Positions 1-64,000 of a DNA stretch of 64,000 nt are shown in pieces. Source of the DNA: Nitrosomonas sp. (GTDB lineage Bacteria > Pseudomonadota > Gammaproteobacteria > Burkholderiales > Nitrosomonadaceae); assembly GCA_024281995.1 (NCBI GenBank), contig JAMWZW010000003.1:1-64000 (forward strand), written 5' to 3'. Both the position numbers and the translations under genes were made by a program. Every line of letters starts with the position of its first letter. The stretch's first letter is position 1. The notes under the pieces are model-generated. The model made no database searches and was not told the DNA's origin. It was given only the letters and a program-made list of their open reading frames with translations.

Positions 1-161
1 GATTGATCATGATATCTAACAATTTCTTCACCTTCTTCATAGCGATGCCAATGACAAACTTGAGCAATCGCTTCCAAATTTAATAAGGATAAGTTCTTAA
101 ATTCCTTAATAGCAGAAAGAAATACACAGGCACGATCAGGAGAAATATGTCGGGTTGTCAT
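1..161 (-). CDS. Cyclic nucleotide-binding domain protein (partial, N-terminus only)
   Basis: Only the first 53 codons are present; the gene runs off the left edge of the window. The ATG is at 161-159. The visible residues include FKNLSLLNLEAIAQVC, then a YEEGEEIVRY stretch, which fits the first helix and the GE-turn of a Crp/cNMP-binding domain. Such domains bind cAMP or cGMP in the cytoplasm. The context supports this because a class III nucleotide cyclase lies about 4 kb away on the same strand. Whether the rest is a transcription factor or a cNMP-gated enzyme cannot be seen. Confidence 0.55.
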   Translation of the reverse strand, partial: MTTRHISPDRACVFLSAIKEFKNLSLLNLEAIAQVCHWHRYEEGEEIVRYHDQ

Positions 162-285
162 TATGATTCCAAGAAAAAATCTTTAACTGATATATCTCAT
201 TTAAAAATAAGCATATTAAATCAAATTAATCTTTATACTCACACTCAATATTTATTCAAATACCTATACCCGACCTATCTAACTA

Positions 286-750
286 CTAGTAAGTACACCA
301 GCAATACGGTCTCAAATATCCCATAGGATCCGTATAAAAGCCTGAGCATGCTAGATGGCTACCTCTACAATGAGCAGCATTAACATCTCCACTACCACTT
401 ACTATTTGCATGAGAAAGCTTTGTACTTTCTTATCATCATAAGGTGGTTTGGAATCAAGAATTTTACTCGGTGTGATTAACTCATATTTTTTTTTACCAC
501 CTTCACCTTCAATGACAGCAAGAATATAGCTCGTATTCTTATCAAAGGTAATTGTCATTTCACCATTCCCTGATCCCTCGCCTCCCGATAAAGTTGGTAC
601 GACTCTATTTTCTACTTTTATTTCATCTGCAAGCAACAAAGCATCAGGTGAAACATCAGCTTTTATGAGCTTTCCAATTACTAGCAGTGAAAATACTAGC
701 AACAATCCAAAGCATAAAACGACTGAAATAGTTGTTTTTGGATATTTCAT
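286..750 (-). CDS. Small exported hypothetical protein with C-terminal cysteine cluster
   Basis: I do not recognise this 154-residue protein. It starts with a basic residue and a hydrophobic segment at about residues 8-28, which is a signal peptide or single membrane anchor, so most of it should lie in the periplasm. A Gly/Ser-rich linker (about 55-63) follows. The last 30 residues hold four cysteines in the pattern HCx6C then CWC just before the C-terminus, which could form two disulfides or a metal site. It ends 13 bp before the start-side neighbour's stop codon and lies on the same strand as the FecR/TPR/barrel gene, so co-transcription is likely. This could be a short secreted peptide or maturation product, but that is inference. 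Confidence 0.5.
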   Translation of the reverse strand: MKYPKTTISVVLCFGLLLVFSLLVIGKLIKADVSPDALLLADEIKVENRVVPTLSGGEGSGNGEMTITFDKNTSYILAVIEGEGGKKKYELITPSKILDSKPPYDDKKVQSFLMQIVSGSGDVNAAHCRGSHLACSGFYTDPMGYLRPYCWCTY

Positions 751-763
751 AATTGTTCTCCTT

Positions 764-3700
764 TTAAAAATTTAAGGTTAATCGTACAAGAAATGTACGA
801 GTGGGGGTATAACGAGGTGCTAATGGTTCTGATACAAAAAATTGTGAGTTTCTAAAATAAAAATCCTCATCGAGAAGATTCTTGGCTTCAAAGCTAAGCA
901 ACCCTTTTCGCGACGGAAATCTATAGCCCGCTGCTGCATCTAACAAGAAGAAACTATTATTCCCTTCAGTTCTTCCAATCGTTGGATTAAATGGAATAGG
1001 AGATCCTCTTTCAAGATCCTGATTTATATATGTCCCTGTTAAATTGGAAAATAATCCATTCGGATTAAAATACTTGATGGCAATAGGAACACTTAGCGTT
1101 TGAATTTTCTTTGGATTTCTATCATGTGTATCACGAATAAATTTTTCAAACTGGAACTCGCCAGTAACAGACCAATTTGAATTAATGATTGTATAAAGAT
1201 AGGAACGATAAATTTGCTCTTTCTGTTTATCTGAAGTAGCAAAAAATGTTGGAACCTCGAGATCTCGTATTGTTGCTTCTATGCCGCCATACAAATTGTT
1301 TAAAATCCGAATATCCAAACCTGCTCCTCTACGCTTTGATTTTGTTCCGTTTGGATCATCAAAAAATTGATTAAAGCCTGCTACTTGTGTCGGCTCAATC
1401 GTTTGCTGCGTAATCAAATCTGACTTTACAGTTTCAAACCAAGCTAAACGTAACCTCGATTTGTCTGTAATATCCCATTGCACGCCAAATTTTGGATCGA
1501 TTTCATTTATTCTAATAGGCTTAAATTGCAGAGGAGGCGAATACTCAAAAATTTCACCATCAGAATATCTCCCAATCTCAGAAGATTTGTATGCGTTATA
1601 GCTTAAACCCAATGTAGTCGTAATATCCCTTGGCAAGGACCAATTAGAATATAGGTAAGCGTTATCGCGCTCATTTGTTGTTTTCCTTAAAGATGGAAGG
1701 ATTTGTGGAGGAGGTGCTAAAGGAGAGACAATTCCTGAGTAATCATACTCCGCCCGAGAAATCCCACCTCCCATAATAATATTAAAAAATTTTTCACGAA
1801 ATAAATGTTGTGCTTCAACCTGATAGCGGTCACTGTGAATAGATTCCAGGTAAAGATCATTATTTTCGTTAGGAAAAGCTTTTGTATTATTGTTCGCATA
1901 TATTGTTGAAACAATAAGATCCTGATTGGGAGAAATTGCATACCGCGCTCCTACACGCACCGAATCTTCTTTCACTGCTCTCTTTTTATCTCTAGAAAAC
2001 ACTTTGGGATTAAAATCTAGCTCAATATCCCCATGCTCTTTTTCCCGTCTGCGCACTTCCGTCTGGATATTCAGCTTAGACGTTACAGCATGTTGGATAA
2101 ATGCATTATAGATATTATGGTTCTGATCATTATTCGGACGAAAACCATTGGTCTCATAATGGAATTGCCCCAAGCTGATTGACGTACGTTCATAAAGCTT
2201 GGAAAGTACTATCTCATTTCCTAATGCACCATTATTTCCTGCAATTCCCGAGGCTACTACTTGAGATTTATTGCGTTCCATAAGTGGCGCAAATTCATTA
2301 AAACCTGCTGCAGTGGGGCCTGTACTGGTGATAATATTAAGATCGGCTACCGCCATATGCGGTTGTACCGGATTTACATTGATTGGCTGTAACAATTGCG
2401 CTTGCAGCAATTCACTGATACGGGCAATTTCGTGTCGCGGGGTATTGGCGTAAGTATCCGATAAGAAACGATGTGCTGAATGGTTTGATGGATCGAAACT
2501 CAGTGACTTGGCTGTTTCCATCACTGCACGTCTTTCAAATCCCAGATTCTCAAAAATCCTTGCCAAGCTTGAACCCCGAGCTGCTTCATCGCGGTCAAGG
2601 AGGAATTTGGAGCGATATACCGCACGATTGTTGTTCAGTTCTATGGATTTTTGGATATCCCTCAACGCCTCAATAGGGCGATTTTGCGTCTGCTTCTGAA
2701 TCGCATCATAAAACCATGGCGTTGGATCTTTCGGATCGCGCTCTTTGGCGAGATCAAACTGGGTGCTCGACAATGAATAACGTTTCTCCTCAAAATAGGC
2801 TTTGCCTAAATAGCTACGGATTAACGAATTAGCGGGATCAAGACTCGCTGCAATTTCAAGTTCGATGCGACCATTATCCAAATCGCCCTCGCGTATTAAA
2901 GCAATCCCCAAACCCAATCGCGGCATTGGATCGGTTTGATCAAGGGCAATTGCTTGTATAAAAGTTTCTTTTGCTGTTTCGATTTCGACTTGTAGCAATT
3001 GTGCAAAGCCAAGTATGGTGTGTGTTTTAGCCACGGTAGAATCCAAACGTACTGCATTTTGTGCTGCATTCAGTGCACGATCCAAGTCTCCCAGAGACAT
3101 TTGCAGCTCAGCCGACCTTGCCCACGCAAGCGTGTTTTGTGGATCGAGTGTAAGAGACTTTTGTACACTTTCCAATGCGGCTTCAATTTCAAAATGTGCT
3201 TGCTGCGTATAAGACAGTGCAAGATGTGCGACGGCTGATTCTGGATTGAGCGCAACTGCTTGAGTAGCTAGTTCAAGTGCTTTAACTTTCTCATTTTGCA
3301 CCACCGCAATAATCGCTAGTAGTGCATGTGCATCACTGTTATTCGGTTCCAGTTGAAGCACTTGTTGAATGGCTGTATTGGCCTCATCCGCTTGGCCTAC
3401 AGTCAGTAAACGGCTCGCTTGACGAATCAATGCATTCATAACCCTCTTATCTTCTAATTGATTGTCCTGCAAGTAACTCAAGATAGCTGGATAATAGAGC
3501 GCCCATTGCACGGCATCAATTGGCCGAATAATGATTTCTTTACGCGGTGCTTGCCCATTATAGGTAATAGCCGCTTCATGATCGTTTAGTGCAATATTGC
3601 CCAAATCGTTAGTGACAGCTACCCTACCCTCATAAACAACAACTTTAGCACTACCCTCATGCAGGCCAACAAAAAATTCTGTTCCCTCAACACTAGCATT

Positions 3701-4135
3701 GACAAACGGCGTTCTTATTTTGAATGGCTTGGGTGTGCGTGTAATGATATGTATCGCACCTTCGAACAAATCCATTGGCCAACTGTCGTTTTTTTTGGGT
3801 AGATCCGGAAAGGTAATGCTTGTCTTCTGATCAAGCCGCAGCATACTATCGTTACTTAAGCGTAATGCCGCACGACTATGGGATCGGGCACGAATCATAT
3901 CGCCTGCACAAAGAATGGTATCCGAACCAACGCGCTGCCAAATAGCCTCGTGCATTCTCCGTACTTCAATGATGCCTTGTATCGATACAATTCGTGCAAC
4001 TTCCAATTTGCAGGTTGGCGTCGCATAGCTTTTGCCTATATATGCGCCCCAACAAGCCACCGTAAAAACAGTGAATAGCATCGTTGAGAAATTTCTGTGA
4101 TAACAGTAAATCGCGATTGCCCAGCATATTTTCAT
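764..4135 (-). CDS. FecR domain-TPR-outer membrane beta-barrel fusion protein
   Basis: This 1123-residue protein has three parts. Residues of about 20-40 form an N-terminal hydrophobic export signal. About 45-200 is a FecR-type domain (VQRxGSDTxLxxGDxIRxxSxSRAxLRL-like pattern, then VEGTEFxV and VxVYEGxVAV). About 205-560 is a run of TPR helices rich in LGxAxLxxGDxxxA motifs. About 600-1123 is Tyr/Asn-rich beta structure that ends with a TonB-receptor-like NLLDEDFYF motif, a PxRTFLVRLTL segment and a terminal Phe, the usual outer-membrane barrel signature. No plug domain is obvious. The family role is unclear; FecR domains in periplasm sense ligands or scaffold signalling. The gene follows the CHASE2 cyclase gene on the same strand after a 255-bp gap. 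Confidence 0.7.
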   Translation of the reverse strand: MKICWAIAIYCYHRNFSTMLFTVFTVACWGAYIGKSYATPTCKLEVARIVSIQGIIEVRRMHEAIWQRVGSDTILCAGDMIRARSHSRAALRLSNDSMLRLDQKTSITFPDLPKKNDSWPMDLFEGAIHIITRTPKPFKIRTPFVNASVEGTEFFVGLHEGSAKVVVYEGRVAVTNDLGNIALNDHEAAITYNGQAPRKEIIIRPIDAVQWALYYPAILSYLQDNQLEDKRVMNALIRQASRLLTVGQADEANTAIQQVLQLEPNNSDAHALLAIIAVVQNEKVKALELATQAVALNPESAVAHLALSYTQQAHFEIEAALESVQKSLTLDPQNTLAWARSAELQMSLGDLDRALNAAQNAVRLDSTVAKTHTILGFAQLLQVEIETAKETFIQAIALDQTDPMPRLGLGIALIREGDLDNGRIELEIAASLDPANSLIRSYLGKAYFEEKRYSLSSTQFDLAKERDPKDPTPWFYDAIQKQTQNRPIEALRDIQKSIELNNNRAVYRSKFLLDRDEAARGSSLARIFENLGFERRAVMETAKSLSFDPSNHSAHRFLSDTYANTPRHEIARISELLQAQLLQPINVNPVQPHMAVADLNIITSTGPTAAGFNEFAPLMERNKSQVVASGIAGNNGALGNEIVLSKLYERTSISLGQFHYETNGFRPNNDQNHNIYNAFIQHAVTSKLNIQTEVRRREKEHGDIELDFNPKVFSRDKKRAVKEDSVRVGARYAISPNQDLIVSTIYANNNTKAFPNENNDLYLESIHSDRYQVEAQHLFREKFFNIIMGGGISRAEYDYSGIVSPLAPPPQILPSLRKTTNERDNAYLYSNWSLPRDITTTLGLSYNAYKSSEIGRYSDGEIFEYSPPLQFKPIRINEIDPKFGVQWDITDKSRLRLAWFETVKSDLITQQTIEPTQVAGFNQFFDDPNGTKSKRRGAGLDIRILNNLYGGIEATIRDLEVPTFFATSDKQKEQIYRSYLYTIINSNWSVTGEFQFEKFIRDTHDRNPKKIQTLSVPIAIKYFNPNGLFSNLTGTYINQDLERGSPIPFNPTIGRTEGNNSFFLLDAAAGYRFPSRKGLLSFEAKNLLDEDFYFRNSQFFVSEPLAPRYTPTRTFLVRLTLNF

Positions 4136-4339
4136 TCTTAGTCTTTCTTTCTATTCAATAGCTCATCAAATAACAAGCACTGATTCAACATCTATATGCC
4201 AATAAAGAACCGCATTACGCATTACTTAACATCACCTACCTTATCTCATTATACGAAATAGATTTCCTTATAACCAGCCTGGATATTTGATATTTATTAA
4301 GTTCATCTGATAGTTTAGAAAAAAACCCTTGTTTTATTA

Positions 4340-4353
4340 GTGAGAATTCTCAC
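4340..4353. promoter_or_regulatory. 14-bp perfect palindrome GTGAGAATTCTCAC
   Basis: A perfect inverted repeat lies in the 255-bp gap between the CHASE2 cyclase gene and the FecR/TPR/barrel gene, both on the minus strand. It is about 205 bp upstream of the barrel gene's start and 38 bp beyond the cyclase stop. It has no T-run beside it, so an operator is more likely than a terminator. The cognate regulator is unknown. Confidence 0.35.
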
Positions 4354-4390
4354 ATGCAAAATCATTGCATCTGCTTTTAAAATCTACTGG

Positions 4391-6625
4391 TTATTTACTA
4401 TCTATCCTTGAAATCGGCCAAGGATCACAAGGCGGATTATCTCTGCAACGCAAACACAAAGAAAGAAAATACTGCGTTGGACCATCAGCAGGAAATACCT
4501 TGAGAATTTCTAAAAAATCTTCACACGCTTCATTCCATTGTTTCAACTGATAAGCATCTAAGGCACGGGCAAAGATTTCACATAACCATACCTGTTCTTG
4601 AGTGGCTAATTGGAGATGCGTAATAAGTTCAAATAATTTCACGGGCCTCACTCTTCCAGGTAATAAAAAATCACCTAAGGGGCGTATCAAAAAACTTTTC
4701 AAGCCACTCACCACAGTATCTGATAACAAGATATGGGTTTTGAGAATTTTGTTCGCGTTCTGAATCCGATTTGCTGTATTCACAACATCGCCAGTAACCC
4801 TGTAAACACCGTCCTTTTCATTCAAAGACATACTGCCAAAATGTAATCCAATCCGGGTTGGCAGCGGCACTGTGTTAGGCTTATTGAAATAGGCAATTGC
4901 AAAGTTTAAATCGAGCGACGCTTGGCATGCGTGTGTCCGAATATCTGAATTTACGGATTTCTTACTCCACTGGAAAAATTTCCGGGTTATTGGATTCACC
5001 GACTCAGGAAGCCAAATAGAAATTGATGAATCTCCCGTAGTATCCATAACCCTTCCTCGATGAAGACTAACCGCACTCCTCAATACCGCGCGATATTCAT
5101 TCATTAGCCTTTCGAGATCGGAAGGATCCATTGCTTCAGACACAGTGGTATAACCTTCGATATCCGTAGCAAGGCATACTCCTAGAAATCTTCCTTCATC
5201 CTCATCAATAATTCGATCCAGAATTTCATCCGGACCTGAGCTACCCAGAAAATCTTCAAAAGAAAGAATTTTTAAAACCCAAACAACTATCAAAGTCAGT
5301 ACAATCTGGAAAATCGGAATAATAAGTGGCAGCCAAATAACCGCTACTTTAAAAAATGAATAAGCAATAAAGATATAGCCGGCGGTAACCAAGACACCCA
5401 AAGCAATGGCTTTCCGGGAAGAAAGCACCAATAAGATAATGCCGATCAACAAACCAAACAAGAATAAAAACACCGTACTTCCCACAAGCGGTAAAGGTCT
5501 GACAGGCTTGTTTTCTAATAAATTTGCGAAAGCCGTAGCAGCAATCTCGACACCGCTAATAAAAAGTCCATCTGGATTCGAAAAAATCGTGTGGTAATCG
5601 TCGCGCACAATATCCTGCTCAGATTGAGTCGCACCTGAAAATCCAACAAAAACTACTTTGTCTTTAAAATCGATTGGTGTTGATGGATATTGTGCTAAGT
5701 TGGGTTGTAACGCATGATGATAGGGAATTGTAATAATGCTGCGCGGGGGACCATAGAAATTGAGATAACTTTTTTCGTGGCTTGAATACAGATTCAGCAA
5801 AGATAAAATCATTTTCTTATTGGTATTACTCAAGTTGGAATCTATAGTGAGTTTCGCCTGCATTTGCTGCACGATCTGAGGCTGATTGACAAAAATATGG
5901 CGTAGCTTGAAGACCAAGTCTTCGATATCATCCACATGCCGAGGCAATTGTTCTGCAACTATTGGATTCACATCTCGTAACAAGCGGATAAAATCGCCAT
6001 ATATTGGCATCGCAAACATCTGTAAAGCTATCACTGGCACTGTAGGCATATCTCCAGCGCTTGCTTTAAAAGTCCAATAATGATTAACCCTCTCTGTTTT
6101 AGGCACTGCAAAAGGAGCGCGTGCTTTTGCCGCATCTGCAATTAATGGCAACAGTTGATCAGAACCTTCCTGAAAAATACGAGGGGATAGTTCATTATCC
6201 GAAGTGACAAATAATTCCACCTCTTGATAAGATAACCGTTCGGTTAAGATTACATTTCCTGCTGCCTTAATGGCATGTACCAACTGTTCGTCGTGCTCGA
6301 ATGGTGTACTTGGTGAATCAAAAATAAGATCAAAAATAATCACACGGGCACCCGCTTGAACAAGTTGATCAATTAGACGGGCATGAATGTCGCGGGGCCA
6401 CAATCGGGGTTTAATTGGTAAGCCCAATTGCGTAGCTGACGGCTGATCAATGGCAACCACAATTACATCGTGGGGCGCAGTAATCGCGCCGCGCATATGA
6501 AATAACCAGGATAGGCCAAATTTTTCCTCAAGCCATAAGCCTGCGGGTGACAAATAAACAATGACACCTCCCAGACCAATGAGAAATCCGAAAAAAAGAT
6601 GTTTAAGCCACTGAGCCACAATCAC
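4391..6625 (-). CDS. CHASE2-domain adenylate/guanylate cyclase
   Basis: This 744-residue membrane protein should make cAMP or cGMP from NTP in response to a periplasmic signal. Residues 10-27 are a membrane segment, about 35-375 a periplasmic CHASE2 sensor (VVAIDxPS, GARVIIFDLIFD, FKDKVVFVGFSG), and about 380-452 three further membrane segments. The class III catalytic domain spans about 478-670: metal-binding aspartates D488 (in TDIEGYT) and D532 (in TTGDSS), and the transition-state pair N616/R620 in VVNTANRI are all present, so it should be active. About 670-744 is a helical, TPR-like tail. CHASE2 cyclases often sit beside FecR/TPR proteins, as here. Purine specificity was not assigned. 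Confidence 0.85.
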   Translation of the reverse strand: MIVAQWLKHLFFGFLIGLGGVIVYLSPAGLWLEEKFGLSWLFHMRGAITAPHDVIVVAIDQPSATQLGLPIKPRLWPRDIHARLIDQLVQAGARVIIFDLIFDSPSTPFEHDEQLVHAIKAAGNVILTERLSYQEVELFVTSDNELSPRIFQEGSDQLLPLIADAAKARAPFAVPKTERVNHYWTFKASAGDMPTVPVIALQMFAMPIYGDFIRLLRDVNPIVAEQLPRHVDDIEDLVFKLRHIFVNQPQIVQQMQAKLTIDSNLSNTNKKMILSLLNLYSSHEKSYLNFYGPPRSIITIPYHHALQPNLAQYPSTPIDFKDKVVFVGFSGATQSEQDIVRDDYHTIFSNPDGLFISGVEIAATAFANLLENKPVRPLPLVGSTVFLFLFGLLIGIILLVLSSRKAIALGVLVTAGYIFIAYSFFKVAVIWLPLIIPIFQIVLTLIVVWVLKILSFEDFLGSSGPDEILDRIIDEDEGRFLGVCLATDIEGYTTVSEAMDPSDLERLMNEYRAVLRSAVSLHRGRVMDTTGDSSISIWLPESVNPITRKFFQWSKKSVNSDIRTHACQASLDLNFAIAYFNKPNTVPLPTRIGLHFGSMSLNEKDGVYRVTGDVVNTANRIQNANKILKTHILLSDTVVSGLKSFLIRPLGDFLLPGRVRPVKLFELITHLQLATQEQVWLCEIFARALDAYQLKQWNEACEDFLEILKVFPADGPTQYFLSLCLRCRDNPPCDPWPISRIDSK

Positions 6626-6791
6626 ATCTGCTTAAAAACATGTTTTTAACGAAAACCACCATCGCTTATGAAGGAAAAAACTAAAAAATTCTCACCTTGT
6701 AGATTACTATGCTGATGCAATTGTAATTGAGACACTTTTGTGGGATAAAAACCGTGCGCTATCGATTACTTAAATTTGCAGTACTACTATG

Positions 6792-6815
6792 TTGTGATAT
6801 TCACAATTGTGTGAA
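6792..6815. promoter_or_regulatory. Overlapping CRP/FNR-like palindromes upstream of the cyclase gene
   Basis: Two overlapping inverted repeats are visible: TTGTGA-TAT-TCACAA (6792-6806) and TTCACA-ATTG-TGTGAA (6800-6815). They sit about 170 bp upstream of the CHASE2 cyclase ATG, in the 231-bp gap after the glycosyltransferase gene. The half-sites resemble TGTGA of CRP sites, but the spacers (3 and 4 bp) are shorter than the usual 6 bp. A link to the cNMP-binding protein at the window's left end is speculative. Confidence 0.3.
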
Positions 6816-6856
6816 AATTAGTAAAAATAATCCCGTTACTCTGATCGAATCGCACC

Positions 6857-7747
6857 TCAAATGGGAATGCGAAAGTGTCTGAAGAACCATTCATCACTAC
6901 GTTCTCGTCGCTTGCTCCATGCAGCTCGATGTATCATGGTATCACTTTCCAGAAGCGCAAGTATCTGCTCAGAGAAATGCGGTGTATGCTTCAATGCTTC
7001 GACAACTCGTGCAAATCTTTCGGAAGTAAAATGCAGTAGAGCCGTACGCAGTCTATTATAGATCAGTTCGGGAGGGCGCACATGATAGGGGGGGTGATCT
7101 CGGAACAGATGATGTACGACCACGCGCGGCTGCACAACAACTTGATAACCCATAAGCCAACAACGTATGCTCTGCTCTTCACCTTCACTACCAATATGCT
7201 TCATACCCGGATCATATTGACCAAAAGAGAGGAAATCCTCGGTTCGTAATGCTTGGCAACCGCCTGGCAAAAGCGGCACTTGATGAACGTCGAATGATCG
7301 TTGCGGAAGCCAGACCATATCAAGCGCTGGTGTTCCCCAACTACAACCGACGCCGATACCGGCATTCGGCCGATTCAAATCTGCAAAAGCACAACCCACC
7401 ATAGCAATGGTTGGATCTAATAGTGGCGCAATTAATCCTTCTAACCAGTTCTGCGGCGTGTAGCAATGAGCATCGATAAACACAATATACTGCCCTTTCG
7501 CTTCACGCCCACCTAAATTTCGTGCTCGTCCTGGACCTTGTCGCTCACCTGCAACAATTTTGAGTCGAGGATCACCACAAAGCTGCAAAAGTCTCCTTAT
7601 CGAATTATCGGTTGAACCATCATCAACGACAATAATTTCAAAGTCAAATACTCCATTACTATTGGTAAGAATCCAATAGACCGTATAGGCAAGATAAGTC
7701 CCCTCGTTACGAGTCGGAATCACAATACTAACTTCTGGCGCTGGCAT
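6857..7747 (-). CDS. Family 2 glycosyltransferase at the end of the borosin-type operon
   Basis: The protein (296 residues from the ATG at 7747) is a GT-A fold glycosyltransferase that would move a sugar from a nucleotide donor. Its N-terminus reads PEVSIVIPTRNEG, followed by EIIVVDDGSTDNS, GPGRARNLGG and VFIDAHCY; the usual DxD metal site appears as DAH. An open frame extends to a TTG at 7768, but the ATG places the first strand normally. It has no membrane helices and no signal peptide. It lies 57 bp after the N-methyltransferase stop codon on the same strand and is the last gene of the group. GT2 is not a usual borosin partner, so it may glycosylate the peptide or simply be co-transcribed. 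Confidence 0.75.
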   Translation of the reverse strand: MPAPEVSIVIPTRNEGTYLAYTVYWILTNSNGVFDFEIIVVDDGSTDNSIRRLLQLCGDPRLKIVAGERQGPGRARNLGGREAKGQYIVFIDAHCYTPQNWLEGLIAPLLDPTIAMVGCAFADLNRPNAGIGVGCSWGTPALDMVWLPQRSFDVHQVPLLPGGCQALRTEDFLSFGQYDPGMKHIGSEGEEQSIRCWLMGYQVVVQPRVVVHHLFRDHPPYHVRPPELIYNRLRTALLHFTSERFARVVEALKHTPHFSEQILALLESDTMIHRAAWSKRRERSDEWFFRHFRIPI

Positions 7748-7804
7748 TGCTTTGCTTCTACCCACCAATTGCTTCAGAATCTACATGTCGAGAAACCGTA
7801 AGCA

Positions 7805-8611
7805 TTAGTTGCAAGATTGCGGCATGCGCATACGAATATTCATATCAATGGAAGGCGAACGCGCTGGCGGAATACACAACGTCGATGCCGCTGTGACACC
7901 GGCATACGGCAGTGAGAACAAAGGAATATAACGAATGATGGGGGCACAACCGGGAAAAACACTCGCCTCATAAATAATAGCTTGATGATTAGCAGGATAA
8001 TATTGAGCAAGTCGTTCCAGGAGCAGAGGCATGGATGACGTATCATAAGCGCCAGATTTAAACGACCAATCCCCCAAAACCCCGATCTGCCAAAGAATGA
8101 CGGTACTGGATGTGTCGATAATACGCCCATTGATCATAAAATCGGTCGCTTCGTAGGACTGGCAGCCTGTCATCGCAGGATCTATCCCAACGTCGGCGAA
8201 GAGGCAGTCTTCAGCAGAAATCCCCGGTAACATACGTGCTTCATAGCCGTCGGCGCGTGCACGCCGAATGGCTTCATGCGCAGGCCACGCAAAAACGCCC
8301 GGATGACCATAGAGCGCCACGCAAGTTTTTAGACCTGCACGTACACATTCGAGCATACGTTGAATCATCTGCTCATAGGTTTCAGCCCGCGGCTTGCCTT
8401 CAGCGTAAAAACCGAACAGCGATTCAGCGCCATCCTTATTAAGGCTTTGCACGACATGTTCGGCGATCGGATCACCGACGCAGTAAAGTAATTTCTCGGC
8501 ATTCTTCATCGAAGCAATGCTTTCAACCGTAAGTTGACCGATGACCCTAATACCAGTTCCGACTGCTGTTAGGGATCCGCGCTTTATTTCTTCATTTTTC
8601 GGCACTGCCAT
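7805..8611 (-). CDS. Borosin-type peptide backbone alpha-N-methyltransferase (tetrapyrrole methylase fold)
   Basis: This 268-residue protein has the tetrapyrrole-methylase (SAM-dependent) fold but with the signature of borosin N-methyltransferases such as OphMA and SonM rather than of cobalamin enzymes. A VGTG SAM loop is near residue 17. Y69, R75 and Y79 in FYAEGKPRAETYEQM match the catalytic Tyr/Arg/Tyr set described for OphMA. YGHPGVFA (101-108) and PGISAEDCLFADVGIDP (129-145) are diagnostic. It is a free-standing enzyme, unlike fused fungal borosins, so it should act in trans on a separate precursor. The gene 56 bp upstream encodes a protein that fits that role. It should methylate backbone amides of the precursor core in the cytoplasm. 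Confidence 0.88.
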   Translation of the reverse strand: MAVPKNEEIKRGSLTAVGTGIRVIGQLTVESIASMKNAEKLLYCVGDPIAEHVVQSLNKDGAESLFGFYAEGKPRAETYEQMIQRMLECVRAGLKTCVALYGHPGVFAWPAHEAIRRARADGYEARMLPGISAEDCLFADVGIDPAMTGCQSYEATDFMINGRIIDTSSTVILWQIGVLGDWSFKSGAYDTSSMPLLLERLAQYYPANHQAIIYEASVFPGCAPIIRYIPLFSLPYAGVTAASTLCIPPARSPSIDMNIRMRMPQSCN

Positions 8612-8667
8612 TGTAATTTTTCCTCGTTTTATCTAAAAAACAATACACAATTTCTCGTGCGAAAATC

Positions 8668-9123
8668 TTATGGATTCGGATTCTTACGAATCTTGCTTAC
8701 ACTCCCTTGCTGCTCCTTGGAAGATGGTGAAGAAACAGGTTGTTGTGGCGCGACTTGACAGGATGCAGCATCCACCGCCGCAGTACTGGTCGGTATACCG
8801 ACAACCGCGCCCCACATCAGTAACTGGCTATAATAGTTCATAAACCACTGTGCAACGACAGGGTCAGAAGACAATACACCCATGACAGTTTCTGCATTCT
8901 GCCGCGATTTCTCAAGTGATTCTTCATGAGCGGCAGCATTACCCATCAGTGCAGCATGTACTCTCAATGGGTCACCGCTCATCAATGCCACTTGTGCTTT
9001 TGCTTCGATGCTTTCGCGTTCCATGATCACCTTAGGATCTTGTAGATAGTCGCTCAAAGTTTGCGGCTCTACAGCTAATTTAGTCAGAAAATCTAGAATT
9101 TCCCTACTCATTTTCACTGTCAT
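8668..9123 (-). CDS. Putative split-borosin precursor peptide
   Basis: This 151-residue protein starts with a helical segment at about residues 7-60 (REILDFLTKL, SDYLQDPKVIMER, VALMSGDPLRVHAAL) that matches from memory the borosin-binding domain of SonA-type precursors, including the 'YxxxPxxxM' and 'xMxGD' positions. The C-terminal part is less ordered and contains a hydrophobic stretch (about 90-112, WFMNYYSQLLMWGAVVGI) and a Pro/Ser/Gln-rich tail with one Cys (122) ending in RKNPNP. The methylated core should be in this C-terminal half; I cannot say where. It has no signal peptide. The start has a GAGTG site 7 nt upstream. It lies 17 bp after the hexapeptide-repeat gene and 56 bp before the methyltransferase. 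Confidence 0.72.
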   Translation of the reverse strand: MTVKMSREILDFLTKLAVEPQTLSDYLQDPKVIMERESIEAKAQVALMSGDPLRVHAALMGNAAAHEESLEKSRQNAETVMGVLSSDPVVAQWFMNYYSQLLMWGAVVGIPTSTAAVDAASCQVAPQQPVSSPSSKEQQGSVSKIRKNPNP

Positions 9124-9140
9124 TTTTCACTCGCGTTATA

Positions 9141-9539
9141 TTAACCAAATTGTGACGGTATCGTGAACTGCGGCGGTATCGTGAACTGCGGCGGTATCGT
9201 GAACTGCGGCGGTATCGTGAACTGCGGTGGTATCGTGAACTGCGGTGGTATCGTGAACTGCGGCGGTATCGTGAACTGCGGCGGTATCGTGAACTGCGGC
9301 GGTATCGTGAACTGCGGCGGTATCGTGAACTGCGGCGGTATCGTGAACTGCGGTGGTATCGTGAACTGCGGCGGTATCGTGAACTGCGGCGGTATCGTGA
9401 ACTGCGGCGGTATCGTGAACTGCGGCGGTATCGTGAACTGCGGCGGTATCGTGAACTGCGGTGGTATCGTGAACTGCGGTGGTATCGTGAACTGCGGTGG
9501 TATCGTGAACTGCGGTGGTATCATTTGCGGAGGAAACAT
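9141..9539 (-). CDS. Hexapeptide-repeat protein, (IPPQFT)20, first gene of the borosin-type operon
   Basis: The 132-residue product is almost nothing but repeats: a divergent first unit MFPPQM, 20 identical IPPQFT units and a last unit IPSQFG before TAA. The ATG at 9539 has a GGAG site at a good distance (GGAGATCACA-ATG) and a plausible promoter behind it, so translation is likely. There is no signal peptide, no Cys and almost no charge. The repeats have no leader of their own. It is 17 bp upstream of the borosin-type precursor gene. It could be a multi-core substrate, a structural or binding peptide, or an expanded minisatellite that happens to stay open. Family not recognised. Confidence 0.55.
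   Translation of the reverse strand: MFPPQMIPPQFTIPPQFTIPPQFTIPPQFTIPPQFTIPPQFTIPPQFTIPPQFTIPPQFTIPPQFTIPPQFTIPPQFTIPPQFTIPPQFTIPPQFTIPPQFTIPPQFTIPPQFTIPPQFTIPPQFTIPSQFG
9162..9521. repeat. 18-bp tandem repeat, 20 units
   Basis: Twenty head-to-tail copies of an 18-bp unit (plus strand GGTATCGTGAACTGCGGY). They differ at only one base, C or T, which is a synonymous CCG/CCA proline codon in the minus frame. Read left to right the base is CCCTTCCCCCTCCCCCTTTT, so a six-unit block (CCCCCT) appears twice in a row, a sign of block duplication. The unit length is a multiple of three, so copy-number change would alter protein length without a frameshift. Confidence 0.97.
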
Positions 9540-9554
9540 TGTGATCTCCTATTA

Positions 9555-9582
9555 ATTATAATAGTGTGTAAATACACCTCAA
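9555..9582 (-). promoter_or_regulatory. Predicted sigma70 promoter with palindromic operator for the borosin-type operon
   Basis: On the minus strand TTGAGG (9582-9577), a 16-bp spacer and TATAAT (9560-9555) lie 15 bp upstream of the ATG of the hexapeptide-repeat gene. A perfect palindrome GTGTAAATACAC (9566-9577) fills the spacer, the classic place for a repressor or activator site. The GTAAATAC core is shared with a double palindrome at 59537-59572. Confidence 0.45.
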
Positions 9583-9756
9583 CATCAGATTTAAATTGAG
9601 AGTATGTTAAAACGATATTACCCTCTTTTTGAATATTGCCACCTGCCTGAACCTCTGTCAAGAAATCTGCAAATAAACGAATATAAACAGTGAATTACTA
9701 ATTTTTTCAAAAAATTATTATCCAGCAATAAATTTTAAATTGTTTATAATGAAGGT

Positions 9757-10131
9757 ATGAACGTACACAACTGTAAATGGATATTGGTTTTTTTCATGCT
9801 ATGGCTGCCCATGCAAGGCGCTGTAGCAGCTATTTTGTCAGTGTGTGTACAGGAAAATTTCAACCGTTACGATAACCAATCGGTAATAACCATTGACAAC
9901 CACCATCATGAGGATTGTCATACGCAAACAAGCGACGCCAATAATCATATGTTAGCTAATTTGCCGTGTAATGACACAGCATGCGACACATATAGTCATA
10001 CTCCGATTATGCAAGAGTATGCTGTAGCATTGCTGGCAAATAAAAATTCTGCTGTGCCTATATTTCATTCCGGTTTTATCTCCTTTATACCGGAACAGCC
10101 GCAACACCCCCCATTGACTGTCTCCTTTTAA
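9757..10131 (+). CDS. Small periplasmic His/Cys-containing protein of the Cus operon
   Basis: The 124-residue product begins with a signal peptide (residues 1-25, hydrophobic VFFMLWLPMQGAVAA). The mature part has a HHHEDCHTQ cluster near residue 50 and further Cys and His residues near 72-82, which suggests metal binding in the periplasm. It has a GAAGG ribosome site. It is the first of three small genes ahead of cusC, and similar His/Cys-bearing small proteins are common in CusCBA/CzcCBA operons. I do not recognise the family by name. A role in metal capture or sensing is inferred. Confidence 0.6.
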   Translation: MNVHNCKWILVFFMLWLPMQGAVAAILSVCVQENFNRYDNQSVITIDNHHHEDCHTQTSDANNHMLANLPCNDTACDTYSHTPIMQEYAVALLANKNSAVPIFHSGFISFIPEQPQHPPLTVSF

Positions 10132-10193
10132 ATTCCGCCTGTAATTGGGCGTCGTATTACATAAAATCCGCATCTTAGGGAATCTCTGAGTAA

Positions 10194-10265
10194 TCACCAT
10201 TTTGAGCACAGCGGGAAATTTATAGCGCTGATTTACTGAAATTCCTTGCTGCGTTTGGCATGACA
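10194..10265. repeat. REP/MITE-like dispersed palindromic element, copy 1
   Basis: A roughly 70-bp imperfect palindrome. Its left half, CATTTTGAGCACAGCGGGAAATTT, pairs with a right half ending in TTGCTGCGTTTGGCATGACA. It resembles the elements at 17534-17603 and 31362-31429. Wider inverted repeats (AGGGAATCTCTGA at 10177 and TCAGAGAATCCT at 10278) flank it, so the unit may be larger. It fills most of the 300-bp gap between two Cus-operon genes. Confidence 0.5.
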
Positions 10266-10431
10266 AAGATGGATAGTTCAGAGAATCCTTAGCAGCCGTT
10301 TGCAAGATGCAATGCGTTTTCACAATAAGGATATGATTATCAATAACTATTCTTACGTGAAATAAGCGTGGAAGTGCGGATTTTATATTTTCCTGTTAAG
10401 AATTGATTGAATTTTTTATTTCGGAGATATC

Positions 10432-10779
10432 ATGAAAATTAAAATTGCCGCTTTAATTATTTTGAGTTTAATGACTTCATGCGCACAAATGAACTTTCAT
10501 CCGATGGGTATGGCTCAAGCTGTTCAGAATGCCAGAACCCATGCGGATCATGAAGCACTGGCTAAGCATTATGAAGATACCGCTAAAGAAATGCAGACAA
10601 AATTGCAAGAGCATGAGGAAATGCTTAAACAATATGAGGCACAAAGGCAGACTTATGGTAAACGCGGTTTGGATATGGAAGGGATGTGCCGAGCCTTGAT
10701 CCATTTTTATGGAGAAGCTGAAAAAACGAATAGGGAAATGGCCAAATCCCACCGGCAAATAGCCATGGAGGTTAAATAA
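10432..10779 (+). CDS. Small helical lipoprotein of the Cus operon
   Basis: The 115-residue product has a type II signal peptide with lipobox LMTSC (Cys17). The mature part is Met/His-rich at the start (MNFHPMGM) and then a long charged helix or coiled coil (about 30-110), with two Cys-free helices around a GMCRAL turn. It should be anchored to the outer or inner membrane facing the periplasm. It lies between the His/Cys protein and cusC, all on the plus strand. The Met/His residues fit a copper-related role, but the function is unknown. Confidence 0.65.
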   Translation: MKIKIAALIILSLMTSCAQMNFHPMGMAQAVQNARTHADHEALAKHYEDTAKEMQTKLQEHEEMLKQYEAQRQTYGKRGLDMEGMCRALIHFYGEAEKTNREMAKSHRQIAMEVK

Positions 10780-10814
10780 TGTTTCAGAGATAGAACGACG
10801 ACCTTCCTGAATAA

Positions 10815-11279
10815 ATGGCAATCTGCTTTCTGAAAATGAAGCATTCGGTTGGTTATACCCGCTCCACCGCGCTTTTCATTCAGCATTCAAAGCGATGGGT
10901 GAGCGGGTTATTGCTCATTGCGTTGCTAGTAATGCATGCAAAGATCATGTTGGAAGGTTGTCTTGTGATACCTTATTTATCCGCATTATCGCAAAGTACG
11001 GTGCAGATGGATGGTCCTTGTGCCGAAACGGAATCAACCTCGCCCATTGGGCGCGTTTGTCAGGTTCACTGTGAGTATTCGGTGAATGTGCCCAAATTCG
11101 CTGGTGAGATATCGCTATTGGATAGTAACGTAGTATTACCGGCAATATTCCTGGCCATATGCGTGTTTGCCAACATACTGCATCGCACTCTTTTTCCTAC
11201 TCTGAGATCATTTGCCGGGCCGCCTTTGTATCTCCTTTTTCTACGCCTTTTTATTCCTACTCCCCCAACGCGCTGCTGA
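10815..11279 (+). CDS. Small membrane protein of the Cus operon
   Basis: This 154-residue protein (or 147 from ATG at 10836; neither start has a clear ribosome site) has hydrophobic segments at about 30-50 and 105-125 and a periplasmic loop with several Cys residues (GC, PC, VC and HC). It ends in a Pro-rich tail (GPPLYLLFLRLFIPTPP) typical of short proteins found ahead of CusC/CzcC genes. No named family is assigned. It ends 85 bp before the cusC start and is probably co-transcribed. Confidence 0.5.
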   Translation: MAICFLKMKHSVGYTRSTALFIQHSKRWVSGLLLIALLVMHAKIMLEGCLVIPYLSALSQSTVQMDGPCAETESTSPIGRVCQVHCEYSVNVPKFAGEISLLDSNVVLPAIFLAICVFANILHRTLFPTLRSFAGPPLYLLFLRLFIPTPPTRC

Positions 11280-11363
11280 TTAATAAGTTTTCTCAGAAGA
11301 AGTAAGGATCATTATCAATATCACTGCGTAGTCGTGGCACATCGATATTTTAAGGAGTACAAA

Positions 11364-12731
11364 ATGATTGCCTCATTATTAAAAAACGATGGCAAAGTGT
11401 TTTCAATGGTGAAAAGTGGATTCATCGTGACATTCTCGTTGGTTACGATAAATCCAATTCATGCGCAAGCAGAGGTTGCCAATTCCGCCTTCTCAACAGT
11501 ATTTCAGCAAAACACGCCGGTAACCAGTGACCAGCAGCTCACACCCTTGGCCAGCTTGATTACGGAAGCTTTGCACAATAATCCGGAAATTCAGGCGGCA
11601 CAACAGGAGCGTGAGGCAGCCCGGCAAAGAATAGCACCGGCACAAGCGTTGGATGATCCAATGCTGGAAGCTGGGGTTATCAATGCGCCGTTGGCATCGT
11701 CGCCGTTCAATCGCGAAGACATGACCATGAAAATGATTGGTCTGTCGCAGCGCCTGCCGTTTCCGGGCAAGCGCGGTTTGCGCAAGGATGTCGCCAGCAA
11801 AGATGCGGAAGCTATTGAACATGGCTATCAGGAAACCGTGAACCGGGTGATTCGTGATCTTAAGCTTGCCTATTTCGACTTGGGGCTTACCTTTGAAATG
11901 ACCAAACTGGTCGAGAAAAACAAGTTGATTCTGGAAGGTTTTCTTCATCTTGCCGAGGAACACTATAAAGTAGGTCAAGGAAGCCAGGCCGATGCGTTGA
12001 AGGCACAAACACAGGTTTCCAGAATGCAAGATGAACTGCTGAGGCTGGCACGCGAACGGCCCGTGATCGAAGCAGAGCTTGTGCGCACATTGGGACGTCA
12101 TGCCAGTGTTGCTGCATTGGTACCTGTGCCACCTCATATTCATGAAAAATTATTGAATCTGGAGTCATTACGTGAAACTGCTTATGCGCAGCGTCCGCAA
12201 TTGCTGGCACTGCAAAGTTTAATAGCACGCAATGAGAAGTCCATCGACCTGGCACGTAGGGCGTCCTATCCGGATCTCGATGTGCGATTTTCGTATGGGC
12301 AACGTGACAATATGCTGGACGGTACCCGGCGCGACGACATGGTGAGTATGACCGTCGCGATTAACCTGCCGGTATGGCGTGGCAATAAAATCGAGCCGCG
12401 TATCATGGAATCTCAGGCATTGCGCGAGCAGGCTTTGAATTTGCACCAAGCGCAGCAAAATGAGATCGCGGCAAGGTTGCGTCAGCAAGTGGCAACTGTT
12501 GAACAAAACTTAAAGTCGGTGCGGTTATATCAAACGACTATTCTGCCACAGGCCAGGCTTACGGTTGAATCCGCACTAGCTGCGTATCGAGTTAACCGGG
12601 TCGATTTTCTGACTTTGCTCGACGACCAGATGACAGTGTTCAACTACGAAATCAGTTTGGTGACAGCCATGGCCAATTACAACAAAGCCCTGGCGGAAAT
12701 TGATCTGCTAACCGGTAAGGTACCGCATTAA
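11364..12731 (+). CDS. cusC: TolC-family outer membrane channel of Cu/Ag efflux system
   Basis: The 455-residue protein forms the outer-membrane exit duct of a tripartite RND pump. The ATG at 11364 is preferred because an AAGGAG site lies just upstream; an open frame extends to 11334. An export signal is at about residues 15-35. Two outer-membrane-efflux (OEP) halves follow, with typical motifs LITEALHNNPEIQAAQQE, then IARNEKSIDLARRASYPDLDVRFSY and a C-terminal DFLTLLDDQMTVFNYEI. It lies directly ahead of the adaptor and pump genes. CzcC/CusC distinction rests on the neighbours. Confidence 0.85.
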   Translation: MIASLLKNDGKVFSMVKSGFIVTFSLVTINPIHAQAEVANSAFSTVFQQNTPVTSDQQLTPLASLITEALHNNPEIQAAQQEREAARQRIAPAQALDDPMLEAGVINAPLASSPFNREDMTMKMIGLSQRLPFPGKRGLRKDVASKDAEAIEHGYQETVNRVIRDLKLAYFDLGLTFEMTKLVEKNKLILEGFLHLAEEHYKVGQGSQADALKAQTQVSRMQDELLRLARERPVIEAELVRTLGRHASVAALVPVPPHIHEKLLNLESLRETAYAQRPQLLALQSLIARNEKSIDLARRASYPDLDVRFSYGQRDNMLDGTRRDDMVSMTVAINLPVWRGNKIEPRIMESQALREQALNLHQAQQNEIAARLRQQVATVEQNLKSVRLYQTTILPQARLTVESALAAYRVNRVDFLTLLDDQMTVFNYEISLVTAMANYNKALAEIDLLTGKVPH

Positions 12732-12757
12732 TTTTTACCTTAATCATGGAGTTTTCT

Positions 12758-14365
12758 ATGAAATCCATCGTCAAATTAATCGTTGCTGCTGCTATGATTG
12801 CCGCGGCTGTTGCTGCAGGATACTGGTGGGGTATGCAATCTGCGGCAATCACGCAAGATGATTCGTCCGCATCATCTCCTGCAACAAAAAAAATTCTCTA
12901 TTACCGCAACCCGATGGGGCTGCCGGATACGTCCCCAGTGCCGAAGAAAGACTCCATGGGAATGGATTATCTTCCGGTTTATGAAGGTGAACAACCGTCA
13001 GCGGATGATTCTATAGTTAAAATCAGTCCCGAGAAGATCCAGAAGCTGGGGGTGCGAACTGAAGTTGCGGCGATGCGTGAGCTGATTCGTACTGTCAGAG
13101 CGGTGGCAACGATCCAGGCCAATGAGCAGCAATTGTATTCCGTAACGCCCAAATTTGAAGGCTGGATACAGCGGTTATATGTCAATTCAACCGGTCAGCC
13201 TGTCAAGAAAGGCGAAGCCTTGATGGAGGTTTACAGTCCTGATCTGGTCACGACGCAACATGAGTACCTGATTGCAAGGCGGGGGGTGGATCATGGAGAA
13301 ATGCATCATGGCACCGCAGGCAGCGGCCTTGAGGCAAGCGCGAGCATGGAGCGTCTGGCCGAAAGCGCTTTGCAGAGGCTGCGTAACTGGGACATTTCGG
13401 AGATTGAATTACGGCGCTTGCAGCAGGAAGGCAAAGTCAACCAGAGTTTCACTTTCCGCTCCAAAACGAAAGGTGTAGTGCTGGAAAAGCCTTCCATTGA
13501 AGGAAAGCGTTTCATGCCCGGCGAGACACTCTATCAGATTGCCGATTTGTCCAGTGTATGGGTGCTGGCCAGTGTATTTGAACAAGATCTTGGCTTGATC
13601 CACCCGGGTCAGAAAGCCACCATCAGAGTCGATGCCTATCCCGATAAAATCTTCAACGGGGAAGTGGCTTTCATTTACCCTACTGTGACACCGGAAACAC
13701 GTACCGCCATCGTGCGTATTGTACTGCCCAATCCCAATGGTTTGCTTAAGCCCGCTATGTATGCACGCGTGGAATTTTCATCGATTCCCAGTAAAGACAA
13801 AGTGTTGACTGTGCCTGATTCCGCCATTCTGGATACCGGTACCCGCCGTGTCGTGTTGGTTGATCTCGGCGCCGGCCGCTTTGAGCCGCGTACAGTTAAA
13901 CCGGGTATGCGCGCCGACGGTTATGTTGAAGTGCTGGGCGGACTGAAAGAAGGAGAAGTCGTAGTTGTCAAAGCGAATTTCTTGATCGATGCGGAGAGCA
14001 ACTTTAAAAGTGCGTTGAGTGGTTTTGGACAACATACCCAGCATTCATTAACTGACGGACATAACACTGAATCTAGCGTGCAGACTCAAAAATATTCTCG
14101 TCTGACGCATCGTGGCGAGGGAACCATTAAAGCCATCGATTTTGCACATGCAACCGCCACACTCGCACATGGCCCTATTTCCAGCTTGCAATGGCCCGCC
14201 ATGATCATGGATTTCCGCGTACAGGAGCCAGCATTGCTGCAATCGTTGAAGCCCGGCCAGAACATCATTTTCGAGATCATCGAAGAAGCGGCGGGTGAGT
14301 ACGTGATTGTGCATATCCAACCAGTAGGCGCTAATGCGATCAACAGTCGTCATGGAGGGCACTGA
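12758..14365 (+). CDS. cusB: RND periplasmic adaptor CusB with fused C-terminal CusF domain
   Basis: This membrane-fusion protein links CusA to CusC. The ATG at 12758 has GGAG 6 nt upstream, which decides against the ATG at 12746. Domains: N-terminal membrane anchor (about 4-24); a heavy-metal-binding domain (YYRNPMGLPDTSPVPKKDSMGM, about 45-70); barrel-sandwich and helical hairpin (about 100-290); beta-barrel and membrane-proximal domain (to about 410); and a C-terminal CusF-like domain (about 450-520). In the last, H471, W479, M482 and M484 match the Cu(I)/Ag(I) ligands of CusF (H, W, M, M), so a periplasmic metallochaperone is built into the adaptor. The cusA start follows 1 bp after the stop. 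Confidence 0.88.
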   Translation: MKSIVKLIVAAAMIAAAVAAGYWWGMQSAAITQDDSSASSPATKKILYYRNPMGLPDTSPVPKKDSMGMDYLPVYEGEQPSADDSIVKISPEKIQKLGVRTEVAAMRELIRTVRAVATIQANEQQLYSVTPKFEGWIQRLYVNSTGQPVKKGEALMEVYSPDLVTTQHEYLIARRGVDHGEMHHGTAGSGLEASASMERLAESALQRLRNWDISEIELRRLQQEGKVNQSFTFRSKTKGVVLEKPSIEGKRFMPGETLYQIADLSSVWVLASVFEQDLGLIHPGQKATIRVDAYPDKIFNGEVAFIYPTVTPETRTAIVRIVLPNPNGLLKPAMYARVEFSSIPSKDKVLTVPDSAILDTGTRRVVLVDLGAGRFEPRTVKPGMRADGYVEVLGGLKEGEVVVVKANFLIDAESNFKSALSGFGQHTQHSLTDGHNTESSVQTQKYSRLTHRGEGTIKAIDFAHATATLAHGPISSLQWPAMIMDFRVQEPALLQSLKPGQNIIFEIIEEAAGEYVIVHIQPVGANAINSRHGGH

Positions 14366-14366
14366 C

Positions 14367-17300
14367 ATGATCAAGTACATCATTGCATGGTCGGTTCGGC
14401 ATGTTTTCCTGGTTTTACTGACAACATTTTTCGTCGTAGCCTGGGGCATTTATGCGGTTTGGAAAACGCCGATTGACGCAATTCCCGATCTCTCCGACGT
14501 GCAAGTCATCATTTATACGGAATATCCCGGACAGGCTCCGCAAGTCGTAGAGGATCAAGTGACTTTTCCGCTTACCACCGCCATGATGAGTGTGCCGAAA
14601 TCCAAGGTGGTGCGAGGCATTTCGAATTTTGGCGTATCGTTTGTGTATGTCATTTTCGAAGATGGCACTGACATTTACTGGGCGCGCTCACGGGTATTGG
14701 AGTATTTAAGCTTCGCGGCAAACCGGTTGCCGGAGAAAGTAAGGCCGGTGCTCGGTCCGGATGCAACCGGCGTCGGTTGGGTTTATCAATATGTCGTCAC
14801 CGCCAAGGACCGCGCGTTGGATGAATTACGCGCCATCCAGGATTGGTTCTTGCGTTATCAGCTCATCGCGGCGCAGGGTATTTCGGAAATAGCCAGTGTC
14901 GGCGGATTTGTCAAAACTTATCAGGTCACGGTGGATCCGCGGCGTCTGCAAGCCTATGGCATACCGCTCAAGACGGTATCCGAAGTAATCGCCGCCAGCA
15001 ACCGCGACGTCGGCGGGCGCGTCATTGAAATGGCGGAGAGCGAATACGTAGTGCGCGGCAGGGGCTATCTACGCGGCATTGATGATTTGGAAAAACTTGT
15101 GGTCAGAGCGCATGCTGGCATGCCGGTGTTACTGCGCGATGTTGCGCGCGTCGAGCTGGTTCCTGATGAGCGCCGCGGCATTGCTGAACTGAATGGTGAA
15201 GGCGAAGTGGTTTCAGGTATTGCGGTGGCAAGGCACGGTCAGAATGCATTGGATGCCATTCATAATATTGAAACAAGAATTGATGCGATCTCATCCGGTT
15301 TGCCGGATGGCGTTACGATTCAACCTGTATACAACCGTTCCGAATTGATCCATCGCGCTATCGAGACGCTGAATGAAGTGTTTATCGAACAAATCATCAT
15401 CGTGGCGCTGGTTTGTGCGGTTTTTTTGATGCATGTGCGCAGCGCTCTGGTGGCAATCATCATGCTGCCGATTGGCGTGCTGATTGCTTTCATTGCCATG
15501 GCGCAGCTTGGCATCAATTCCAACATCATGAGTCTCGCCGGTATTGCGCTGGCAATTGCCGAGATGACCGATGCCGCCATCGTCACGGTGGAAAATGCGC
15601 ACAAGCATCTGGCACGCCTGAAACCAGGAGAATCACGTACAGACGCAATTGCTGCGGCTTGCCAGGAAGTCGGTCCGTCATTATTTTTCAGTTTGTTGAT
15701 TATTACCATATCGTTTTTGCCGGTATTCACACTCGAAGCCCAGGAAGGGCGTATGTTTCAGCCGCTCGCCTACACCAAAACTTTTGCCATGGCGGGTGCC
15801 GCGCTACTTTCCATCACCCTGGTTCCGGCATTGATCGTGCTACTGATTCGCGGTCGTATTCCGCGTGAGGAGGATAATCCGCTAGGCCGGCTCATGATTC
15901 AATGCTATCAACCCGTTGCCGTTTGGGTGATGCGGTGGAAAAAAACGATCATTGTGTTAGCGCTTGGCATGCTAGGCATTACCGTTTATCCCGCATCGAA
16001 GCTGGGAACCGAATTCATGCCCACGTTGAACGAGGGCACACTGCTTTACATGCCGATCACATTACCGGCGGTTTCTGTCACCAAAGCTGCGGAAATCCTG
16101 CAAACCCAGGACAAGATCATCAAGAGCTTTCCTGAAGTGGCATCGGTGCTCGGCAAGGCCGGGCGCGCCAGTACCGCAACCGACCCGGCACCATTGGAGA
16201 TGGCGGAAACCATCATCAACCTGAAACCGGAAAATGAATGGCGTCCCGGCATAACGATCGACAAGCTGATCACTGAAATGGATCAGGCATTGCAGATGCC
16301 TGGCGTCAGTAATTCCTGGACCATGCCGATCAAAAATAGGATCGACATGCTTGCCACCGGCATACGGACACCCGTCGGCATCAAGGTTTTCGGCAAGGAT
16401 CTGGCTGAAATCGAAAACCTCGCCAAGCAAATCGAGACGGTTGTGAAAACAGTGCCGGGAACCAGCAGCGCCTATGCAGAACGCGTCACCGGCGGTTATT
16501 ACCTCGATATCGAGCCTGACCGTATTGAACTTACTCGCTATGGCTTGGCTGTTGGCGATTTGCTGGACGTGATATCGGCGGTGCTGGGCGGAGAGATGGT
16601 AACTACTACGGTGGAGGGCCGTGAGCGTTTCGGCGTCAGCATGCGCTATCCACGCGAACTGCGCAGTGACCCGCAAGCGATTGCCACCGAAGTGTTGGTG
16701 CCAACGATGGGAACGACGATGATTCCGTTGGGCCAACTCGCGAAAATCAAACTGGAGCAAGGGCCGCCGAGTATCCGCACAGAAAATACATTGCTATCCG
16801 CTTACATTTTTGTTGATGTGCGCGATCGCGATATCGGCAGCTATATCGCCGACGCTCAGCAAGCCGTTCGCGAACAGGTTCAGCTCCCGCCGGGATACTA
16901 TGCAACCTGGAGTGGACAGTTCGAATACATGCAACGCGCCGCCGAGAAACTGAAAGTAGTGGTACCGCTTACGATTTTCATGGTGTTTGTGCTGGTGTAT
17001 CTGAATTTTGGCCGTTTCACCGAAACGCTGATCGTGATGCTATCGGTGCCATTTTCCCTGGTAGGCGGTATCTGGCTCATGTATTGGCTCGATTACAACT
17101 TAAGTGTTGCCGCAGCGGTTGGCTTTATTGGTTTGATCGGCATCGCTGCTGAATCCGGCATGCTCATGCTCACATTTATCGATCAATCGCTAACTGCCAT
17201 CAGATACCAGCGCGAGGCTGCCGGAGAGAAAGTTACTATTGCCGATTTTTACGAAGCTGTCGTGCAAGGCGCTGTCTACCGCATCCGTCCAGTGATGATG

Positions 17301-17495
17301 ACCATCGCGGGCAGCGTGATCGGCTTATTGCCCGTCATGCTGAGTACCGGCACCGGTTCTGAGGTAATGCGCCGCATCGCTGCCCCAATGGTTGGTGGCA
17401 TGGTTTCCGCGACAATTCTGACATTGATTATTTTTCCGGCGGTGTATGCGGTAATGAAGGAGATTCCGATTCGGCGCGCACTGAAAAACGACTAA
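14367..17495 (+). CDS. cusA: RND Cu/Ag efflux pump CusA
   Basis: The 1042-residue inner-membrane transporter expels Cu(I)/Ag(I) from the periplasm and cytoplasm using the proton gradient. The ATG at 14367 is chosen for its GGAGGG site; it sits 1 bp after the cusB stop. Twelve membrane helices in the RND pattern can be followed, with the proton-relay helix IALAIAEMTDAAIVTVENAHK. The heavy-metal (HME) family signatures RASTATDPAPLEMAETI and PIKNRIDMLATGIRTPVGIKV are present and read closer to CusA than to CzcA. The fused CusF domain of its adaptor agrees with Cu/Ag. No cusRS regulator is in the window. Confidence 0.9.
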   Translation: MIKYIIAWSVRHVFLVLLTTFFVVAWGIYAVWKTPIDAIPDLSDVQVIIYTEYPGQAPQVVEDQVTFPLTTAMMSVPKSKVVRGISNFGVSFVYVIFEDGTDIYWARSRVLEYLSFAANRLPEKVRPVLGPDATGVGWVYQYVVTAKDRALDELRAIQDWFLRYQLIAAQGISEIASVGGFVKTYQVTVDPRRLQAYGIPLKTVSEVIAASNRDVGGRVIEMAESEYVVRGRGYLRGIDDLEKLVVRAHAGMPVLLRDVARVELVPDERRGIAELNGEGEVVSGIAVARHGQNALDAIHNIETRIDAISSGLPDGVTIQPVYNRSELIHRAIETLNEVFIEQIIIVALVCAVFLMHVRSALVAIIMLPIGVLIAFIAMAQLGINSNIMSLAGIALAIAEMTDAAIVTVENAHKHLARLKPGESRTDAIAAACQEVGPSLFFSLLIITISFLPVFTLEAQEGRMFQPLAYTKTFAMAGAALLSITLVPALIVLLIRGRIPREEDNPLGRLMIQCYQPVAVWVMRWKKTIIVLALGMLGITVYPASKLGTEFMPTLNEGTLLYMPITLPAVSVTKAAEILQTQDKIIKSFPEVASVLGKAGRASTATDPAPLEMAETIINLKPENEWRPGITIDKLITEMDQALQMPGVSNSWTMPIKNRIDMLATGIRTPVGIKVFGKDLAEIENLAKQIETVVKTVPGTSSAYAERVTGGYYLDIEPDRIELTRYGLAVGDLLDVISAVLGGEMVTTTVEGRERFGVSMRYPRELRSDPQAIATEVLVPTMGTTMIPLGQLAKIKLEQGPPSIRTENTLLSAYIFVDVRDRDIGSYIADAQQAVREQVQLPPGYYATWSGQFEYMQRAAEKLKVVVPLTIFMVFVLVYLNFGRFTETLIVMLSVPFSLVGGIWLMYWLDYNLSVAAAVGFIGLIGIAAESGMLMLTFIDQSLTAIRYQREAAGEKVTIADFYEAVVQGAVYRIRPVMMTIAGSVIGLLPVMLSTGTGSEVMRRIAAPMVGGMVSATILTLIIFPAVYAVMKEIPIRRALKND

Positions 17496-17533
17496 ATCAG
17501 AATTACTTAAGGAGACTCTAAATAACTCGCATT

Positions 17534-17603
17534 TGTCATTCCGAGCATAGAAAGGAATCTTTAATAATCAATGCAATAGATTTCTCTCTTGCTCGACATG
17601 ACA
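17534..17603. repeat. REP/MITE-like dispersed palindromic element, copy 2
   Basis: A 70-bp element bounded by TGTCA and TGACA. The left arm TGTCATTCCGAGCATAG and the right arm CTTGCTCGACATGACA are imperfect inverted repeats, with GAATCT and AGATTTC inside. It lies just after cusA and could act as a transcript-end hairpin. It resembles copies at 10194 and 31362. Confidence 0.6.
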
Positions 17604-17633
17604 CTTGTTAAGGGTTTCCTTAATAGGCTGCAG

Positions 17634-17864
17634 TCAGCCATTGATACTGTACTCTATCAGCAAATCATCCATGTCATCGCCTACACCATTACCAAAGTTG
17701 GTGATTTCAATGGAGTATTTATTTCTATCGGTGAGAGCGTGTTGCCTATGTTTTCCCTCGATGCGAACCATTAACCTCCATTTTCCGGGAAATCCGCGGT
17801 AGTTCACTTTTTCCGATAAAACCTGTAAATTGAGAAATCGCCAAATGAGTAGATATGGCATCAT
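17634..17864 (-). other. Possible gene remnant in the cusA-pqiA gap
   Basis: The 524-bp gap 17496-18019 has no convincing gene. It holds the repeat element at 17534-17603 and a 76-codon minus-strand frame. Part of that frame (KWRLMVRIEGKHRQHALTD, then YSIEITNFGNG) reads like a folded beta-rich protein rather than random translation, and AAGG precedes a double ATG. I do not recognise it. It may be a decayed fragment or chance. Confidence 0.2.
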
Positions 17865-18019
17865 TACCTTATTTTTTGGCTACCTCTGATTGTAGGGAAT
17901 GCCATCTCTTGCCAGTGAATTTCCAAAAACATACAGGACGAGATTTTATAATTTGGTAATACAAGCTACCTATGCGTACTTGTTTTATGTAGTAAACCAG
18001 AAGCTTAGGGGGTGTGCGA

Positions 18020-18631
18020 ATGGCTGGTTCCGTTTCATTAATGGCCTGTAATGAATGCGATTTACTGTTGCGCGTGGATCATTCGTTCGAAGAGGGGGTG
18101 GTGAAATGTCCTCGTTGCGCTGCTGTTCTACTTGAACATAAGCGGCACAGTCTGGATTTAACCCTGGCATATACGATTACCGGCTTGGTTTTATTTGTAA
18201 TCTCCAATGCCTTTCCGATTATTGGCTTCCAATTCGAAAGGCAAAGCACAGAAACTGTTTTGCTTTCAGGCGTCTGGGAACTACTCGATCAGGACATGCA
18301 CCTGCTCGCAGGCCTCGTATTCATTACCACCATCCTTGCACCTTTCACTCAGCTCGCCACTTTACTCTATGTATTTTTGCCATTAAAGTTCAATCGCACC
18401 GCGCCTTACACGGCTGAGGTATTTCGCTTTGTATCAGTGGTAAGGTCCTGGAGTATGATGGAAGTCTTCATGCTCGGTATTCTCGTTTCCGTGGTCAAGC
18501 TGGCTGCCATGGGGACGATTGTTCCCGGCGTTGCTCTGTGGTCCTTTGGTCTCCTGATCTTTGTGCTGGCGGCGGCCACATCCAGCCTCGATCAGGATCT
18601 GGTATGGGAAAGGCTGGGAATTAATCAATGA
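18020..18631 (+). CDS. pqiA: Paraquat-inducible protein A-like inner membrane protein (first copy)
   Basis: The 203-residue protein is half the length of E. coli PqiA, which fuses two such units. The ATG at 18020 follows an AGGGGG site; a GTG at 18014 is less likely. An N-terminal zinc-ribbon-like CNECD...CPRC pair (about residues 10-35) precedes four membrane helices. PqiA anchors the PqiB needle in the inner membrane for lipid traffic across the periplasm. Its stop overlaps the start of the second pqiA copy (ATGA), so the two are translationally coupled. Confidence 0.85.
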   Translation: MAGSVSLMACNECDLLLRVDHSFEEGVVKCPRCAAVLLEHKRHSLDLTLAYTITGLVLFVISNAFPIIGFQFERQSTETVLLSGVWELLDQDMHLLAGLVFITTILAPFTQLATLLYVFLPLKFNRTAPYTAEVFRFVSVVRSWSMMEVFMLGILVSVVKLAAMGTIVPGVALWSFGLLIFVLAAATSSLDQDLVWERLGINQ

Positions 18632-19263
18632 ACGATCAAACTAATACTTGCATTACTGCAGCAGCCGCCGGTCTGATAAACTGCCATAGTTGCGGCCTGT
18701 TGCATAAGGCGGCGCGGGCGCATGTTTATTGCCACCGTTGCGGGGCTCCCTTGCATTTACGCAAGCCTGATAGTCTGTCACGGACCTGGGCTTATTTGCT
18801 TGCCGCTTACATTCTCTATATTCCGGCTAATGTATTGCCAATTATGACCACTACCAGCCTGGGTTCAGTCCAGTCGAATACGATTTTAAGCGGCGTTAAC
18901 TATCTTCTGGTTTCTGGTTCGTGGTTACTGGCCATGATTATATTTATAGCCAGCATTTTCGTACCTGTGCTGAAGCTGATTATTCTCAGTTATCTGGCGA
19001 TTTCCGTTCAGGTGCGTTCTTCGTGGCGCCCCCGAGAACGAACATGGTTATACCGTCTGGCGGAAATCATGGGGCGCTGGTCCATGGTCGACATCTATGT
19101 GGTGACATTGATGGTGGCTTTGGTCAAAATTCAAGGATTGGCTGATATCGATGCGGGCATAGGTGCTGTTGCCTTTGGAGCGGTTGTCGTATTCACAATG
19201 CTGGCGGCCATGTCGTTCGATCCTCGGCTGATCTGGGATAACGCAGAGAACAATAATGAATGA
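18628..19263 (+). CDS. pqiA: Paraquat-inducible protein A-like inner membrane protein (second copy)
   Basis: The 211-residue product repeats the PqiA unit: a zinc ribbon (NCHSCG...CHRCG, about 19-45) followed by four membrane helices with the conserved YIPANVLPIM and GRWSMVDIYVV segments. With the preceding gene it makes up the two halves that are fused in E. coli PqiA. It overlaps pqiA upstream by 4 bp and pqiB downstream by 8 bp, so the four genes form one operon. Confidence 0.87.
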   Translation: MNDQTNTCITAAAAGLINCHSCGLLHKAARAHVYCHRCGAPLHLRKPDSLSRTWAYLLAAYILYIPANVLPIMTTTSLGSVQSNTILSGVNYLLVSGSWLLAMIIFIASIFVPVLKLIILSYLAISVQVRSSWRPRERTWLYRLAEIMGRWSMVDIYVVTLMVALVKIQGLADIDAGIGAVAFGAVVVFTMLAAMSFDPRLIWDNAENNNE

Positions 19264-20887
19264 ACAAAGCTTAAATGAAAAACAGACCAGCGACCTACCG
19301 GTAGCGCAAGTGGAAATCCGTAGCGGAATATCCATTGTCTGGTTGATTCCACTGGTAGCATTGCTTGTCGGCACATGGCTGGCTTATAAAGCGTGGTCTG
19401 AAACTGGCCCCACCATCACGATAAGCTTCAAAACTGCTGAAGGATTGGAAGCAGGTAAAACTAAAATCAAATATAAAAACGTCGAGATTGGCCAGATCCA
19501 GTCTATCGAACTGAGCGATGATCTGTCGCAGGTTATTGTCACTGCTGAATTGGTCAGGAATGCCAAGCATTATCTGAAAGAAAGTACACGTTTCTGGGTG
19601 GTTCGCGCACGAATTGCGGCGGGTGAGGTTTCCGGATTGAGTACGCTGTTATCTGGCGCTTATATCGGCATAGATCCCGGAAAAGAAGGTGATGACGCGA
19701 GGTATTTCGTTGGGCTGGAAACCCCGCCAGCGTTGACAGATAACGCGTCTGGCAGTCATTTTTTTCTGCGTGCCGACAATCTGAGTTCTTTGGATGTCGG
19801 ATCGCCGGTATATTACCGCATGATCAAAGTGGGTCAGGTAATCGGCTATCGGTTCGCTGAGGATGGCCAATCGGTGGAGATTGATGTATTCATCCATTCA
19901 CCCCATGACCAACAGGTCAACTCCAATACCCGTTTCTGGAATGCGAGCGGTGTGGAAATGTCTTTGGATGCCAATGGCGTCCATGTCAGTACTGAATCAT
20001 TGGTCACTGTCATGATGGGCGGCATCGCTTTTGATACGCCAAGAAAGCTGAGTAAAGCAGAGGAATCCGTTACCAAGGATCATGAATTTGTTCTGTTCAA
20101 GAACCGTGAAGCTACCATGCGGGAAAGCCATACACTTAAGTTTGAATATGTATTGCACTTTTCCGGTTCGGTACGTGGCTTAAGTTTGGGTGCACCAGTA
20201 GAGTTTAGGGGAATCCCGATAGGAGAAGTAATTGATATCAATATGGAATTCAATGCGGAGTCCAACGATATTATGATTCCAGTGACCATAGAAGTTGTAC
20301 CTAACAGCATGATATTCAAAGGCGTTTCCAATCAAATGGAATTTATACGCGATCATCACAAAACAGTCATGAATGAACTCATCAAACGGGGGATGCGTGC
20401 CCAGTTAAAAACCGGAAACTATATGACAGGTCAGTTATTTGTCGATCTGGATTTTATTCCTGATGCACCTACCGCAAGCATTAATTGGAGCAAGACACCT
20501 CCTGTGTTTCCCACCACCCCAACACCTTTTGAGGAGATCAGCACCACACTTGCCAGCCTGGTCAAAAAACTGAAGAAACTTCCATTAGACAAAATTGGCA
20601 GTCAGTTTCAAGAATCAGTCACCACGTTGACGTCGACCATGCAGAAAACGGAACAACTGGTTCAGACTCTGAATACTTCTGTTACACCGGCGATCACTGC
20701 AACATTGGATCAGACCCAGAAGACACTTGCTACCCTGGAGCAAACCATTCAAAGCGATTCGTCCACGCAAGACCTGCAAGATGTACTCGATGAATTGTCG
20801 AAAGCCGCCCGCTCCATCCGTATCATGGCTGATTATCTGGAACGGCATCCTGAAGCGCTCATTCATGGTAAACGAGAAAATCAATGA
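19256..20887 (+). CDS. pqiB: PqiB, MCE-domain lipid transport protein
   Basis: The 543-residue protein has one N-terminal membrane helix (about residues 28-46) and three MCE/MlaD domains in tandem (about 50-150, 165-265, 295-400; AEGLEAGKTKIKYKNVEIG, GSPVYYRMIKVGQVIGY and GAPVEFRGIPIGEV mark them). A C-terminal helical coiled coil (about 430-530) follows. In E. coli PqiB forms a hexameric syringe spanning the periplasm for phospholipid movement. The helix-rich tail here agrees. It is embedded in the pqiAABC operon with overlaps at both ends. Confidence 0.9.
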   Translation: MNEQSLNEKQTSDLPVAQVEIRSGISIVWLIPLVALLVGTWLAYKAWSETGPTITISFKTAEGLEAGKTKIKYKNVEIGQIQSIELSDDLSQVIVTAELVRNAKHYLKESTRFWVVRARIAAGEVSGLSTLLSGAYIGIDPGKEGDDARYFVGLETPPALTDNASGSHFFLRADNLSSLDVGSPVYYRMIKVGQVIGYRFAEDGQSVEIDVFIHSPHDQQVNSNTRFWNASGVEMSLDANGVHVSTESLVTVMMGGIAFDTPRKLSKAEESVTKDHEFVLFKNREATMRESHTLKFEYVLHFSGSVRGLSLGAPVEFRGIPIGEVIDINMEFNAESNDIMIPVTIEVVPNSMIFKGVSNQMEFIRDHHKTVMNELIKRGMRAQLKTGNYMTGQLFVDLDFIPDAPTASINWSKTPPVFPTTPTPFEEISTTLASLVKKLKKLPLDKIGSQFQESVTTLTSTMQKTEQLVQTLNTSVTPAITATLDQTQKTLATLEQTIQSDSSTQDLQDVLDELSKAARSIRIMADYLERHPEALIHGKRENQ

Positions 20888-21495
20888 TACCGCTATCTCT
20901 TGTATTCCGCTGTCTAATCGTCTGGGTAGTGCTTTGGCTGGCTGGATGTGCCAATACGCCTACTTATACGTTTTTTACGTTAAGTGCCATGCAGGCAGCA
21001 GCTCCAACGTCTCAAGCTGTTTACCGCAGAAATGGTGCCACTATTGCGGTGAGCCCCGTTTCGTTTCCATCTTATCTGGATCGCCCGCAAATCGTTACCC
21101 GGCCTACGGCGCACACATTGGCAATCCATGAATTCCGGCGCTGGGGTGGATCGCTGGAAACCGATTTTGTACGGGTACTGGGTGAAAACCTGTCAATCCT
21201 CCTGGATACGCAGCGTATTTTTTTACCCCAACAAAAAGCGCCATTTACTATCGATTATCGTGTTGCTATAGATGTTAAACGATTCGATGGAAATCTGGAC
21301 GGGCAAGTCGTCCTTGATGTCGACTGGATGATCATCACCCAAGAGAATAAAGAGCGCGCGGTAATCAGAAAATCAGTGATACGAGAAGCCGTTGACTCGC
21401 ATGATTATGAGTCTCTGGTATCAGCCAAAAGCCGGGCTGTAGAGAAATTAAGCCGTGAGATCGCTGATGTGCTGCGGAAAATCCTGAGTAATTAA
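20884..21495 (+). CDS. pqiC: PqiC/YmbA-type outer membrane lipoprotein
   Basis: The 203-residue protein has a lipoprotein signal with LAGC lipobox (Cys near residue 21) and the ABC-transport-auxiliary lipoprotein pattern: YTFFTLSA at the mature N-terminus, ISPVSFPSYLDRPQIVTR-like and FRRWGGSLETDFVRVLGENLS. PqiC is the outer-membrane end of the Pqi lipid conduit. The ATG overlaps the pqiB stop (ATGA), so it is the last gene of the operon. Confidence 0.87.
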   Translation: MIPLSLVFRCLIVWVVLWLAGCANTPTYTFFTLSAMQAAAPTSQAVYRRNGATIAVSPVSFPSYLDRPQIVTRPTAHTLAIHEFRRWGGSLETDFVRVLGENLSILLDTQRIFLPQQKAPFTIDYRVAIDVKRFDGNLDGQVVLDVDWMIITQENKERAVIRKSVIREAVDSHDYESLVSAKSRAVEKLSREIADVLRKILSN

Positions 21496-21563
21496 TTCCT
21501 ATGCTTTTTTTGCGGCTGTTTGTGCGGAATTTTTCCTAAGCATTACTTTGAAAGGAGCCAACT

Positions 21564-22484
21564 ATGTCAAACTTCGCTGCTTCGAATTATGATCCATGGC
21601 CATCATTCTCCGCGGAAGAATTTATGCCATCGTCGCATTTATTCCATATGTGCGTGCAAGCAATCGGGAAGTTAATGTTAACTCAACCTTTTGAGCCGCA
21701 TTGGGCTAATTTAGCAATGCCGTTGACAAGTCGCGGCATAACTAGCGGAATAATTCCATATAATTCAGGCACATTTTCTGTAGAAATCGATTGTATTGAC
21801 CATCTCATTGTTTTCACATCGAGCTGGGGAAAGACAAGTACACTAAAACTTATCGCCATGTCAGTAGCCCATCTAACCCGTCAAATATTCCAACACCTTG
21901 AAAATATCGGCATCAACATCAAAATTAATCAGAAACCGCAGGAAGTATCTGATCCCATTCCTTTTGATCAAGATACAGCACTGCGTATTTATGATGAAAA
22001 AGTAATCAATGCGTGGTGGAGAATTATGTTGAGTACTTATCGTGTTCTGCTCAAATTTCACGCTAAGTTTTATGGCATCACACCACGAATTGGCTTGATT
22101 TGGGGAACACTGGATTTACGTGATGCGCGCTACAAGGGTGTTCATTTGCCTACCGCAAATACGCCATTGGATTTTATTTCTCGCAATGCCATGGATGATG
22201 CACAATTCGAGGTAGGTTTTTCTGCTAGCAATGAAAAATATCCCGTCCCCTCTTTTTTTGCATTTGCATACCCCAAACCCGATGGCTGGGAGCAGGCAAT
22301 CATTAAACCGGCTGCAACGAAGTGGGTTTCTGTCATCAACGAATTTATTCTAGATTATGATGATTTGCGTAAATCAAAAGATCCTGACGGAGATTTGCTT
22401 ATGTTTTTTGAATCAAATTACCAGGCATTTGCCAAGCTTGCAGGATGGGATCCGGAATGGATTGTCAGTGGCAAACCTATTTGA
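21564..22484 (+). CDS. DUF5996 family protein
   Basis: The 306-residue soluble protein starts with a typical DUF5996 pattern: WPSFSAEEF, then LHMCVQAIGKLML (here LFHMCVQAIGK), LAMPLTSRGITSGIIPY and HLIVFTSSW. An AAAGGAG site precedes the ATG. The family function is unknown to me and there is no clear catalytic motif. It is 68 bp after pqiC but separated by a T-rich stretch, so it may be transcribed separately. Confidence 0.8.
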   Translation: MSNFAASNYDPWPSFSAEEFMPSSHLFHMCVQAIGKLMLTQPFEPHWANLAMPLTSRGITSGIIPYNSGTFSVEIDCIDHLIVFTSSWGKTSTLKLIAMSVAHLTRQIFQHLENIGINIKINQKPQEVSDPIPFDQDTALRIYDEKVINAWWRIMLSTYRVLLKFHAKFYGITPRIGLIWGTLDLRDARYKGVHLPTANTPLDFISRNAMDDAQFEVGFSASNEKYPVPSFFAFAYPKPDGWEQAIIKPAATKWVSVINEFILDYDDLRKSKDPDGDLLMFFESNYQAFAKLAGWDPEWIVSGKPI

Positions 22485-22745
22485 AATTTGATTGATTTTC
22501 CGGGCATGCATAACTTCCAAAGTTATAAGACTTTGTAGTTCCAGTATTTTCTGCGTTTAAATCATCACTTCAGCGGTATTTCCTGAATTTTCTCAGAAAA
22601 AATCAAAAAGAGAGAGTATCTACCGAACTATCGCTGAATTCAGCCGCCGCGTGAGCGGTCGGCTGGAATTGGAGGCTATGGGTGATCAGATTTGGCCTAC
22701 CTCCTATCCTGACCCCTGTTTCCCCCATAGTTCTTCCGTAATAGA

Positions 22746-23353
22746 TCACCTGCCGCTGACCCACTGGGCATCGGTGCATTGATTGTAGACAAGGCGATAT
22801 GAGTCAGGGTTGTCGTGGCGGTCACGGGCTTGTTGCAGATCTAGCGCCAGTTCCCGGCGAGTTTGGCTGATAGCGGCAACAATCTGGCGTTCCACTTCCG
22901 CTTGTCTGGATTCGGCCTCAGTTATCGACGCTACGCGAAGCGGTACCTCCCTTGTCGGTACAGCGACAGCGTTGAGTCGTCGTATCAATACATCGCGGTA
23001 GGAGTGGAAGATATGAATTGGATCGTAGATATGATCCTGCAGTTCGTGTCGGAGCGTTGCTTGGTAGGCACACGAACGAGCAGCAAAGTCGGAAGAGATG
23101 GCAATCAGAAAGTCTGTGAGTCGGAAATAAACATTAACAGACTGGGCGAAGATTGGGAATCGCCCATCGCCTCCCGGGGGCCCGTCGTCCCACGCGATAG
23201 TAAGCCGTGCTCGGCTTGTGACAGACGTATGCCCTGCTCGGTTTGCAGTTCCACCTGATGGTCCGGGCTGGGAGCGAGAATGGTCAATCTGTTGCGGAAT
23301 TTGATCATGTGTAAACGATACATAGAAGGGTCTTTTTGCTTCAACCATGGCAA
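22746..23353 (-). pseudogene. Frameshifted hypothetical gene with HELQDH motif
   Basis: Two overlapping minus frames appear to be one gene. The frame of 22746-23200 gives a well-formed C-terminal part: TIAWDDGPPGGDGRFPIF, SCAYQATLRHELQDHIYDP and a charged helix ending NQCTDAQW. Upstream of about 23203 the sensible sequence (LTILAPSPDHQVELQTEQG, LSQAEHG) is in the other frame, which would join to it by adding one base near 23200-23205. HELQDH recalls metal-dependent peptidases but has spacing HExxxH, and the Cys before it resembles DUF922-type proteins. Function unknown; probably inactive if the shift is not a sequencing error. The ATG at 23348 has GGAG upstream. Confidence 0.45.
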
Positions 23354-23904
23354 TTTCTCCTATTAGATGAGTGGTGCGCCCAACAAGTGATTATATAGTT
23401 TTGGCATATTTACCACATCCGAAAATAAGAAGTAATAAGAGATTGGGATGTTTGTCCGACTTGCTAACCGAATAAGAATTTGTTGATCGAAACCTGTATG
23501 CCAACCTTGCTCAAAGGTATGAAATATCCCAATGGCACTTGCACACAATATTTGAATCGGCAGTCCGTTGGAGTGACGAGAGGAATCCCAACATCCACCC
23601 CATATTAATTGCTGGGATGCGTCGACTTACCCCAGTCTACCAGACTCGGCTCAATATACCTATTCACTCTGGCACAATAACATTACACCGTCATCTGAAG
23701 TGATACTCCTCCTTGGAAATTCATTTCAACAGTGCGCTTCTTTACACTTGTGGAAAATTAAATGATTCCTGGGTACACTTCATCACTGGCAATTCCTTTT
23801 CTTTGTTAAGTATAACTAACTGAATTATAAGTAATTTGAACTTTCCTTCAGGCAATATTGGGGTTAACTGTAATCAATGCGCTATAAATACCAAGGAGTC
23901 AGTC
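23354..23904. other. Region of 550 bp without a supportable gene
   Basis: The only frame is a 61-codon minus-strand stretch (23363-23548) with no recognisable motif. The right part leads to the chaB start and has AT-rich sequence (TAAGTATAACTAACTGAATTATAAG near 23810-23835) that could hold its promoter. No tRNA, repeat or IS end was seen. Confidence 0.4.
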
Positions 23905-24132
23905 ATGCCCTATAAAACCAATAAAGATTTACCAGAAAATGTAACCCATGTGCTTCCTGCTCATGCACAAGATATTTACCGGGAAGCATTTAATCATGCT
24001 TGGCAGGAATATGCGAACCCTGATGACCGCCGGGGCGATGCTTCTCGAGAAGAAACGGCGCATAAAGTGGCATGGGCAGCGGTAAAGAAAAAATATAAAA
24101 AGATCGGCGATATCTGGACAGCAAAAGAATGA
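23905..24132 (+). CDS. chaB: ChaB family protein
   Basis: The 75-residue protein begins MPYKTNKDLPENVTHVLPAH and ends with AAVKKKYKK, the full ChaB pattern, with HAxxIYRExFNHAWQEY in the centre. The ATG at 23905 has AAGGAGT upstream; a longer frame from 23836 is not needed. ChaB is annotated as a cation transport regulator in E. coli, but its biochemical role is uncertain. It stands alone. Confidence 0.85.
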   Translation: MPYKTNKDLPENVTHVLPAHAQDIYREAFNHAWQEYANPDDRRGDASREETAHKVAWAAVKKKYKKIGDIWTAKE

Positions 24133-24421
24133 TTACAGTGCGTAGCGTGTATCCGGGAAACTCATACAAAAATTGCTCCCCAGAAATCATGTGATGCGAT
24201 GCAGAATGGGGCAGGACTTTAGTCGTAGCATTTTGTCGCTTATCCGGCTAAATAATGCATTCGAGAGGCATGCGCTAAAACAGCGTCTCCTCAATATTCT
24301 TAATGCAATTTTGACAGCTGGTGTTAAATACTTTATGGTAAAAATAATTTACAGACTAGCCTATTGAATACAATCTACAAATTATTGTATTTTAATTTAT
24401 CTAAATCTGAGGAGAGAGACT

Positions 24422-24700
24422 ATGAATTATTGTCAAAAAAAATTCTCGCGTCGTAAAATAATAAAATTCATGGTGCTAGGCGCTGCCGTTCCCTTTGCGT
24501 TTACCACCAGTCAGGCACAAGCGACAAAAGTTTCAAAAGAAACAATGCAGTATCGTGACAAGCCAAACGGGAAACAGCAATGTAGTAATTGTATGCAGTT
24601 CATTCCAGGCAAAACATCTGAAGCTAACGGGGAATGCAAAGTGGTAGAAGGTAGTATCAGCCCTCAAGGCTGGTGTACTGCATATGCTCCGCAATCATAA
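24422..24700 (+). CDS. High-potential iron-sulfur protein (HiPIP)
   Basis: The 92-residue protein carries a Tat-type signal (SRRKIIKFMVLGAA, cleaved after about residue 34) so it folds in the cytoplasm and is exported with its cluster. Four cysteines, C54, C57, C72 and C85, in the CxxC-x14-C-x12-C pattern of HiPIPs, ligate one [4Fe-4S] cluster; the GWCTAY end is typical. HiPIPs are small periplasmic electron carriers, here perhaps in the respiratory chain of a nitrifier. A strong hairpin follows the gene. Confidence 0.92.
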   Translation: MNYCQKKFSRRKIIKFMVLGAAVPFAFTTSQAQATKVSKETMQYRDKPNGKQQCSNCMQFIPGKTSEANGECKVVEGSISPQGWCTAYAPQS

Positions 24701-24741
24701 ATGGAGCACCCAGCTTGCCTTTCTTATCTACAGGGATTAGC

Positions 24742-24774
24742 AGTAATGAGCTATCAAATAAATAGCTCATTACT
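24742..24774. terminator. Perfect 13-bp hairpin after the HiPIP gene
   Basis: AGTAATGAGCTAT (24742-24754), a 7-nt loop and ATAGCTCATTACT (24762-24774) form a perfect stem 42 bp after the HiPIP stop. No T-run follows, so it may be a factor-dependent terminator or an mRNA stabiliser. Confidence 0.5.
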
Positions 24775-25064
24775 CGAACAAGCAAGTTAACAAAAATAAC
24801 TTTTTTCTTCCCAAGCTCGAGGTGGGGTTGAGAAAAGAAACCCAGCGCATTGCAGTATCCAGACTAAGTTTTCGCAAAGCTTCAACTTAGTTAGTAAAAT
24901 TCCTTGATTATATCTTATCCTTATTCACCCAGCTTTCTATGATCGGGGCAATATATTTTCGGCAACACTACAATACTGCGTTGATCATTTTCCAGCAACG
25001 TATACGCTGGTGAAGGAAATCTAAATAACCATTTGTTGAAGCAAGAAAACTTAGGCAAAACACT

Positions 25065-25226
25065 ATGAAAATATCCACCACGAAGATGCTTATTCTCATT
25101 GTCATTGCATTAGTACTATCCACCTACCTCGCCCTTTGGCCGGTGCCAATTTCGCGGGTGAGTTGAAGTGCGCCAATTGCACCAGGATATACAGGGCCAT
25201 ACGCAGCAAGTAACCGGTTATTTAAG
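25065..25226 (+). pseudogene. Truncated SMP-30/gluconolactonase-like gene (paralogue of the gene at 29505)
   Basis: The frame from ATG 25065 reads MKISTTKMLILIVIALVLS, then LALWPVPISRVS and a TGA at 25164-25166. Reading through, SAPIAPGYTGPYAASNRL continues in frame. This matches the N-terminus of the intact protein at 29505 (FLPVPIAPVSWSAPTAPGYSGPHETNNRL) with Trp changed to stop. Homology ends at about 25220, where IS200-type sequence begins. So the fragment is a signal-anchor start of a paralogue, broken by a nonsense mutation and an insertion. Confidence 0.85.
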
Positions 25227-25234
25227 TTAAATCA

Positions 25235-25307
25235 CCTCCGGCAAAGCCGGAGGCTTATATTTGTTAGCCCCTCAAAGGGGCGAAGGCTGGCGCTGCCTAA
25301 AGGCAGC
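25235..25307. mobile_element. IS200/IS605-type end with three hairpins
   Basis: Three short hairpins in a row: CCTCCGGC-AAA-GCCGGAGG (25235-25253), GCCCCT-CAA-AGGGGC (25267-25281) and GCTGCC-TAAA-GGCAGC (25292-25307). They lie directly after the stop codon of the decayed IS200-type transposase on the minus strand. IS200/IS605 elements use subterminal hairpins for single-strand recognition, so this is the transposase-3' end. The element's other end is missing. Confidence 0.6.
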
Positions 25308-25308
25308 A

Positions 25309-25668
25309 TCAGATGCCAAGTTTGAGTTGATCATAATGTTCGTCCTCCTTCTCTTGATTACGGATGTATTCCCTAACCATCTCTTCATCCAATCCGACTG
25401 TTGATACAAAATAACCTCGTGCCCAGAAATTTTCGCCCGTAAAGTTTTTTGCTTTCCCCATCAATCGGTACGCTATCGATATCGCGCTCTTCCCCTTGAT
25501 GTAACCTATTACATGCGATACCAAATATTTCGGCGGTATACTTATACACATATGAGAAGATCTTATTTGCCGTTCCTCAGACACAGAATTATTGACACCA
25601 CCCAAAATGCTGTTGGTTGGAATCTGGAACGGCGGTTTAAGTTTAAGCGATGAGTCGGTGGAAGACAT
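25309..25668 (-). pseudogene. tnpA: Truncated IS200-family transposase
   Basis: The C-terminal part (from about 25570 down to 25309) reads SHMCISIPPKY, VIGYIKGKSAISIAY, NFTGENFWARGYFVSTVG and YIRNQEKEDEHYDQL, clear IS200 TnpA sequence with the catalytic Tyr in RGYFVSTVG. The first residues of the open frame come from adjacent IS5-type DNA. The N-terminal third of TnpA is missing, and the usual HxH of the HUH site reads S-S-H. It cannot be active. Confidence 0.88.
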
Positions 25669-25800
25669 GGCGAACTCGAATTTGCATGTGATGCGATTTC
25701 TGGGATTGTCACTGGAAGACGATGTACCGGATCATTCTGTGCTATCGCGCTGCGCTGAAATCACGCGGCATTAAAAACGGCATTCAGGATAATTTGTGTC
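25592..25800 (+). pseudogene. IS5-family transposase fragment
   Basis: The plus frame reads NGGLSLSDESVEDMANSNL, then MRFLGLSLEDDVPDHSVLSRC, the N-terminal pattern of IS5/ISL2-type transposases. About 10 codons on the frame shifts, and ALKSRGIKNGIQD (a mid-protein motif) follows, which shows an internal deletion. It abuts the truncated IS200 transposase on the other strand. A scar only. Confidence 0.75.
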
Positions 25801-25879
25801 ATTTTGCAAAGGTCTCGAGCAATATGTAGAATCAATAATGCATTGATTATTCATTTCAAATTCAATTAAGGGAATCATC

Positions 25880-28177
25880 ATGACAGCTGCGAATATAACC
25901 GATGAGCAAAAAACAGAAATTCTGAAAATCGTCGTGGGATTGTTCAATGCTGCGCCAGGAAGTAATTATCTAAATGATTTTACAACTGCAATAACTCATG
26001 GCATGACGACACTGCAGTTGGCTGAAATTTTGGCGATGCAAACTGAATTTTTTGACACGATTATGCCATCATGCCAAGGGATTCCTAAAGAACAGCAGGT
26101 TGAATTGTTGATGAAAAATTTTGACCTTGATACTGGCAACCCTGACCTCCTAAGTGCAGATGCTCAAGCTGAAGCTTATTTCAAAGGACAAATTGATGTT
26201 GGCGTTGGCTTGGGAAAAATTGTCTATGATGCCGTACAGTACCTATCTACTTCACCCGCACCCGAATTTATGGATACCGCAACTTTACTTGCCAACAAAG
26301 TTTTAGTTGCTGAGCTGTATTCTTCCGACCACCCTTCAAATGATCTGATTGAACTACGAGCTATACTTGTTGCAGTATCCACCGTATTTCCAACTAACGT
26401 AACTGAAGCGCAAGAATACCTAGACGGTATTGTCATTGAATTTCCTTATGATGGCAATTTAACCTTAACCTTTGGACAAGACATTGTTGCAGGTGCCGCC
26501 GGTAATGATATTTTTGTGGCAGGCCTCGTTAATGACGGTAAAGGTAACTTAGTGAACAGCCTGGAAAATGGCGACACTCTGGATGGCGGTGAAGGCAAAG
26601 ACACCATCAATGCTACTCTTCAAGCAACAACGATTACGCCTGCGATAACCGGAATTGAAGTATTGAACATCCGGAATGTAACTTCCGATGCGATGGTCGA
26701 TTTCGCCCGCACAACCGACGCACAACAAATTTGGAACTCTGCGTCTTCATCCGATAGAACGTTAACTTATGAAACTGCGCCGATTGCGGCTATTTTTGGT
26801 ATTAGAAAGACTCATTCAACAACCGACATCAAGACTTTCGATGATGTAACAAGTAACGCAGATCATTTATCGTTAGCAGTAGCTGATGCGGGTAGCGATA
26901 CAACCAACGCTGTTATCACTTCGACAGTTAATGCCAGCAACATTGAAACATTGAGCATCGCTGCAACTGGAAAAAACTTTGTCGACATTTCTGCATTTAA
27001 TGCGATTACGAAATTAATAGTAACAAATATAGGTACTGTAGCAGCCGTTGTCGATGCCACCGCTCTAAAAGAATTGGATGCATCAAACAATTGTGGCGGA
27101 GTGCAATTTGACTTCACTCAGGCCAAAACCAATTTAACTATATCCGGTGGTCTCGGAAATGATGTCATTTTCTCAGGCCAGGCTAACGATAGCGTTCATT
27201 TGGGTGCGGGTAATGACAGGATAGTATTCGCTGCAGGAACGATCAATGCTGATGATATTGTAGACGGTGGTGAGGGAACAGATATCTTTGCAATTGTTGG
27301 TGATGATATTGGCCTTTTAAATGGTGCTGTACATACCGGTTTTGAAGTGTTGGAACTAACTGCTACAAAAAATTCTGCCTCTTTCGACAATACCGGATCA
27401 ATTGTGGAAAAAATCATTCTATCGGGTAGCGTCACGGATGGCGGCGATTTAAACATCGATAATTTGGGGAACGGAATACTCGAAATTCAAACAAGCCAGA
27501 ACAAGAATGACATTCATGTATCCGGAACAACCATCAATTTGCTTATCAATGCTAATACTGCAATCACGGTAAATAGTTTGAATGTTAGCAATGATGCTGC
27601 AGTGAATATCAGCACAGCAACTGAGGCTGGCGATACAAGAATTTCCACAATCGAAACAGATGGTGTAACAACATTAACATTTTCAGGTGCTGGCGATGTG
27701 ATCATCACAGCTATGACAGATGCCAATAATGCCAACAACGCAACAACGAGAATTACAGAATTAAATCTGATCAATCAAACCGGTGGATTTGAAATATCAG
27801 CCAACAACATCGGTTATGGTACTCAATTCCTATTGGCAAATTTAGGCAATACTAGCAAAGCGAAATTCGATTTTGACGGCGACAAAGTTACTGATGATGC
27901 CTCGTACTTCGATGCTGCGTCAGGATCTCGCGATACTTTTGTTTTTACCACAGCATTTGATGGAAATATTGCCATCACAACTGGTGAATTTGGCAGTAAT
28001 GCAACGGATGATCTAATCGATTTAACTGCTTTCAATCTCACAGGAACTAGCGATCTCAATTTCAGTTCAAAGAGCGCCGGTTTGTTAATTTCTAGCAAGA
28101 CCGATGCCTTTGATGGCCACATTTTTCTCGTTGGAGTGTCAAAATCGGAAATTGACGCAGCAGATTTCGTTTTTTAA
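25880..28177 (+). CDS. S-layer/RTX-like beta-strand repeat protein, probable type I secretion substrate
   Basis: The 765-residue protein lacks a signal peptide and is acidic, rich in Asn, Thr and Asp, and almost free of Cys. The N-terminal 190 residues are helical (a DUF4214-like segment), followed by beta-strand repeats. A few Gly-Asp-rich RTX units appear (DTLDGGEGKDTINA near 235, GGLGNDVIFSGQANDSVHLGAGNDRI around 420-450, split). The C-terminus is DAADFVF, with a hydrophobic end typical of type I signals. This architecture resembles S-layer proteins such as RsaA, which bind calcium and coat the cell. No ABC exporter genes are next to it. AAGGGA precedes the ATG. Confidence 0.7.
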   Translation: MTAANITDEQKTEILKIVVGLFNAAPGSNYLNDFTTAITHGMTTLQLAEILAMQTEFFDTIMPSCQGIPKEQQVELLMKNFDLDTGNPDLLSADAQAEAYFKGQIDVGVGLGKIVYDAVQYLSTSPAPEFMDTATLLANKVLVAELYSSDHPSNDLIELRAILVAVSTVFPTNVTEAQEYLDGIVIEFPYDGNLTLTFGQDIVAGAAGNDIFVAGLVNDGKGNLVNSLENGDTLDGGEGKDTINATLQATTITPAITGIEVLNIRNVTSDAMVDFARTTDAQQIWNSASSSDRTLTYETAPIAAIFGIRKTHSTTDIKTFDDVTSNADHLSLAVADAGSDTTNAVITSTVNASNIETLSIAATGKNFVDISAFNAITKLIVTNIGTVAAVVDATALKELDASNNCGGVQFDFTQAKTNLTISGGLGNDVIFSGQANDSVHLGAGNDRIVFAAGTINADDIVDGGEGTDIFAIVGDDIGLLNGAVHTGFEVLELTATKNSASFDNTGSIVEKIILSGSVTDGGDLNIDNLGNGILEIQTSQNKNDIHVSGTTINLLINANTAITVNSLNVSNDAAVNISTATEAGDTRISTIETDGVTTLTFSGAGDVIITAMTDANNANNATTRITELNLINQTGGFEISANNIGYGTQFLLANLGNTSKAKFDFDGDKVTDDASYFDAASGSRDTFVFTTAFDGNIAITTGEFGSNATDDLIDLTAFNLTGTSDLNFSSKSAGLLISSKTDAFDGHIFLVGVSKSEIDAADFVF

Positions 28178-28314
28178 ACATTATTGAATGATTCATTACC
28201 TTTAAATAGATCAGGATATAATGAACAATACCCTGCGGATTCCATAGTTGACGCAATAGATTGCATCACTTCGAATACTTAATTTTAGCTAGGTTACCAT
28301 CAAGGAGACCCATA

Positions 28315-28782
28315 ATGACAAACGGTCGCAACGTACCTCCAATCCGCCCCGCAAACATCGATCAACTCCTATTGACTATTCAGAACGAGTTTCCAACCGC
28401 TGGAATTCGCATTACTGGTCGAGCGCGCACCATAAGACGCCAAGCAGAGTTAATGGCGCAAAGGATACGCGCCAACAGGCAAGAATTTCTCAGGACCTAT
28501 CGGCCGGCTCAGCACATCACCGAAATGGATCAGTGGTACCTTCAAAACCCGACAGCAACTGAGCAGGTAACGGTGAATGAATTTGAAAGAATAATCCAGG
28601 ACGCCAGGGCGCGAGGTGCTCAAGTCTCCAATCACCTGTCGGATACGGCACGCGACATTAGCTGGCCTATTGGAACCAATCAGCAACTAGATGCAATAGA
28701 AGCTCGCGTCAGAGCCTTAGGTGCAAGGGTTCTTCGTGAACCTAATGCAGCCGGAGGGAGGCATTGGCATGTGGACTGGTAA
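28315..28782 (+). CDS. M15-type (DD-peptidase fold) metallopeptidase without signal peptide
   Basis: The 155-residue protein ends in the M15/VanY-like pattern SNHLSDTARDISW (H107, D114) and GRHWHVDW (H152), the three zinc ligands of D,D- or L,D-peptidases that cut peptidoglycan stem peptides. The start at 28315 follows CAAGGAG. The N-terminal half is helical and basic (ITGRARTIRRQAELM). Its length fits phage-type endolysins. No signal peptide is seen, so if it reaches the periplasm it needs another route. The next gene overlaps it by 14 bp and encodes a lipoprotein, which suggests a toxin-immunity pair. Confidence 0.72.
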   Translation: MTNGRNVPPIRPANIDQLLLTIQNEFPTAGIRITGRARTIRRQAELMAQRIRANRQEFLRTYRPAQHITEMDQWYLQNPTATEQVTVNEFERIIQDARARGAQVSNHLSDTARDISWPIGTNQQLDAIEARVRALGARVLREPNAAGGRHWHVDW

Positions 28783-29308
28783 ACGAGCAACACAATGGTG
28801 CATTATGCTCATCACACTTGTATTGGTCACATGCTCCTCTAAGGGTGAGACAGAAAAAAAGCAAGCCGAGCCTAACGCTGCCTGGTGGTACACGATAGAA
28901 TTTAAATCAACATCAACAATCGTTCACGGCTTTGACCTGCGCAACATTGATGAAAACTGGAAACTTGCGGCTGCTCTTGATATCACCTTGCTCAAGGGAC
29001 GAATCCCGGAAGATGACATCCAGCACTTTGAAAACTCGACATTGTCATTTTCACTGATCTCTGATGTCGATGGCGACGGCCTGCCAGAAGAACTGTTTGT
29101 TGGAGTCTACGAGACGAATGAAAGTGAAAAGGGACGGTTTGTCGCGATCACCCGCAAAGGGCAGGTACTCGAACACTTCAAGGAGAGGGGGAATAGTGGC
29201 TTCAGTGCCCTTCTACAAGCCGATGGAGAAATCCGTTGGTACAAGTGCATGGAATGCGGAGAATTCGAATCGATCCGATGGAGTGATGGATCGTTCATTC
29301 TTGAATAA
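28769..29308 (+). CDS. Putative lipoprotein coupled to the M15 peptidase gene
   Basis: The 179-residue product begins at ATG 28769, which lies inside the preceding gene and has a very strong GGAGGGAGG site. A signal peptide (about 1-22) ends with LVTC, an acceptable lipobox. The mature part has an acidic DVDGDGLPEELFVG segment like FG-GAP/EF-hand-type calcium loops and a CMECGEFESIRW end. It would sit in the periplasm, where it could inhibit the peptidase. The family is not recognised, and the immunity role is inferred only from the overlap and localisation. Confidence 0.6.
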   Translation: MWTGKRATQWCIMLITLVLVTCSSKGETEKKQAEPNAAWWYTIEFKSTSTIVHGFDLRNIDENWKLAAALDITLLKGRIPEDDIQHFENSTLSFSLISDVDGDGLPEELFVGVYETNESEKGRFVAITRKGQVLEHFKERGNSGFSALLQADGEIRWYKCMECGEFESIRWSDGSFILE

Positions 29309-29504
29309 TTCAAAGAAGTAGAAATATAACAATAGGTTATAGCGAATGGTACGCTATGCCGCCGTTGAATCAGCGCATCAGTTCATAGAAACAATGACTC
29401 CAATAGCAATTGCGAGACCGGTATTGAATGCATAGCAGAAAGCAACTACTGAATAAAATTTCACACGATTAGCCACATTCACTCAAGACAATTCACTCAT
29501 TATT

Positions 29505-30611
29505 ATGAAAACAACAGCTTTTATCGCGATTACTGCCATCGTTGCAATAATTGCTTACCTTAGTTTCTTACCGGTACCGATCGCACCGGTAAGCTGGAGC
29601 GCGCCAACTGCGCCAGGATATTCAGGGCCACATGAAACAAATAACCGGTTAGCTAATTTACAATTTATTACCCTGGGTAGCGAAGAGGGACCGGAACATG
29701 TGGTGCTGGCGCGTGACGGTAAGCTTTACGCATCCATGGCAAGCGGCAATATTGTACGCATGAATCCCGATGGCACTGTACTGGAAGTATTCGTTTCTAC
29801 TGGTGGCCGGGTTTTGGGTTTTGATTTCGATGCTTCCGGTAATTTGATTGCCGCCGATGCGTTGCGTGGGATGCTCAAAATTGCACCAGATGGCACGATC
29901 GCCGCATTGGCAAGTATTACCGATGAATCAGCCAGTTATCCTAATAGTCTTGTGATAGCGTGTAATGGCAAGATTTATTTTACAGATTCTTCCGCACGTT
30001 TTGGGCCATCGGTTTGGGGCGGTACTTTCGAAGCAAGCGTTTTGGACATTGTTGAGCAATCAGCCACTGGGCGCGTAATTGAATACGATCCGGCCGAGGA
30101 CCGGGTACGCATCGTAGCCAGAGGATTGAGTTTTGCCAATGGCATTGCGCTGTCGCAGGATGAGCAGACATTGTTTGTTAATGAAACCGGCCGCTACCGG
30201 GTGTGGAAAATTGCCGCTAGCGCCGACGATCTCGATGTTCGAGTTAATTCTATGCAGGCCCGCGTGCTGTTCGACAATCTGCCCGGATATCCCGATAACT
30301 TGATGCGCGGCATGGATGGCAGAATCTGGCTCGGTTTCGCCAAACCACGTAATGTAATCATCGATTGGATGAGCGACAAACCTTTTTTACGCAAGATAGT
30401 GTTACGTTTGCCGCGGGTATTGTGGCCGATGCCCGAAGCCTATGGCCATGTGATGGCATTTGCCGAAGATGGTACAGTCGTTGCCGACTTACAGGATCCT
30501 TCCGGTGCTTATCCGGAAACCACCGGTGTGACCGAAACCAGTGATCGTCTCTATGTGCAAAGCCTGCATGCAAAAAGACTGGGTTGGCTAAGCAAAGATA
30601 CGATCAAATGA
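29505..30611 (+). CDS. SMP-30/gluconolactonase/LRE-like (strictosidine synthase-type) beta-propeller protein
   Basis: The 368-residue protein has an N-terminal anchor (about residues 5-24) and a six-bladed propeller pattern: EGPEHVVLARDGKLYAS, GRVLGFDFDASGNLIAADA, SYPNSLVIACNGKIYFTDSS, GLSFANGIALSQDEQTLFVNETGRYRVW and GYPDNLMRGMDGRIWLG. SMP-30-like proteins hydrolyse lactones using a divalent metal; the substrate here is unknown. A broken paralogue lies 4.4 kb upstream at 25065. It is followed 26 bp later by a methyltransferase gene on the same strand. Confidence 0.82.
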   Translation: MKTTAFIAITAIVAIIAYLSFLPVPIAPVSWSAPTAPGYSGPHETNNRLANLQFITLGSEEGPEHVVLARDGKLYASMASGNIVRMNPDGTVLEVFVSTGGRVLGFDFDASGNLIAADALRGMLKIAPDGTIAALASITDESASYPNSLVIACNGKIYFTDSSARFGPSVWGGTFEASVLDIVEQSATGRVIEYDPAEDRVRIVARGLSFANGIALSQDEQTLFVNETGRYRVWKIAASADDLDVRVNSMQARVLFDNLPGYPDNLMRGMDGRIWLGFAKPRNVIIDWMSDKPFLRKIVLRLPRVLWPMPEAYGHVMAFAEDGTVVADLQDPSGAYPETTGVTETSDRLYVQSLHAKRLGWLSKDTIK

Positions 30612-30637
30612 TTAGTTCAAATTGAAAACATAGCATT

Positions 30638-31288
30638 ATGAAAAAATCCCGGCACTATATCCCCGCCATGCACTTTCACTGGCTGACGCGCTGGTACGAT
30701 CCTGTGATGCGGGCACTGTTTCCAGAATCGGGAATCCATGCAAACTTGATCACGCAAGCGCATATCCAGCCTGGCCAAACCATATTGGACACCGGTTGCG
30801 GAACCGGCACGTTGACATTATTGATCAAGCAAACTCATCCGGACACCATTATTCATGGACTGGATATCGATCCAAAGATATTGCAAATCGCACAACAGAA
30901 AGCCGAACAAACGGGTCAAACCGTTCATTGGCAACAAGGTATGGCTACCTGCATGCCTTATCCCGATCAGAGCTTCGATCATGTATTCGCCAGTTTATTA
31001 CTGCACCATTTAACGCGGCAGGATAAACAACATATGCTGCGGGAAGCGTTCCGGGTGCTCAAGCCCGGTGGCAAGCTGCATGTGGTGGATTTCGGCAAGC
31101 CACACAATTCAATGATGTGGCTGATTTCCTGTATCGTGCGCTGGTTTGAAGAAATCCACGATCATGTTATTGGCCGATTGCCGGTTTTGATCGCAGATGC
31201 CGGCTTTGACCGGGTGGAAGAAGCTGATTGCTACCGTACCATCGCCGGTACGATCGCAATCTATCATGCAAGCAAATCGATACGCTAA
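30638..31288 (+). CDS. Class I SAM-dependent methyltransferase
   Basis: The 216-residue protein has a Rossmann methyltransferase core: LDTGCGTGTLTLLI (motif I, about 50-63), IHGLDIDPKIL (motif II), QSFDHVFASLLLHH (motif IV) and FRVLKPGGKLHVVDFGKP (post-motif). The N-terminus (HFHWLTRWYDPVM) resembles UbiE/COQ5- or Arsenic/phosphatidylethanolamine-type enzymes, but the substrate cannot be told. It is co-directional with the SMP-30-like gene (26-bp gap). Confidence 0.8.
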   Translation: MKKSRHYIPAMHFHWLTRWYDPVMRALFPESGIHANLITQAHIQPGQTILDTGCGTGTLTLLIKQTHPDTIIHGLDIDPKILQIAQQKAEQTGQTVHWQQGMATCMPYPDQSFDHVFASLLLHHLTRQDKQHMLREAFRVLKPGGKLHVVDFGKPHNSMMWLISCIVRWFEEIHDHVIGRLPVLIADAGFDRVEEADCYRTIAGTIAIYHASKSIR

Positions 31289-31361
31289 CAGCTATTAGCG
31301 TTATCAAGGTGTTGCGATTGATTTCTCGGGTTTTCTCAACCATCAGAAATCCTTGAACAAT

Positions 31362-31429
31362 TGTCATTTCGAACGCAGCGAGAAATCTATGCTATTGATC
31401 GCCAGATATTCCTCTCTACGTTCAATGAT
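31362..31429. repeat. REP/MITE-like dispersed palindromic element, copy 3
   Basis: A 68-bp imperfect palindrome: TGTCATTTCGAACGCAGCG at the left pairs with a right arm ending CTACGTTCAATGATA; GAGAAATCT and AGATATTCC are inside. It lies in the 403-bp gap between the methyltransferase gene and lodA, which otherwise holds no gene. See copies at 10194 and 17534. Confidence 0.6.
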
Positions 31430-31691
31430 ACCTGTGGATTATCCTAAAAACCGCTTTTAGAATTTTCAGAACCTTTCTAACCCACTCTATTCATTCGTAA
31501 AATTCAGCATACCTCAATTGAGAGACAGGTGAATTTTGCAGGATCGACTAATTGTCAGACAGTGGATTATTTAAATGGTATGCTTTTTCTTCATTCATTA
31601 ATTTTTCTGGGGATATATCACAGTGGAGTATGTCACAGTATTTGCCCAACATTTCATTCGATTACACACTTTTGAAAAGGAGTAGGCACAA

Positions 31692-33257
31692 ATGAAAACG
31701 ATCTATCGTATTTATCCGGCGATTGGAATTGCTCGTATCGGAAATAGTGAAACAGAATACTTCCTTGGGCCCGAAGCCCCGGGAATTGTTCCCGATGGCC
31801 CATACCGGGATCAAATGATGCCGGGAAAAATCAAGCCGCAGGGCGTTCGATTCAGAATCTACGCGTTTGAGCGCGATGATTGTGGCAATGAAACCTTGAA
31901 GCAGGAAATTGTGGCGGACAGCACCACCAAAATTACGTGGCAGGTACACCTGGTCAATCGCAAAGCAGCAAGCGGCGTCTTTCCACCGGGAGGACCGTCA
32001 GCGCCGCCGCGCAACAGCGACTATGACCGATCGGGATTAGTCATCGACGCTTTTCCTCAATCTATTTCAGGGGTTAATCAGGAAATTGGGCCACTCGGTG
32101 GAGAAATTAACTTTATCAGGAATGGTAATATCGAAGGCAGCGCAAAAGTTGTGCTAGGACGATTGTTAACCGACGATCACGGCCGATTGATCGTGATTGG
32201 GGGGCCGGGTAAATCCGCATCTCCGTTGGGAAAAGGACTTTTTAGTTTCGCCAACAATGATGGCTGGTACGATGGTGTTTCTGATGGACCCATACAAGCT
32301 GTTATTCAGGTTGAAGGACAAGAACCAATTACCGCCGAGGGTGGCGCGTGGTTGGTTGTAGCGCCGCCATCGTATGCACCCGGTATTGAACACGTAACCA
32401 CTTGGTACGATCAGGCACAAAATGTCTCAGCAAGGTTTATCTCTCCGCATCTTATTAAAACAGCGCTCTCCTTTACCAAGGACATTTACCCGATTCTCAA
32501 GCGCACGGTTCTGCTTCACTGGGTGGTGGAACGTGAAAACCGTTATCATGGGGGCGCAGGAAACTTTCTTTCAGACCAGCGACTTAATAAATTAGCTGAC
32601 AATAGCGACAGCGCCAAGTCCGTACGGCAAAACCTTTTTAAAATGCTGATGAAACCCAATACCATCGTTGATCCCAATACGTTACCCCCGATGGCACCAC
32701 CGAATATGCCCAAGTTAAACAGCGGGCTCGATCCCGATGATCCCAGCAAAGGCGAATTCGCGGCACTGACCGAATACCAATATGCCATGATGGAAAAATG
32801 GGCTAACGGAGACTTTACCGCTGATTGGACAGGCGAGCCTGTACCTGTTCCGTTCGAAAATCTGCCGCTAGATGAGCAACCGGATGCGCTAACACGCGCC
32901 GCATTGGAAGGATGCATCGGATCGCCTTTTTTCCCCGGCATCGAAGTCACTTATGTGATTGCGCAAGCGGCTACCTATGAAGCGCCATTTCGCATCAAAC
33001 AAAGCCTACCGCCCGGTTTTCTCACAGAGCGCATGGCGTTACCGTGGCAAGCGGATTTTTTTGCCTGTGGAGAACTGTGGTGGCCAGCGCAACGACCTGT
33101 TGAAGTTGTCACCGATGCGGGTCAAATTCAGCCATTTTCTCGAGGTGTGCAGAGCTACGGCGATATGGTGAAGTGGTGGACAGAGCTTGGATTTGTGGTC
33201 AAAAAAGATGATAAATTTGTCGAAAGCGAACGCAATCCGATCAATGGGCAAAGCTAG
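31692..33257 (+). CDS. lodA: LodA/GoxA-like CTQ-dependent amino acid oxidase
   Basis: The 521-residue protein belongs to the LodA family (YRIYPAIGIARIGNS start, LVNRKAASGVFPPGG, DDHGRLIVIGGPG). LodA oxidises lysine at the epsilon-amine, GoxA oxidises glycine; both release hydrogen peroxide and are used as antibacterial agents. The cysteine-tryptophylquinone cofactor should form from C408 (in EGCIGSPFFPGIEV) and W452 (in LPWQADFF). It is much shorter than Marinomonas LodA (about 726 residues). A strong AAAAGGAG site precedes the ATG. lodB overlaps its 3' end. Substrate unassigned. Confidence 0.88.
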   Translation: MKTIYRIYPAIGIARIGNSETEYFLGPEAPGIVPDGPYRDQMMPGKIKPQGVRFRIYAFERDDCGNETLKQEIVADSTTKITWQVHLVNRKAASGVFPPGGPSAPPRNSDYDRSGLVIDAFPQSISGVNQEIGPLGGEINFIRNGNIEGSAKVVLGRLLTDDHGRLIVIGGPGKSASPLGKGLFSFANNDGWYDGVSDGPIQAVIQVEGQEPITAEGGAWLVVAPPSYAPGIEHVTTWYDQAQNVSARFISPHLIKTALSFTKDIYPILKRTVLLHWVVERENRYHGGAGNFLSDQRLNKLADNSDSAKSVRQNLFKMLMKPNTIVDPNTLPPMAPPNMPKLNSGLDPDDPSKGEFAALTEYQYAMMEKWANGDFTADWTGEPVPVPFENLPLDEQPDALTRAALEGCIGSPFFPGIEVTYVIAQAATYEAPFRIKQSLPPGFLTERMALPWQADFFACGELWWPAQRPVEVVTDAGQIQPFSRGVQSYGDMVKWWTELGFVVKKDDKFVESERNPINGQS

Positions 33258-34371
33258 CAATGCATACGACGTGGTTGTGATTGGCGGTGGTCCCTGTGGT
33301 CTCGCCGTCGCACTCAGTTTGGCCAAGAATGGATTGAGCGTCGCCATTATCGAAAGGGGATCCTATAACCAGAAGCGTGTCGGCGAGCACCTCCCGGCGT
33401 CGGCACTCGGCGTACTTCAAGAATTGGGCGTGCCGGCTGCGTTAGTCGATGACAAAGAACATCTGCATTGTGCAGGTGTGGTGTCTTGGTGGGGAAATGA
33501 CAATTTCCCGCACAGTGTGAATTATTTTTTTCATCCCTTCGGGCATGGCGTTAATCTGTCGCGGCCAAAATTTGATCGGGCTTTTGCAGATTATGTGCGT
33601 CGCATGGGCGTAGTTATTTTCGACCATGCGAAAATTCAAAAATCATCCCAAAACACCGGTTCATGGCACATTGATATTGCTGATGGCAAAAATAATGATC
33701 ACCTGCAAGCGCTATTTATTATTGATGCCAGTGGCAAATCAGCCAGTTTTTCCAGAATGCAAGGAAGCCGTATCGTGACATTTGAATCGCAACTTGCTGT
33801 TATCCGCTACTATACGACATGCGCACTACCTCTTAGTAACCGAGAAAATCATGTCGTGATTGAATCCTGCGACATCGGCTGGTGGTATTTTGCCCCGCTC
33901 TCTGGCGGTAATTGCGTATGCATGCTCGTTACCGATCCCGATTTAATCGATTTGAGAAAACACACCATCGACATGAGCTGGCACTCCAGGCTTGAGAAAA
34001 CCCGGGCAATTGCACAATTAGTACATCCTTTTACAACAGCGTCAGATATCTCAGTCTGTTCGGCAAGAACCCAGCGGCTGAATCGCTTTCATGGTGAAGG
34101 GTGGTTAACAATCGGAGATGCGGCGATGGCGTTCGATCCTCTGTCGTCACATGGCATTACCAAGGGATTGCGGCATGGCTGGATGGCGGGAAAAGCTATT
34201 TCTCATTATATTCGAGGCGACAACTTTGCCATTCGTCGCTTTTGCCAGGATTTAGAGCAGATCTTCGCAGAGTACCTAAGCACCCGCGCTGGCTACTATG
34301 CCACCGAGCAACGCTGGGCTGATTCATTATTCTGGCGCCGTCGGCACTGCTTTGATCAACAGCAGCATTGA
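33244..34371 (+). CDS. lodB: LodB-like flavoprotein required for CTQ formation
   Basis: The 375-residue FAD-dependent monooxygenase-like protein begins with a dinucleotide-binding motif VVVIGGGPCGLAVALSLAKNG and carries the second FAD motif TIGDAAMAFDPLSSHGITKGL. In LodA systems this partner hydroxylates the tryptophan so that the CTQ cofactor can form. The ATG at 33244 overlaps the lodA 3' end by 14 bp; a longer frame from 33187 would run further into lodA. The pair is the standard two-gene unit. Confidence 0.88.
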   Translation: MGKASNAYDVVVIGGGPCGLAVALSLAKNGLSVAIIERGSYNQKRVGEHLPASALGVLQELGVPAALVDDKEHLHCAGVVSWWGNDNFPHSVNYFFHPFGHGVNLSRPKFDRAFADYVRRMGVVIFDHAKIQKSSQNTGSWHIDIADGKNNDHLQALFIIDASGKSASFSRMQGSRIVTFESQLAVIRYYTTCALPLSNRENHVVIESCDIGWWYFAPLSGGNCVCMLVTDPDLIDLRKHTIDMSWHSRLEKTRAIAQLVHPFTTASDISVCSARTQRLNRFHGEGWLTIGDAAMAFDPLSSHGITKGLRHGWMAGKAISHYIRGDNFAIRRFCQDLEQIFAEYLSTRAGYYATEQRWADSLFWRRRHCFDQQQH

Positions 34372-34417
34372 ATGAATTGCGATTCGTTGCGACTCATGCT
34401 CAAAGGACCTATTACCA

Positions 34418-34996
34418 ATGAAAAAAATTAAAATCTTCCTCGCCTCATCTAAAGCACTCCAATCCGAACGTGAACATTTCGAACGGGAAATCTATCGCAA
34501 ATGCAAGGCTTGGTTTGACCGGGAAATTTTCCTGCATCTCGATATCTGGGAGGACCTGTCCGCCCGCATGTCGCTTGAAGGTTCGCAGAGCGCGTACAAT
34601 CAGTATGTTAAAGCTGCCGACCTGTTCGTGCTGCTAGTACACAGCAAAGTAGGCATGTATACCGCGGAAGAGTTTGATACTGCTTTCGGACAGTTTCAAG
34701 CAACGAAGAAGCCATTCATTTTCACTTATTTCAAAACACCTGATGGCGTGATTACGGATACGAGCCTCGCTGAATTTCATCAGAAGCTGAAAGAGCTGAA
34801 TCATTTCTACAGTCCTTTCAACGATAAAAATGATCTTTGGGTGCAGTTCAACAAGGAACTGGACCGGCTGGAAACGGATGGATTTACGGAATTCAAGCGC
34901 GACGATAGGAACCAGGCTGACCGCACCATTACGCAAGGCGACAAAAGTATATATATTGAAAAAGCCGGCGACGGCACGACGATTAACATTCAATAA
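34418..34996 (+). CDS. TIR-like effector with C-terminal amyloid-type signalling motif
   Basis: The 192-residue protein has a TIR/DUF4062-like domain: KIKIFLASSKAL at the first strand, LDIWEDLS, AADLFVLLVHSKVG and YTAEEFDTAF, with E84/E85 in the place of the TIR catalytic Glu, and KPFIFTYFK. Such effectors often cut NAD+. A linker leads to residues 169-191 (RTITQGDKSIYIEKAGD, then GTTINI), which match residues 6-28 of the next protein. This sharing is the hallmark of bacterial amyloid signalling sequences, in which an NLR nucleates the effector. The NLR gene starts 11 bp downstream. AAAGGA precedes the ATG. Confidence 0.75.
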   Translation: MKKIKIFLASSKALQSEREHFEREIYRKCKAWFDREIFLHLDIWEDLSARMSLEGSQSAYNQYVKAADLFVLLVHSKVGMYTAEEFDTAFGQFQATKKPFIFTYFKTPDGVITDTSLAEFHQKLKELNHFYSPFNDKNDLWVQFNKELDRLETDGFTEFKRDDRNQADRTITQGDKSIYIEKAGDGTTINIQ

Positions 34997-35007
34997 CCGC
35001 TACCATC

Positions 35008-37488
35008 ATGGATCAAAGCAATCGAAATATTCAACAAGGCCCAAAATCCATCTTTGTTGAGAAAGTTGAAAAAGGAGGACAGCTAAACATAACTGTTGCG
35101 GGAGAACGTCGCATCCCCCATGCCCTCACCCCGCCGCCTTTTCTCACAGAAATCTTTCTTGGGCGCCAGGATGATCTGCAGCTTATTCATGACAAATTGT
35201 TCGCTCCGGGCAGCAACTTGCTGTTGCTTGTGAACGGCGAGGGTGGTATAGGCAAGACTACCCTCGCTTCCAAGTATTACCACACTTACCAGCATGAATA
35301 CGCCCATGTCGCCTGGGTACTGAGCGAAAAAAGCATTGCCAATGCCTTGCTGCTGCTTGCTATGCCACTCGGTTTGCAGTTTGATGAGCGGCAGAATACC
35401 GCGGAGCGCCTCGAAGCGCTGCTCACTGCCTTGATGAATCTTGAAAAACCCTGCCTGCTGGTCATAGACAACGCCAACGAATTGCCTGACCTTGATGCGA
35501 ATTATCAGTATTTGCGCCGTTGCAGCAATTTCCACCTGCTGCTCACCACGCGCATCACGCATTTTGAGCAAGCTGAAGCATGCGCCATCAACGGACTACT
35601 ACAGGATGATGCCCTGGCACTTTTTGAAAAATACTATCGAGTCCTCGACGATAACGAAAAGGCACTATTCTTCCAAATCCGGGAGGCAGTGGGCGGCAAT
35701 ACGCTGGTGCTCGAACTGCTGGCTAGAAACCTGGCTGGGCAGAACCGTCTGCGGCAACGATATAGCCTGGCCAACCTGCTCGCCGACCTGCAAAGTCGGG
35801 GTTTGCTGCAACTCAGCCACTCGCAGGCCGTAGGTACTGATTACCTAAGCAAAGGCGCAATGCGCCATGAGAAGCCTGAAGCTATTATTTCCGCAATGTA
35901 TGATCTGAGCGAATTATCTGCGCAAGAAAGCGCGCTGCTCTCGGTTTTTGCTGTACTACCTGCCGAAAACGTTGCGTTTTCGATGCTCGAAACACTATTA
36001 CCCAATACCTCCTGTCTGGATGATCACTTGCTTTCCCTGAATCAAAAAGGCTGGATTGAATTTAACGAAGCAACCAAATCATTCAAATGTAGCCCGGTAG
36101 TCCAGGAATTCACGCAACAGAAAAATGTCGATCTGCGGAAGGATTGCGCTCCACTGGTAGACGCTCTAATAGAAAAATTGGACTATGAAGGTAAATCTAT
36201 CATCGGCGCCTCCTACACTGATGCATTGCTGTATGCCCGTTACGCCGAATCGACGCTATCAACATTTCAGAATCAATTGGATTATGATTTGGCGATTCTA
36301 AGTGATCGAACTGGTAGCTATTACTCCATTGTCGGCAACCTGGAAAAGAGTCAATATTTTTTTAACACCTACCAGCAGCTTTGCAAAAATCTTCTTGTAG
36401 GGACTCCCGATGATCCGAATTTAAAATCTGAGCTTGCTATTTCGTTTGAAAAACTTGGCGGTATATATACTGTTTTAGGTAATTTAAACTCCGCAATGGC
36501 TTCTTTTGAGGAGCAAAACAGGTTAGCTCAAGAACTGCACAATGACTATCCACAACACATTGAATTCAAAAATATATTGGCCATTTCATACCAAAAACTA
36601 GGCAACGTACACTACACTATTGGTGATTTGCAATTAGCCATGTTTTTTTTCAAAAAATTTAATCTGTTAGAAATAGAACTTTCGAATGATTTTCCATTAA
36701 ACTCAGAATTTAAAGCTGGTTTAGCCATTTCGTACTCAAAAATTGGCGACATATATAGTGCGCTGCGCAATTTAGTATTGGCAGCAAGATTCTTTAAAAA
36801 AGGTAACAGATATATGAAGGAGCTCTACAAAGAGTTTCCACAAAGTATAAGATTCAAAAATAAGCTGGCTGTTTCATACCAGAATCGCGGTAACATCTAT
36901 TCCGAGTTGGGTGATTTGTCGCTAGCATTAGTTTTTTTTGATCAATATTATCAACTGGAAAAAGAACTTTATCTGGATTTTCCTGATAATATCGAATTCA
37001 AAAGTGGTTTTGCTATTTCGTGTCAAAATCTTGCTAACACCTACTTCGCACTAGGGGATTCTAAACAGGCATTTACTTTCTTTGAACAGCGTCACCAGTT
37101 ACAAGAAGAACTTCATCAAAATTATCCCAAAAATGTGGAATTCAAAAATGGTGTGGCTATTTCATGTCAACATCTCGGTAATATTTATATCGCATTAGAT
37201 AATTTAGCTTCAGGATTAACTTTTTTTAAAAAATTTAATCGGCTGGCAAAAGAACTTCACCAGGATTACCCGCAACATATCAATTTCAAACATAGTTTAG
37301 CCATTTCATACTTACGACTCGGTTTGTTTCATGAGGAAAAATTCCTAGATTTGAATCAAGCAAAAATGTATTACCGTCAATCCAAAAACTTGATAATAGA
37401 ACTGGTAAATCATCACCCAGACAATGGCTCGTTCAAACAAACCCTGAACTGGGTGAGCGATAAATTACCCGATGAAGCCGATGAATAA
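35008..37488 (+). CDS. NB-ARC/STAND NLR-like protein with TPR sensor and N-terminal amyloid-type motif
   Basis: The 826-residue protein should be an NLR-type immune sensor. Residues 6-28 (RNIQQGPKSIFVEK, then GGQLNI) match the effector's C-terminus. A STAND NTPase follows: FLGR at 50-53, Walker A GEGGIGKTT at 77-85, Walker B LLVIDNANE near 152 and LLLTTR. A winged-helix-like part spans about 290-380. From about 465 there are six complete 48-residue TPR-like repeats and a seventh start (each with FKxxLAISYQxLGN), probably the ligand-sensing arm. Known bacterial NLRs of this type detect phage proteins; the trigger here is unknown. Confidence 0.85.
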   Translation: MDQSNRNIQQGPKSIFVEKVEKGGQLNITVAGERRIPHALTPPPFLTEIFLGRQDDLQLIHDKLFAPGSNLLLLVNGEGGIGKTTLASKYYHTYQHEYAHVAWVLSEKSIANALLLLAMPLGLQFDERQNTAERLEALLTALMNLEKPCLLVIDNANELPDLDANYQYLRRCSNFHLLLTTRITHFEQAEACAINGLLQDDALALFEKYYRVLDDNEKALFFQIREAVGGNTLVLELLARNLAGQNRLRQRYSLANLLADLQSRGLLQLSHSQAVGTDYLSKGAMRHEKPEAIISAMYDLSELSAQESALLSVFAVLPAENVAFSMLETLLPNTSCLDDHLLSLNQKGWIEFNEATKSFKCSPVVQEFTQQKNVDLRKDCAPLVDALIEKLDYEGKSIIGASYTDALLYARYAESTLSTFQNQLDYDLAILSDRTGSYYSIVGNLEKSQYFFNTYQQLCKNLLVGTPDDPNLKSELAISFEKLGGIYTVLGNLNSAMASFEEQNRLAQELHNDYPQHIEFKNILAISYQKLGNVHYTIGDLQLAMFFFKKFNLLEIELSNDFPLNSEFKAGLAISYSKIGDIYSALRNLVLAARFFKKGNRYMKELYKEFPQSIRFKNKLAVSYQNRGNIYSELGDLSLALVFFDQYYQLEKELYLDFPDNIEFKSGFAISCQNLANTYFALGDSKQAFTFFEQRHQLQEELHQNYPKNVEFKNGVAISCQHLGNIYIALDNLASGLTFFKKFNRLAKELHQDYPQHINFKHSLAISYLRLGLFHEEKFLDLNQAKMYYRQSKNLIIELVNHHPDNGSFKQTLNWVSDKLPDEADE

Positions 37489-37498
37489 CGCGATTATC

Positions 37499-38326
37499 TC
37501 ATCGGGCTGCAGCGATATGTGCATCCATGAATGTTCCTAGCGATTTTATCCACTCCGGTTGCATAAAAATAAAGCCGCTATTGTGTCCACCATGCAAGAA
37601 CAAAAACTCCTTCGGTTCCGGGGCTGCTTCCAGCAATCGCTGACTCTGGGCAAACGGCACGATGTCATCGTCCGGGCTATGCGCAATGAAAATCGGGCAA
37701 GTCACCGATTGCAGTGATTCCAATGTGTTGTACTTAAAACGGGTAATCCAACGTACCGGCAAGAAGGGGTAAAGCTCTGCCGCCATGTCAGGAACGGAAG
37801 TGAATGCCGAAGCCAATACCAGCAAACCAGGTTTTTCACGCGTAGCCAACCAGGCAGCTACCGCGCCACCGAGCGATTCGCCAAACAATACGACTTGCTC
37901 TGCAGCAATGCCTTGAGTCTCAGTCACATAACGCCAGACAGCCTGCGCATCCAGATAGGTGCCGGACTCGGACGCAACGCCGCTGCTTTGGCCATAGCCG
38001 CGGTAATCAAACAACAGCGTGTTATAGCCAAGCCGCTCAAACATTTTCAGATAATTGATGCGATGCGAAATATTTCCGGCATTGCCGTGAAAAAATAATA
38101 CCGTGCCCTTGGCATTGGGCGCGGATACCCACCAGCCATACAGTGTTTCACCATCACTGGTAGCGATATTGACCGGCGTATAACCAAGCCCGATGGCATC
38201 CGGCGTATAGCTGATTTTCTGCACCGGATAATAGATCAAACGCGATTGACCAAAATACACCAGTAAAACCACTGACAAGTATGTCATCACAACAACCATT
38301 ATGAGTAATTTCAATAACATAAACAT
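37499..38326 (-). CDS. Alpha/beta hydrolase (BEM46/FrsA-like)
   Basis: The 275-residue protein has an N-terminal membrane anchor (about residues 5-25) and an alpha/beta-hydrolase core: oxyanion-hole HGNAGN, nucleophile elbow GESLGGA (Ser), SPDDDIVPF (Asp) and GGHNSGF (His). The triad is complete, so a serine esterase or peptidase anchored at the cell membrane is likely. Substrate unknown. It converges with the NLR gene with a 10-bp gap. Confidence 0.85.
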   Translation of the reverse strand: MFMLLKLLIMVVVMTYLSVVLLVYFGQSRLIYYPVQKISYTPDAIGLGYTPVNIATSDGETLYGWWVSAPNAKGTVLFFHGNAGNISHRINYLKMFERLGYNTLLFDYRGYGQSSGVASESGTYLDAQAVWRYVTETQGIAAEQVVLFGESLGGAVAAWLATREKPGLLVLASAFTSVPDMAAELYPFLPVRWITRFKYNTLESLQSVTCPIFIAHSPDDDIVPFAQSQRLLEAAPEPKEFLFLHGGHNSGFIFMQPEWIKSLGTFMDAHIAAAR

Positions 38327-38345
38327 GGTTCAATGGATCCTTGGA

Positions 38346-38870
38346 TCAGGGTTGCTTAAGGTCAATTACAATATCCGCACCCAGACGGCCGGTGGTAAAT
38401 GCTGAATCACTGAATTGCGGAAAGCCGTCCGGATTTTCCGGGTTATTGGATAAACCAAAAGGTTCGCGCGGCAGCAAATTCCAGCGTTTCTTCAATTTGC
38501 GGTCTCCATCCCGGTCGTGATAAACCGCCACGGCATAAGTGCCAGGCTGGTCAAGATTCATACAAACCTTTTGCTGCCCTGCCGCCGCCGGAATTCTAAT
38601 CTTGCGCTTGCGCCCTTTCTTGAATAGAAAATTTTCCGGATCGTCGTACAATTCAACATTCAAAACACCGCCAGATCCAACGTTATTCACGGTCACGCGG
38701 ATTTGCACCGCTTCTTGGTTACAAGCATCCGGTGTTTCATGCGGTCTAATACTGAATGATTCGGAAGCGTGGATTGAAGCGCAAACCGGCAAGCCCAGCA
38801 TAACTATTAGTATGGATTGAAAAAATCGCGAAAAAATTAAATGCGTTATAGTCAATGATATGGATTTCAT
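38346..38870 (-). CDS. DUF2141 domain protein, exported
   Basis: The 174-residue protein has a signal peptide (about residues 10-32, ends VCASIHA-S). The mature part shows the DUF2141 pattern: GVLNVELYDDPENFLFKKG, PGTYAVAVYHDRDGDRKL and PFGLSNNP. DUF2141 is a beta-sandwich of unknown function in the periplasm or outer membrane. It lies 19 bp upstream of the alpha/beta hydrolase gene on the same strand and is probably in one operon with it. Confidence 0.82.
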   Translation of the reverse strand: MKSISLTITHLIFSRFFQSILIVMLGLPVCASIHASESFSIRPHETPDACNQEAVQIRVTVNNVGSGGVLNVELYDDPENFLFKKGRKRKIRIPAAAGQQKVCMNLDQPGTYAVAVYHDRDGDRKLKKRWNLLPREPFGLSNNPENPDGFPQFSDSAFTTGRLGADIVIDLKQP

Positions 38871-39013
38871 AAGAACAAAATTATTATGAAGATATTTTTT
38901 TCATCATTATTCCATAATTCGTGCTTCCAAAGCACCAAGCATACCTACTCTTAATCATTACCCGCGTATGATAAGATCTGTTCAAGGAGTGATTCAAAAT
39001 CTATATCAATCAC

Positions 39014-39499
39014 GTGAATAATAGCCGAGTTGTAAAATTTTCCCGGCAACAAGGCGCCTTAGCGCTGCTAGCTCTGCTGACTGCCTCCGGCACTTTCGCG
39101 CAGCAAGAACCGCAACCACGCCTGCCAACCATCGAAATCACCGCAGGAATGTACGTTATCCAGGCCGAAGTGGCCCGAACCAATCAGCAGCACACCATCG
39201 GACTGATGCATCGCCAGACAATGGGTGTCAACGAAGGCATGCTGTTTGTGTATCAATCATCCGAAATACGTTGTTACTGGATGCGCAATACGTTGATTCC
39301 GCTGACTATCGCATTCCTTGATGACGACGGCACGATTGTGAATCTAAAAGACATGGAGCCGCAAACCGAACGTTCAAACTGTTCAATCAAACCGGTGCGC
39401 TATGCGTTGGAAATGAATCAAGGCTGGTTCAGTGAGCGCGGCTTGAAACCTGGGTTTAAATTGCAGGGCTTGCCATTCACACCGGCAAGCGCACAATAA
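39014..39499 (+). CDS. DUF192 family exported protein
   Basis: The 161-residue protein has a signal peptide (about residues 1-30, SGTFAQ cleavage) and the DUF192 pattern: VARTNQQHTIGLMHRQTM, GMLFVYQ, CYWMRNTLIPLTIAFLDD and LEMNQGWF. Function of the family is unknown. The start is uncertain: GTG at 39014 has no nearby ribosome site, while AAGGAG at 38984-38989 is 9 nt before an in-frame ATC at 38999. The true start could be that non-AUG codon or the GTG. Confidence 0.8.
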   Translation: MNNSRVVKFSRQQGALALLALLTASGTFAQQEPQPRLPTIEITAGMYVIQAEVARTNQQHTIGLMHRQTMGVNEGMLFVYQSSEIRCYWMRNTLIPLTIAFLDDDGTIVNLKDMEPQTERSNCSIKPVRYALEMNQGWFSERGLKPGFKLQGLPFTPASAQ

Positions 39500-39537
39500 T
39501 CAGGAAAATTTTGTTATAGCTGTACTTTCGGAATGGA

Positions 39538-40857
39538 CTAATGTCCCCGTCCTCTCGCATTGCGCGGCGCGGCGGCACGATTCGTTGAAGAGCGCACCAG
39601 GTGCGCAGGCGTTTTAATCGCCGGTTTTTTAGCGGTAGACGGCTTGCGTGAAGGTGCTGCGCTGCGCCGCTCGCCACTACGGACATTCTTTTTGAGTTCG
39701 GCTTTAATCTGCGGATCCGGTTCAAAACCAGCCACGACCTGACTTGTCAGTTCATGCTTGATCAGTTTTTCAATCCCGGCAAGTAGTTTCGCTTCATCGC
39801 CGCATACCAGAGACACTGCATCGCCTTCCGCTCCGGCACGGCCGGTGCGGCCAATACGGTGCACGTAATCTTCGGGAACATTAGGAAGTTCAAAATTCAC
39901 GACATGCGGCAGCTCACTGATATCGATACCGCGTGCGGCGATATCGGTGGCAACCAGGACTTGCAGATCGCCCGCCTTAAATTTCGCCAATGCTAGCGTG
40001 CGCGCCGACTGGCTTTTGTTACCATGAATCGCAAGCGACGGAATATCGCTTTTTATCAAAAATTCTGCCAATTTATTGGCGCCATGTTTGGTGCGCGTAA
40101 ATACCAATACCTGTGACCAGCGATGGCGCTTAATCAAATGCGCCAGAAGATCGCGCTTACGCTCACGATCCACTGGGTGAACCACATGCGTAACCTTATC
40201 GGCAATGGCATTACGAGGTGCCGCTTCGATCAATACCGGCTGGTTAAGCAGATTATCCGCCAGCACCCGGATTTCATCCGAGAAGGTTGCCGAGAATAAT
40301 AAGTTCTGCCGCTGCTTGGGTAGTAACGCCAGTATTTTTTTAATATCCCGGATAAATCCCATATCGAGCATGCGATCGGCTTCATCCAACACGAGAATTT
40401 GAATCTGCGACAGGCTCAGCGTTTTTTGCTGCACATGGTCCAACAGCCGCCCGGGTGTAGCAACCAGAATATCCACCCGGCTTTTCAGGCGGGTGATTTG
40501 CGGATTGATATTCACGCCGCCGATCATCATCATCGAACTTAATTTCAAATACTTGCCATAATCCCGCACGCTTTCTTCCACCTGCGCCGCGAGTTCACGC
40601 GTCGGAACAAGAATCAAAGCCCGTATCGGTGGCCGTCCGCTGGAGGGTCCTTTGATACTTTTATCGGAAAGACGATGCAGAATAGGCAGCGTAAAACCAG
40701 CCGTTTTGCCCGTGCCGGTTTGTGCACCGGCCAATAAATCGCCGCCAGACAATACGGCCGGAATGGCTTGTGCTTGGATAGGTGTTGGTATGGTATAGCC
40801 ACGCTCAGTAACGGCACGGATAATTTCATCGGACAAGCCGAAAGTAGAAAAAGACAT
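39538..40857 (-). CDS. rhlE: DEAD-box RNA helicase RhlE
   Basis: The 439-residue ATP-dependent RNA helicase has all motifs: Q motif [20 protein letters not shown] (motif I), PTRELA (Ia), DEAD (II), SAT (III), ARGIDI (V) and HRIGRTGR (VI). A basic C-terminal tail (about residues 390-439) rich in Arg, Ser and Ala follows, as in RhlE-like proteins involved in ribosome assembly and RNA turnover. It is a lone gene. Confidence 0.93.
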
Positions 40858-41068
40858 AAAACTCCAGGAAGGTTAATGGTCTGTCAGTCCGGTATGGCAT
40901 AACAGGCAGGAAAAGCGGATGAAGGGTATTGCCATAAATCCAAATCTTGTAAAGAGTATAATATGAGCGAACATTAAAATCTCAACAATAGCCGATAAAT
41001 TTCTTTTACTTTCCTATGTGTTTATATTTCTATTCTGCCGACCTGCTTAGCCCACCACATCTTTCGCC

Positions 41069-42217
41069 ATGAGCGAGCATCCCGTTATTCGCTGGAATGA
41101 AGCGGATGAGCAGAAATCAGCCCGCTGGCATTCGGAAAAAGGTTTGCCACCCCCCACGCGCATTGAAGTCATCGACGATCGCATGTCCGCCGATGTCGCC
41201 TACCACCTGGCTTGTGAAGGCACGGCAATGCTATGGCGCGGTGATTTCCAGAATGCCAAACTGTTGCTGCAAGCTATCGCGCGGCGCGCCGATAAAAAAC
41301 GGCCCAAACGCAAATCCAAACAAGTAACAATCACACTCGCGCAAGCCTTTCACCAGCACCGCCTGGCGCAATCGCAGCGCGCCCGTATTTTAGACAAGTT
41401 ATTGATTCCTTTTAATGCCGATCACAGTATTCCATTGCGTCGCGCGCCGGATGTTGGCTCGGCGTGTCTGGAAGCCTATGGCCCAAGTAGCGAAGCGTAT
41501 ACTGCTTCATTGCGCGAATTGCTGGGATTGATCGGGGCGCACGAATGGCGCAAGAAAGGCATTGAAATTAAGGCCCTGAATGCGCGTATCCATCCGCATT
41601 ACGGGGTTTTCGCACCGATCCGCAGCGAATATATCGAACTCGTCGCGCAAACACCATTTCCCAAGCTCATCGAAATGCAATCGCTTGCGTTCGACATCGG
41701 CACCGGTACTGGCGTGCTTGCAGCGATACTGGCGCAGCGCGGCATTCAACGCATCGTCGCCACCGATCACGACCCACGCGCGCTTGACTGCGCACGCGAT
41801 AATTTATCGCGCTTGAACTTGAATGAAACGATTGAATTGATACAAACTGATCTCTTTCCACAAGAACAAGCGGCATTGATCGTCTGCAATCCCCCGTGGA
41901 TACCGGCACGGCCCAGTTCGCCGCTGGAACAAGCGATTTTCGATCCGGACAGCCGCATGCTGCGGGGATTTCTGCAAGGCTTGCGCGATCATCTGCTGCC
42001 AGGAGGAGAAGGCTGGTTGATACTGTCCGACTTTGCCGAACATTTGGGATTACGCACCCGCAAAGAATTGCTGCAAATGATCGATGCCGCTGGCCTGCAG
42101 GTACTGTCGAAATCCGACATCAAACCGCGTCATCCAAGGGTTTCCGATACCAGCGACCCGCTGCATACCGCTCGCAATGCGGAATTGACATCGCTGTGGC
42201 GGTTAACCGCCAAGTAG
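41069..42217 (+). CDS. HemK/PrmC-like class I methyltransferase
   Basis: The 382-residue protein has a Rossmann core with SAM motif FDIGTGTGVLAAILA (about 207-222) and the NPPW motif VCNPPWIPARP (about 275), which marks N-methylation of Gln/Asn or adenine by HemK-type enzymes. The 200-residue N-terminal part (GTAMLWRGDFQNAKLLLQA) is not one I recognise in PrmC. A ribosomal-protein or RNA target is possible. It stands alone. Confidence 0.78.
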   Translation: MSEHPVIRWNEADEQKSARWHSEKGLPPPTRIEVIDDRMSADVAYHLACEGTAMLWRGDFQNAKLLLQAIARRADKKRPKRKSKQVTITLAQAFHQHRLAQSQRARILDKLLIPFNADHSIPLRRAPDVGSACLEAYGPSSEAYTASLRELLGLIGAHEWRKKGIEIKALNARIHPHYGVFAPIRSEYIELVAQTPFPKLIEMQSLAFDIGTGTGVLAAILAQRGIQRIVATDHDPRALDCARDNLSRLNLNETIELIQTDLFPQEQAALIVCNPPWIPARPSSPLEQAIFDPDSRMLRGFLQGLRDHLLPGGEGWLILSDFAEHLGLRTRKELLQMIDAAGLQVLSKSDIKPRHPRVSDTSDPLHTARNAELTSLWRLTAK

Positions 42218-42238
42218 TTTGCAACGTATAACAGTCTG

Positions 42239-42583
42239 TTAAAGTTCCGTGTATTTCTTGGCACTCCCCTTGCATTTATCCACCGGATACTTCAACGCGT
42301 TTTTCTCCAGCTTCTCCAACACAATCTGCTTCACGTCCAGATCATATTTATCGGCAAGCAGTAAAGCGAATGCCAAAACATCGGCCAATTCTTCTTTTAC
42401 TTTGTTGATGTCCGCCTGCTCGGAAGACTTCCACAAAAAAACCTCCAGCAACTCAGCGGCTTCGATATTCAACGCCATCGCCAAGTCCTTGGCATTATGA
42501 AACTGCCCCCAATCGCGCTCATCGCGGAATTTACGCAAAATTTCAGTGAGTTGTTGGATGTCGTTCACAAAATAGAGCTTCAA
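42239..42583 (-). CDS. MazG-like nucleotide pyrophosphohydrolase
   Basis: The 114-residue protein has the all-alpha NTP pyrophosphohydrolase pattern: a first helix with LRKFRDERDWGQFHNAKDLA, then EAAELLEVFLWK and EELADVLAFALLLADKYDLD, the acidic EExxE/ExxD residues that bind magnesium. Such enzymes remove non-canonical NTPs (dUTP or damaged bases). It begins 4 bp before the yoeB stop, so it may be the last gene of that operon. Confidence 0.85.
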   Translation of the reverse strand: MKLYFVNDIQQLTEILRKFRDERDWGQFHNAKDLAMALNIEAAELLEVFLWKSSEQADINKVKEELADVLAFALLLADKYDLDVKQIVLEKLEKNALKYPVDKCKGSAKKYTEL

Positions 42584-42834
42584 TAATGATAACGTAGTTG
42601 AACAATATATAAATCAGCATTCACGACTTTATAGACTATTCTATGTTCGTCATTGATTCGCCTCGACCAATAGCCTGCAAGGCCATGTTTTAGCGGTTCC
42701 GGCTTGCCTATTCCTTCAAAAGGCGCTTGCTGAATCGCTTTGATTAAACTGTGAATCCTTTTTAACGTGGATTTATCGGTTTTTTGCCAGTAAAGATAAT
42801 CCTCCCATGCATGAGGAGAAAAAATCAGATTCAT
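42580..42834 (-). CDS. yoeB: YoeB-type mRNA interferase toxin
   Basis: The 84-residue toxin has the YoeB pattern with E46, R65, H83 and Y84 at the E. coli catalytic positions (PLKHGLAGYWSRRINDEHRIVYKV and LRYHY). It binds the ribosome and cuts mRNA in the A site. Its ATG overlaps the yefM stop by 4 bp, the usual coupling. All active-site residues are present, so the module should work. Confidence 0.95.
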   Translation of the reverse strand: MNLIFSPHAWEDYLYWQKTDKSTLKRIHSLIKAIQQAPFEGIGKPEPLKHGLAGYWSRRINDEHRIVYKVVNADLYIVQLRYHY

Positions 42835-43082
42835 TCAATCAATTGCTGAGCAATGCCTTTCCCTGCTTCCAGCTCAGCGATAGATTCCAGCAGCCGCCTA
42901 GCGTTAGCGGGCGAGCGCAGTAAATACGCCGTCTCCTCCATTGCCTGGTAATCCTCCAACGATATCATGACAACCGGGGCTTCCCGCTTGCGTGTGATGA
43001 TGACAGGCGAATGATCGTTGCATACCCGTTCCATTGTCTTGGCCAAATTGGCGCGTGCTGTTGTATAACTGATCGCATCCAT
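42831..43082 (-). CDS. yefM: YefM-type antitoxin
   Basis: The 83-residue Phd/YefM protein starts MDAISYTTARANLAKTMERV, contains PVIITRKREAPVVMISLEDYQAM, and ends with the toxin-binding tail. It neutralises YoeB and represses its own promoter. A pair of TGTAC motifs lies just upstream of the ATG (43097-43115). Confidence 0.95.
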   Translation of the reverse strand: MDAISYTTARANLAKTMERVCNDHSPVIITRKREAPVVMISLEDYQAMEETAYLLRSPANARRLLESIAELEAGKGIAQQLIE

Positions 43083-43096
43083 AAAAATACCTCATT

Positions 43097-43115
43097 GGTA
43101 CAGAATTAAGTACAG
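43097..43115 (-). promoter_or_regulatory. YefM-YoeB operator-like TGTAC pair
   Basis: On the minus strand two TGTAC motifs lie 12 bp apart (TGTACTTAATTCTGTACC), directly before the yefM start. E. coli yefM is autoregulated through TGTACA cores with the same 12-bp centre distance. Here the sixth base differs (T and C). Confidence 0.55.
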
Positions 43116-43146
43116 CAAGTTTAGCATGTGAACTTATGAGGTCAAC

Positions 43147-43743
43147 TTAAATACCGCGAGCTGTTGTTCCATATTGCTGCGCCATCTCTTCAAGCTTTTC
43201 TATTCCTGCTTGATTATTCGCCAAAGCGAGTAACTCACAGCCAATAGCGAACTGTATTCCTATTTGAGTATGAATTAACCTTATCTTCTCTTCTTCTGGA
43301 TAATTCGGCTCAATTGAGTCATCAGTGATTCTTCGTAAGACATGCTCAATTCCTCCATGTGTAAGGTCGTGAAAAGCCTCGCGATTAAGCTCACAAATTT
43401 TGTGTATCCATGCTCCACCAGTCTCTTCATCATTGCCAATGGCATCCAGAAGCTTATTAAATCCAGGCAACTTATTTCCAGCAAGAAACATTTCGATTTC
43501 CTCATCCGACGCATGATTGAGTAACCACAACCCACGAACATAGGTCTCTAACATGGAGCGAGCCAAAGCCCAAGCTGGCCCCGCTAAATTAGCTTCCAAT
43601 AAAATTCTTATGGCATCACAAATATCTTGTGATTGTTGCAAAAGCGCTAATCCGGGGTTATTTGGATAATTTCTCTCATTAGTATGCCCATGAATCCATG
43701 CGCTAAGCTCTTTGGCAATCCCAAGAATCTGATTCAATACCAT
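43147..43743 (-). CDS. DUF5677/AbiV-like helical protein
   Basis: The 198-residue protein (ATG at 43743, with AAGGAAC upstream) is all helical: ILLEANLAGPAWALARSMLETYVRGLWLL is the DUF5677-like core (as broken up here at residues 54-82), followed by FNKLLDAIGN and HDLTHGG. Such proteins are found near defence and toxin-antitoxin genes, but I know no proven function. It follows a decayed DUF2442 gene with a 35-bp gap. Confidence 0.55.
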   Translation of the reverse strand: MVLNQILGIAKELSAWIHGHTNERNYPNNPGLALLQQSQDICDAIRILLEANLAGPAWALARSMLETYVRGLWLLNHASDEEIEMFLAGNKLPGFNKLLDAIGNDEETGGAWIHKICELNREAFHDLTHGGIEHVLRRITDDSIEPNYPEEEKIRLIHTQIGIQFAIGCELLALANNQAGIEKLEEMAQQYGTTARGI

Positions 43744-43778
43744 AGTTTCATGTTCCTTGATGCGTCGACTTTGACGAA

Positions 43779-44077
43779 TCATACCGGAACACGCCAAGTT
43801 CCATTCTTACCAATCTCCTCATGCAGCCACACCGGATCCAGGTCGCACCATTCGGCCAAGTGAGTGCGCCCAATTCGATACAAACTTGATTGAACAGTTT
43901 TATTTCTTTCAACGTGGTGTAAATACTGGAATTTTCACTCGAAATGAGTTGCGACATATCAACGATACCGGCCGTGCCATCGTTACAAGTCACTGAAAGG
44001 CAATAATCGGACAGTAGCGTAACAGTACACACTCGCCATGGTGCCGATACCTTTATTTCATGCTCATTTATAAACAT
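43779..44077 (-). pseudogene. Frameshifted DUF2442 gene
   Basis: The first 75 residues match DUF2442 (WRVCTVTLLSDYCLSVTCND, GIVDMSQLI, GALTWPNGA). After TWPNGA the frame goes wrong (TWIRCGCMRR). Adding one base near 43843-43846 restores ADLDPVWLHEEIGKNGTWR and a TGA at 43781-43779, which is where the family ends. So one base was lost. DUF2442 usually pairs with DUF4160 or follows toxin genes; here it overlaps the relE-like pseudogene's end by 14 bp. Confidence 0.75.
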
Positions 44078-44330
44078 CTTTACGATGACCGATAGTTAAT
44101 ACCAGTACTGTCAGTTTCTCATCGACAATATGACAAATCATGCGATAGTCTCGCACACGGTAGCGCCACAAATTGGATAGATCATGACTCAATTGTTTTC
44201 CAAATCTGCGCGGATCTTCATCGCTTGCGATACGCTCACGAAAATATCGCAGAATGTCCTGTTGCGCCGAATGATCGAGTTTTCACAGCTCTTTGACTGC
44301 TGCATCATCAAACTCAACCTTCCAGATCAA
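44064..44330 (-). pseudogene. relE: RelE/ParE-type toxin gene with premature stop
   Basis: From a TTG at 44330 the frame gives IWKVEFDDAAVKEL, then TGA at codon 16 (44285-44283), then KLDHSAQQDILRYFRERIA, FGKQLSHDLSNLWRYRVRDYR and LVLTIGHRKDVYK with a normal stop at 44064. The expected residue at the stop is Arg (CGA), so one C-to-T change disabled a full-length toxin. It overlaps the antitoxin gene, as in intact modules. Confidence 0.85.
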
Positions 44331-44526
44331 TACCCTTCTCCACTTCGTCCAATGTCCAGCGTTTGCCCGGCTTTTCCAGCCGTTCTATCGCCAAGTATTT
44401 TTCTTCCAACTCATCGAGATGCTCCAAAATCGCTTCACGCACATAATAGGTTTTGGTTCGACCCGTTTTTGCGGCCAGCTCGGCCAGGCGATTTTCGATT
44501 TCTTCAGGTAATTTAATTGCCAGCAT
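44314..44526 (-). CDS. relB: Ribbon-helix-helix antitoxin (RelB-like)
   Basis: The 70-residue protein starts MLAIKLPEEIENRLAELAAKTGRTK and has the RHH DNA-binding fold with a TYYVREAILEHLDELE helix; the tail would bind a RelE toxin. AGAGGA lies 5 nt before the ATG. Its toxin is now a pseudogene, so it remains as an orphan antitoxin. Confidence 0.85.
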   Translation of the reverse strand: MLAIKLPEEIENRLAELAAKTGRTKTYYVREAILEHLDELEEKYLAIERLEKPGKRWTLDEVEKGIDLEG

Positions 44527-44550
44527 GAATATCCTCTTTTTGATAAATCG

Positions 44551-44721
44551 TTACTTCTCCGCTTCATCCGACCAAATTACCACGCATCAATTTCCTGCTT
44601 CAGTTTCTCGCCCTTTTCTGATTTTGTCCAACAGGTATGGCTGGTACATGATTTCATCCATATCCGCATCATCCGGTAATTGATGAATGGTTTTTAATGC
44701 TTCTTGCTTGATCGCCTCCAT
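44551..44721 (-). pseudogene. Remnant of another toxin-antitoxin module
   Basis: From ATG 44721 a 44-codon frame reads MEAIKQEALKTIHQLPDD, then DMDEIMYQPYLLDKIRKG and stops early. In the next frame EKLKQEIDAW ends with TAA, which is the expected antitoxin end, so a deletion joined them. Right after it GTG starts VIWSDEAEK and TAA, the first residues of a ParE/RelE toxin. Both genes are broken. Confidence 0.6.
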
Positions 44722-44764
44722 TTTGCTACCTCACTTATTAAAAAAATCAGTCGCTGATTCGAAT

Positions 44765-46429
44765 CTACCGGCTAATCGGCTTATACCGTATCCGTTTCGG
44801 TTTCGCGCCTTCCTCGCCTAAGCGTTTTTTCTTGTCGGCTTCGTATTCCTGGTAGTTGCCGCTGAAGAAGGTCCATTGCGAGTCGCCTTCGGCAGCGAGG
44901 ATGTGGGTGGCGATGCGGTCAAGGAACCAGCGGTCGTGCGAGATGACGAGCACGCAACCGGCGAATTCCAGCAGTGCGTCTTCCAATGCGCGTAGCGTTT
45001 CGACGTCGAGGTCGTTGGACGGTTCATCCAGCAACAATACGTTGCCACCGGCGATCAGGGTTTGCGCCAGGTGCAAGCGGCCGCGTTCACCGCCTGACAG
45101 TTGGCCGATGATTTTTTGCTGGTCGCTGCCTTTGAAGTTGAAGCGGCCAAGATAAGCGCGCGCCGGGGTGGTGTATTTGCCGACTATGAGGTTGTCGTTG
45201 CCGCCGGAAATGGCGTCAAATACGGTTTTGTCGTTTTCCAGAGAATCACGCGCTTGGTCAACATGCGCGATCTTGACCGTCGGGCCGATTTTAACTTCGC
45301 CGGAATCGGCTTGCTCTTTGCCGGTAATCAGTTTAAACAAGGTCGATTTACCCGCGCCGTTCGGGCCGATAATGCCGACAATCGCACCCGGTGGCACCTT
45401 GAAGCTGAGATTATCGATCAGCAAGCGCTCGCCGAACGATTTGGATACGCCATCAAACTCGATGACTTCATTTCCCAGGCGCTCGCCGACAGGAATGAAA
45501 ATTTCCTGGGTTTCGTTACGCTTCTGGTATTCCTGCGAATTGAGTTCTTCAAAGCGCGCCAAACGCGCCTTGGATTTGGCCTGGCGCCCTTTGGGGTTTT
45601 GCCGTACCCATTCCAATTCCTGCTTCATCGATTTCATGTGTGCATCGATTTGTTTCTGTTCCTGCTCCAAGCGCGCTTCTTTTTGCTCCAGCCAACTGGA
45701 ATAATTGCCTTTCCACGGTATGCCGTGGCCGCGGTCAAGCTCCAGAATCCATTCGGCGGCGTTGTCGAGGAAATAGCGGTCGTGCGTGACGGCCACGACG
45801 GTGCCGGGGAAGCGCACCAGGAATTGCTCCAGCCATTCCACCGATTCCGCATCCAAATGGTTGGTCGGCTCGTCGAGCAACAGCATGTCCGGTTTTTCCA
45901 GCAGTAATTTGCACAATGCCACGCGGCGTTTCTCGCCACCGGACAAATTCTTGACTACCGCATCCCATACCGGTAAGCGCAATGCATCCGCGGCAATTTC
46001 CATTTGATTGGCGGTGTCGCTGCCAGCGGTGGCGATAATGGCCTCCAGGCGCGCCTGTTCTTCCGCCAAGGCGTCGAAATCCGCACCCTCTTCGGCATAC
46101 GCCGCGTACACTTCATCCAATTTTTTCTGCGCCTGCATCACTTCCCCCATGCCTTCTTCCACTTCCTGGCGAACGGTGTGTTCGGGATTCAATTGCGGCT
46201 CTTGCGGCAGGTAACCAACGCGGATATTCGGCAAACGCTGCACTTCACCGTCAAACTCTTTGTCCACCCCCGCCATGATGCGCAGCACGGTAGACTTGCC
46301 GGAGCCGTTCAAGCCGAGCAGGCCAATTTTGGCCCCGGGAAAGAAACTGAGCGATATATCCTTAATAATTTGACGTTTCGGTGGAACCATTTTGCTCACG
46401 CGGAGCATCGACATTACATATTGAGCCAT
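44765..46429 (-). CDS. ettA: Energy-dependent translational throttle protein EttA (ABC-F)
   Basis: The 554-residue cytosolic ABC-F protein has two ATPase domains (GLNGSGKSTVLRIMAG with NLSGGEKRRVALCKLL, and GPNGAGKSTLFKLITG with QLSGGERGRLHLA) joined by the arm/linker of the family (SWLEQKEARLEQEQKQID). EttA binds the ribosomal E site and gates the start of elongation by ATP level. Full length, with no membrane segments. Confidence 0.95.
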   Translation of the reverse strand: MAQYVMSMLRVSKMVPPKRQIIKDISLSFFPGAKIGLLGLNGSGKSTVLRIMAGVDKEFDGEVQRLPNIRVGYLPQEPQLNPEHTVRQEVEEGMGEVMQAQKKLDEVYAAYAEEGADFDALAEEQARLEAIIATAGSDTANQMEIAADALRLPVWDAVVKNLSGGEKRRVALCKLLLEKPDMLLLDEPTNHLDAESVEWLEQFLVRFPGTVVAVTHDRYFLDNAAEWILELDRGHGIPWKGNYSSWLEQKEARLEQEQKQIDAHMKSMKQELEWVRQNPKGRQAKSKARLARFEELNSQEYQKRNETQEIFIPVGERLGNEVIEFDGVSKSFGERLLIDNLSFKVPPGAIVGIIGPNGAGKSTLFKLITGKEQADSGEVKIGPTVKIAHVDQARDSLENDKTVFDAISGGNDNLIVGKYTTPARAYLGRFNFKGSDQQKIIGQLSGGERGRLHLAQTLIAGGNVLLLDEPSNDLDVETLRALEDALLEFAGCVLVISHDRWFLDRIATHILAAEGDSQWTFFSGNYQEYEADKKKRLGEEGAKPKRIRYKPISR

Positions 46430-46546
46430 GAGTTTAATCTTTGTTTGGTTGGAAAAAATGAATAGATTGAGAGTTTAGCGCACGTTATCTGGCAATGAAA
46501 GCCGCGATTGCTTGGCAGAAATTTTCCGCAAGCTGCTTGATTACCC

Positions 46547-46780
46547 TCAATCGCTCACGCGGCTAATCGATACGAATTTGTTGTGCTCATCAAAAACCAG
46601 CTCGAATGTGCCATACACGCCGTCGCTTTGCACCAGTGAGCGCAAAATATTGGCCGGAAAATGAACAATGCGGCCATCTGTGGTCTTGGCTGCCACGGTC
46701 TCCACTTCGCCCTCGTAGTAATACAGCACTTGATAAGCCGGAATTTTAAGCACGACACGTAGCCGTTGATGCATAGGCAA
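46547..46780 (-). CDS. DUF2835 family protein
   Basis: The 77-residue protein reads RLRVVLKIPAYQVLYYYEG, VHFPANILRSLV and GVYGTFELVFDE, the DUF2835 pattern. It is small and beta-rich. Function unknown. It lies 26 bp after the pseudouridine synthase gene's stop on the same strand. Confidence 0.85.
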   Translation of the reverse strand: MPMHQRLRVVLKIPAYQVLYYYEGEVETVAAKTTDGRIVHFPANILRSLVQSDGVYGTFELVFDEHNKFVSISRVSD

Positions 46781-46806
46781 ACCTCAACCGTTGTTGAAAA
46801 ATCCCA

Positions 46807-47538
46807 TTAAAACCGCTCGCCTGCTTCCAGATAACGCCATTGGCCTTCCGGTAAATTACCCAGTTTAACTTTACCGATACGCACGCGCTTCAAACCGGTC
46901 ACTTTAAGACCAGCCAATTCGCACATGCGGCGGATCTGGCGCTTTTTACCCTCAAATAGAATAAAACGCAGTTGATCCTGATTCAGCCATGTCACGTTTG
47001 CCGGTTTCAATGGTTGGCCGTCCAGGCTAAGGCCGTGATTCAGCAGCGCCAGTTTTTCCCGCGGCAAAACGCCTTCAACCCGCACCAGGTATTCTTTTTC
47101 AATATGGGAATCCTCGCCGATCAATTGCTTGGCAATGCGCCCATCTTGCGTCAGCACCAGCAAACCTTGCGAATCGATATCCAATCGCCCGGCGGGTGCC
47201 AGATTTTTCAAATGATTGGGTTGAAAACGCTTGTTTGCTCGTTGCGGAATAAACTGGTTTTCCGGCTTGATCAACACCACAGCCGGCTGGTAACCCGGCT
47301 CCGGTTGCCCGGACACATATCCGACCGGTTTATTCAGCAGAATCGTTACGCGACTGGTTTGCTGCGCTTGCGCGGCTTTATTCAACGTGATTTTTTGCGT
47401 AGGATAAATTTTAGTGCCGAGCTCGGATATCCGTTCGCCATCGACAAACACCCAACCCTGCTCGATATAGCGATCCGCCTCGCGGCGCGAGCATAGGCCT
47501 TGTTCAGACATCAGTTTAGATAGGCGGACTTTTTCCAT
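46807..47538 (-). CDS. rluF: RluF-like 23S rRNA pseudouridine synthase
   Basis: The 243-residue protein has an S4-type N-terminus ([20 protein letters not shown]) and the RsuA/RluF catalytic motif [17 protein letters not shown] with the nucleophilic Asp. [16 protein letters not shown] follows. It is nearer RluF than RluB/RluE by [12 protein letters not shown]. The target uridine cannot be confirmed. Confidence 0.82.
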
Positions 47539-47638
47539 GACGCGTTATAATGACACTCAAAAAATTATTCAATGATAAGTATTATCCTATTGATTAAAGC
47601 AATCAGCCGAACATTCTTAATACCAACGGAGATATTTC

Positions 47639-48091
47639 ATGGAATCAACTGCAGAAATACTGAAAAAAGCGCACCAGCGCGCTGAAGAAATGGAGCTTCC
47701 CTATAAAGGCGCACTGTTGCCGATGGAAGCTTACCGGATTTTACAAGAATCGGCACAGGCGCAATTGGTGGATGTGCGTTCGCGCGCTGAATTGGATTGG
47801 GTGGGCCGCATTCCAGGCGCGATGGAAATTGAATTGCGCTCGTACCCCGGCATGCAGCCAAACCCTGCTTTTCTCGAGCAACTTGCAAGCCAAGCCGACA
47901 AATCATTACCGGTATTATTCATTTGCCGCAGCGGTTCACGCTCGAATCAGGCTGCAATCATGGCCACGCAAAGCGGTTTTAGCGACTGTTACAACGTCCT
48001 TGAAGGTTTTGAAGGCGACCGGGATGAACACGGTCAGCGCGGTAAAGACTCCGGTTGGAAGGCGGCGGGACTGCCGTGGGAACAAAGCTGA
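47639..48091 (+). CDS. Rhodanese-like domain protein
   Basis: The 150-residue protein has a single rhodanese fold with the active loop CRSGSRS (C96) and ARxELDWVGRIPGAMEIEL. It could be a sulfurtransferase, but the loop length also fits sulfide-binding proteins. It has no signal peptide, so it acts in the cytoplasm. A ribosome site GGAG precedes the ATG. Confidence 0.87.
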   Translation: MESTAEILKKAHQRAEEMELPYKGALLPMEAYRILQESAQAQLVDVRSRAELDWVGRIPGAMEIELRSYPGMQPNPAFLEQLASQADKSLPVLFICRSGSRSNQAAIMATQSGFSDCYNVLEGFEGDRDEHGQRGKDSGWKAAGLPWEQS

Positions 48092-48175
48092 GGATCAAAA
48101 CTCTCGATGGAATTGACTTTTAATTCTATCCGGAGTGAATAGACTATCGTTTGAAATGGTTTGTGAACTGAATGA

Positions 48176-48195
48176 CCCTGCCCGGACGGGCAGGG
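48176..48195. terminator. GC-rich hairpin between convergent genes
   Basis: CCCTGCCC-GGAC-GGGCAGGG is a perfect 8-bp stem with a 4-nt loop, between the rhodanese gene (plus) and the RTX gene (minus). No clear T-run is on either side, but the convergent placement suggests a two-way terminator. Confidence 0.5.
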
Positions 48196-48212
48196 ATAGA
48201 ATCCGCATAGAT

Positions 48213-49202
48213 TCAACCGAAAAGCGTCAATTGAAAATCATCTGCCACCAATGTGGTTCCCACCACTTCAATATTCATATCGGTGCTCCCATTGCCATCG
48301 ACATCTACTTCTACAAGCTGAAAAGCAGTATTAATGGTCACACGAATTTCACTGTAACCCGCTGCAGAAAATGAATTGCTGCCTATAAAAAAATTTCCGC
48401 TTGGATTGTGGCCTTGTATGCTGATAAGATCTTCTATGCCATTGAAATCACTGATACGATCAACATCAGCGATGTTACTGTTAAAACTCGAAAAATCAAA
48501 TCGGTCGCGGCCCGTACCGCCTGAAAGCTGATCGCTGCCTGCATTGCCGATGATGCGATCATCGCCTGATCCACCGCGCAAGATATCCGCACCCTGACCG
48601 CCATAAAGATAATCATCGCCCCCATCGCCATTCAAGGTATCACCATCGAGATCATTAAAACCAGCATACAGACCATCATTGCCTTGGCCACCACTTAATA
48701 TGTCGCGGCCATTGTTACTCCAGAATTGCTCATTCCGGCTGGAACCACGAATTGTATCGTTGAAATTCGTTCCAAAAATAATTTCCACATTACGAATGGT
48801 ATCGACTCCAGAGCCCAAGGTATCCTGAGCCGATGTTTTATTGAGATCGATTCGCACACCGCGCACCGCCGCGGAATTCCCATAGTCGATGGTATCGAGG
48901 TCGCTTCCGCCATCCATAAAATCATTTCCGATTGCGCCTGTGTCCGGACGAAACAAATCATTTCCCAAACCGCCGAACAATTGATCCCGGCCTGCACCGC
49001 CATCCAGCACGTCATGCCCGCCCAATCCATGGATTATGTCATGACCATTGTTACCGACCAAAACATCACCACCATCGAGACCCGTGATGGTGTCATTACC
49101 GGCCAAACCATCAATCAGATCACCTAGCAAATATTGCGCATTAATAATGTCATTTCCGCTTGTGCCATAAGTGTAAGTAGTTGCTTTTGCATTAATTGTC
49201 AT
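48213..49202 (-). CDS. RTX (hemolysin-type calcium-binding repeat) protein
   Basis: The 329-residue protein has about 12 RTX nonapeptides (GGxGxDxLx; for example LDGGAGRDQLFGGLGND, GGSGDDRIIGNAGSD) over residues 15-240, which bind calcium as a beta-roll. No signal peptide is present, and the C-terminus is FQLTLFG. Thus it should leave by a type I secretor; the TolC gene in this window could serve. It could be an enzyme-less matrix or adhesion protein. Family subtype not assigned. Confidence 0.82.
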   Translation of the reverse strand: MTINAKATTYTYGTSGNDIINAQYLLGDLIDGLAGNDTITGLDGGDVLVGNNGHDIIHGLGGHDVLDGGAGRDQLFGGLGNDLFRPDTGAIGNDFMDGGSDLDTIDYGNSAAVRGVRIDLNKTSAQDTLGSGVDTIRNVEIIFGTNFNDTIRGSSRNEQFWSNNGRDILSGGQGNDGLYAGFNDLDGDTLNGDGGDDYLYGGQGADILRGGSGDDRIIGNAGSDQLSGGTGRDRFDFSSFNSNIADVDRISDFNGIEDLISIQGHNPSGNFFIGSNSFSAAGYSEIRVTINTAFQLVEVDVDGNGSTDMNIEVVGTTLVADDFQLTLFG

Positions 49203-49405
49203 TTTTATCTCCTTGCAAAACTATATATTGTTATTTTTCACTTCCTTCATTATATACTCTATTTTTAAATAGATTATTTTTTATTATTGAGATATCTTTG
49301 TAGACGATTGGGAGAAAAACAGTCAGCCCAGCAAAGCTTCCGACTAGTAAGAGACTGGGTTACCGTAAGAATAAAGCTGAGAAAATTGTTTGAAATAACT
49401 GGATT

Positions 49406-50419
49406 TCAAAGTTTTCTATCCAGGCGTTCCATCAAATAGCACAGGCAATCCTGTCGGATGATGCGGGTGTCGCGCGTCAGCATCGCGGGCATCACCTGCT
49501 GTCTGGTCAATAAATGGCCGTCGCGGTTTTCGAAGTAGTGCTCGCTCACGTCGCAGCCTAAGCCATTGCGCACTTGCAAAGGCTTGGCGCATCCGGACGC
49601 AACCGCTGCCAGACGCGTGCCGGGATCGAGCAGGCGAAAATTGTAATAGTCGATGTTTTCTATCAAGCACAAATCCGTTGACGGATCACCGACACTCAGG
49701 CTGACTCCTTGCGGGACGGTAACGACGGCAACCGATTGAAATAATTCCACATCCTGGCTGGCTACGGGATGCGTCGGAAAAGCGGATAAATGCAGGGCGC
49801 CTTCAACAAAACAAGCGGCATGTTCAATGCCGCCGATTCCACCGGGTTTACCGCATTCCAGTGTAACCGCCGGGCAAAGCTGCGCAAAGGCCTCCGATTG
49901 CACACCTTTGGGATGGGTAAAATACACCACAATGCGGGAAAACATTGTAGCCAAGTGCAAAAACGCATCATCCAGGCGATTCACGCATGCGTAGTGCGGA
50001 TTCAGACCGGTATTGTTATGAATGTCGATGCTGGCAAACACATTGCGACTCCTCATGATGCTGATCACTTGTTGCATCATGCGATGCTCTTCGGCAATGA
50101 TCGAGCCGGTATCGAGCGACCAAACGCGATTGTAGTCCAACTGCGCTTCCAAGCGGCGAACGCCTGCGCGCGCGGCGGTAACGTTGCCGACATACAGCGA
50201 CAGTGCGCGCGGCAGGAGCTGGTTTTGATATTTCTTCAGCACCACCTGCATGGCTTTCAGGCCGGTATCTTCATTGCCATGCAGCAGGATTGATACAAAC
50301 AGCGGCGTTTCTCGCCTGCCGGGCAGGTGAATCAAAGTAGGGCCGGGTAGTATCGTGTGTAATTCAGTGGCTTCAACCTGCAAAAATCCATCCGGCAAAT
50401 AATCTAATTCTGTCAGCAT
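49406..50419 (-). CDS. M14/aspartoacylase-type (succinylglutamate desuccinylase-like) peptidase
   Basis: The 337-residue protein has the M14 zinc signature: HGNEDTG (His and Glu ligands) and a later His in SIDIHNN, followed by TLECGKPGG. It cleaves an amide such as an N-acyl amino acid. The ATG at 50419 follows the stop of the upstream GCS2 gene by 2 bp; a longer start at 50434 overlaps it. The two genes are translationally coupled, and the pairing of an M14 with a GCS2 enzyme suggests a shared small-molecule pathway. Confidence 0.75.
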   Translation of the reverse strand: MLTELDYLPDGFLQVEATELHTILPGPTLIHLPGRRETPLFVSILLHGNEDTGLKAMQVVLKKYQNQLLPRALSLYVGNVTAARAGVRRLEAQLDYNRVWSLDTGSIIAEEHRMMQQVISIMRSRNVFASIDIHNNTGLNPHYACVNRLDDAFLHLATMFSRIVVYFTHPKGVQSEAFAQLCPAVTLECGKPGGIGGIEHAACFVEGALHLSAFPTHPVASQDVELFQSVAVVTVPQGVSLSVGDPSTDLCLIENIDYYNFRLLDPGTRLAAVASGCAKPLQVRNGLGCDVSEHYFENRDGHLLTRQQVMPAMLTRDTRIIRQDCLCYLMERLDRKL

Positions 50420-50421
50420 GC

Positions 50422-51846
50422 CTACAACGCCCATTCATGCACCGGTGCGCTGCTCCGTTGCCGCTCCAAATAGGCGGCGACCAGATGCAAGCTGTCCGCG
50501 TGGTATTTCTCGCAATATGCTCGCTGCCATGACGAACCGGTCTGACCGCTTCTGATCCGGGATTCCAAAATACCGAGATTGTGATCGATATCAGCTTTAT
50601 CAATGAAAAGTGTTTCCAAACCCTGTCGCGCCATCGGCAAAATTTCTTCCAGTAACAAAACGCGCGCTTCAACTGTGCTGCCATCCAGCCAAACGAGCTT
50701 GGCATGGAGTCCATCGCGAGCGGCGCTATAAAAATTATTGCGTGCGTGGTCAAAACTAAAGTCAGCTTCCGGTGCCTCGCGCATGTTCATCAGAAAACGC
50801 GCCAAGCCAAAAAACAGGGCGGCATTGGCGATCATATCGGCAATCGTAGGGCCGGCAGGCAAGACGCGCTGCTCGATGCGAAGATGCGGAGTGCCATCCG
50901 GATCAAAACCAATCAACGGCCGGATCCAGCGCCAGATCGTGCCATTATGCAATCTGAGGTGCGCAAATTGTTGTGGCGGACTGTCCATCAGAATGGGCAG
51001 CAATACATCATGATGGGCAATATTTTCCGCAAAGCATTCAAACAGAGAATCACGCGCATAGCCGCAGCCAAAGCTGACGCGGCGGTTTTCCTGTTGCGGC
51101 TGGTCGCCGATTTCAACCGATTGCTCAAATAGCGGGATGCGCGTTTCGTCCCATAAATCTGTATCAAATAACAACGGCGAATTGCCTGATGCAGCCACCA
51201 GCGGTCCGGCCGCAATGATCGATGCATTAAAATAGCGTACCGCATCGCGCTGCGCGCTCTGCAAATGCACCTGGAATGATGTGGTGGCAGCTTCCAGCAT
51301 CACATCCGGATGCGCGATGTCCAAATGCTCCCGTCCATTGATGCGAATGCGCAATGGGCGTCCGCAGCGCCGTTTGAACACCTGTTCGTTCAATGCACGA
51401 TAACGTTTGAGTTCGGACATATTCGCCAAACACAAATCAGACTGCCGCACGGTTGGCAAGATACCGATCATCATCAGCACGCTATCGATTTGGTGTGCAA
51501 CTTCCTGGCATTCCTGCCAATTCTGATTTAGCTCAAAAGCCATGGCCGACAACGCATTGCCCTTCAGCGGCATAGGTGCGCCATTAAGCTCGACATTAAA
51601 ACGCGAAAGTTCGTGCACTACCAATGGATTGTTAAGACGAGTTAGAAATTTTTGATTGATAGGTGAAGGAAAATAATTGTGATCTACAAGCCATGACTCC
51701 AGTTCATAGCCACCGATTTCACCGATAGCGGAAAAAAGGTTCTGTGCGAGCTGCTCCTCTAATAGCGCTATTTCCTGGGATAAGCGGCGCTCATATTCTT
51801 TGAAAATTTGATCGTTAAACTGCGTTTGGTTGATTTCCTGGCCCAT
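50422..51846 (-). CDS. Glutamate-cysteine ligase family 2-like enzyme (YbdK-type carboxylate-amine ligase)
   Basis: The 474-residue protein reads AIGEIGGYELESWLVDHNY, ALNEQVFKRRCGRPLRIR and RVSFGCGYARDSLF, consistent with the GCS2/YbdK glutamine-synthetase-like ATP-grasp fold. Such enzymes ligate an amino acid to a carboxylate. A start with coiled-coil-like residues is present. It is co-directional with the macro domain gene upstream (18-bp gap) and the M14 gene downstream. The substrate is not known. Confidence 0.75.
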   Translation of the reverse strand: MGQEINQTQFNDQIFKEYERRLSQEIALLEEQLAQNLFSAIGEIGGYELESWLVDHNYFPSPINQKFLTRLNNPLVVHELSRFNVELNGAPMPLKGNALSAMAFELNQNWQECQEVAHQIDSVLMMIGILPTVRQSDLCLANMSELKRYRALNEQVFKRRCGRPLRIRINGREHLDIAHPDVMLEAATTSFQVHLQSAQRDAVRYFNASIIAAGPLVAASGNSPLLFDTDLWDETRIPLFEQSVEIGDQPQQENRRVSFGCGYARDSLFECFAENIAHHDVLLPILMDSPPQQFAHLRLHNGTIWRWIRPLIGFDPDGTPHLRIEQRVLPAGPTIADMIANAALFFGLARFLMNMREAPEADFSFDHARNNFYSAARDGLHAKLVWLDGSTVEARVLLLEEILPMARQGLETLFIDKADIDHNLGILESRIRSGQTGSSWQRAYCEKYHADSLHLVAAYLERQRSSAPVHEWAL

Positions 51847-51864
51847 CGCAATCGCCCGAATCCA

Positions 51865-52353
51865 TTATTCCGGCTCGCTGGCAGCGACGCCCTTGTGGAA
51901 TGTGACGTACACATAAATCGGAACTTGCAAATCACCCAAATGCTTAGCGATCAAAGGATTGACTTCATCCCAATCCAATCCGCCAACCCCGGTAGCTAGA
52001 CGAGGCAACGCAAGGCTGCGAAATTTTTCTACGTCCATCAGCCGGCGCAATTCGCGCAGGGCGTGATTCACATGCTCGACAGTCGCTTTCCCTGGCTTGG
52101 ATGCATGATCAGGCGCAGCATCCTGCGTGAACAAATTTATAATGCGCGCCCCTTCTGCACCGCCCCACACCCAAGCGCTTCCCGTTTTGGGGTGCGTGGT
52201 CTGGCAAAAATGCCGGAAATCCTTATACATGGCCGGCCACCGCTCTCTCAAACTTAACGCCAAGCCAGTGGAAAAAGGATCATTGGGAGCAACGCCGTGC
52301 GCGATGGCATGGGCTTTGGAAAGGAGAATATCGCCGCTAACGTGATGGATCAT
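51865..52353 (-). CDS. Macro domain protein (ADP-ribose hydrolase-like)
   Basis: The 162-residue protein begins MIHHVSGDILLSKAHAIAHGVAP and has RLATGVGGLDWDEV, the ADP-ribose-binding loop of macro domains of the ALC1/TARG1 or YmdB-like type. It may remove ADP-ribose from proteins or nucleic acids. It leads the GCS2-M14 gene set on the minus strand. Confidence 0.85.
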   Translation of the reverse strand: MIHHVSGDILLSKAHAIAHGVAPNDPFSTGLALSLRERWPAMYKDFRHFCQTTHPKTGSAWVWGGAEGARIINLFTQDAAPDHASKPGKATVEHVNHALRELRRLMDVEKFRSLALPRLATGVGGLDWDEVNPLIAKHLGDLQVPIYVYVTFHKGVAASEPE

Positions 52354-52844
52354 TTAATTTAATAGTAAGTGGAAAAGAAAGAAACTTGTTAACTTCAAAA
52401 TGACTGTACAGAAAGATATTGCAAGCGTCAACCGCAAGCCCTTTGTCTATAGAAAAATAATATAGAGTTTGAAGAAAACCCTGCTGCAACCGCTAATCGA
52501 AAGGCATCATGATATGCCCTAGAAAAAAAATCAAATCTACAAGAAATTAAGGAACTCTAAAATAGGTAGCAAGGATGGTCATGCAAGAAGAAATCAAGTG
52601 AGAAAGCGCCCCATACGTGGTGTAAATCAACATTCTGAGTTTGATTCCAACACCGCATGGTTAAGCGCAGTTATTTTTCAGATTTAGTTTAAGGTCGTAC
52701 AACAACGTGCTGAAACGTTGATCAATAATGCTACATAGGTAAGTTCCTGAACTTCTTAGGCTATGAAGAGCAGTAACCTCAGTGTCTTTGACCTAATAAA
52801 TTATCCTTGATACATTCAAGTTATCTAACCAAATTACTCATGCT
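52354..52844. other. 491-bp gap without a gene, between divergent genes
   Basis: No open frame of note and no strong hairpin. AT-rich stretches upstream of the DUF3422 gene (TTATCCTTGATACATTCAAG) could hold its promoter. The middle looks like decayed sequence that I cannot place. Promoters for the macro domain gene (minus) and the DUF3422 gene (plus) should lie here. Confidence 0.4.
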
Positions 52845-54179
52845 ATGTACCCGACGATTGACACAGACCTAGCCAACTGGCTGCCCGACAACGATCCGCA
52901 ACGTGTTATGTTGCACAATGAAGTGCATGCCCGCCTTAGCCAACGCATCCAGCTCCCTGCATTGATTGTCTATGTCGTGGTCATCAATGAAGGTGTCACA
53001 CGCGAGCAAGAGTGCCAGCATTTGCGCCGTTTGCCCGGACAACAAGTGCTGATGCTCGAGCAATTACAGAATAATTTTTTGCGCTTACGATTGCAGGGTT
53101 ATACCTTGAGATGGGAACGCCATACCGAATTCACACGTTATTCGCTGGTGCAACATCTGCCCGAGGCTGCCCAATTAGGGGCAACCGATCCGGAACTGCT
53201 CTCTTATCTGTCTCTGCCTCGTGATTGGTTAGCGGAAATCCCGGGGCGCACGTTTGCCGCGGTGAAAGTCGCGATGATGCACGGTAATTTACACCGGCTC
53301 GATGAATTGCTCGTTCAAGCTAGCAAGTGGTTCGGCGGAAATCCGCTGGTAGCCTCGCTGATTGGCCGGCAGGAGCATTCATTAGCGATAACGGATTTTA
53401 TGTTGCGCCCCAGCGGCTTTGAACGCATGCTGATCATGATGTCGGCCGATGCATCCGAGACACGGGCAGGGCGAGTTTCGCAGCGTTTGCTGGAAATTGA
53501 AACTTATCGATTGATGGCATTGCGCAGTTTACCGATGGCCAAACGGCTTATGCCCGAATTGACCAGCGCCGAGCGGCAATTGGCCGAAATTACCGCGCAA
53601 CTGGAAAATAAAGTCACTTCGGATCAGGATCTGCTGGATATTCTCACATTGCTGGCTGCACGCATCGAGCGTGCGACGGTCGAGCATGGCTACCGCTTTG
53701 CGGCAACGCAAGCGTATAACAAGCTGGTATTGCAACGGATTGCCGATTTGCATGAAAAAGCCATTCCCGGAACGCAAACAATCGGGGAATTCATGCAGCG
53801 GCGCCTTTCTCCGGCAATTGCCACAGTAGAAGCAACCGCGCAACGCTTAAGCTATTTATCGGCGCGTGTCTCGCGCGCCAGTGCATTATTGCGCACCCGG
53901 GTCGACATTGTAGCGGAGGCGCAAAACCAGCAGTTGCTGGAGAAATTGACGCGCGGCCAGGAATTGCAATTGCGCCTGCAAAGCACCGTGGAAGGTTTAT
54001 CCATTGCAGCAATCTCTTATTACGTCATCAGCTTACTGTTTTACGTAACCAAAGCGGGTAAAGCGGCTGGATTACCGATTCATCCGGAACTGGTAACCGG
54101 CGCACTGATCCCAGTAGTGCTATGGATAGTGTGGCGAACGATACGGCGAATTCACGACAAGTTTTTCAAAATGCATTGA
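52845..54179 (+). CDS. DUF3422 family membrane-anchored protein
   Basis: The 444-residue protein starts with the DUF3422 pattern (DPQRVMLHNEVHARL, LRWERHTEFTRY). A long central helical part (about 240-390) includes a coiled coil, and two membrane helices near the end (about 385-430) lead to IRRIHDKFFKMH. It is anchored in the inner membrane with a large cytosolic part. Function unknown. Confidence 0.87.
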   Translation: MYPTIDTDLANWLPDNDPQRVMLHNEVHARLSQRIQLPALIVYVVVINEGVTREQECQHLRRLPGQQVLMLEQLQNNFLRLRLQGYTLRWERHTEFTRYSLVQHLPEAAQLGATDPELLSYLSLPRDWLAEIPGRTFAAVKVAMMHGNLHRLDELLVQASKWFGGNPLVASLIGRQEHSLAITDFMLRPSGFERMLIMMSADASETRAGRVSQRLLEIETYRLMALRSLPMAKRLMPELTSAERQLAEITAQLENKVTSDQDLLDILTLLAARIERATVEHGYRFAATQAYNKLVLQRIADLHEKAIPGTQTIGEFMQRRLSPAIATVEATAQRLSYLSARVSRASALLRTRVDIVAEAQNQQLLEKLTRGQELQLRLQSTVEGLSIAAISYYVISLLFYVTKAGKAAGLPIHPELVTGALIPVVLWIVWRTIRRIHDKFFKMH

Positions 54180-54326
54180 TTCTAATGTGGAAAGCATTGA
54201 TGTGAAAATGCTCAGGTTACGTTTCAGTTTCTCATCAATTAACGGTGTTTCGCTACACGGCTGATCGGCTGATACAAACGTAATGTAATACTAGGTTTCC
54301 TCAAATTACTTACAGCTATCAGTTTA

Positions 54327-54349
54327 CCGGATAAGTAAGGAATATCCGG
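54327..54349. terminator. Weak hairpin between convergent genes
   Basis: CCGGATA (54327-54333), a 9-nt loop and TATCCGG (54343-54349) lie between the DUF3422 (plus) and uppP (minus) genes, which converge. It may end transcripts. The 204-bp gap holds no gene. Confidence 0.35.
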
Positions 54350-54383
54350 AAACCTCACTTCTTTGAGTTCCGTTTGCGTGCCC

Positions 54384-55208
54384 TCACACTTCCGACCAAC
54401 CAATGACACCGGTATACGCCGTGACCAGAATAACGATCCCAAACACGATGCGATACCAGGCAAAAATGGTGAAATCGTGATTGCTGACAAATTTCAGTAA
54501 GCCGCGCACCGCCACCAGCGCACTTAAAAAAGCAGCGATGAAGCCTGTCACGATCAAGCCCAAATCAGTCCATTCGAGCAATTCCCGGTTTTTGATCAAA
54601 TCGTAAAAGGTGGCTGCAAACATCGTGGGTATTGCGAGGAAAAAAGAAAATTCGGCGGCAGCCTTGCGCGATAGGCCGAAAAATAAGCCGCCGATAATCG
54701 TAGCACCGGAACGTGACGTGCCGGGAATCAATGCCAGGCACTGCGCCAAGCCGATTTTCAATGCATGCTTCCAATCCATGTCGTCGACTTGCTCCACTTC
54801 GATTACGTGCTCTCTGCGTTCCGCCCACAATATCAATAGGCCGCCAACGATCAGAGCCGTTGCAACCGGTACCGGATGAAACAGATAGGATTTAATGATG
54901 CTAACGAACAGCAATCCCAATATCGCGGCTGGTAAGAATGCGATCATCACATTGACTACAAACCGATTAGCCGACGCACTGCTGCCGATACCACGAGCTA
55001 CTTCGATAATCTTATTGCGATACTCCCAGCATACTGCCAATATCGCACCCAGTTGGATTGCAATGAAAAATACCTTGGCGCGTTCATCATTGAAATCAAG
55101 CAAATCACCGATCAGAATCAAATGACCGGTGGAAGAAACGGGCAGAAACTCGGTTAAACCCTCAACAACGCCTAGGATCAGCGCTTTTAACCATACAATA
55201 AAATCCAT
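54384..55208 (-). CDS. uppP: Undecaprenyl-diphosphatase UppP
   Basis: The 274-residue inner-membrane protein has the BacA motifs [17 protein letters not shown] (with the catalytic E and S) and [14 protein letters not shown] (with the catalytic R). It dephosphorylates undecaprenyl diphosphate to recycle the lipid carrier for peptidoglycan and confers bacitracin resistance. Eight helices are visible. The end reads GVIGWSEV. Confidence 0.95.
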
Positions 55209-55251
55209 ATCGCGTTGCTTAACAGTAAAAAATGGTATTAATAGGAAGTGA

Positions 55252-57291
<2,040 letters not shown>

Positions 57292-57360
57292 GATGCTGTG
57301 AAGCTAATGGAAATATGAAATAATTGCAAGTCTTACCTTAATAACAAGTATGGATTAGAA

Positions 57361-58014
57361 ATGAATATCGAAGAAACCCGATCGAATATGGTGACGCAGC
57401 AAATTCGAACATGGTCTGTTCTGGACGATAATGTTCTGGATTTATTGTACAAAATAAAGCGTGAAGAATTTGTGCCAGATGAAAGCCAGGCAATGGCTTT
57501 TATGGATATGGAGATTCCAATAGGTTACGGTCAGGTAATGCTTGCACCAAAAATGGAAGCGCGCATTCTACAGGAACTTCACGTTAAGAAAACAGACAAA
57601 ATCCTCGAAGTTGGTAGCGGCAGCGGATACATGACAGCATTGCTGGCCGAACAAGGCGCCCATGTATACAGCGTTGAAATTATTCCTCAATTAAAAGCAA
57701 TGGCAGAAAATAATCTTAAAGCTCATGGCATAACCAATGTAACCTTAGATCAAGGTGATGCAGCGCAAGGCTGGCCTAAGCATGAGCCCTACGATGTGAT
57801 CGTGTTAACCGCATCTACACCTGTTTTGCCTGATGCTTTCCAGAACAGCTTGAATCCAGGCGGGCGATTATTTGCAATTATTGGAGAAGACCCGGTGATG
57901 GAAGCATCATTAATTACCTGCACGGCGCCCGGTGAATTCAACAAAACCGTCCTCTTTGAAACCTGTACGGCACCGCTTATTAATGCATTGCAGCCAACAA
58001 GGTTTAGCTTTTGA
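57361..58014 (+). CDS. pcm: Protein-L-isoaspartate O-methyltransferase family protein
   Basis: The 217-residue SAM-dependent enzyme reads VTQQIRTWSVLDDNVLDLL, FVPDE, MLAPKMEARIL, ILEVGSGSGYMTALLAE (SAM motif) and LDQGDAAQGW. The family repairs isoaspartyl damage, but the sequence near residue 45 (ESQAMAFMDMEIP) is a variant of the usual peptide-binding stretch, so the target may differ. It precedes tolC by 88 bp, as in other Nitrosomonas-like genomes. Confidence 0.85.
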   Translation: MNIEETRSNMVTQQIRTWSVLDDNVLDLLYKIKREEFVPDESQAMAFMDMEIPIGYGQVMLAPKMEARILQELHVKKTDKILEVGSGSGYMTALLAEQGAHVYSVEIIPQLKAMAENNLKAHGITNVTLDQGDAAQGWPKHEPYDVIVLTASTPVLPDAFQNSLNPGGRLFAIIGEDPVMEASLITCTAPGEFNKTVLFETCTAPLINALQPTRFSF

Positions 58015-58102
58015 GTTCAAAAGAAATTACCGGCGTTATCACGCTCAAGAATCGTTGCATCGATAGAGCCCGGACTATTCCGAATTATTTTCGGAAAATT
58101 CT

Positions 58103-59458
58103 ATGAAATTCTTGTACTTTTTTATCGCTGCTTCTATTGCCTTGATGGGACATTCCGCACTGCACGCGGCTAACCTCATGAGCATTTACCATGAAGCCTT
58201 AGCCCAAGATGCGAAATATCGGTCGGCACGCGCTACCTATCAAGCCGCCCAAGAAAAATTGGTACAAGGTAGAGCCGGTTTTCTTCCGAATATCACCCTA
58301 TCAGGATCGCGTACCATTCAACAAGTAGATGCAAACAATATTACCAGCACAATTGGCGGAAACAGTATTAGCCTTAATCCTCCGGAAACCACCATTCATG
58401 GCCGCGGTGTGATTATTGCCGCGACTCAGCCATTATTTCGCATGGAAAATATTGTCATTTATCAGCAATCTAAAATTGAAGTCAGCCGTGCGGATGCGCA
58501 ATTTGTGGTGGCTGCACAAGATTTGATCCTGCGTGTTGCCCAAGCGTATTTCGATGTGCTCGATACGCAAATTGACGTCGAAGTTGCCGGAGCGCAAAAA
58601 AAAGCCATCTTGAGTCAACTGGAACAAGCCAAACGCAATTTTGAAGTGGGGGTATCCACCATTGTGGATACCAATGAAGCACAAGCGCGTTATGATTTAA
58701 CGACTTCCCAAGAAATCGCTGCACAAAATGCACTGGAAATCAGAAAACGCGCCTTACAAGGAATTATCGATCGATTCCCTGAAAATCTAGTTGGCGCAAA
58801 AGAAATTACTTCTGACTTATCCAAATTGCAATATAGCACCATGGACGAATGGGTTCATATCGCAGAAGAAAAAAATTTCACGCTCAAAATCCAGCAGGCC
58901 GCATACGAAATAGCGCTACAGGATGTTAAAAAAGCCTGGGCACAGCATTACCCAACAGTGGACCTGGTAGCCCAATATAGCGATCAAACCGGTGTAGGTG
59001 GTGCTATTACCGGTCGTGGAATTGATCTTATCTCGAAATCCATTGGCATCCAGCTCAATGTACCACTATTCCAAGGCTTTGCTGTGCAATCCCGTGTACG
59101 TGAAGCACTGGCACTGCAAGAACGCGCATTACACGATCTGGAAAGCACCCGTCGTGATATTGCCTTACAAATCCGTCAGCAGTATCTCAATGTTACGAAT
59201 GGAATTGCACAAGTAAAAGCACTCAAACAAGCATTGAAATCCAGTAAAAGCCAATTGGATTCGACCATTCTTGGACAACAAGTCGGTGTCCGAACCGAAG
59301 TTGACGTATTAAATGCTCAGCAGCAAATGTATGCTGCCAAACGTGACTTATCCAAAGCGTATCACAGCTATCTAATGTCAAGATTGCGTTTAAATGCTGA
59401 GGCTGGAGAACTCGACGAAGACACATTAATGCAAATCAATGCAATGCTAACCCAATAG
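58103..59458 (+). CDS. tolC: TolC-family outer membrane channel
   Basis: The 451-residue protein has a signal peptide (about residues 1-22) and two OEP halves: SIYHEALAQDAKYRSARATYQAAQE and VPLFQGFAVQSRVREAL; GVSTIVDTNEAQARYDL and GVRTEVDVLNAQQQMYAAKRDL are the conserved coil segments. It forms a trimeric tunnel for type I secretion and RND pumps. It may serve the RTX-type proteins in the window, which lack signal peptides. Confidence 0.93.
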   Translation: MKFLYFFIAASIALMGHSALHAANLMSIYHEALAQDAKYRSARATYQAAQEKLVQGRAGFLPNITLSGSRTIQQVDANNITSTIGGNSISLNPPETTIHGRGVIIAATQPLFRMENIVIYQQSKIEVSRADAQFVVAAQDLILRVAQAYFDVLDTQIDVEVAGAQKKAILSQLEQAKRNFEVGVSTIVDTNEAQARYDLTTSQEIAAQNALEIRKRALQGIIDRFPENLVGAKEITSDLSKLQYSTMDEWVHIAEEKNFTLKIQQAAYEIALQDVKKAWAQHYPTVDLVAQYSDQTGVGGAITGRGIDLISKSIGIQLNVPLFQGFAVQSRVREALALQERALHDLESTRRDIALQIRQQYLNVTNGIAQVKALKQALKSSKSQLDSTILGQQVGVRTEVDVLNAQQQMYAAKRDLSKAYHSYLMSRLRLNAEAGELDEDTLMQINAMLTQ

Positions 59459-59536
59459 CACCCTCAATTCACAAATATTTAGCCCGGTAAGACATCCCTA
59501 TCAAGACAATCAAAGTCAGTTGCAATCAACCTGGCT

Positions 59537-59572
59537 CTAAGTAAATACTTAGACAAATTAAGTAAATACTTA
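59537..59572. promoter_or_regulatory. Two 21-bp-spaced palindromes (CTAAGTAAATACTTAG type)
   Basis: CTAAGTAAATACTTAG (59537-59552) and TAAGTAAATACTTA (59559-59572) are near-perfect palindromes with centres 21 bp apart, two turns of B-DNA, so dimers could bind the same face. They lie in the 325-bp gap between tolC and the secreted protein gene, about 210-250 bp before its start. The shared GTAAATAC core also appears in the promoter of the borosin-type operon. No gene is in this gap. Confidence 0.55.
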
Positions 59573-59783
59573 GATCGTTCAGTAAAAACCTAATCAAAAA
59601 TCAGCAAAGTCCGACTTTACTAATAACGCCTGCAATCCTACTCTGAAAAAGGGAGAAATTGACACCAGCATTGATCATAAAATGATGATTAATCAATCTA
59701 TTGGATCATTTTATCCCGCGCAATATTGCAATAAATATTAACACGAAGTTATTTCCTAATTAATAACTGGGGAGGGAAGTGAT

Positions 59784-61151
59784 ATGAAGTCGTTTAATCA
59801 TAATGAATTAGGTACAATCCTGAACAAAAAATTTATCATTGGTACTGTACTTGCAATACTACTCAATGCTTTAAGCATACTACCGGCAACATCCGCTTTG
59901 ACCAATAAAGGCTTAATACATCCTGTTAATCATTTTCCTACTTGGTTTTCTGATGCCAATGGCATTACTTTACAGTTGTGTTTGGATGGTGATGGTGTCA
60001 CTGGATTGTGTTTTTTTGACCCGGTGATACCAGGTAATCCTATTTCTGCAGCAACCGGCTTTGGTGCAGAAGCATTCTGGTGGTCGGCTGATGCTGCTTT
60101 GGATTTGGCTGGGGGTGGACGGGCTATTTTAGTAATGGCGTTGGAAGCAGCGTATGGTGCAGGGGATCCTGCTCCGAACGATCAGTTTGCTTTTGGGCGC
60201 ATCCGCCTGCGGGTAGACATACCTGCCGATGGGGAATATAAGATTAGGCATCCCTTCTTAAATGAAGCTACCGGTTGTCCAGACGAAGTCTATACTGCAA
60301 CCGCTGGAATTAAATCCATCAATGTAACACGCGACATCGGCGGCGGCGCACCGTTTGAAACCATGTTAAGTGGTGAAGTCGGACCTTTCTTGGTATGGGA
60401 TCCAGCCATTCCTCCTACCGCGCCAGCAGGATATGTAGGTGATCCCAATATTGACCACGAAGTTGTTGGTGGCCATTGCGGTATCAATTATTTCCGCATC
60501 GAAGGCCCGGCTGATGTAGATTTGGATGGCAATGGCAATAATTTTGTACAAACCAGTTTATTTTCAGTCCAAGGAAAAATTTTTGACGAAGCAAATACTC
60601 CGCCTGGAATTGAACCCGTACGGACGAGCTATTTCCGTTCCACCAATGCAGCGGGCACGACTACCTCACGAATCAATACATGGGTAAAAGCACCGCCGCA
60701 TTCAAGCGTTAAGCTTAACGATTTACCTCAGGCCAATCAAAACGGCCCTATGGCATTCGATGGTGAAAGCACATTTTTTAGACGTGCCACGTTAAATGCA
60801 GCAAATAGCAACCCCATGCCCACACAACTAACGGTTATTGCTACAAACACCAGTGGCATGAGCACCACGCAAGCCATCAATATTATTGATCAAGTGGATA
60901 TCCAGTTAGCAACATGGGCAAAAGCAGCACAAACATTAAGGGTTGTGGCTTTCTCAAGCGACAAAATAAGCTTAAGTTCAGGTGATACTCCCACACTTAA
61001 TCTAAAAATTGGAACAAATACTTATTTAATGCCGCAGTCGGGTGTAGCTGGCCGCTATGAAATAATACTGAATGGCATTACCGTACCGCCAGCTCAAGTC
61101 ACCGTGACGTCTTCAAAAGGCGGTACAGCCACCCAGGGGGTAGCGGATTAA
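59784..61151 (+). CDS. Large secreted hypothetical protein
   Basis: The 455-residue protein has a signal peptide (about residues 18-40, ILPATSA cleavage) and a mature part rich in Gly, Pro and Asn without known domains. Segments look like beta-sandwich (FGRIRLRVDIPADGEYKIRHPFLNE), and a CLDGDG and DVDLDGNGNN pair recall calcium loops. The C-terminal 120 residues look like an Ig/bacterial beta-domain (LRVVAFSSDKISLSSGDTPTLNL). The function is unknown; similar proteins are common in ammonia oxidisers from memory. GGGGAGGGA precedes the ATG, and the double palindrome is upstream. Confidence 0.65.
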   Translation: MKSFNHNELGTILNKKFIIGTVLAILLNALSILPATSALTNKGLIHPVNHFPTWFSDANGITLQLCLDGDGVTGLCFFDPVIPGNPISAATGFGAEAFWWSADAALDLAGGGRAILVMALEAAYGAGDPAPNDQFAFGRIRLRVDIPADGEYKIRHPFLNEATGCPDEVYTATAGIKSINVTRDIGGGAPFETMLSGEVGPFLVWDPAIPPTAPAGYVGDPNIDHEVVGGHCGINYFRIEGPADVDLDGNGNNFVQTSLFSVQGKIFDEANTPPGIEPVRTSYFRSTNAAGTTTSRINTWVKAPPHSSVKLNDLPQANQNGPMAFDGESTFFRRATLNAANSNPMPTQLTVIATNTSGMSTTQAINIIDQVDIQLATWAKAAQTLRVVAFSSDKISLSSGDTPTLNLKIGTNTYLMPQSGVAGRYEIILNGITVPPAQVTVTSSKGGTATQGVAD

Positions 61152-61184
61152 TTTGCTGTTGCTATTAATAATATATAGTAGAGT

Positions 61185-61230
61185 GGCGCTTATTTACTTT
61201 GAGTAACATCCCATATAAGTAATAAGCGCC
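61185..61230. terminator. Bidirectional hairpin terminator candidate
   Basis: GGCGCTTATTTACTT (61185-61199) pairs with AAGTAATAAGCGCC (61217-61230), one base apart from perfect, loop of 17 nt. It is between the secreted protein gene (plus) and the convergent mscK gene (minus). Confidence 0.6.
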
Positions 61231-61299
61231 TTCTCAATACTCAACGGACCAGAGGTTTTTCATCCTGCAAGCATAACAACCCATTGTTCATTCCGAATC

Positions 61300-64000
61300 T
61301 CACGATTTATTGGGTTCCGGCACAATAAAATTTATATTTTCAGGAAGATTGCGCACATGCACATCTAGTTGCGGATAGGCTATCTCAATATGATGCTCAG
61401 CAAACAATGCCATGATTCGAGTATTCAGCGCATCCTGAATTTCAATCCGCTGGCTTAATACATTAACAAATACACGCAGCTCAAAATCAAGAGTACTTGC
61501 ACCAAAAGCCATAAACGAACAAGAGGGTTCTGGTTCATTCAGTACACGCTCATCTTCCCGGGCTACTTGAAGTAACAATGCACGTACCTTATTGACATCG
61601 GCACCGTAGGCAACCCCGATCCGAATCACAACGCGTGTGATCGTATCGGTCAATGTCCAATTGATCAATTGGCCGGTGATAAACGTTTTATTGGGAATGA
61701 CAATTTCCTTGTTATCGGCATCGAGGATAGTGGTCGCACGGGTGCGGATACGTGTAACCCGTCCGGTAAGATCACTAACCGTGATGACATCACCGACCCG
61801 GAATGGCCGCTCAAATAATAAAATGATACCGGAAACAAAGTTGGCAAAAATCTCCTGCAGGCCAAATCCAAGTCCAACCGTTAAAGCTGCAGCCATCCAT
61901 TGTAACTGCGACCAACGCACACCCAGAAGGCTTAATCCGACAAGCGTACCGCCAATTACAATCGCATAACGTAACACGCTCGTAATGGCATAGCGCGAAG
62001 CCGCATCAATACCAATTCGCGATAACAGACTGATTTCAATTAAGCCGGGCAGATTTCTGGCGCCAACTATGGTTAAAATCAAGGCAAAAACGCCTAGCAA
62101 CACCGCCATCAGCGTCACAGGTTGTTGAATGGTAGCCCCATCGGGTCCAATCTCGCCAATATGCCATAGTGCAATCTCATCTAGGCGTGTGGCTGCTGGT
62201 AAGAGGCTTGCCCAAACGATTATCAGCCCTGTTACAAGTAAGCTTATGCGTAGTGCACGCAACAAACGCCGCGTCTGTGTATTGACTTGTTCCAAGGTAA
62301 TGTTTTCTTCCGGTTCAAGTACCGGTTCGCTGGTTTCCGTAGCAGCTTGAGCCGCCGCTAAACGGCGTTCCTCTAATCGATGCAACGCTAGGCGGCGTTC
62401 CCCAAGCAAAAACCATCGTGCAACCAACCCCATTACAATGGCAATAATTACAATGACATTAAAACTGGCTATTAGCGACTGTAGTATCATGCCCGCTGAA
62501 AATACATAACCGGACAAAGCCAATATTGCAACAGTCACGAGCAGCAATGGCAGCGATACGCGCAATAATTTACGCATCATGGATGGCTCATTATTCATAC
62601 CACGAACGACCCAGAGCCGGCCAACATCGAGTAATTTCCATAACACCCAAGCCAAAACCACACAACTCAGTATGATCGCCAAGCGCGCCTGCACATCGAT
62701 GGCTAAGTCAAGCCTGCGAATAAATGCCAAAGCACCGATAAAATATAACGGTAATACTATGAGAGCAATTCTTGACAACCAATCACGTAATGCAACACGT
62801 CGTTGACTCGTCCATCGAAAATGTGCATGACCCAACCCTCCCTCCATGCTGGTCCAACGTAATAGCTGCACGGCCAATAACGGTAGAACCAATAACATGC
62901 AAGCTTGCCCTAATGAATGACTAAATCTTCCTGGACTACCAATTGCCTGCAACAAATACCCTAACAAAGCAAATAATACTGGTGCCGGCAAAGCGGCTAA
63001 TAATGTCCACCCCAAAGCTTTGAGCGTTATCTGATAACTGTCTTTTTTAACCTGATACGTATTGGCTGCCAATGCCTCGATATTTTTTGGGGCACGGTGC
63101 CGCAACTTCAGCAAAACTAATAATATCAGTAAGCTTGTTAACCACGGCAGGGGATTCTGTTGAAAATCACGAAAAACCAACGTAATTGTCGTTGCATAGC
63201 GGGATAATTTGATCAAATCGTCCAACCCTTCCGGCAATCGCTGCAACCAGCCACTGTCAATCAAACTATGGCCAGGTATCCATAACAAATTACGATCCAG
63301 CAACTGTTGCAATTCCACACTGGTTTGGATTTGTTCATGCAAAGCCTGCTCACTTTCTTCCAACGCTAGGATGCGGCGCTGAAATAATGTCTCCAATGCT
63401 GACAACAATTCAACCCGTTTTTGCAGTAATGGTATGAGCAAATTTTTAGCATCTTTGTCGACTTGACCGTTATCTTCAATCGATAGGCTCGTTTCCAATA
63501 ATGCTCGCGCAATGCCATTGATATCAAGCAAATCGCGTTGCTGTTCGCTGAGCACTACGCGCTCCATGCGTAAATCAGCCAAATCGTCACGAATTAATTT
63601 CAAGCGCTGCTGCAGACGCTCAGTAGACTTCAATCTACGCCGCTCGCTCCATAACCAACGGCCAACGCGCTCATTACTGCCTCCCATATCAAGCCGCGCA
63701 CGGCTATCTTGCAAATTAACCGTCATATGCGCGCGTGCTTGCTGAATGCTGGCTAATGCCACGCGATCTTGCGCCAAATGTTCATTTTGCTGTAAAAGTT
63801 CCTCACCGATCACCCGATTCTCGGCAGCCGTGTCAGCTACAATCGTAATAGGGCTTTGCGCCAATTCCTGTTCACGTTTGATCAGTTGTTGCACCAGTGA
63901 TTCCAGCTCACTTCTGCCGCGATGGGTAATACGTTGCTGTAAATATTCCAGGCGGCTTTCATGAAAGCCCAGGCGGTAACGTAATTCACGCAGTGACAAC
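61300..64000 (-). CDS. mscK: MscK/KefA-like mechanosensitive channel (N-terminus beyond window)
   Basis: The visible 899 residues hold a periplasmic helical part (QQLIKREQEL, then ERVGRWLWSERRRLK), about eleven membrane helices, and a C-terminal MscS domain: SLLGVRWSQLQWMAAALTVGLGFGLQEIFANFVSG, RPFRVGDVITVSDLTG, IRTRATTILDADNKEIVIPN and ending LDVHVRNLPENINF. The MscS pore and beta domain are intact. The open frame reaches the right edge with no ATG, so the gene's start and signal peptide are missing. MscK opens on osmotic downshift and needs external K+. Confidence 0.92.
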   Translation of the reverse strand, partial: LSLRELRYRLGFHESRLEYLQQRITHRGRSELESLVQQLIKREQELAQSPITIVADTAAENRVIGEELLQQNEHLAQDRVALASIQQARAHMTVNLQDSRARLDMGGSNERVGRWLWSERRRLKSTERLQQRLKLIRDDLADLRMERVVLSEQQRDLLDINGIARALLETSLSIEDNGQVDKDAKNLLIPLLQKRVELLSALETLFQRRILALEESEQALHEQIQTSVELQQLLDRNLLWIPGHSLIDSGWLQRLPEGLDDLIKLSRYATTITLVFRDFQQNPLPWLTSLLILLVLLKLRHRAPKNIEALAANTYQVKKDSYQITLKALGWTLLAALPAPVLFALLGYLLQAIGSPGRFSHSLGQACMLLVLPLLAVQLLRWTSMEGGLGHAHFRWTSQRRVALRDWLSRIALIVLPLYFIGALAFIRRLDLAIDVQARLAIILSCVVLAWVLWKLLDVGRLWVVRGMNNEPSMMRKLLRVSLPLLLVTVAILALSGYVFSAGMILQSLIASFNVIVIIAIVMGLVARWFLLGERRLALHRLEERRLAAAQAATETSEPVLEPEENITLEQVNTQTRRLLRALRISLLVTGLIIVWASLLPAATRLDEIALWHIGEIGPDGATIQQPVTLMAVLLGVFALILTIVGARNLPGLIEISLLSRIGIDAASRYAITSVLRYAIVIGGTLVGLSLLGVRWSQLQWMAAALTVGLGFGLQEIFANFVSGIILLFERPFRVGDVITVSDLTGRVTRIRTRATTILDADNKEIVIPNKTFITGQLINWTLTDTITRVVIRIGVAYGADVNKVRALLLQVAREDERVLNEPEPSCSFMAFGASTLDFELRVFVNVLSQRIEIQDALNTRIMALFAEHHIEIAYPQLDVHVRNLPENINFIVPEPNKS

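Follow-up and report, generated by a model that had tools for sequence, protein, structure and literature searches.

In RiPP pathways, the modifying enzyme is usually directed by a leader that forms part of the same chain as the substrate. The split-borosin prototype, SonM/SonA of Shewanella oneidensis, is assigned to type IV (PMC8429565), and class 2 borosins, as outlined in the published scheme of PMC11395268, have the enzyme and the borosin-binding domain (BBD) on one protein and the core on another. The microviridin precursor AMdnA, as presented in PMC5934393, exemplifies a RiPP precursor with several cores. We analyzed a 64,000-nucleotide stretch of a Nitrosomonas sp. contig, referred to here as the window, in which a predicted borosin-type enzyme, a BBD protein and a repeat protein devoid of a BBD are encoded by separate genes (Table 1). 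This three-part combination is not among the four classes given in the legend of PMC11395268. Literature searches found no paper joining borosin and Nitrosomonas and none joining 'leaderless precursor' and RiPP, and a three-part or repeat-core borosin may already have been described in the 2022/2024 split-borosin surveys. According to the preliminary description of the locus, provision of the leader in trans would be a novelty. As such it is not, since class 2 borosins have been published (PMC11395268, as outlined in its scheme) and enzyme-BBD fusions are present in two of the relatives compared below (L045 and L105).

The genes and their order, the homology of the enzyme and of the BBD, the partial conservation of the locus in a second species of the genus (G837) and the comparable layout in relatives are direct observations. 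We estimate at about 0.5 the probability that the first gene, P0001, encodes a leaderless multi-core substrate of the methyltransferase P0003 while P0002 acts as a separate docking protein, and we regard this combination of repeat substrate and free docking domain, with equally balanced odds, as the most economical reading of the locus. A multi-core role for the repeat protein had already been suggested in the preliminary description; it is favored by comparison of the enzyme, the BBD protein, G837 and a Chloroflexota relative, methylation itself being a prediction.

Table 1. Features of the putative borosin operon and its surroundings in the window.
Feature	Position	Strand	Description
AGGAG ribosome-binding site	9546..9550	-	Ends 6 bases before the ATG; read from the sequence
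Repeat gene P0001	9141..9539	-	132 aa, of which 43 are Pro; putative multi-core substrate without a leader
Spacer between repeat gene and P0002	9124..9140	-	17 bp; counterpart in G837 is 23 bp
P0002	8668..9123	-	151 aa; BBD at about 6-64, predicted helices 63-84 and 88-105 (low confidence), disordered tail 106-151
BBD of P0002, residues 6-64	8932..9108	-	Profile, AF2, Foldseek
P0003, borosin-type alpha-N-methyltransferase	7805..8611	-	268 aa; phmmer 2.5e-60 to dbOphMA fusion, 2.9e-60 to SonM
Family 2 glycosyltransferase (GT2)	6857..7768	-	PF00535 7e-27; kept in G837, dN/dS 0.12
CHASE2 + class III cyclase	4391..6625	-	PF05226, PF00211; kept in G837, dN/dS 0.12
FecR + TPR protein, long C-terminal part	764..4135	-	PF04773, TPR families; 67% identical in G837; operon membership uncertain

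Read from 9539 to 9141, the repeat ORF consists of ATG, MFPPQM, 20 units of IPPQFT, IPSQFG and TAA, and this composition, the AGGAG site and the short distance to the next gene all agree with the preliminary description. TRF reports a period of 18, 20.4 copies and 98% matches. Base changes between units had been described as exclusively synonymous CCG/CCA exchanges, which holds inside the 20 units, where only the third position of the first Pro codon varies (A in units 1-4, 10, 16 and 17; G in all others), and fails for the edge units, which differ from the 20 at many bases, some of them non-synonymous. Because this A/G pattern recurs, units 5-10 and 11-16, which are identical, represent one six-unit block present twice, as had been noticed before. 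The synonymous-only variation therefore comes down to one site spread by block duplication, and the coding evidence that it provides is weak.

Several other observations could also be expected of a non-coding or untranslated minisatellite, or of translated noise without function, an explanation that we consider very improbable. Five of the six frames are open across the array, including a plus-strand ORF at 9163-9555, because the period of 18 is a multiple of 3. Codon usage is uninformative and fails to single out the IPPQFT frame: its mean log-odds is -0.01, as compared with -0.40 to +0.15 in the other open frames, and the whole repeat ORF scores 0.002 versus 0.09-0.22 in neighboring genes. 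A promoter had been predicted, and we did find 6 promoter-like sites against 3.0 +/- 2.0 in shuffled sequence; the signal is weak, and the best -10 box beside the repeat gene would put the RNA start at about the ribosome site. The single variable site among the 20 units and the presence of the P0002 gene at high identity in 2 of 85 genomes of the genus also fit a minisatellite. Against it stand the AGGAG-preceded start and a stop 17 bp ahead of P0002. Furthermore, a two-unit pattern searched with up to 3 mismatches gave 19 overlapping matches in the 2.88-Mb genome, all inside the 9141-9539 array, and the reversed pattern, used as a control in the same search, gave none; the repeat thus occupies a single place in the genome instead of being scattered. 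Strand and frame are set by the direction of the operon and the AGGAG, with additional support from G837 and the Chloroflexota relative. Even so, a reading from the antisense frames, which stay open in both of these as well, is conceivable.

The repeat protein begins straight with repeat-like letters, without the combination of a leader and several cores on one chain, and the BBD profile gave no match to it. The best Pfam match has an E-value of 0.093. A single-sequence AlphaFold2 prediction yielded a poor model (mean pLDDT 53.5) that returned 0 matches at E<=10 when searched against the PDB with Foldseek. The earlier suggestion of a self-assembling partner peptide finds no support in these results, although a model of such quality says little against it. 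Two leads were rejected. PRK00892.1 (NCBIfam) would make P0001 a hexapeptide-repeat acyltransferase at an E-value of 7.2e-5, but it scores 22 bits against a cut-off of 207, and we read it as a period-6 match. A tblastn search of plasmids with P0001, for repeats elsewhere, returned 99 records, all below 60% identity and many annotated as pentapeptide-repeat proteins, which we read as low-complexity similarity.

Both partners of the repeat gene resemble described borosin proteins. P0003 is homologous to the methyltransferase domain of OphMA and SonM according to phmmer (Table 1) and PF00590 (E 2.3e-17), and its residues Y69, R75, Y79 and Y101 are invariant in six aligned sequences. All four keep a constant offset in the alignment to OphA, the first three corresponding to its residues Y66, R72 and Y76, the mutants of which are named in PDB titles, and Y101 to Y98. 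P0003 thus appears to be a borosin-type alpha-N-methyltransferase with its catalytic residues in place and predicted activity. For P0002, phmmer against SonA gave an E-value of 0.0034 and the BBD profile 1.1e-27, P0002 itself being among the six seeds of that profile. An AlphaFold2 model based on 12 sequences contains five helices at residues 3-60 (block mean pLDDT 80-97), and SonA chains head its Foldseek matches in the PDB with a TM by target of 0.81 at E 0.027, no match reaching E<=0.001. Judged by sequence and predicted fold, the first ~60 residues of P0002 are a SonA-like BBD. Within the 64-kb window, the profile at E<=0.5 identifies 8671-9126 alone and not P0003, so that neither the fusion of BBD and enzyme typical of class 2 nor the lack of a BBD typical of class 4 applies, while enzyme and BBD protein lie on separate genes as in split borosins (type IV / class 3).

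Comparison with G837, the genome in which P0002 is found at 88% identity among the 85 searched, shows most of the operon to be under purifying selection. The G837 contig is syntenic with the operon (window 4340-9191 at 92%) and its enzyme is 98% identical (dN/dS 0.04). It ends 74 bases past the start of P0002, and these bases, in the same frame, encode PQFT-IPPQFT-VPSQFG followed by a stop. Relative to the last units of the window, the 16 codons contain three synonymous changes and one Ile-to-Val change. Far from being broken in this relative, the frame is intact at its 3' end, over the approximately 2.7 units visible, and both frame and stop are kept although the spacer has changed in length, another observation at odds with a non-coding minisatellite. 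The unit sequence could be compared between the two species, while the number of units is cut off by the end of the contig. That the assembly stops inside the array suggests that the array is perhaps long in G837 too. In a search without a positive control, window positions 9520-10400 gave no match in G837, and the 5' end of the gene was not found there.

The same comparison brings out the main rival to a free docking protein. P0002 could be an ordinary split-borosin precursor with a core of its own in the tail, at about residues 104-117, and the repeat protein a co-transcribed, unmethylated accessory with a scaffold, surface or structural role; we hold this to be possible but less probable. 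SonA-type precursors, in the portrayal of PMC8429565, do hold BBD and core on one chain. Between the window and G837, dN/dS is 0.14 for the BBD part of P0002 and 0.34 for the 86-residue remainder (small counts), 6 of the 18 amino-acid changes in this remainder cluster at residues 105-116, and the tail is predicted to be disordered, features that a core on P0002 itself might show and that count against a multi-core role for P0001. However, residues 88-105 are predicted to be helical (with low confidence), the tail beyond residue 105 is polar, and the repeats sit on another chain. A core in P0002 and a substrate role for the repeat protein are not mutually exclusive.

At E<=0.01, P0002 has matches in 3 of 85 genus genomes, including a weak one (G029, contig C1, 394822-395058; 31%, E 0.0045). 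Among 61 genus genomes, a set that does not contain G837, P0001 was found in its own genome alone and the enzyme in 1. Family-wide, the enzyme is present in 4 of 125 genomes, namely its own, G837, G849 (47%) and G857 (42%), and further afield in 3 of 399 genomes of the order at 1e-30 and, with the threshold at 1e-15, in 10 of 369 genomes of the class; viral contigs contained one relative (41%). The G849 locus encodes its BBD in a short ORF of its own and lacks tandem repeats. The enzyme of G857 (L132, 5496-6809) shares one ORF with a weak BBD match, and a downstream ORF (6871-8607) ends in TTEV repeats, which also occur in similar form near the enzyme of Burkholderia arboris (L033). A leaderless repeat gene is therefore not shared by all relatives.

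A closer counterpart is found in another phylum. The enzyme of a Chloroflexota genome (L034), which ranks by sequence among the nearest relatives outside the family in the best 80 of 562 matches, is 58% identical to P0003, and its ORF (1165-1947) follows a BBD ORF (737-1168). Upstream of the latter lies the 3' end of an ORF reading IVVVGGAAATPPQFPQFPM... with a stop near base 265, and the end of another contig of the same genome (L127) carries an ORF with an ATG that starts MAMNLPVVTPQPQQSVMLSPLAVYAGQAGATPPQFPQFPMQYPMLLAQ... and contains near-identical units. Given the similarity of the units and the fact that both contigs end within repeats, we infer that L127 and L034 hold two parts of one gene cut by the assembly, made of ATPPQFPQFPMQYP-type units rich in PPQF and with no BBD match in either repeat part. 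A leaderless repeat ORF upstream of a BBD gene and an enzyme thus recurs here, although about 470 bp separate it from the BBD ORF, versus 17 bp in the window, and the PPQF in common is so short that composition could account for part of the resemblance. The presence of similarly composed repeat ORFs at the same operon position in other phyla speaks against a minisatellite devoid of function.

A scan of 84,980 species provided 79 loci corresponding to the best 80 of 562 confirmed matches. A quick tree built from 98 enzyme rows places the window in a set of 23 rows, or 22 loci (SH-aLRT 98), the layouts of which were classed by eye from ORF reading and a repeat scan (L051 by the repeat scan alone). 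Within these 22 loci, drawn from the best 80 of 562 matches, a BBD was found in 18 by the profile built from six sequences, P0002 included, and not in L050, L055, L082 and L106. A BBD-less repeat or low-complexity ORF apart from the BBD is present in 6 (the window, L034, L043, L045, L047 and L105), and repeats are fused behind the BBD in 3 (L035, L036 and L037). In 3 others (L050, L082 and L106), with no BBD found, repeats lie on a divergently transcribed subtilase. No repeat ORF was seen in 8 (L039, L040, L042, L046, L048, L051, L052 and L055). L041 has a Pro-rich tail that is not clearly repeated, and the BBD protein of L038 contains a stretch of N residues. An automatic repeat count (8/22 clade loci versus 6/58 outside, among the best 80 of 562 matches) is not relied upon here because several of its fragments are in overlapping wrong frames and L034 was missed.

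The BBD itself changes place within the clade. In L045 and L105 the enzyme itself carries it N-terminally, and in L043 and L047 it is the C-terminal domain of a protein that also has PRMT-type domains; in these four loci, a low-complexity repeat ORF without a BBD or a Pfam repeat assignment lies directly upstream (that of L045 encodes a coiled-coil protein in which a Thr/Pro repeat is located close to the end). That BBD-less repeat ORFs recur beside four other separately placed BBDs, as well as beside the Chloroflexota BBD gene, argues against the repeat protein being a mere accessory to a core in P0002. Since fused precursors exist in the clade (L035, L036 and L037), docking in trans is not required there; this, like the 8 loci in which no repeat ORF was seen, counts against the preferred reading. 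The arginine methyltransferase-like proteins with C-terminal BBD (L043, 5805-6995; L047, 5763-6995) are encoded between a Pro/Arg repeat gene and the borosin-type enzyme. The subtilase-type proteins (L050, 2871-5462; L082, 1487-4054; L106, 2943-5483) bear long TRPTLP- or GYEDPYA-like repeats, and their genes are divergent from a PRMT-like gene and the borosin-type enzyme; a domain scan covering L050 and L082 confirmed the subtilase domain in both. Among the best 80 of 562 matches, a PRMT-like gene occurs in 5 loci, all with Arg throughout the nearby Pro-rich repeats, whereas Arg is absent or sporadic in the 7 other repeat-bearing clade loci (it appears in one unit of L036 and in some units of L037). 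The repeats accordingly look matched to the modifying enzymes, a pairing that also disfavors a core confined to P0002. It is a weak point of the comparison because the five loci are not independent and, in three of them, the repeats are divergently transcribed and no BBD was found. Separately, in the myxococcal BBD precursors L076 and L102 the BBD is followed by numerous AMVYGAG- or AGQAQVVYA-like units.

The genes downstream of P0003 are not generally shared among the scan loci. By phmmer, the cyclase domain has a relative in 1 locus and GT2 in 2 (L028 and L068), and CHASE2, FecR, the C-terminal part of the FecR protein and a 154-aa ORF have 0; Pfam detects cyclase domains beside L036 and L038. 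This last ORF (286-750, minus strand), which comes after the FecR/TPR gene, has a Cys-rich tail and no good family match. The operon offers another candidate modifier: GT2 might O-glycosylate the Thr present in every IPPQFT unit, with the repeat protein modified mainly by this or another operon enzyme and N-methylation minor or absent. The gene is retained in G837. However, its two relatives among the best 80 of 562 matches lie outside the enzyme clade, which places GT2 outside the shared core, and membership in family GT2 alone gives no hint of a peptide acceptor. We judge this explanation unlikely. The host is probably an ammonia-oxidising bacterium because its genome matches PF02461 (ammonia/methane monooxygenase subunit A) in two places; at one of them (contig C21, 56648-57357) the match is divided between two open frames, and a TGA lies within one of the matched segments.

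Under the preferred reading of a leaderless multi-core substrate, P0002 would supply the BBD as a separate protein, docking on the enzyme in the manner of the SonA leader, while the IPPQFT chain would enter the active site of P0003, where the non-proline backbone nitrogens (Ile, Gln, Phe and Thr) would be methylated. Each unit has two prolines that are already without N-H and offers up to four nitrogens for methylation, which makes about 80 in the twenty units. The product would be a repetitive, long chain almost free of N-H or, if a protease encoded elsewhere cuts it, hexapeptide pieces. Expression of the repeat gene, contact of the three proteins, methylation and the fate of the product are the steps of this scheme that we infer. 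A more ambitious version remains tentative and in our opinion has the odds against it: a three-part borosin in which a leaderless hexapeptide-repeat protein becomes a backbone-N-methylated polypeptide with its docking domain in trans, by a logic that recurs in the clade, with the docking domain on various proteins, and that goes together with arginine methylation in loci with Arg-rich repeats. If true, a free docking protein would aim a methyltransferase at a leaderless repeat polymer, making the BBD a plug-in guide for N-methylated polymers, and borosins would not always be small peptides. The clade provides natural layouts, with the BBD on the core, on the enzyme, on a second modifying enzyme or free, for asking whether a leader must be in cis.

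Set beside the described systems, the locus shares with SonM/SonA, as depicted in PMC8429565, a separate alpha-N-methyltransferase homologous over nearly its full length and a partner protein that starts with a BBD. In contrast, the SonA core is on the BBD chain, whereas the operon of the window opens with a repeat gene lacking a BBD, and P0002 is about twice as long. AMdnA, according to the account in PMC5934393, carries several cores for one enzyme on one polypeptide, as is proposed for P0001, but it has three cores, a leader on its own chain and ATP-grasp chemistry. The BBD precursors with tandem-repeat tails of Microvirga (L035 and L036, (QQMPAGAVAPQVAPW)n), Aquisphaera (L037) and Myxococcales (L076 and L102) also place repeat peptides beside a borosin-type enzyme, which for L035-L037 belongs to the same clade; their repeats lie behind the BBD on one chain, unlike those of the window gene. 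Finally, as in the class 2 borosins outlined in PMC11395268, the core candidate has no BBD of its own and docking would take place in trans, but here BBD and enzyme are separate as well, which makes three parts.
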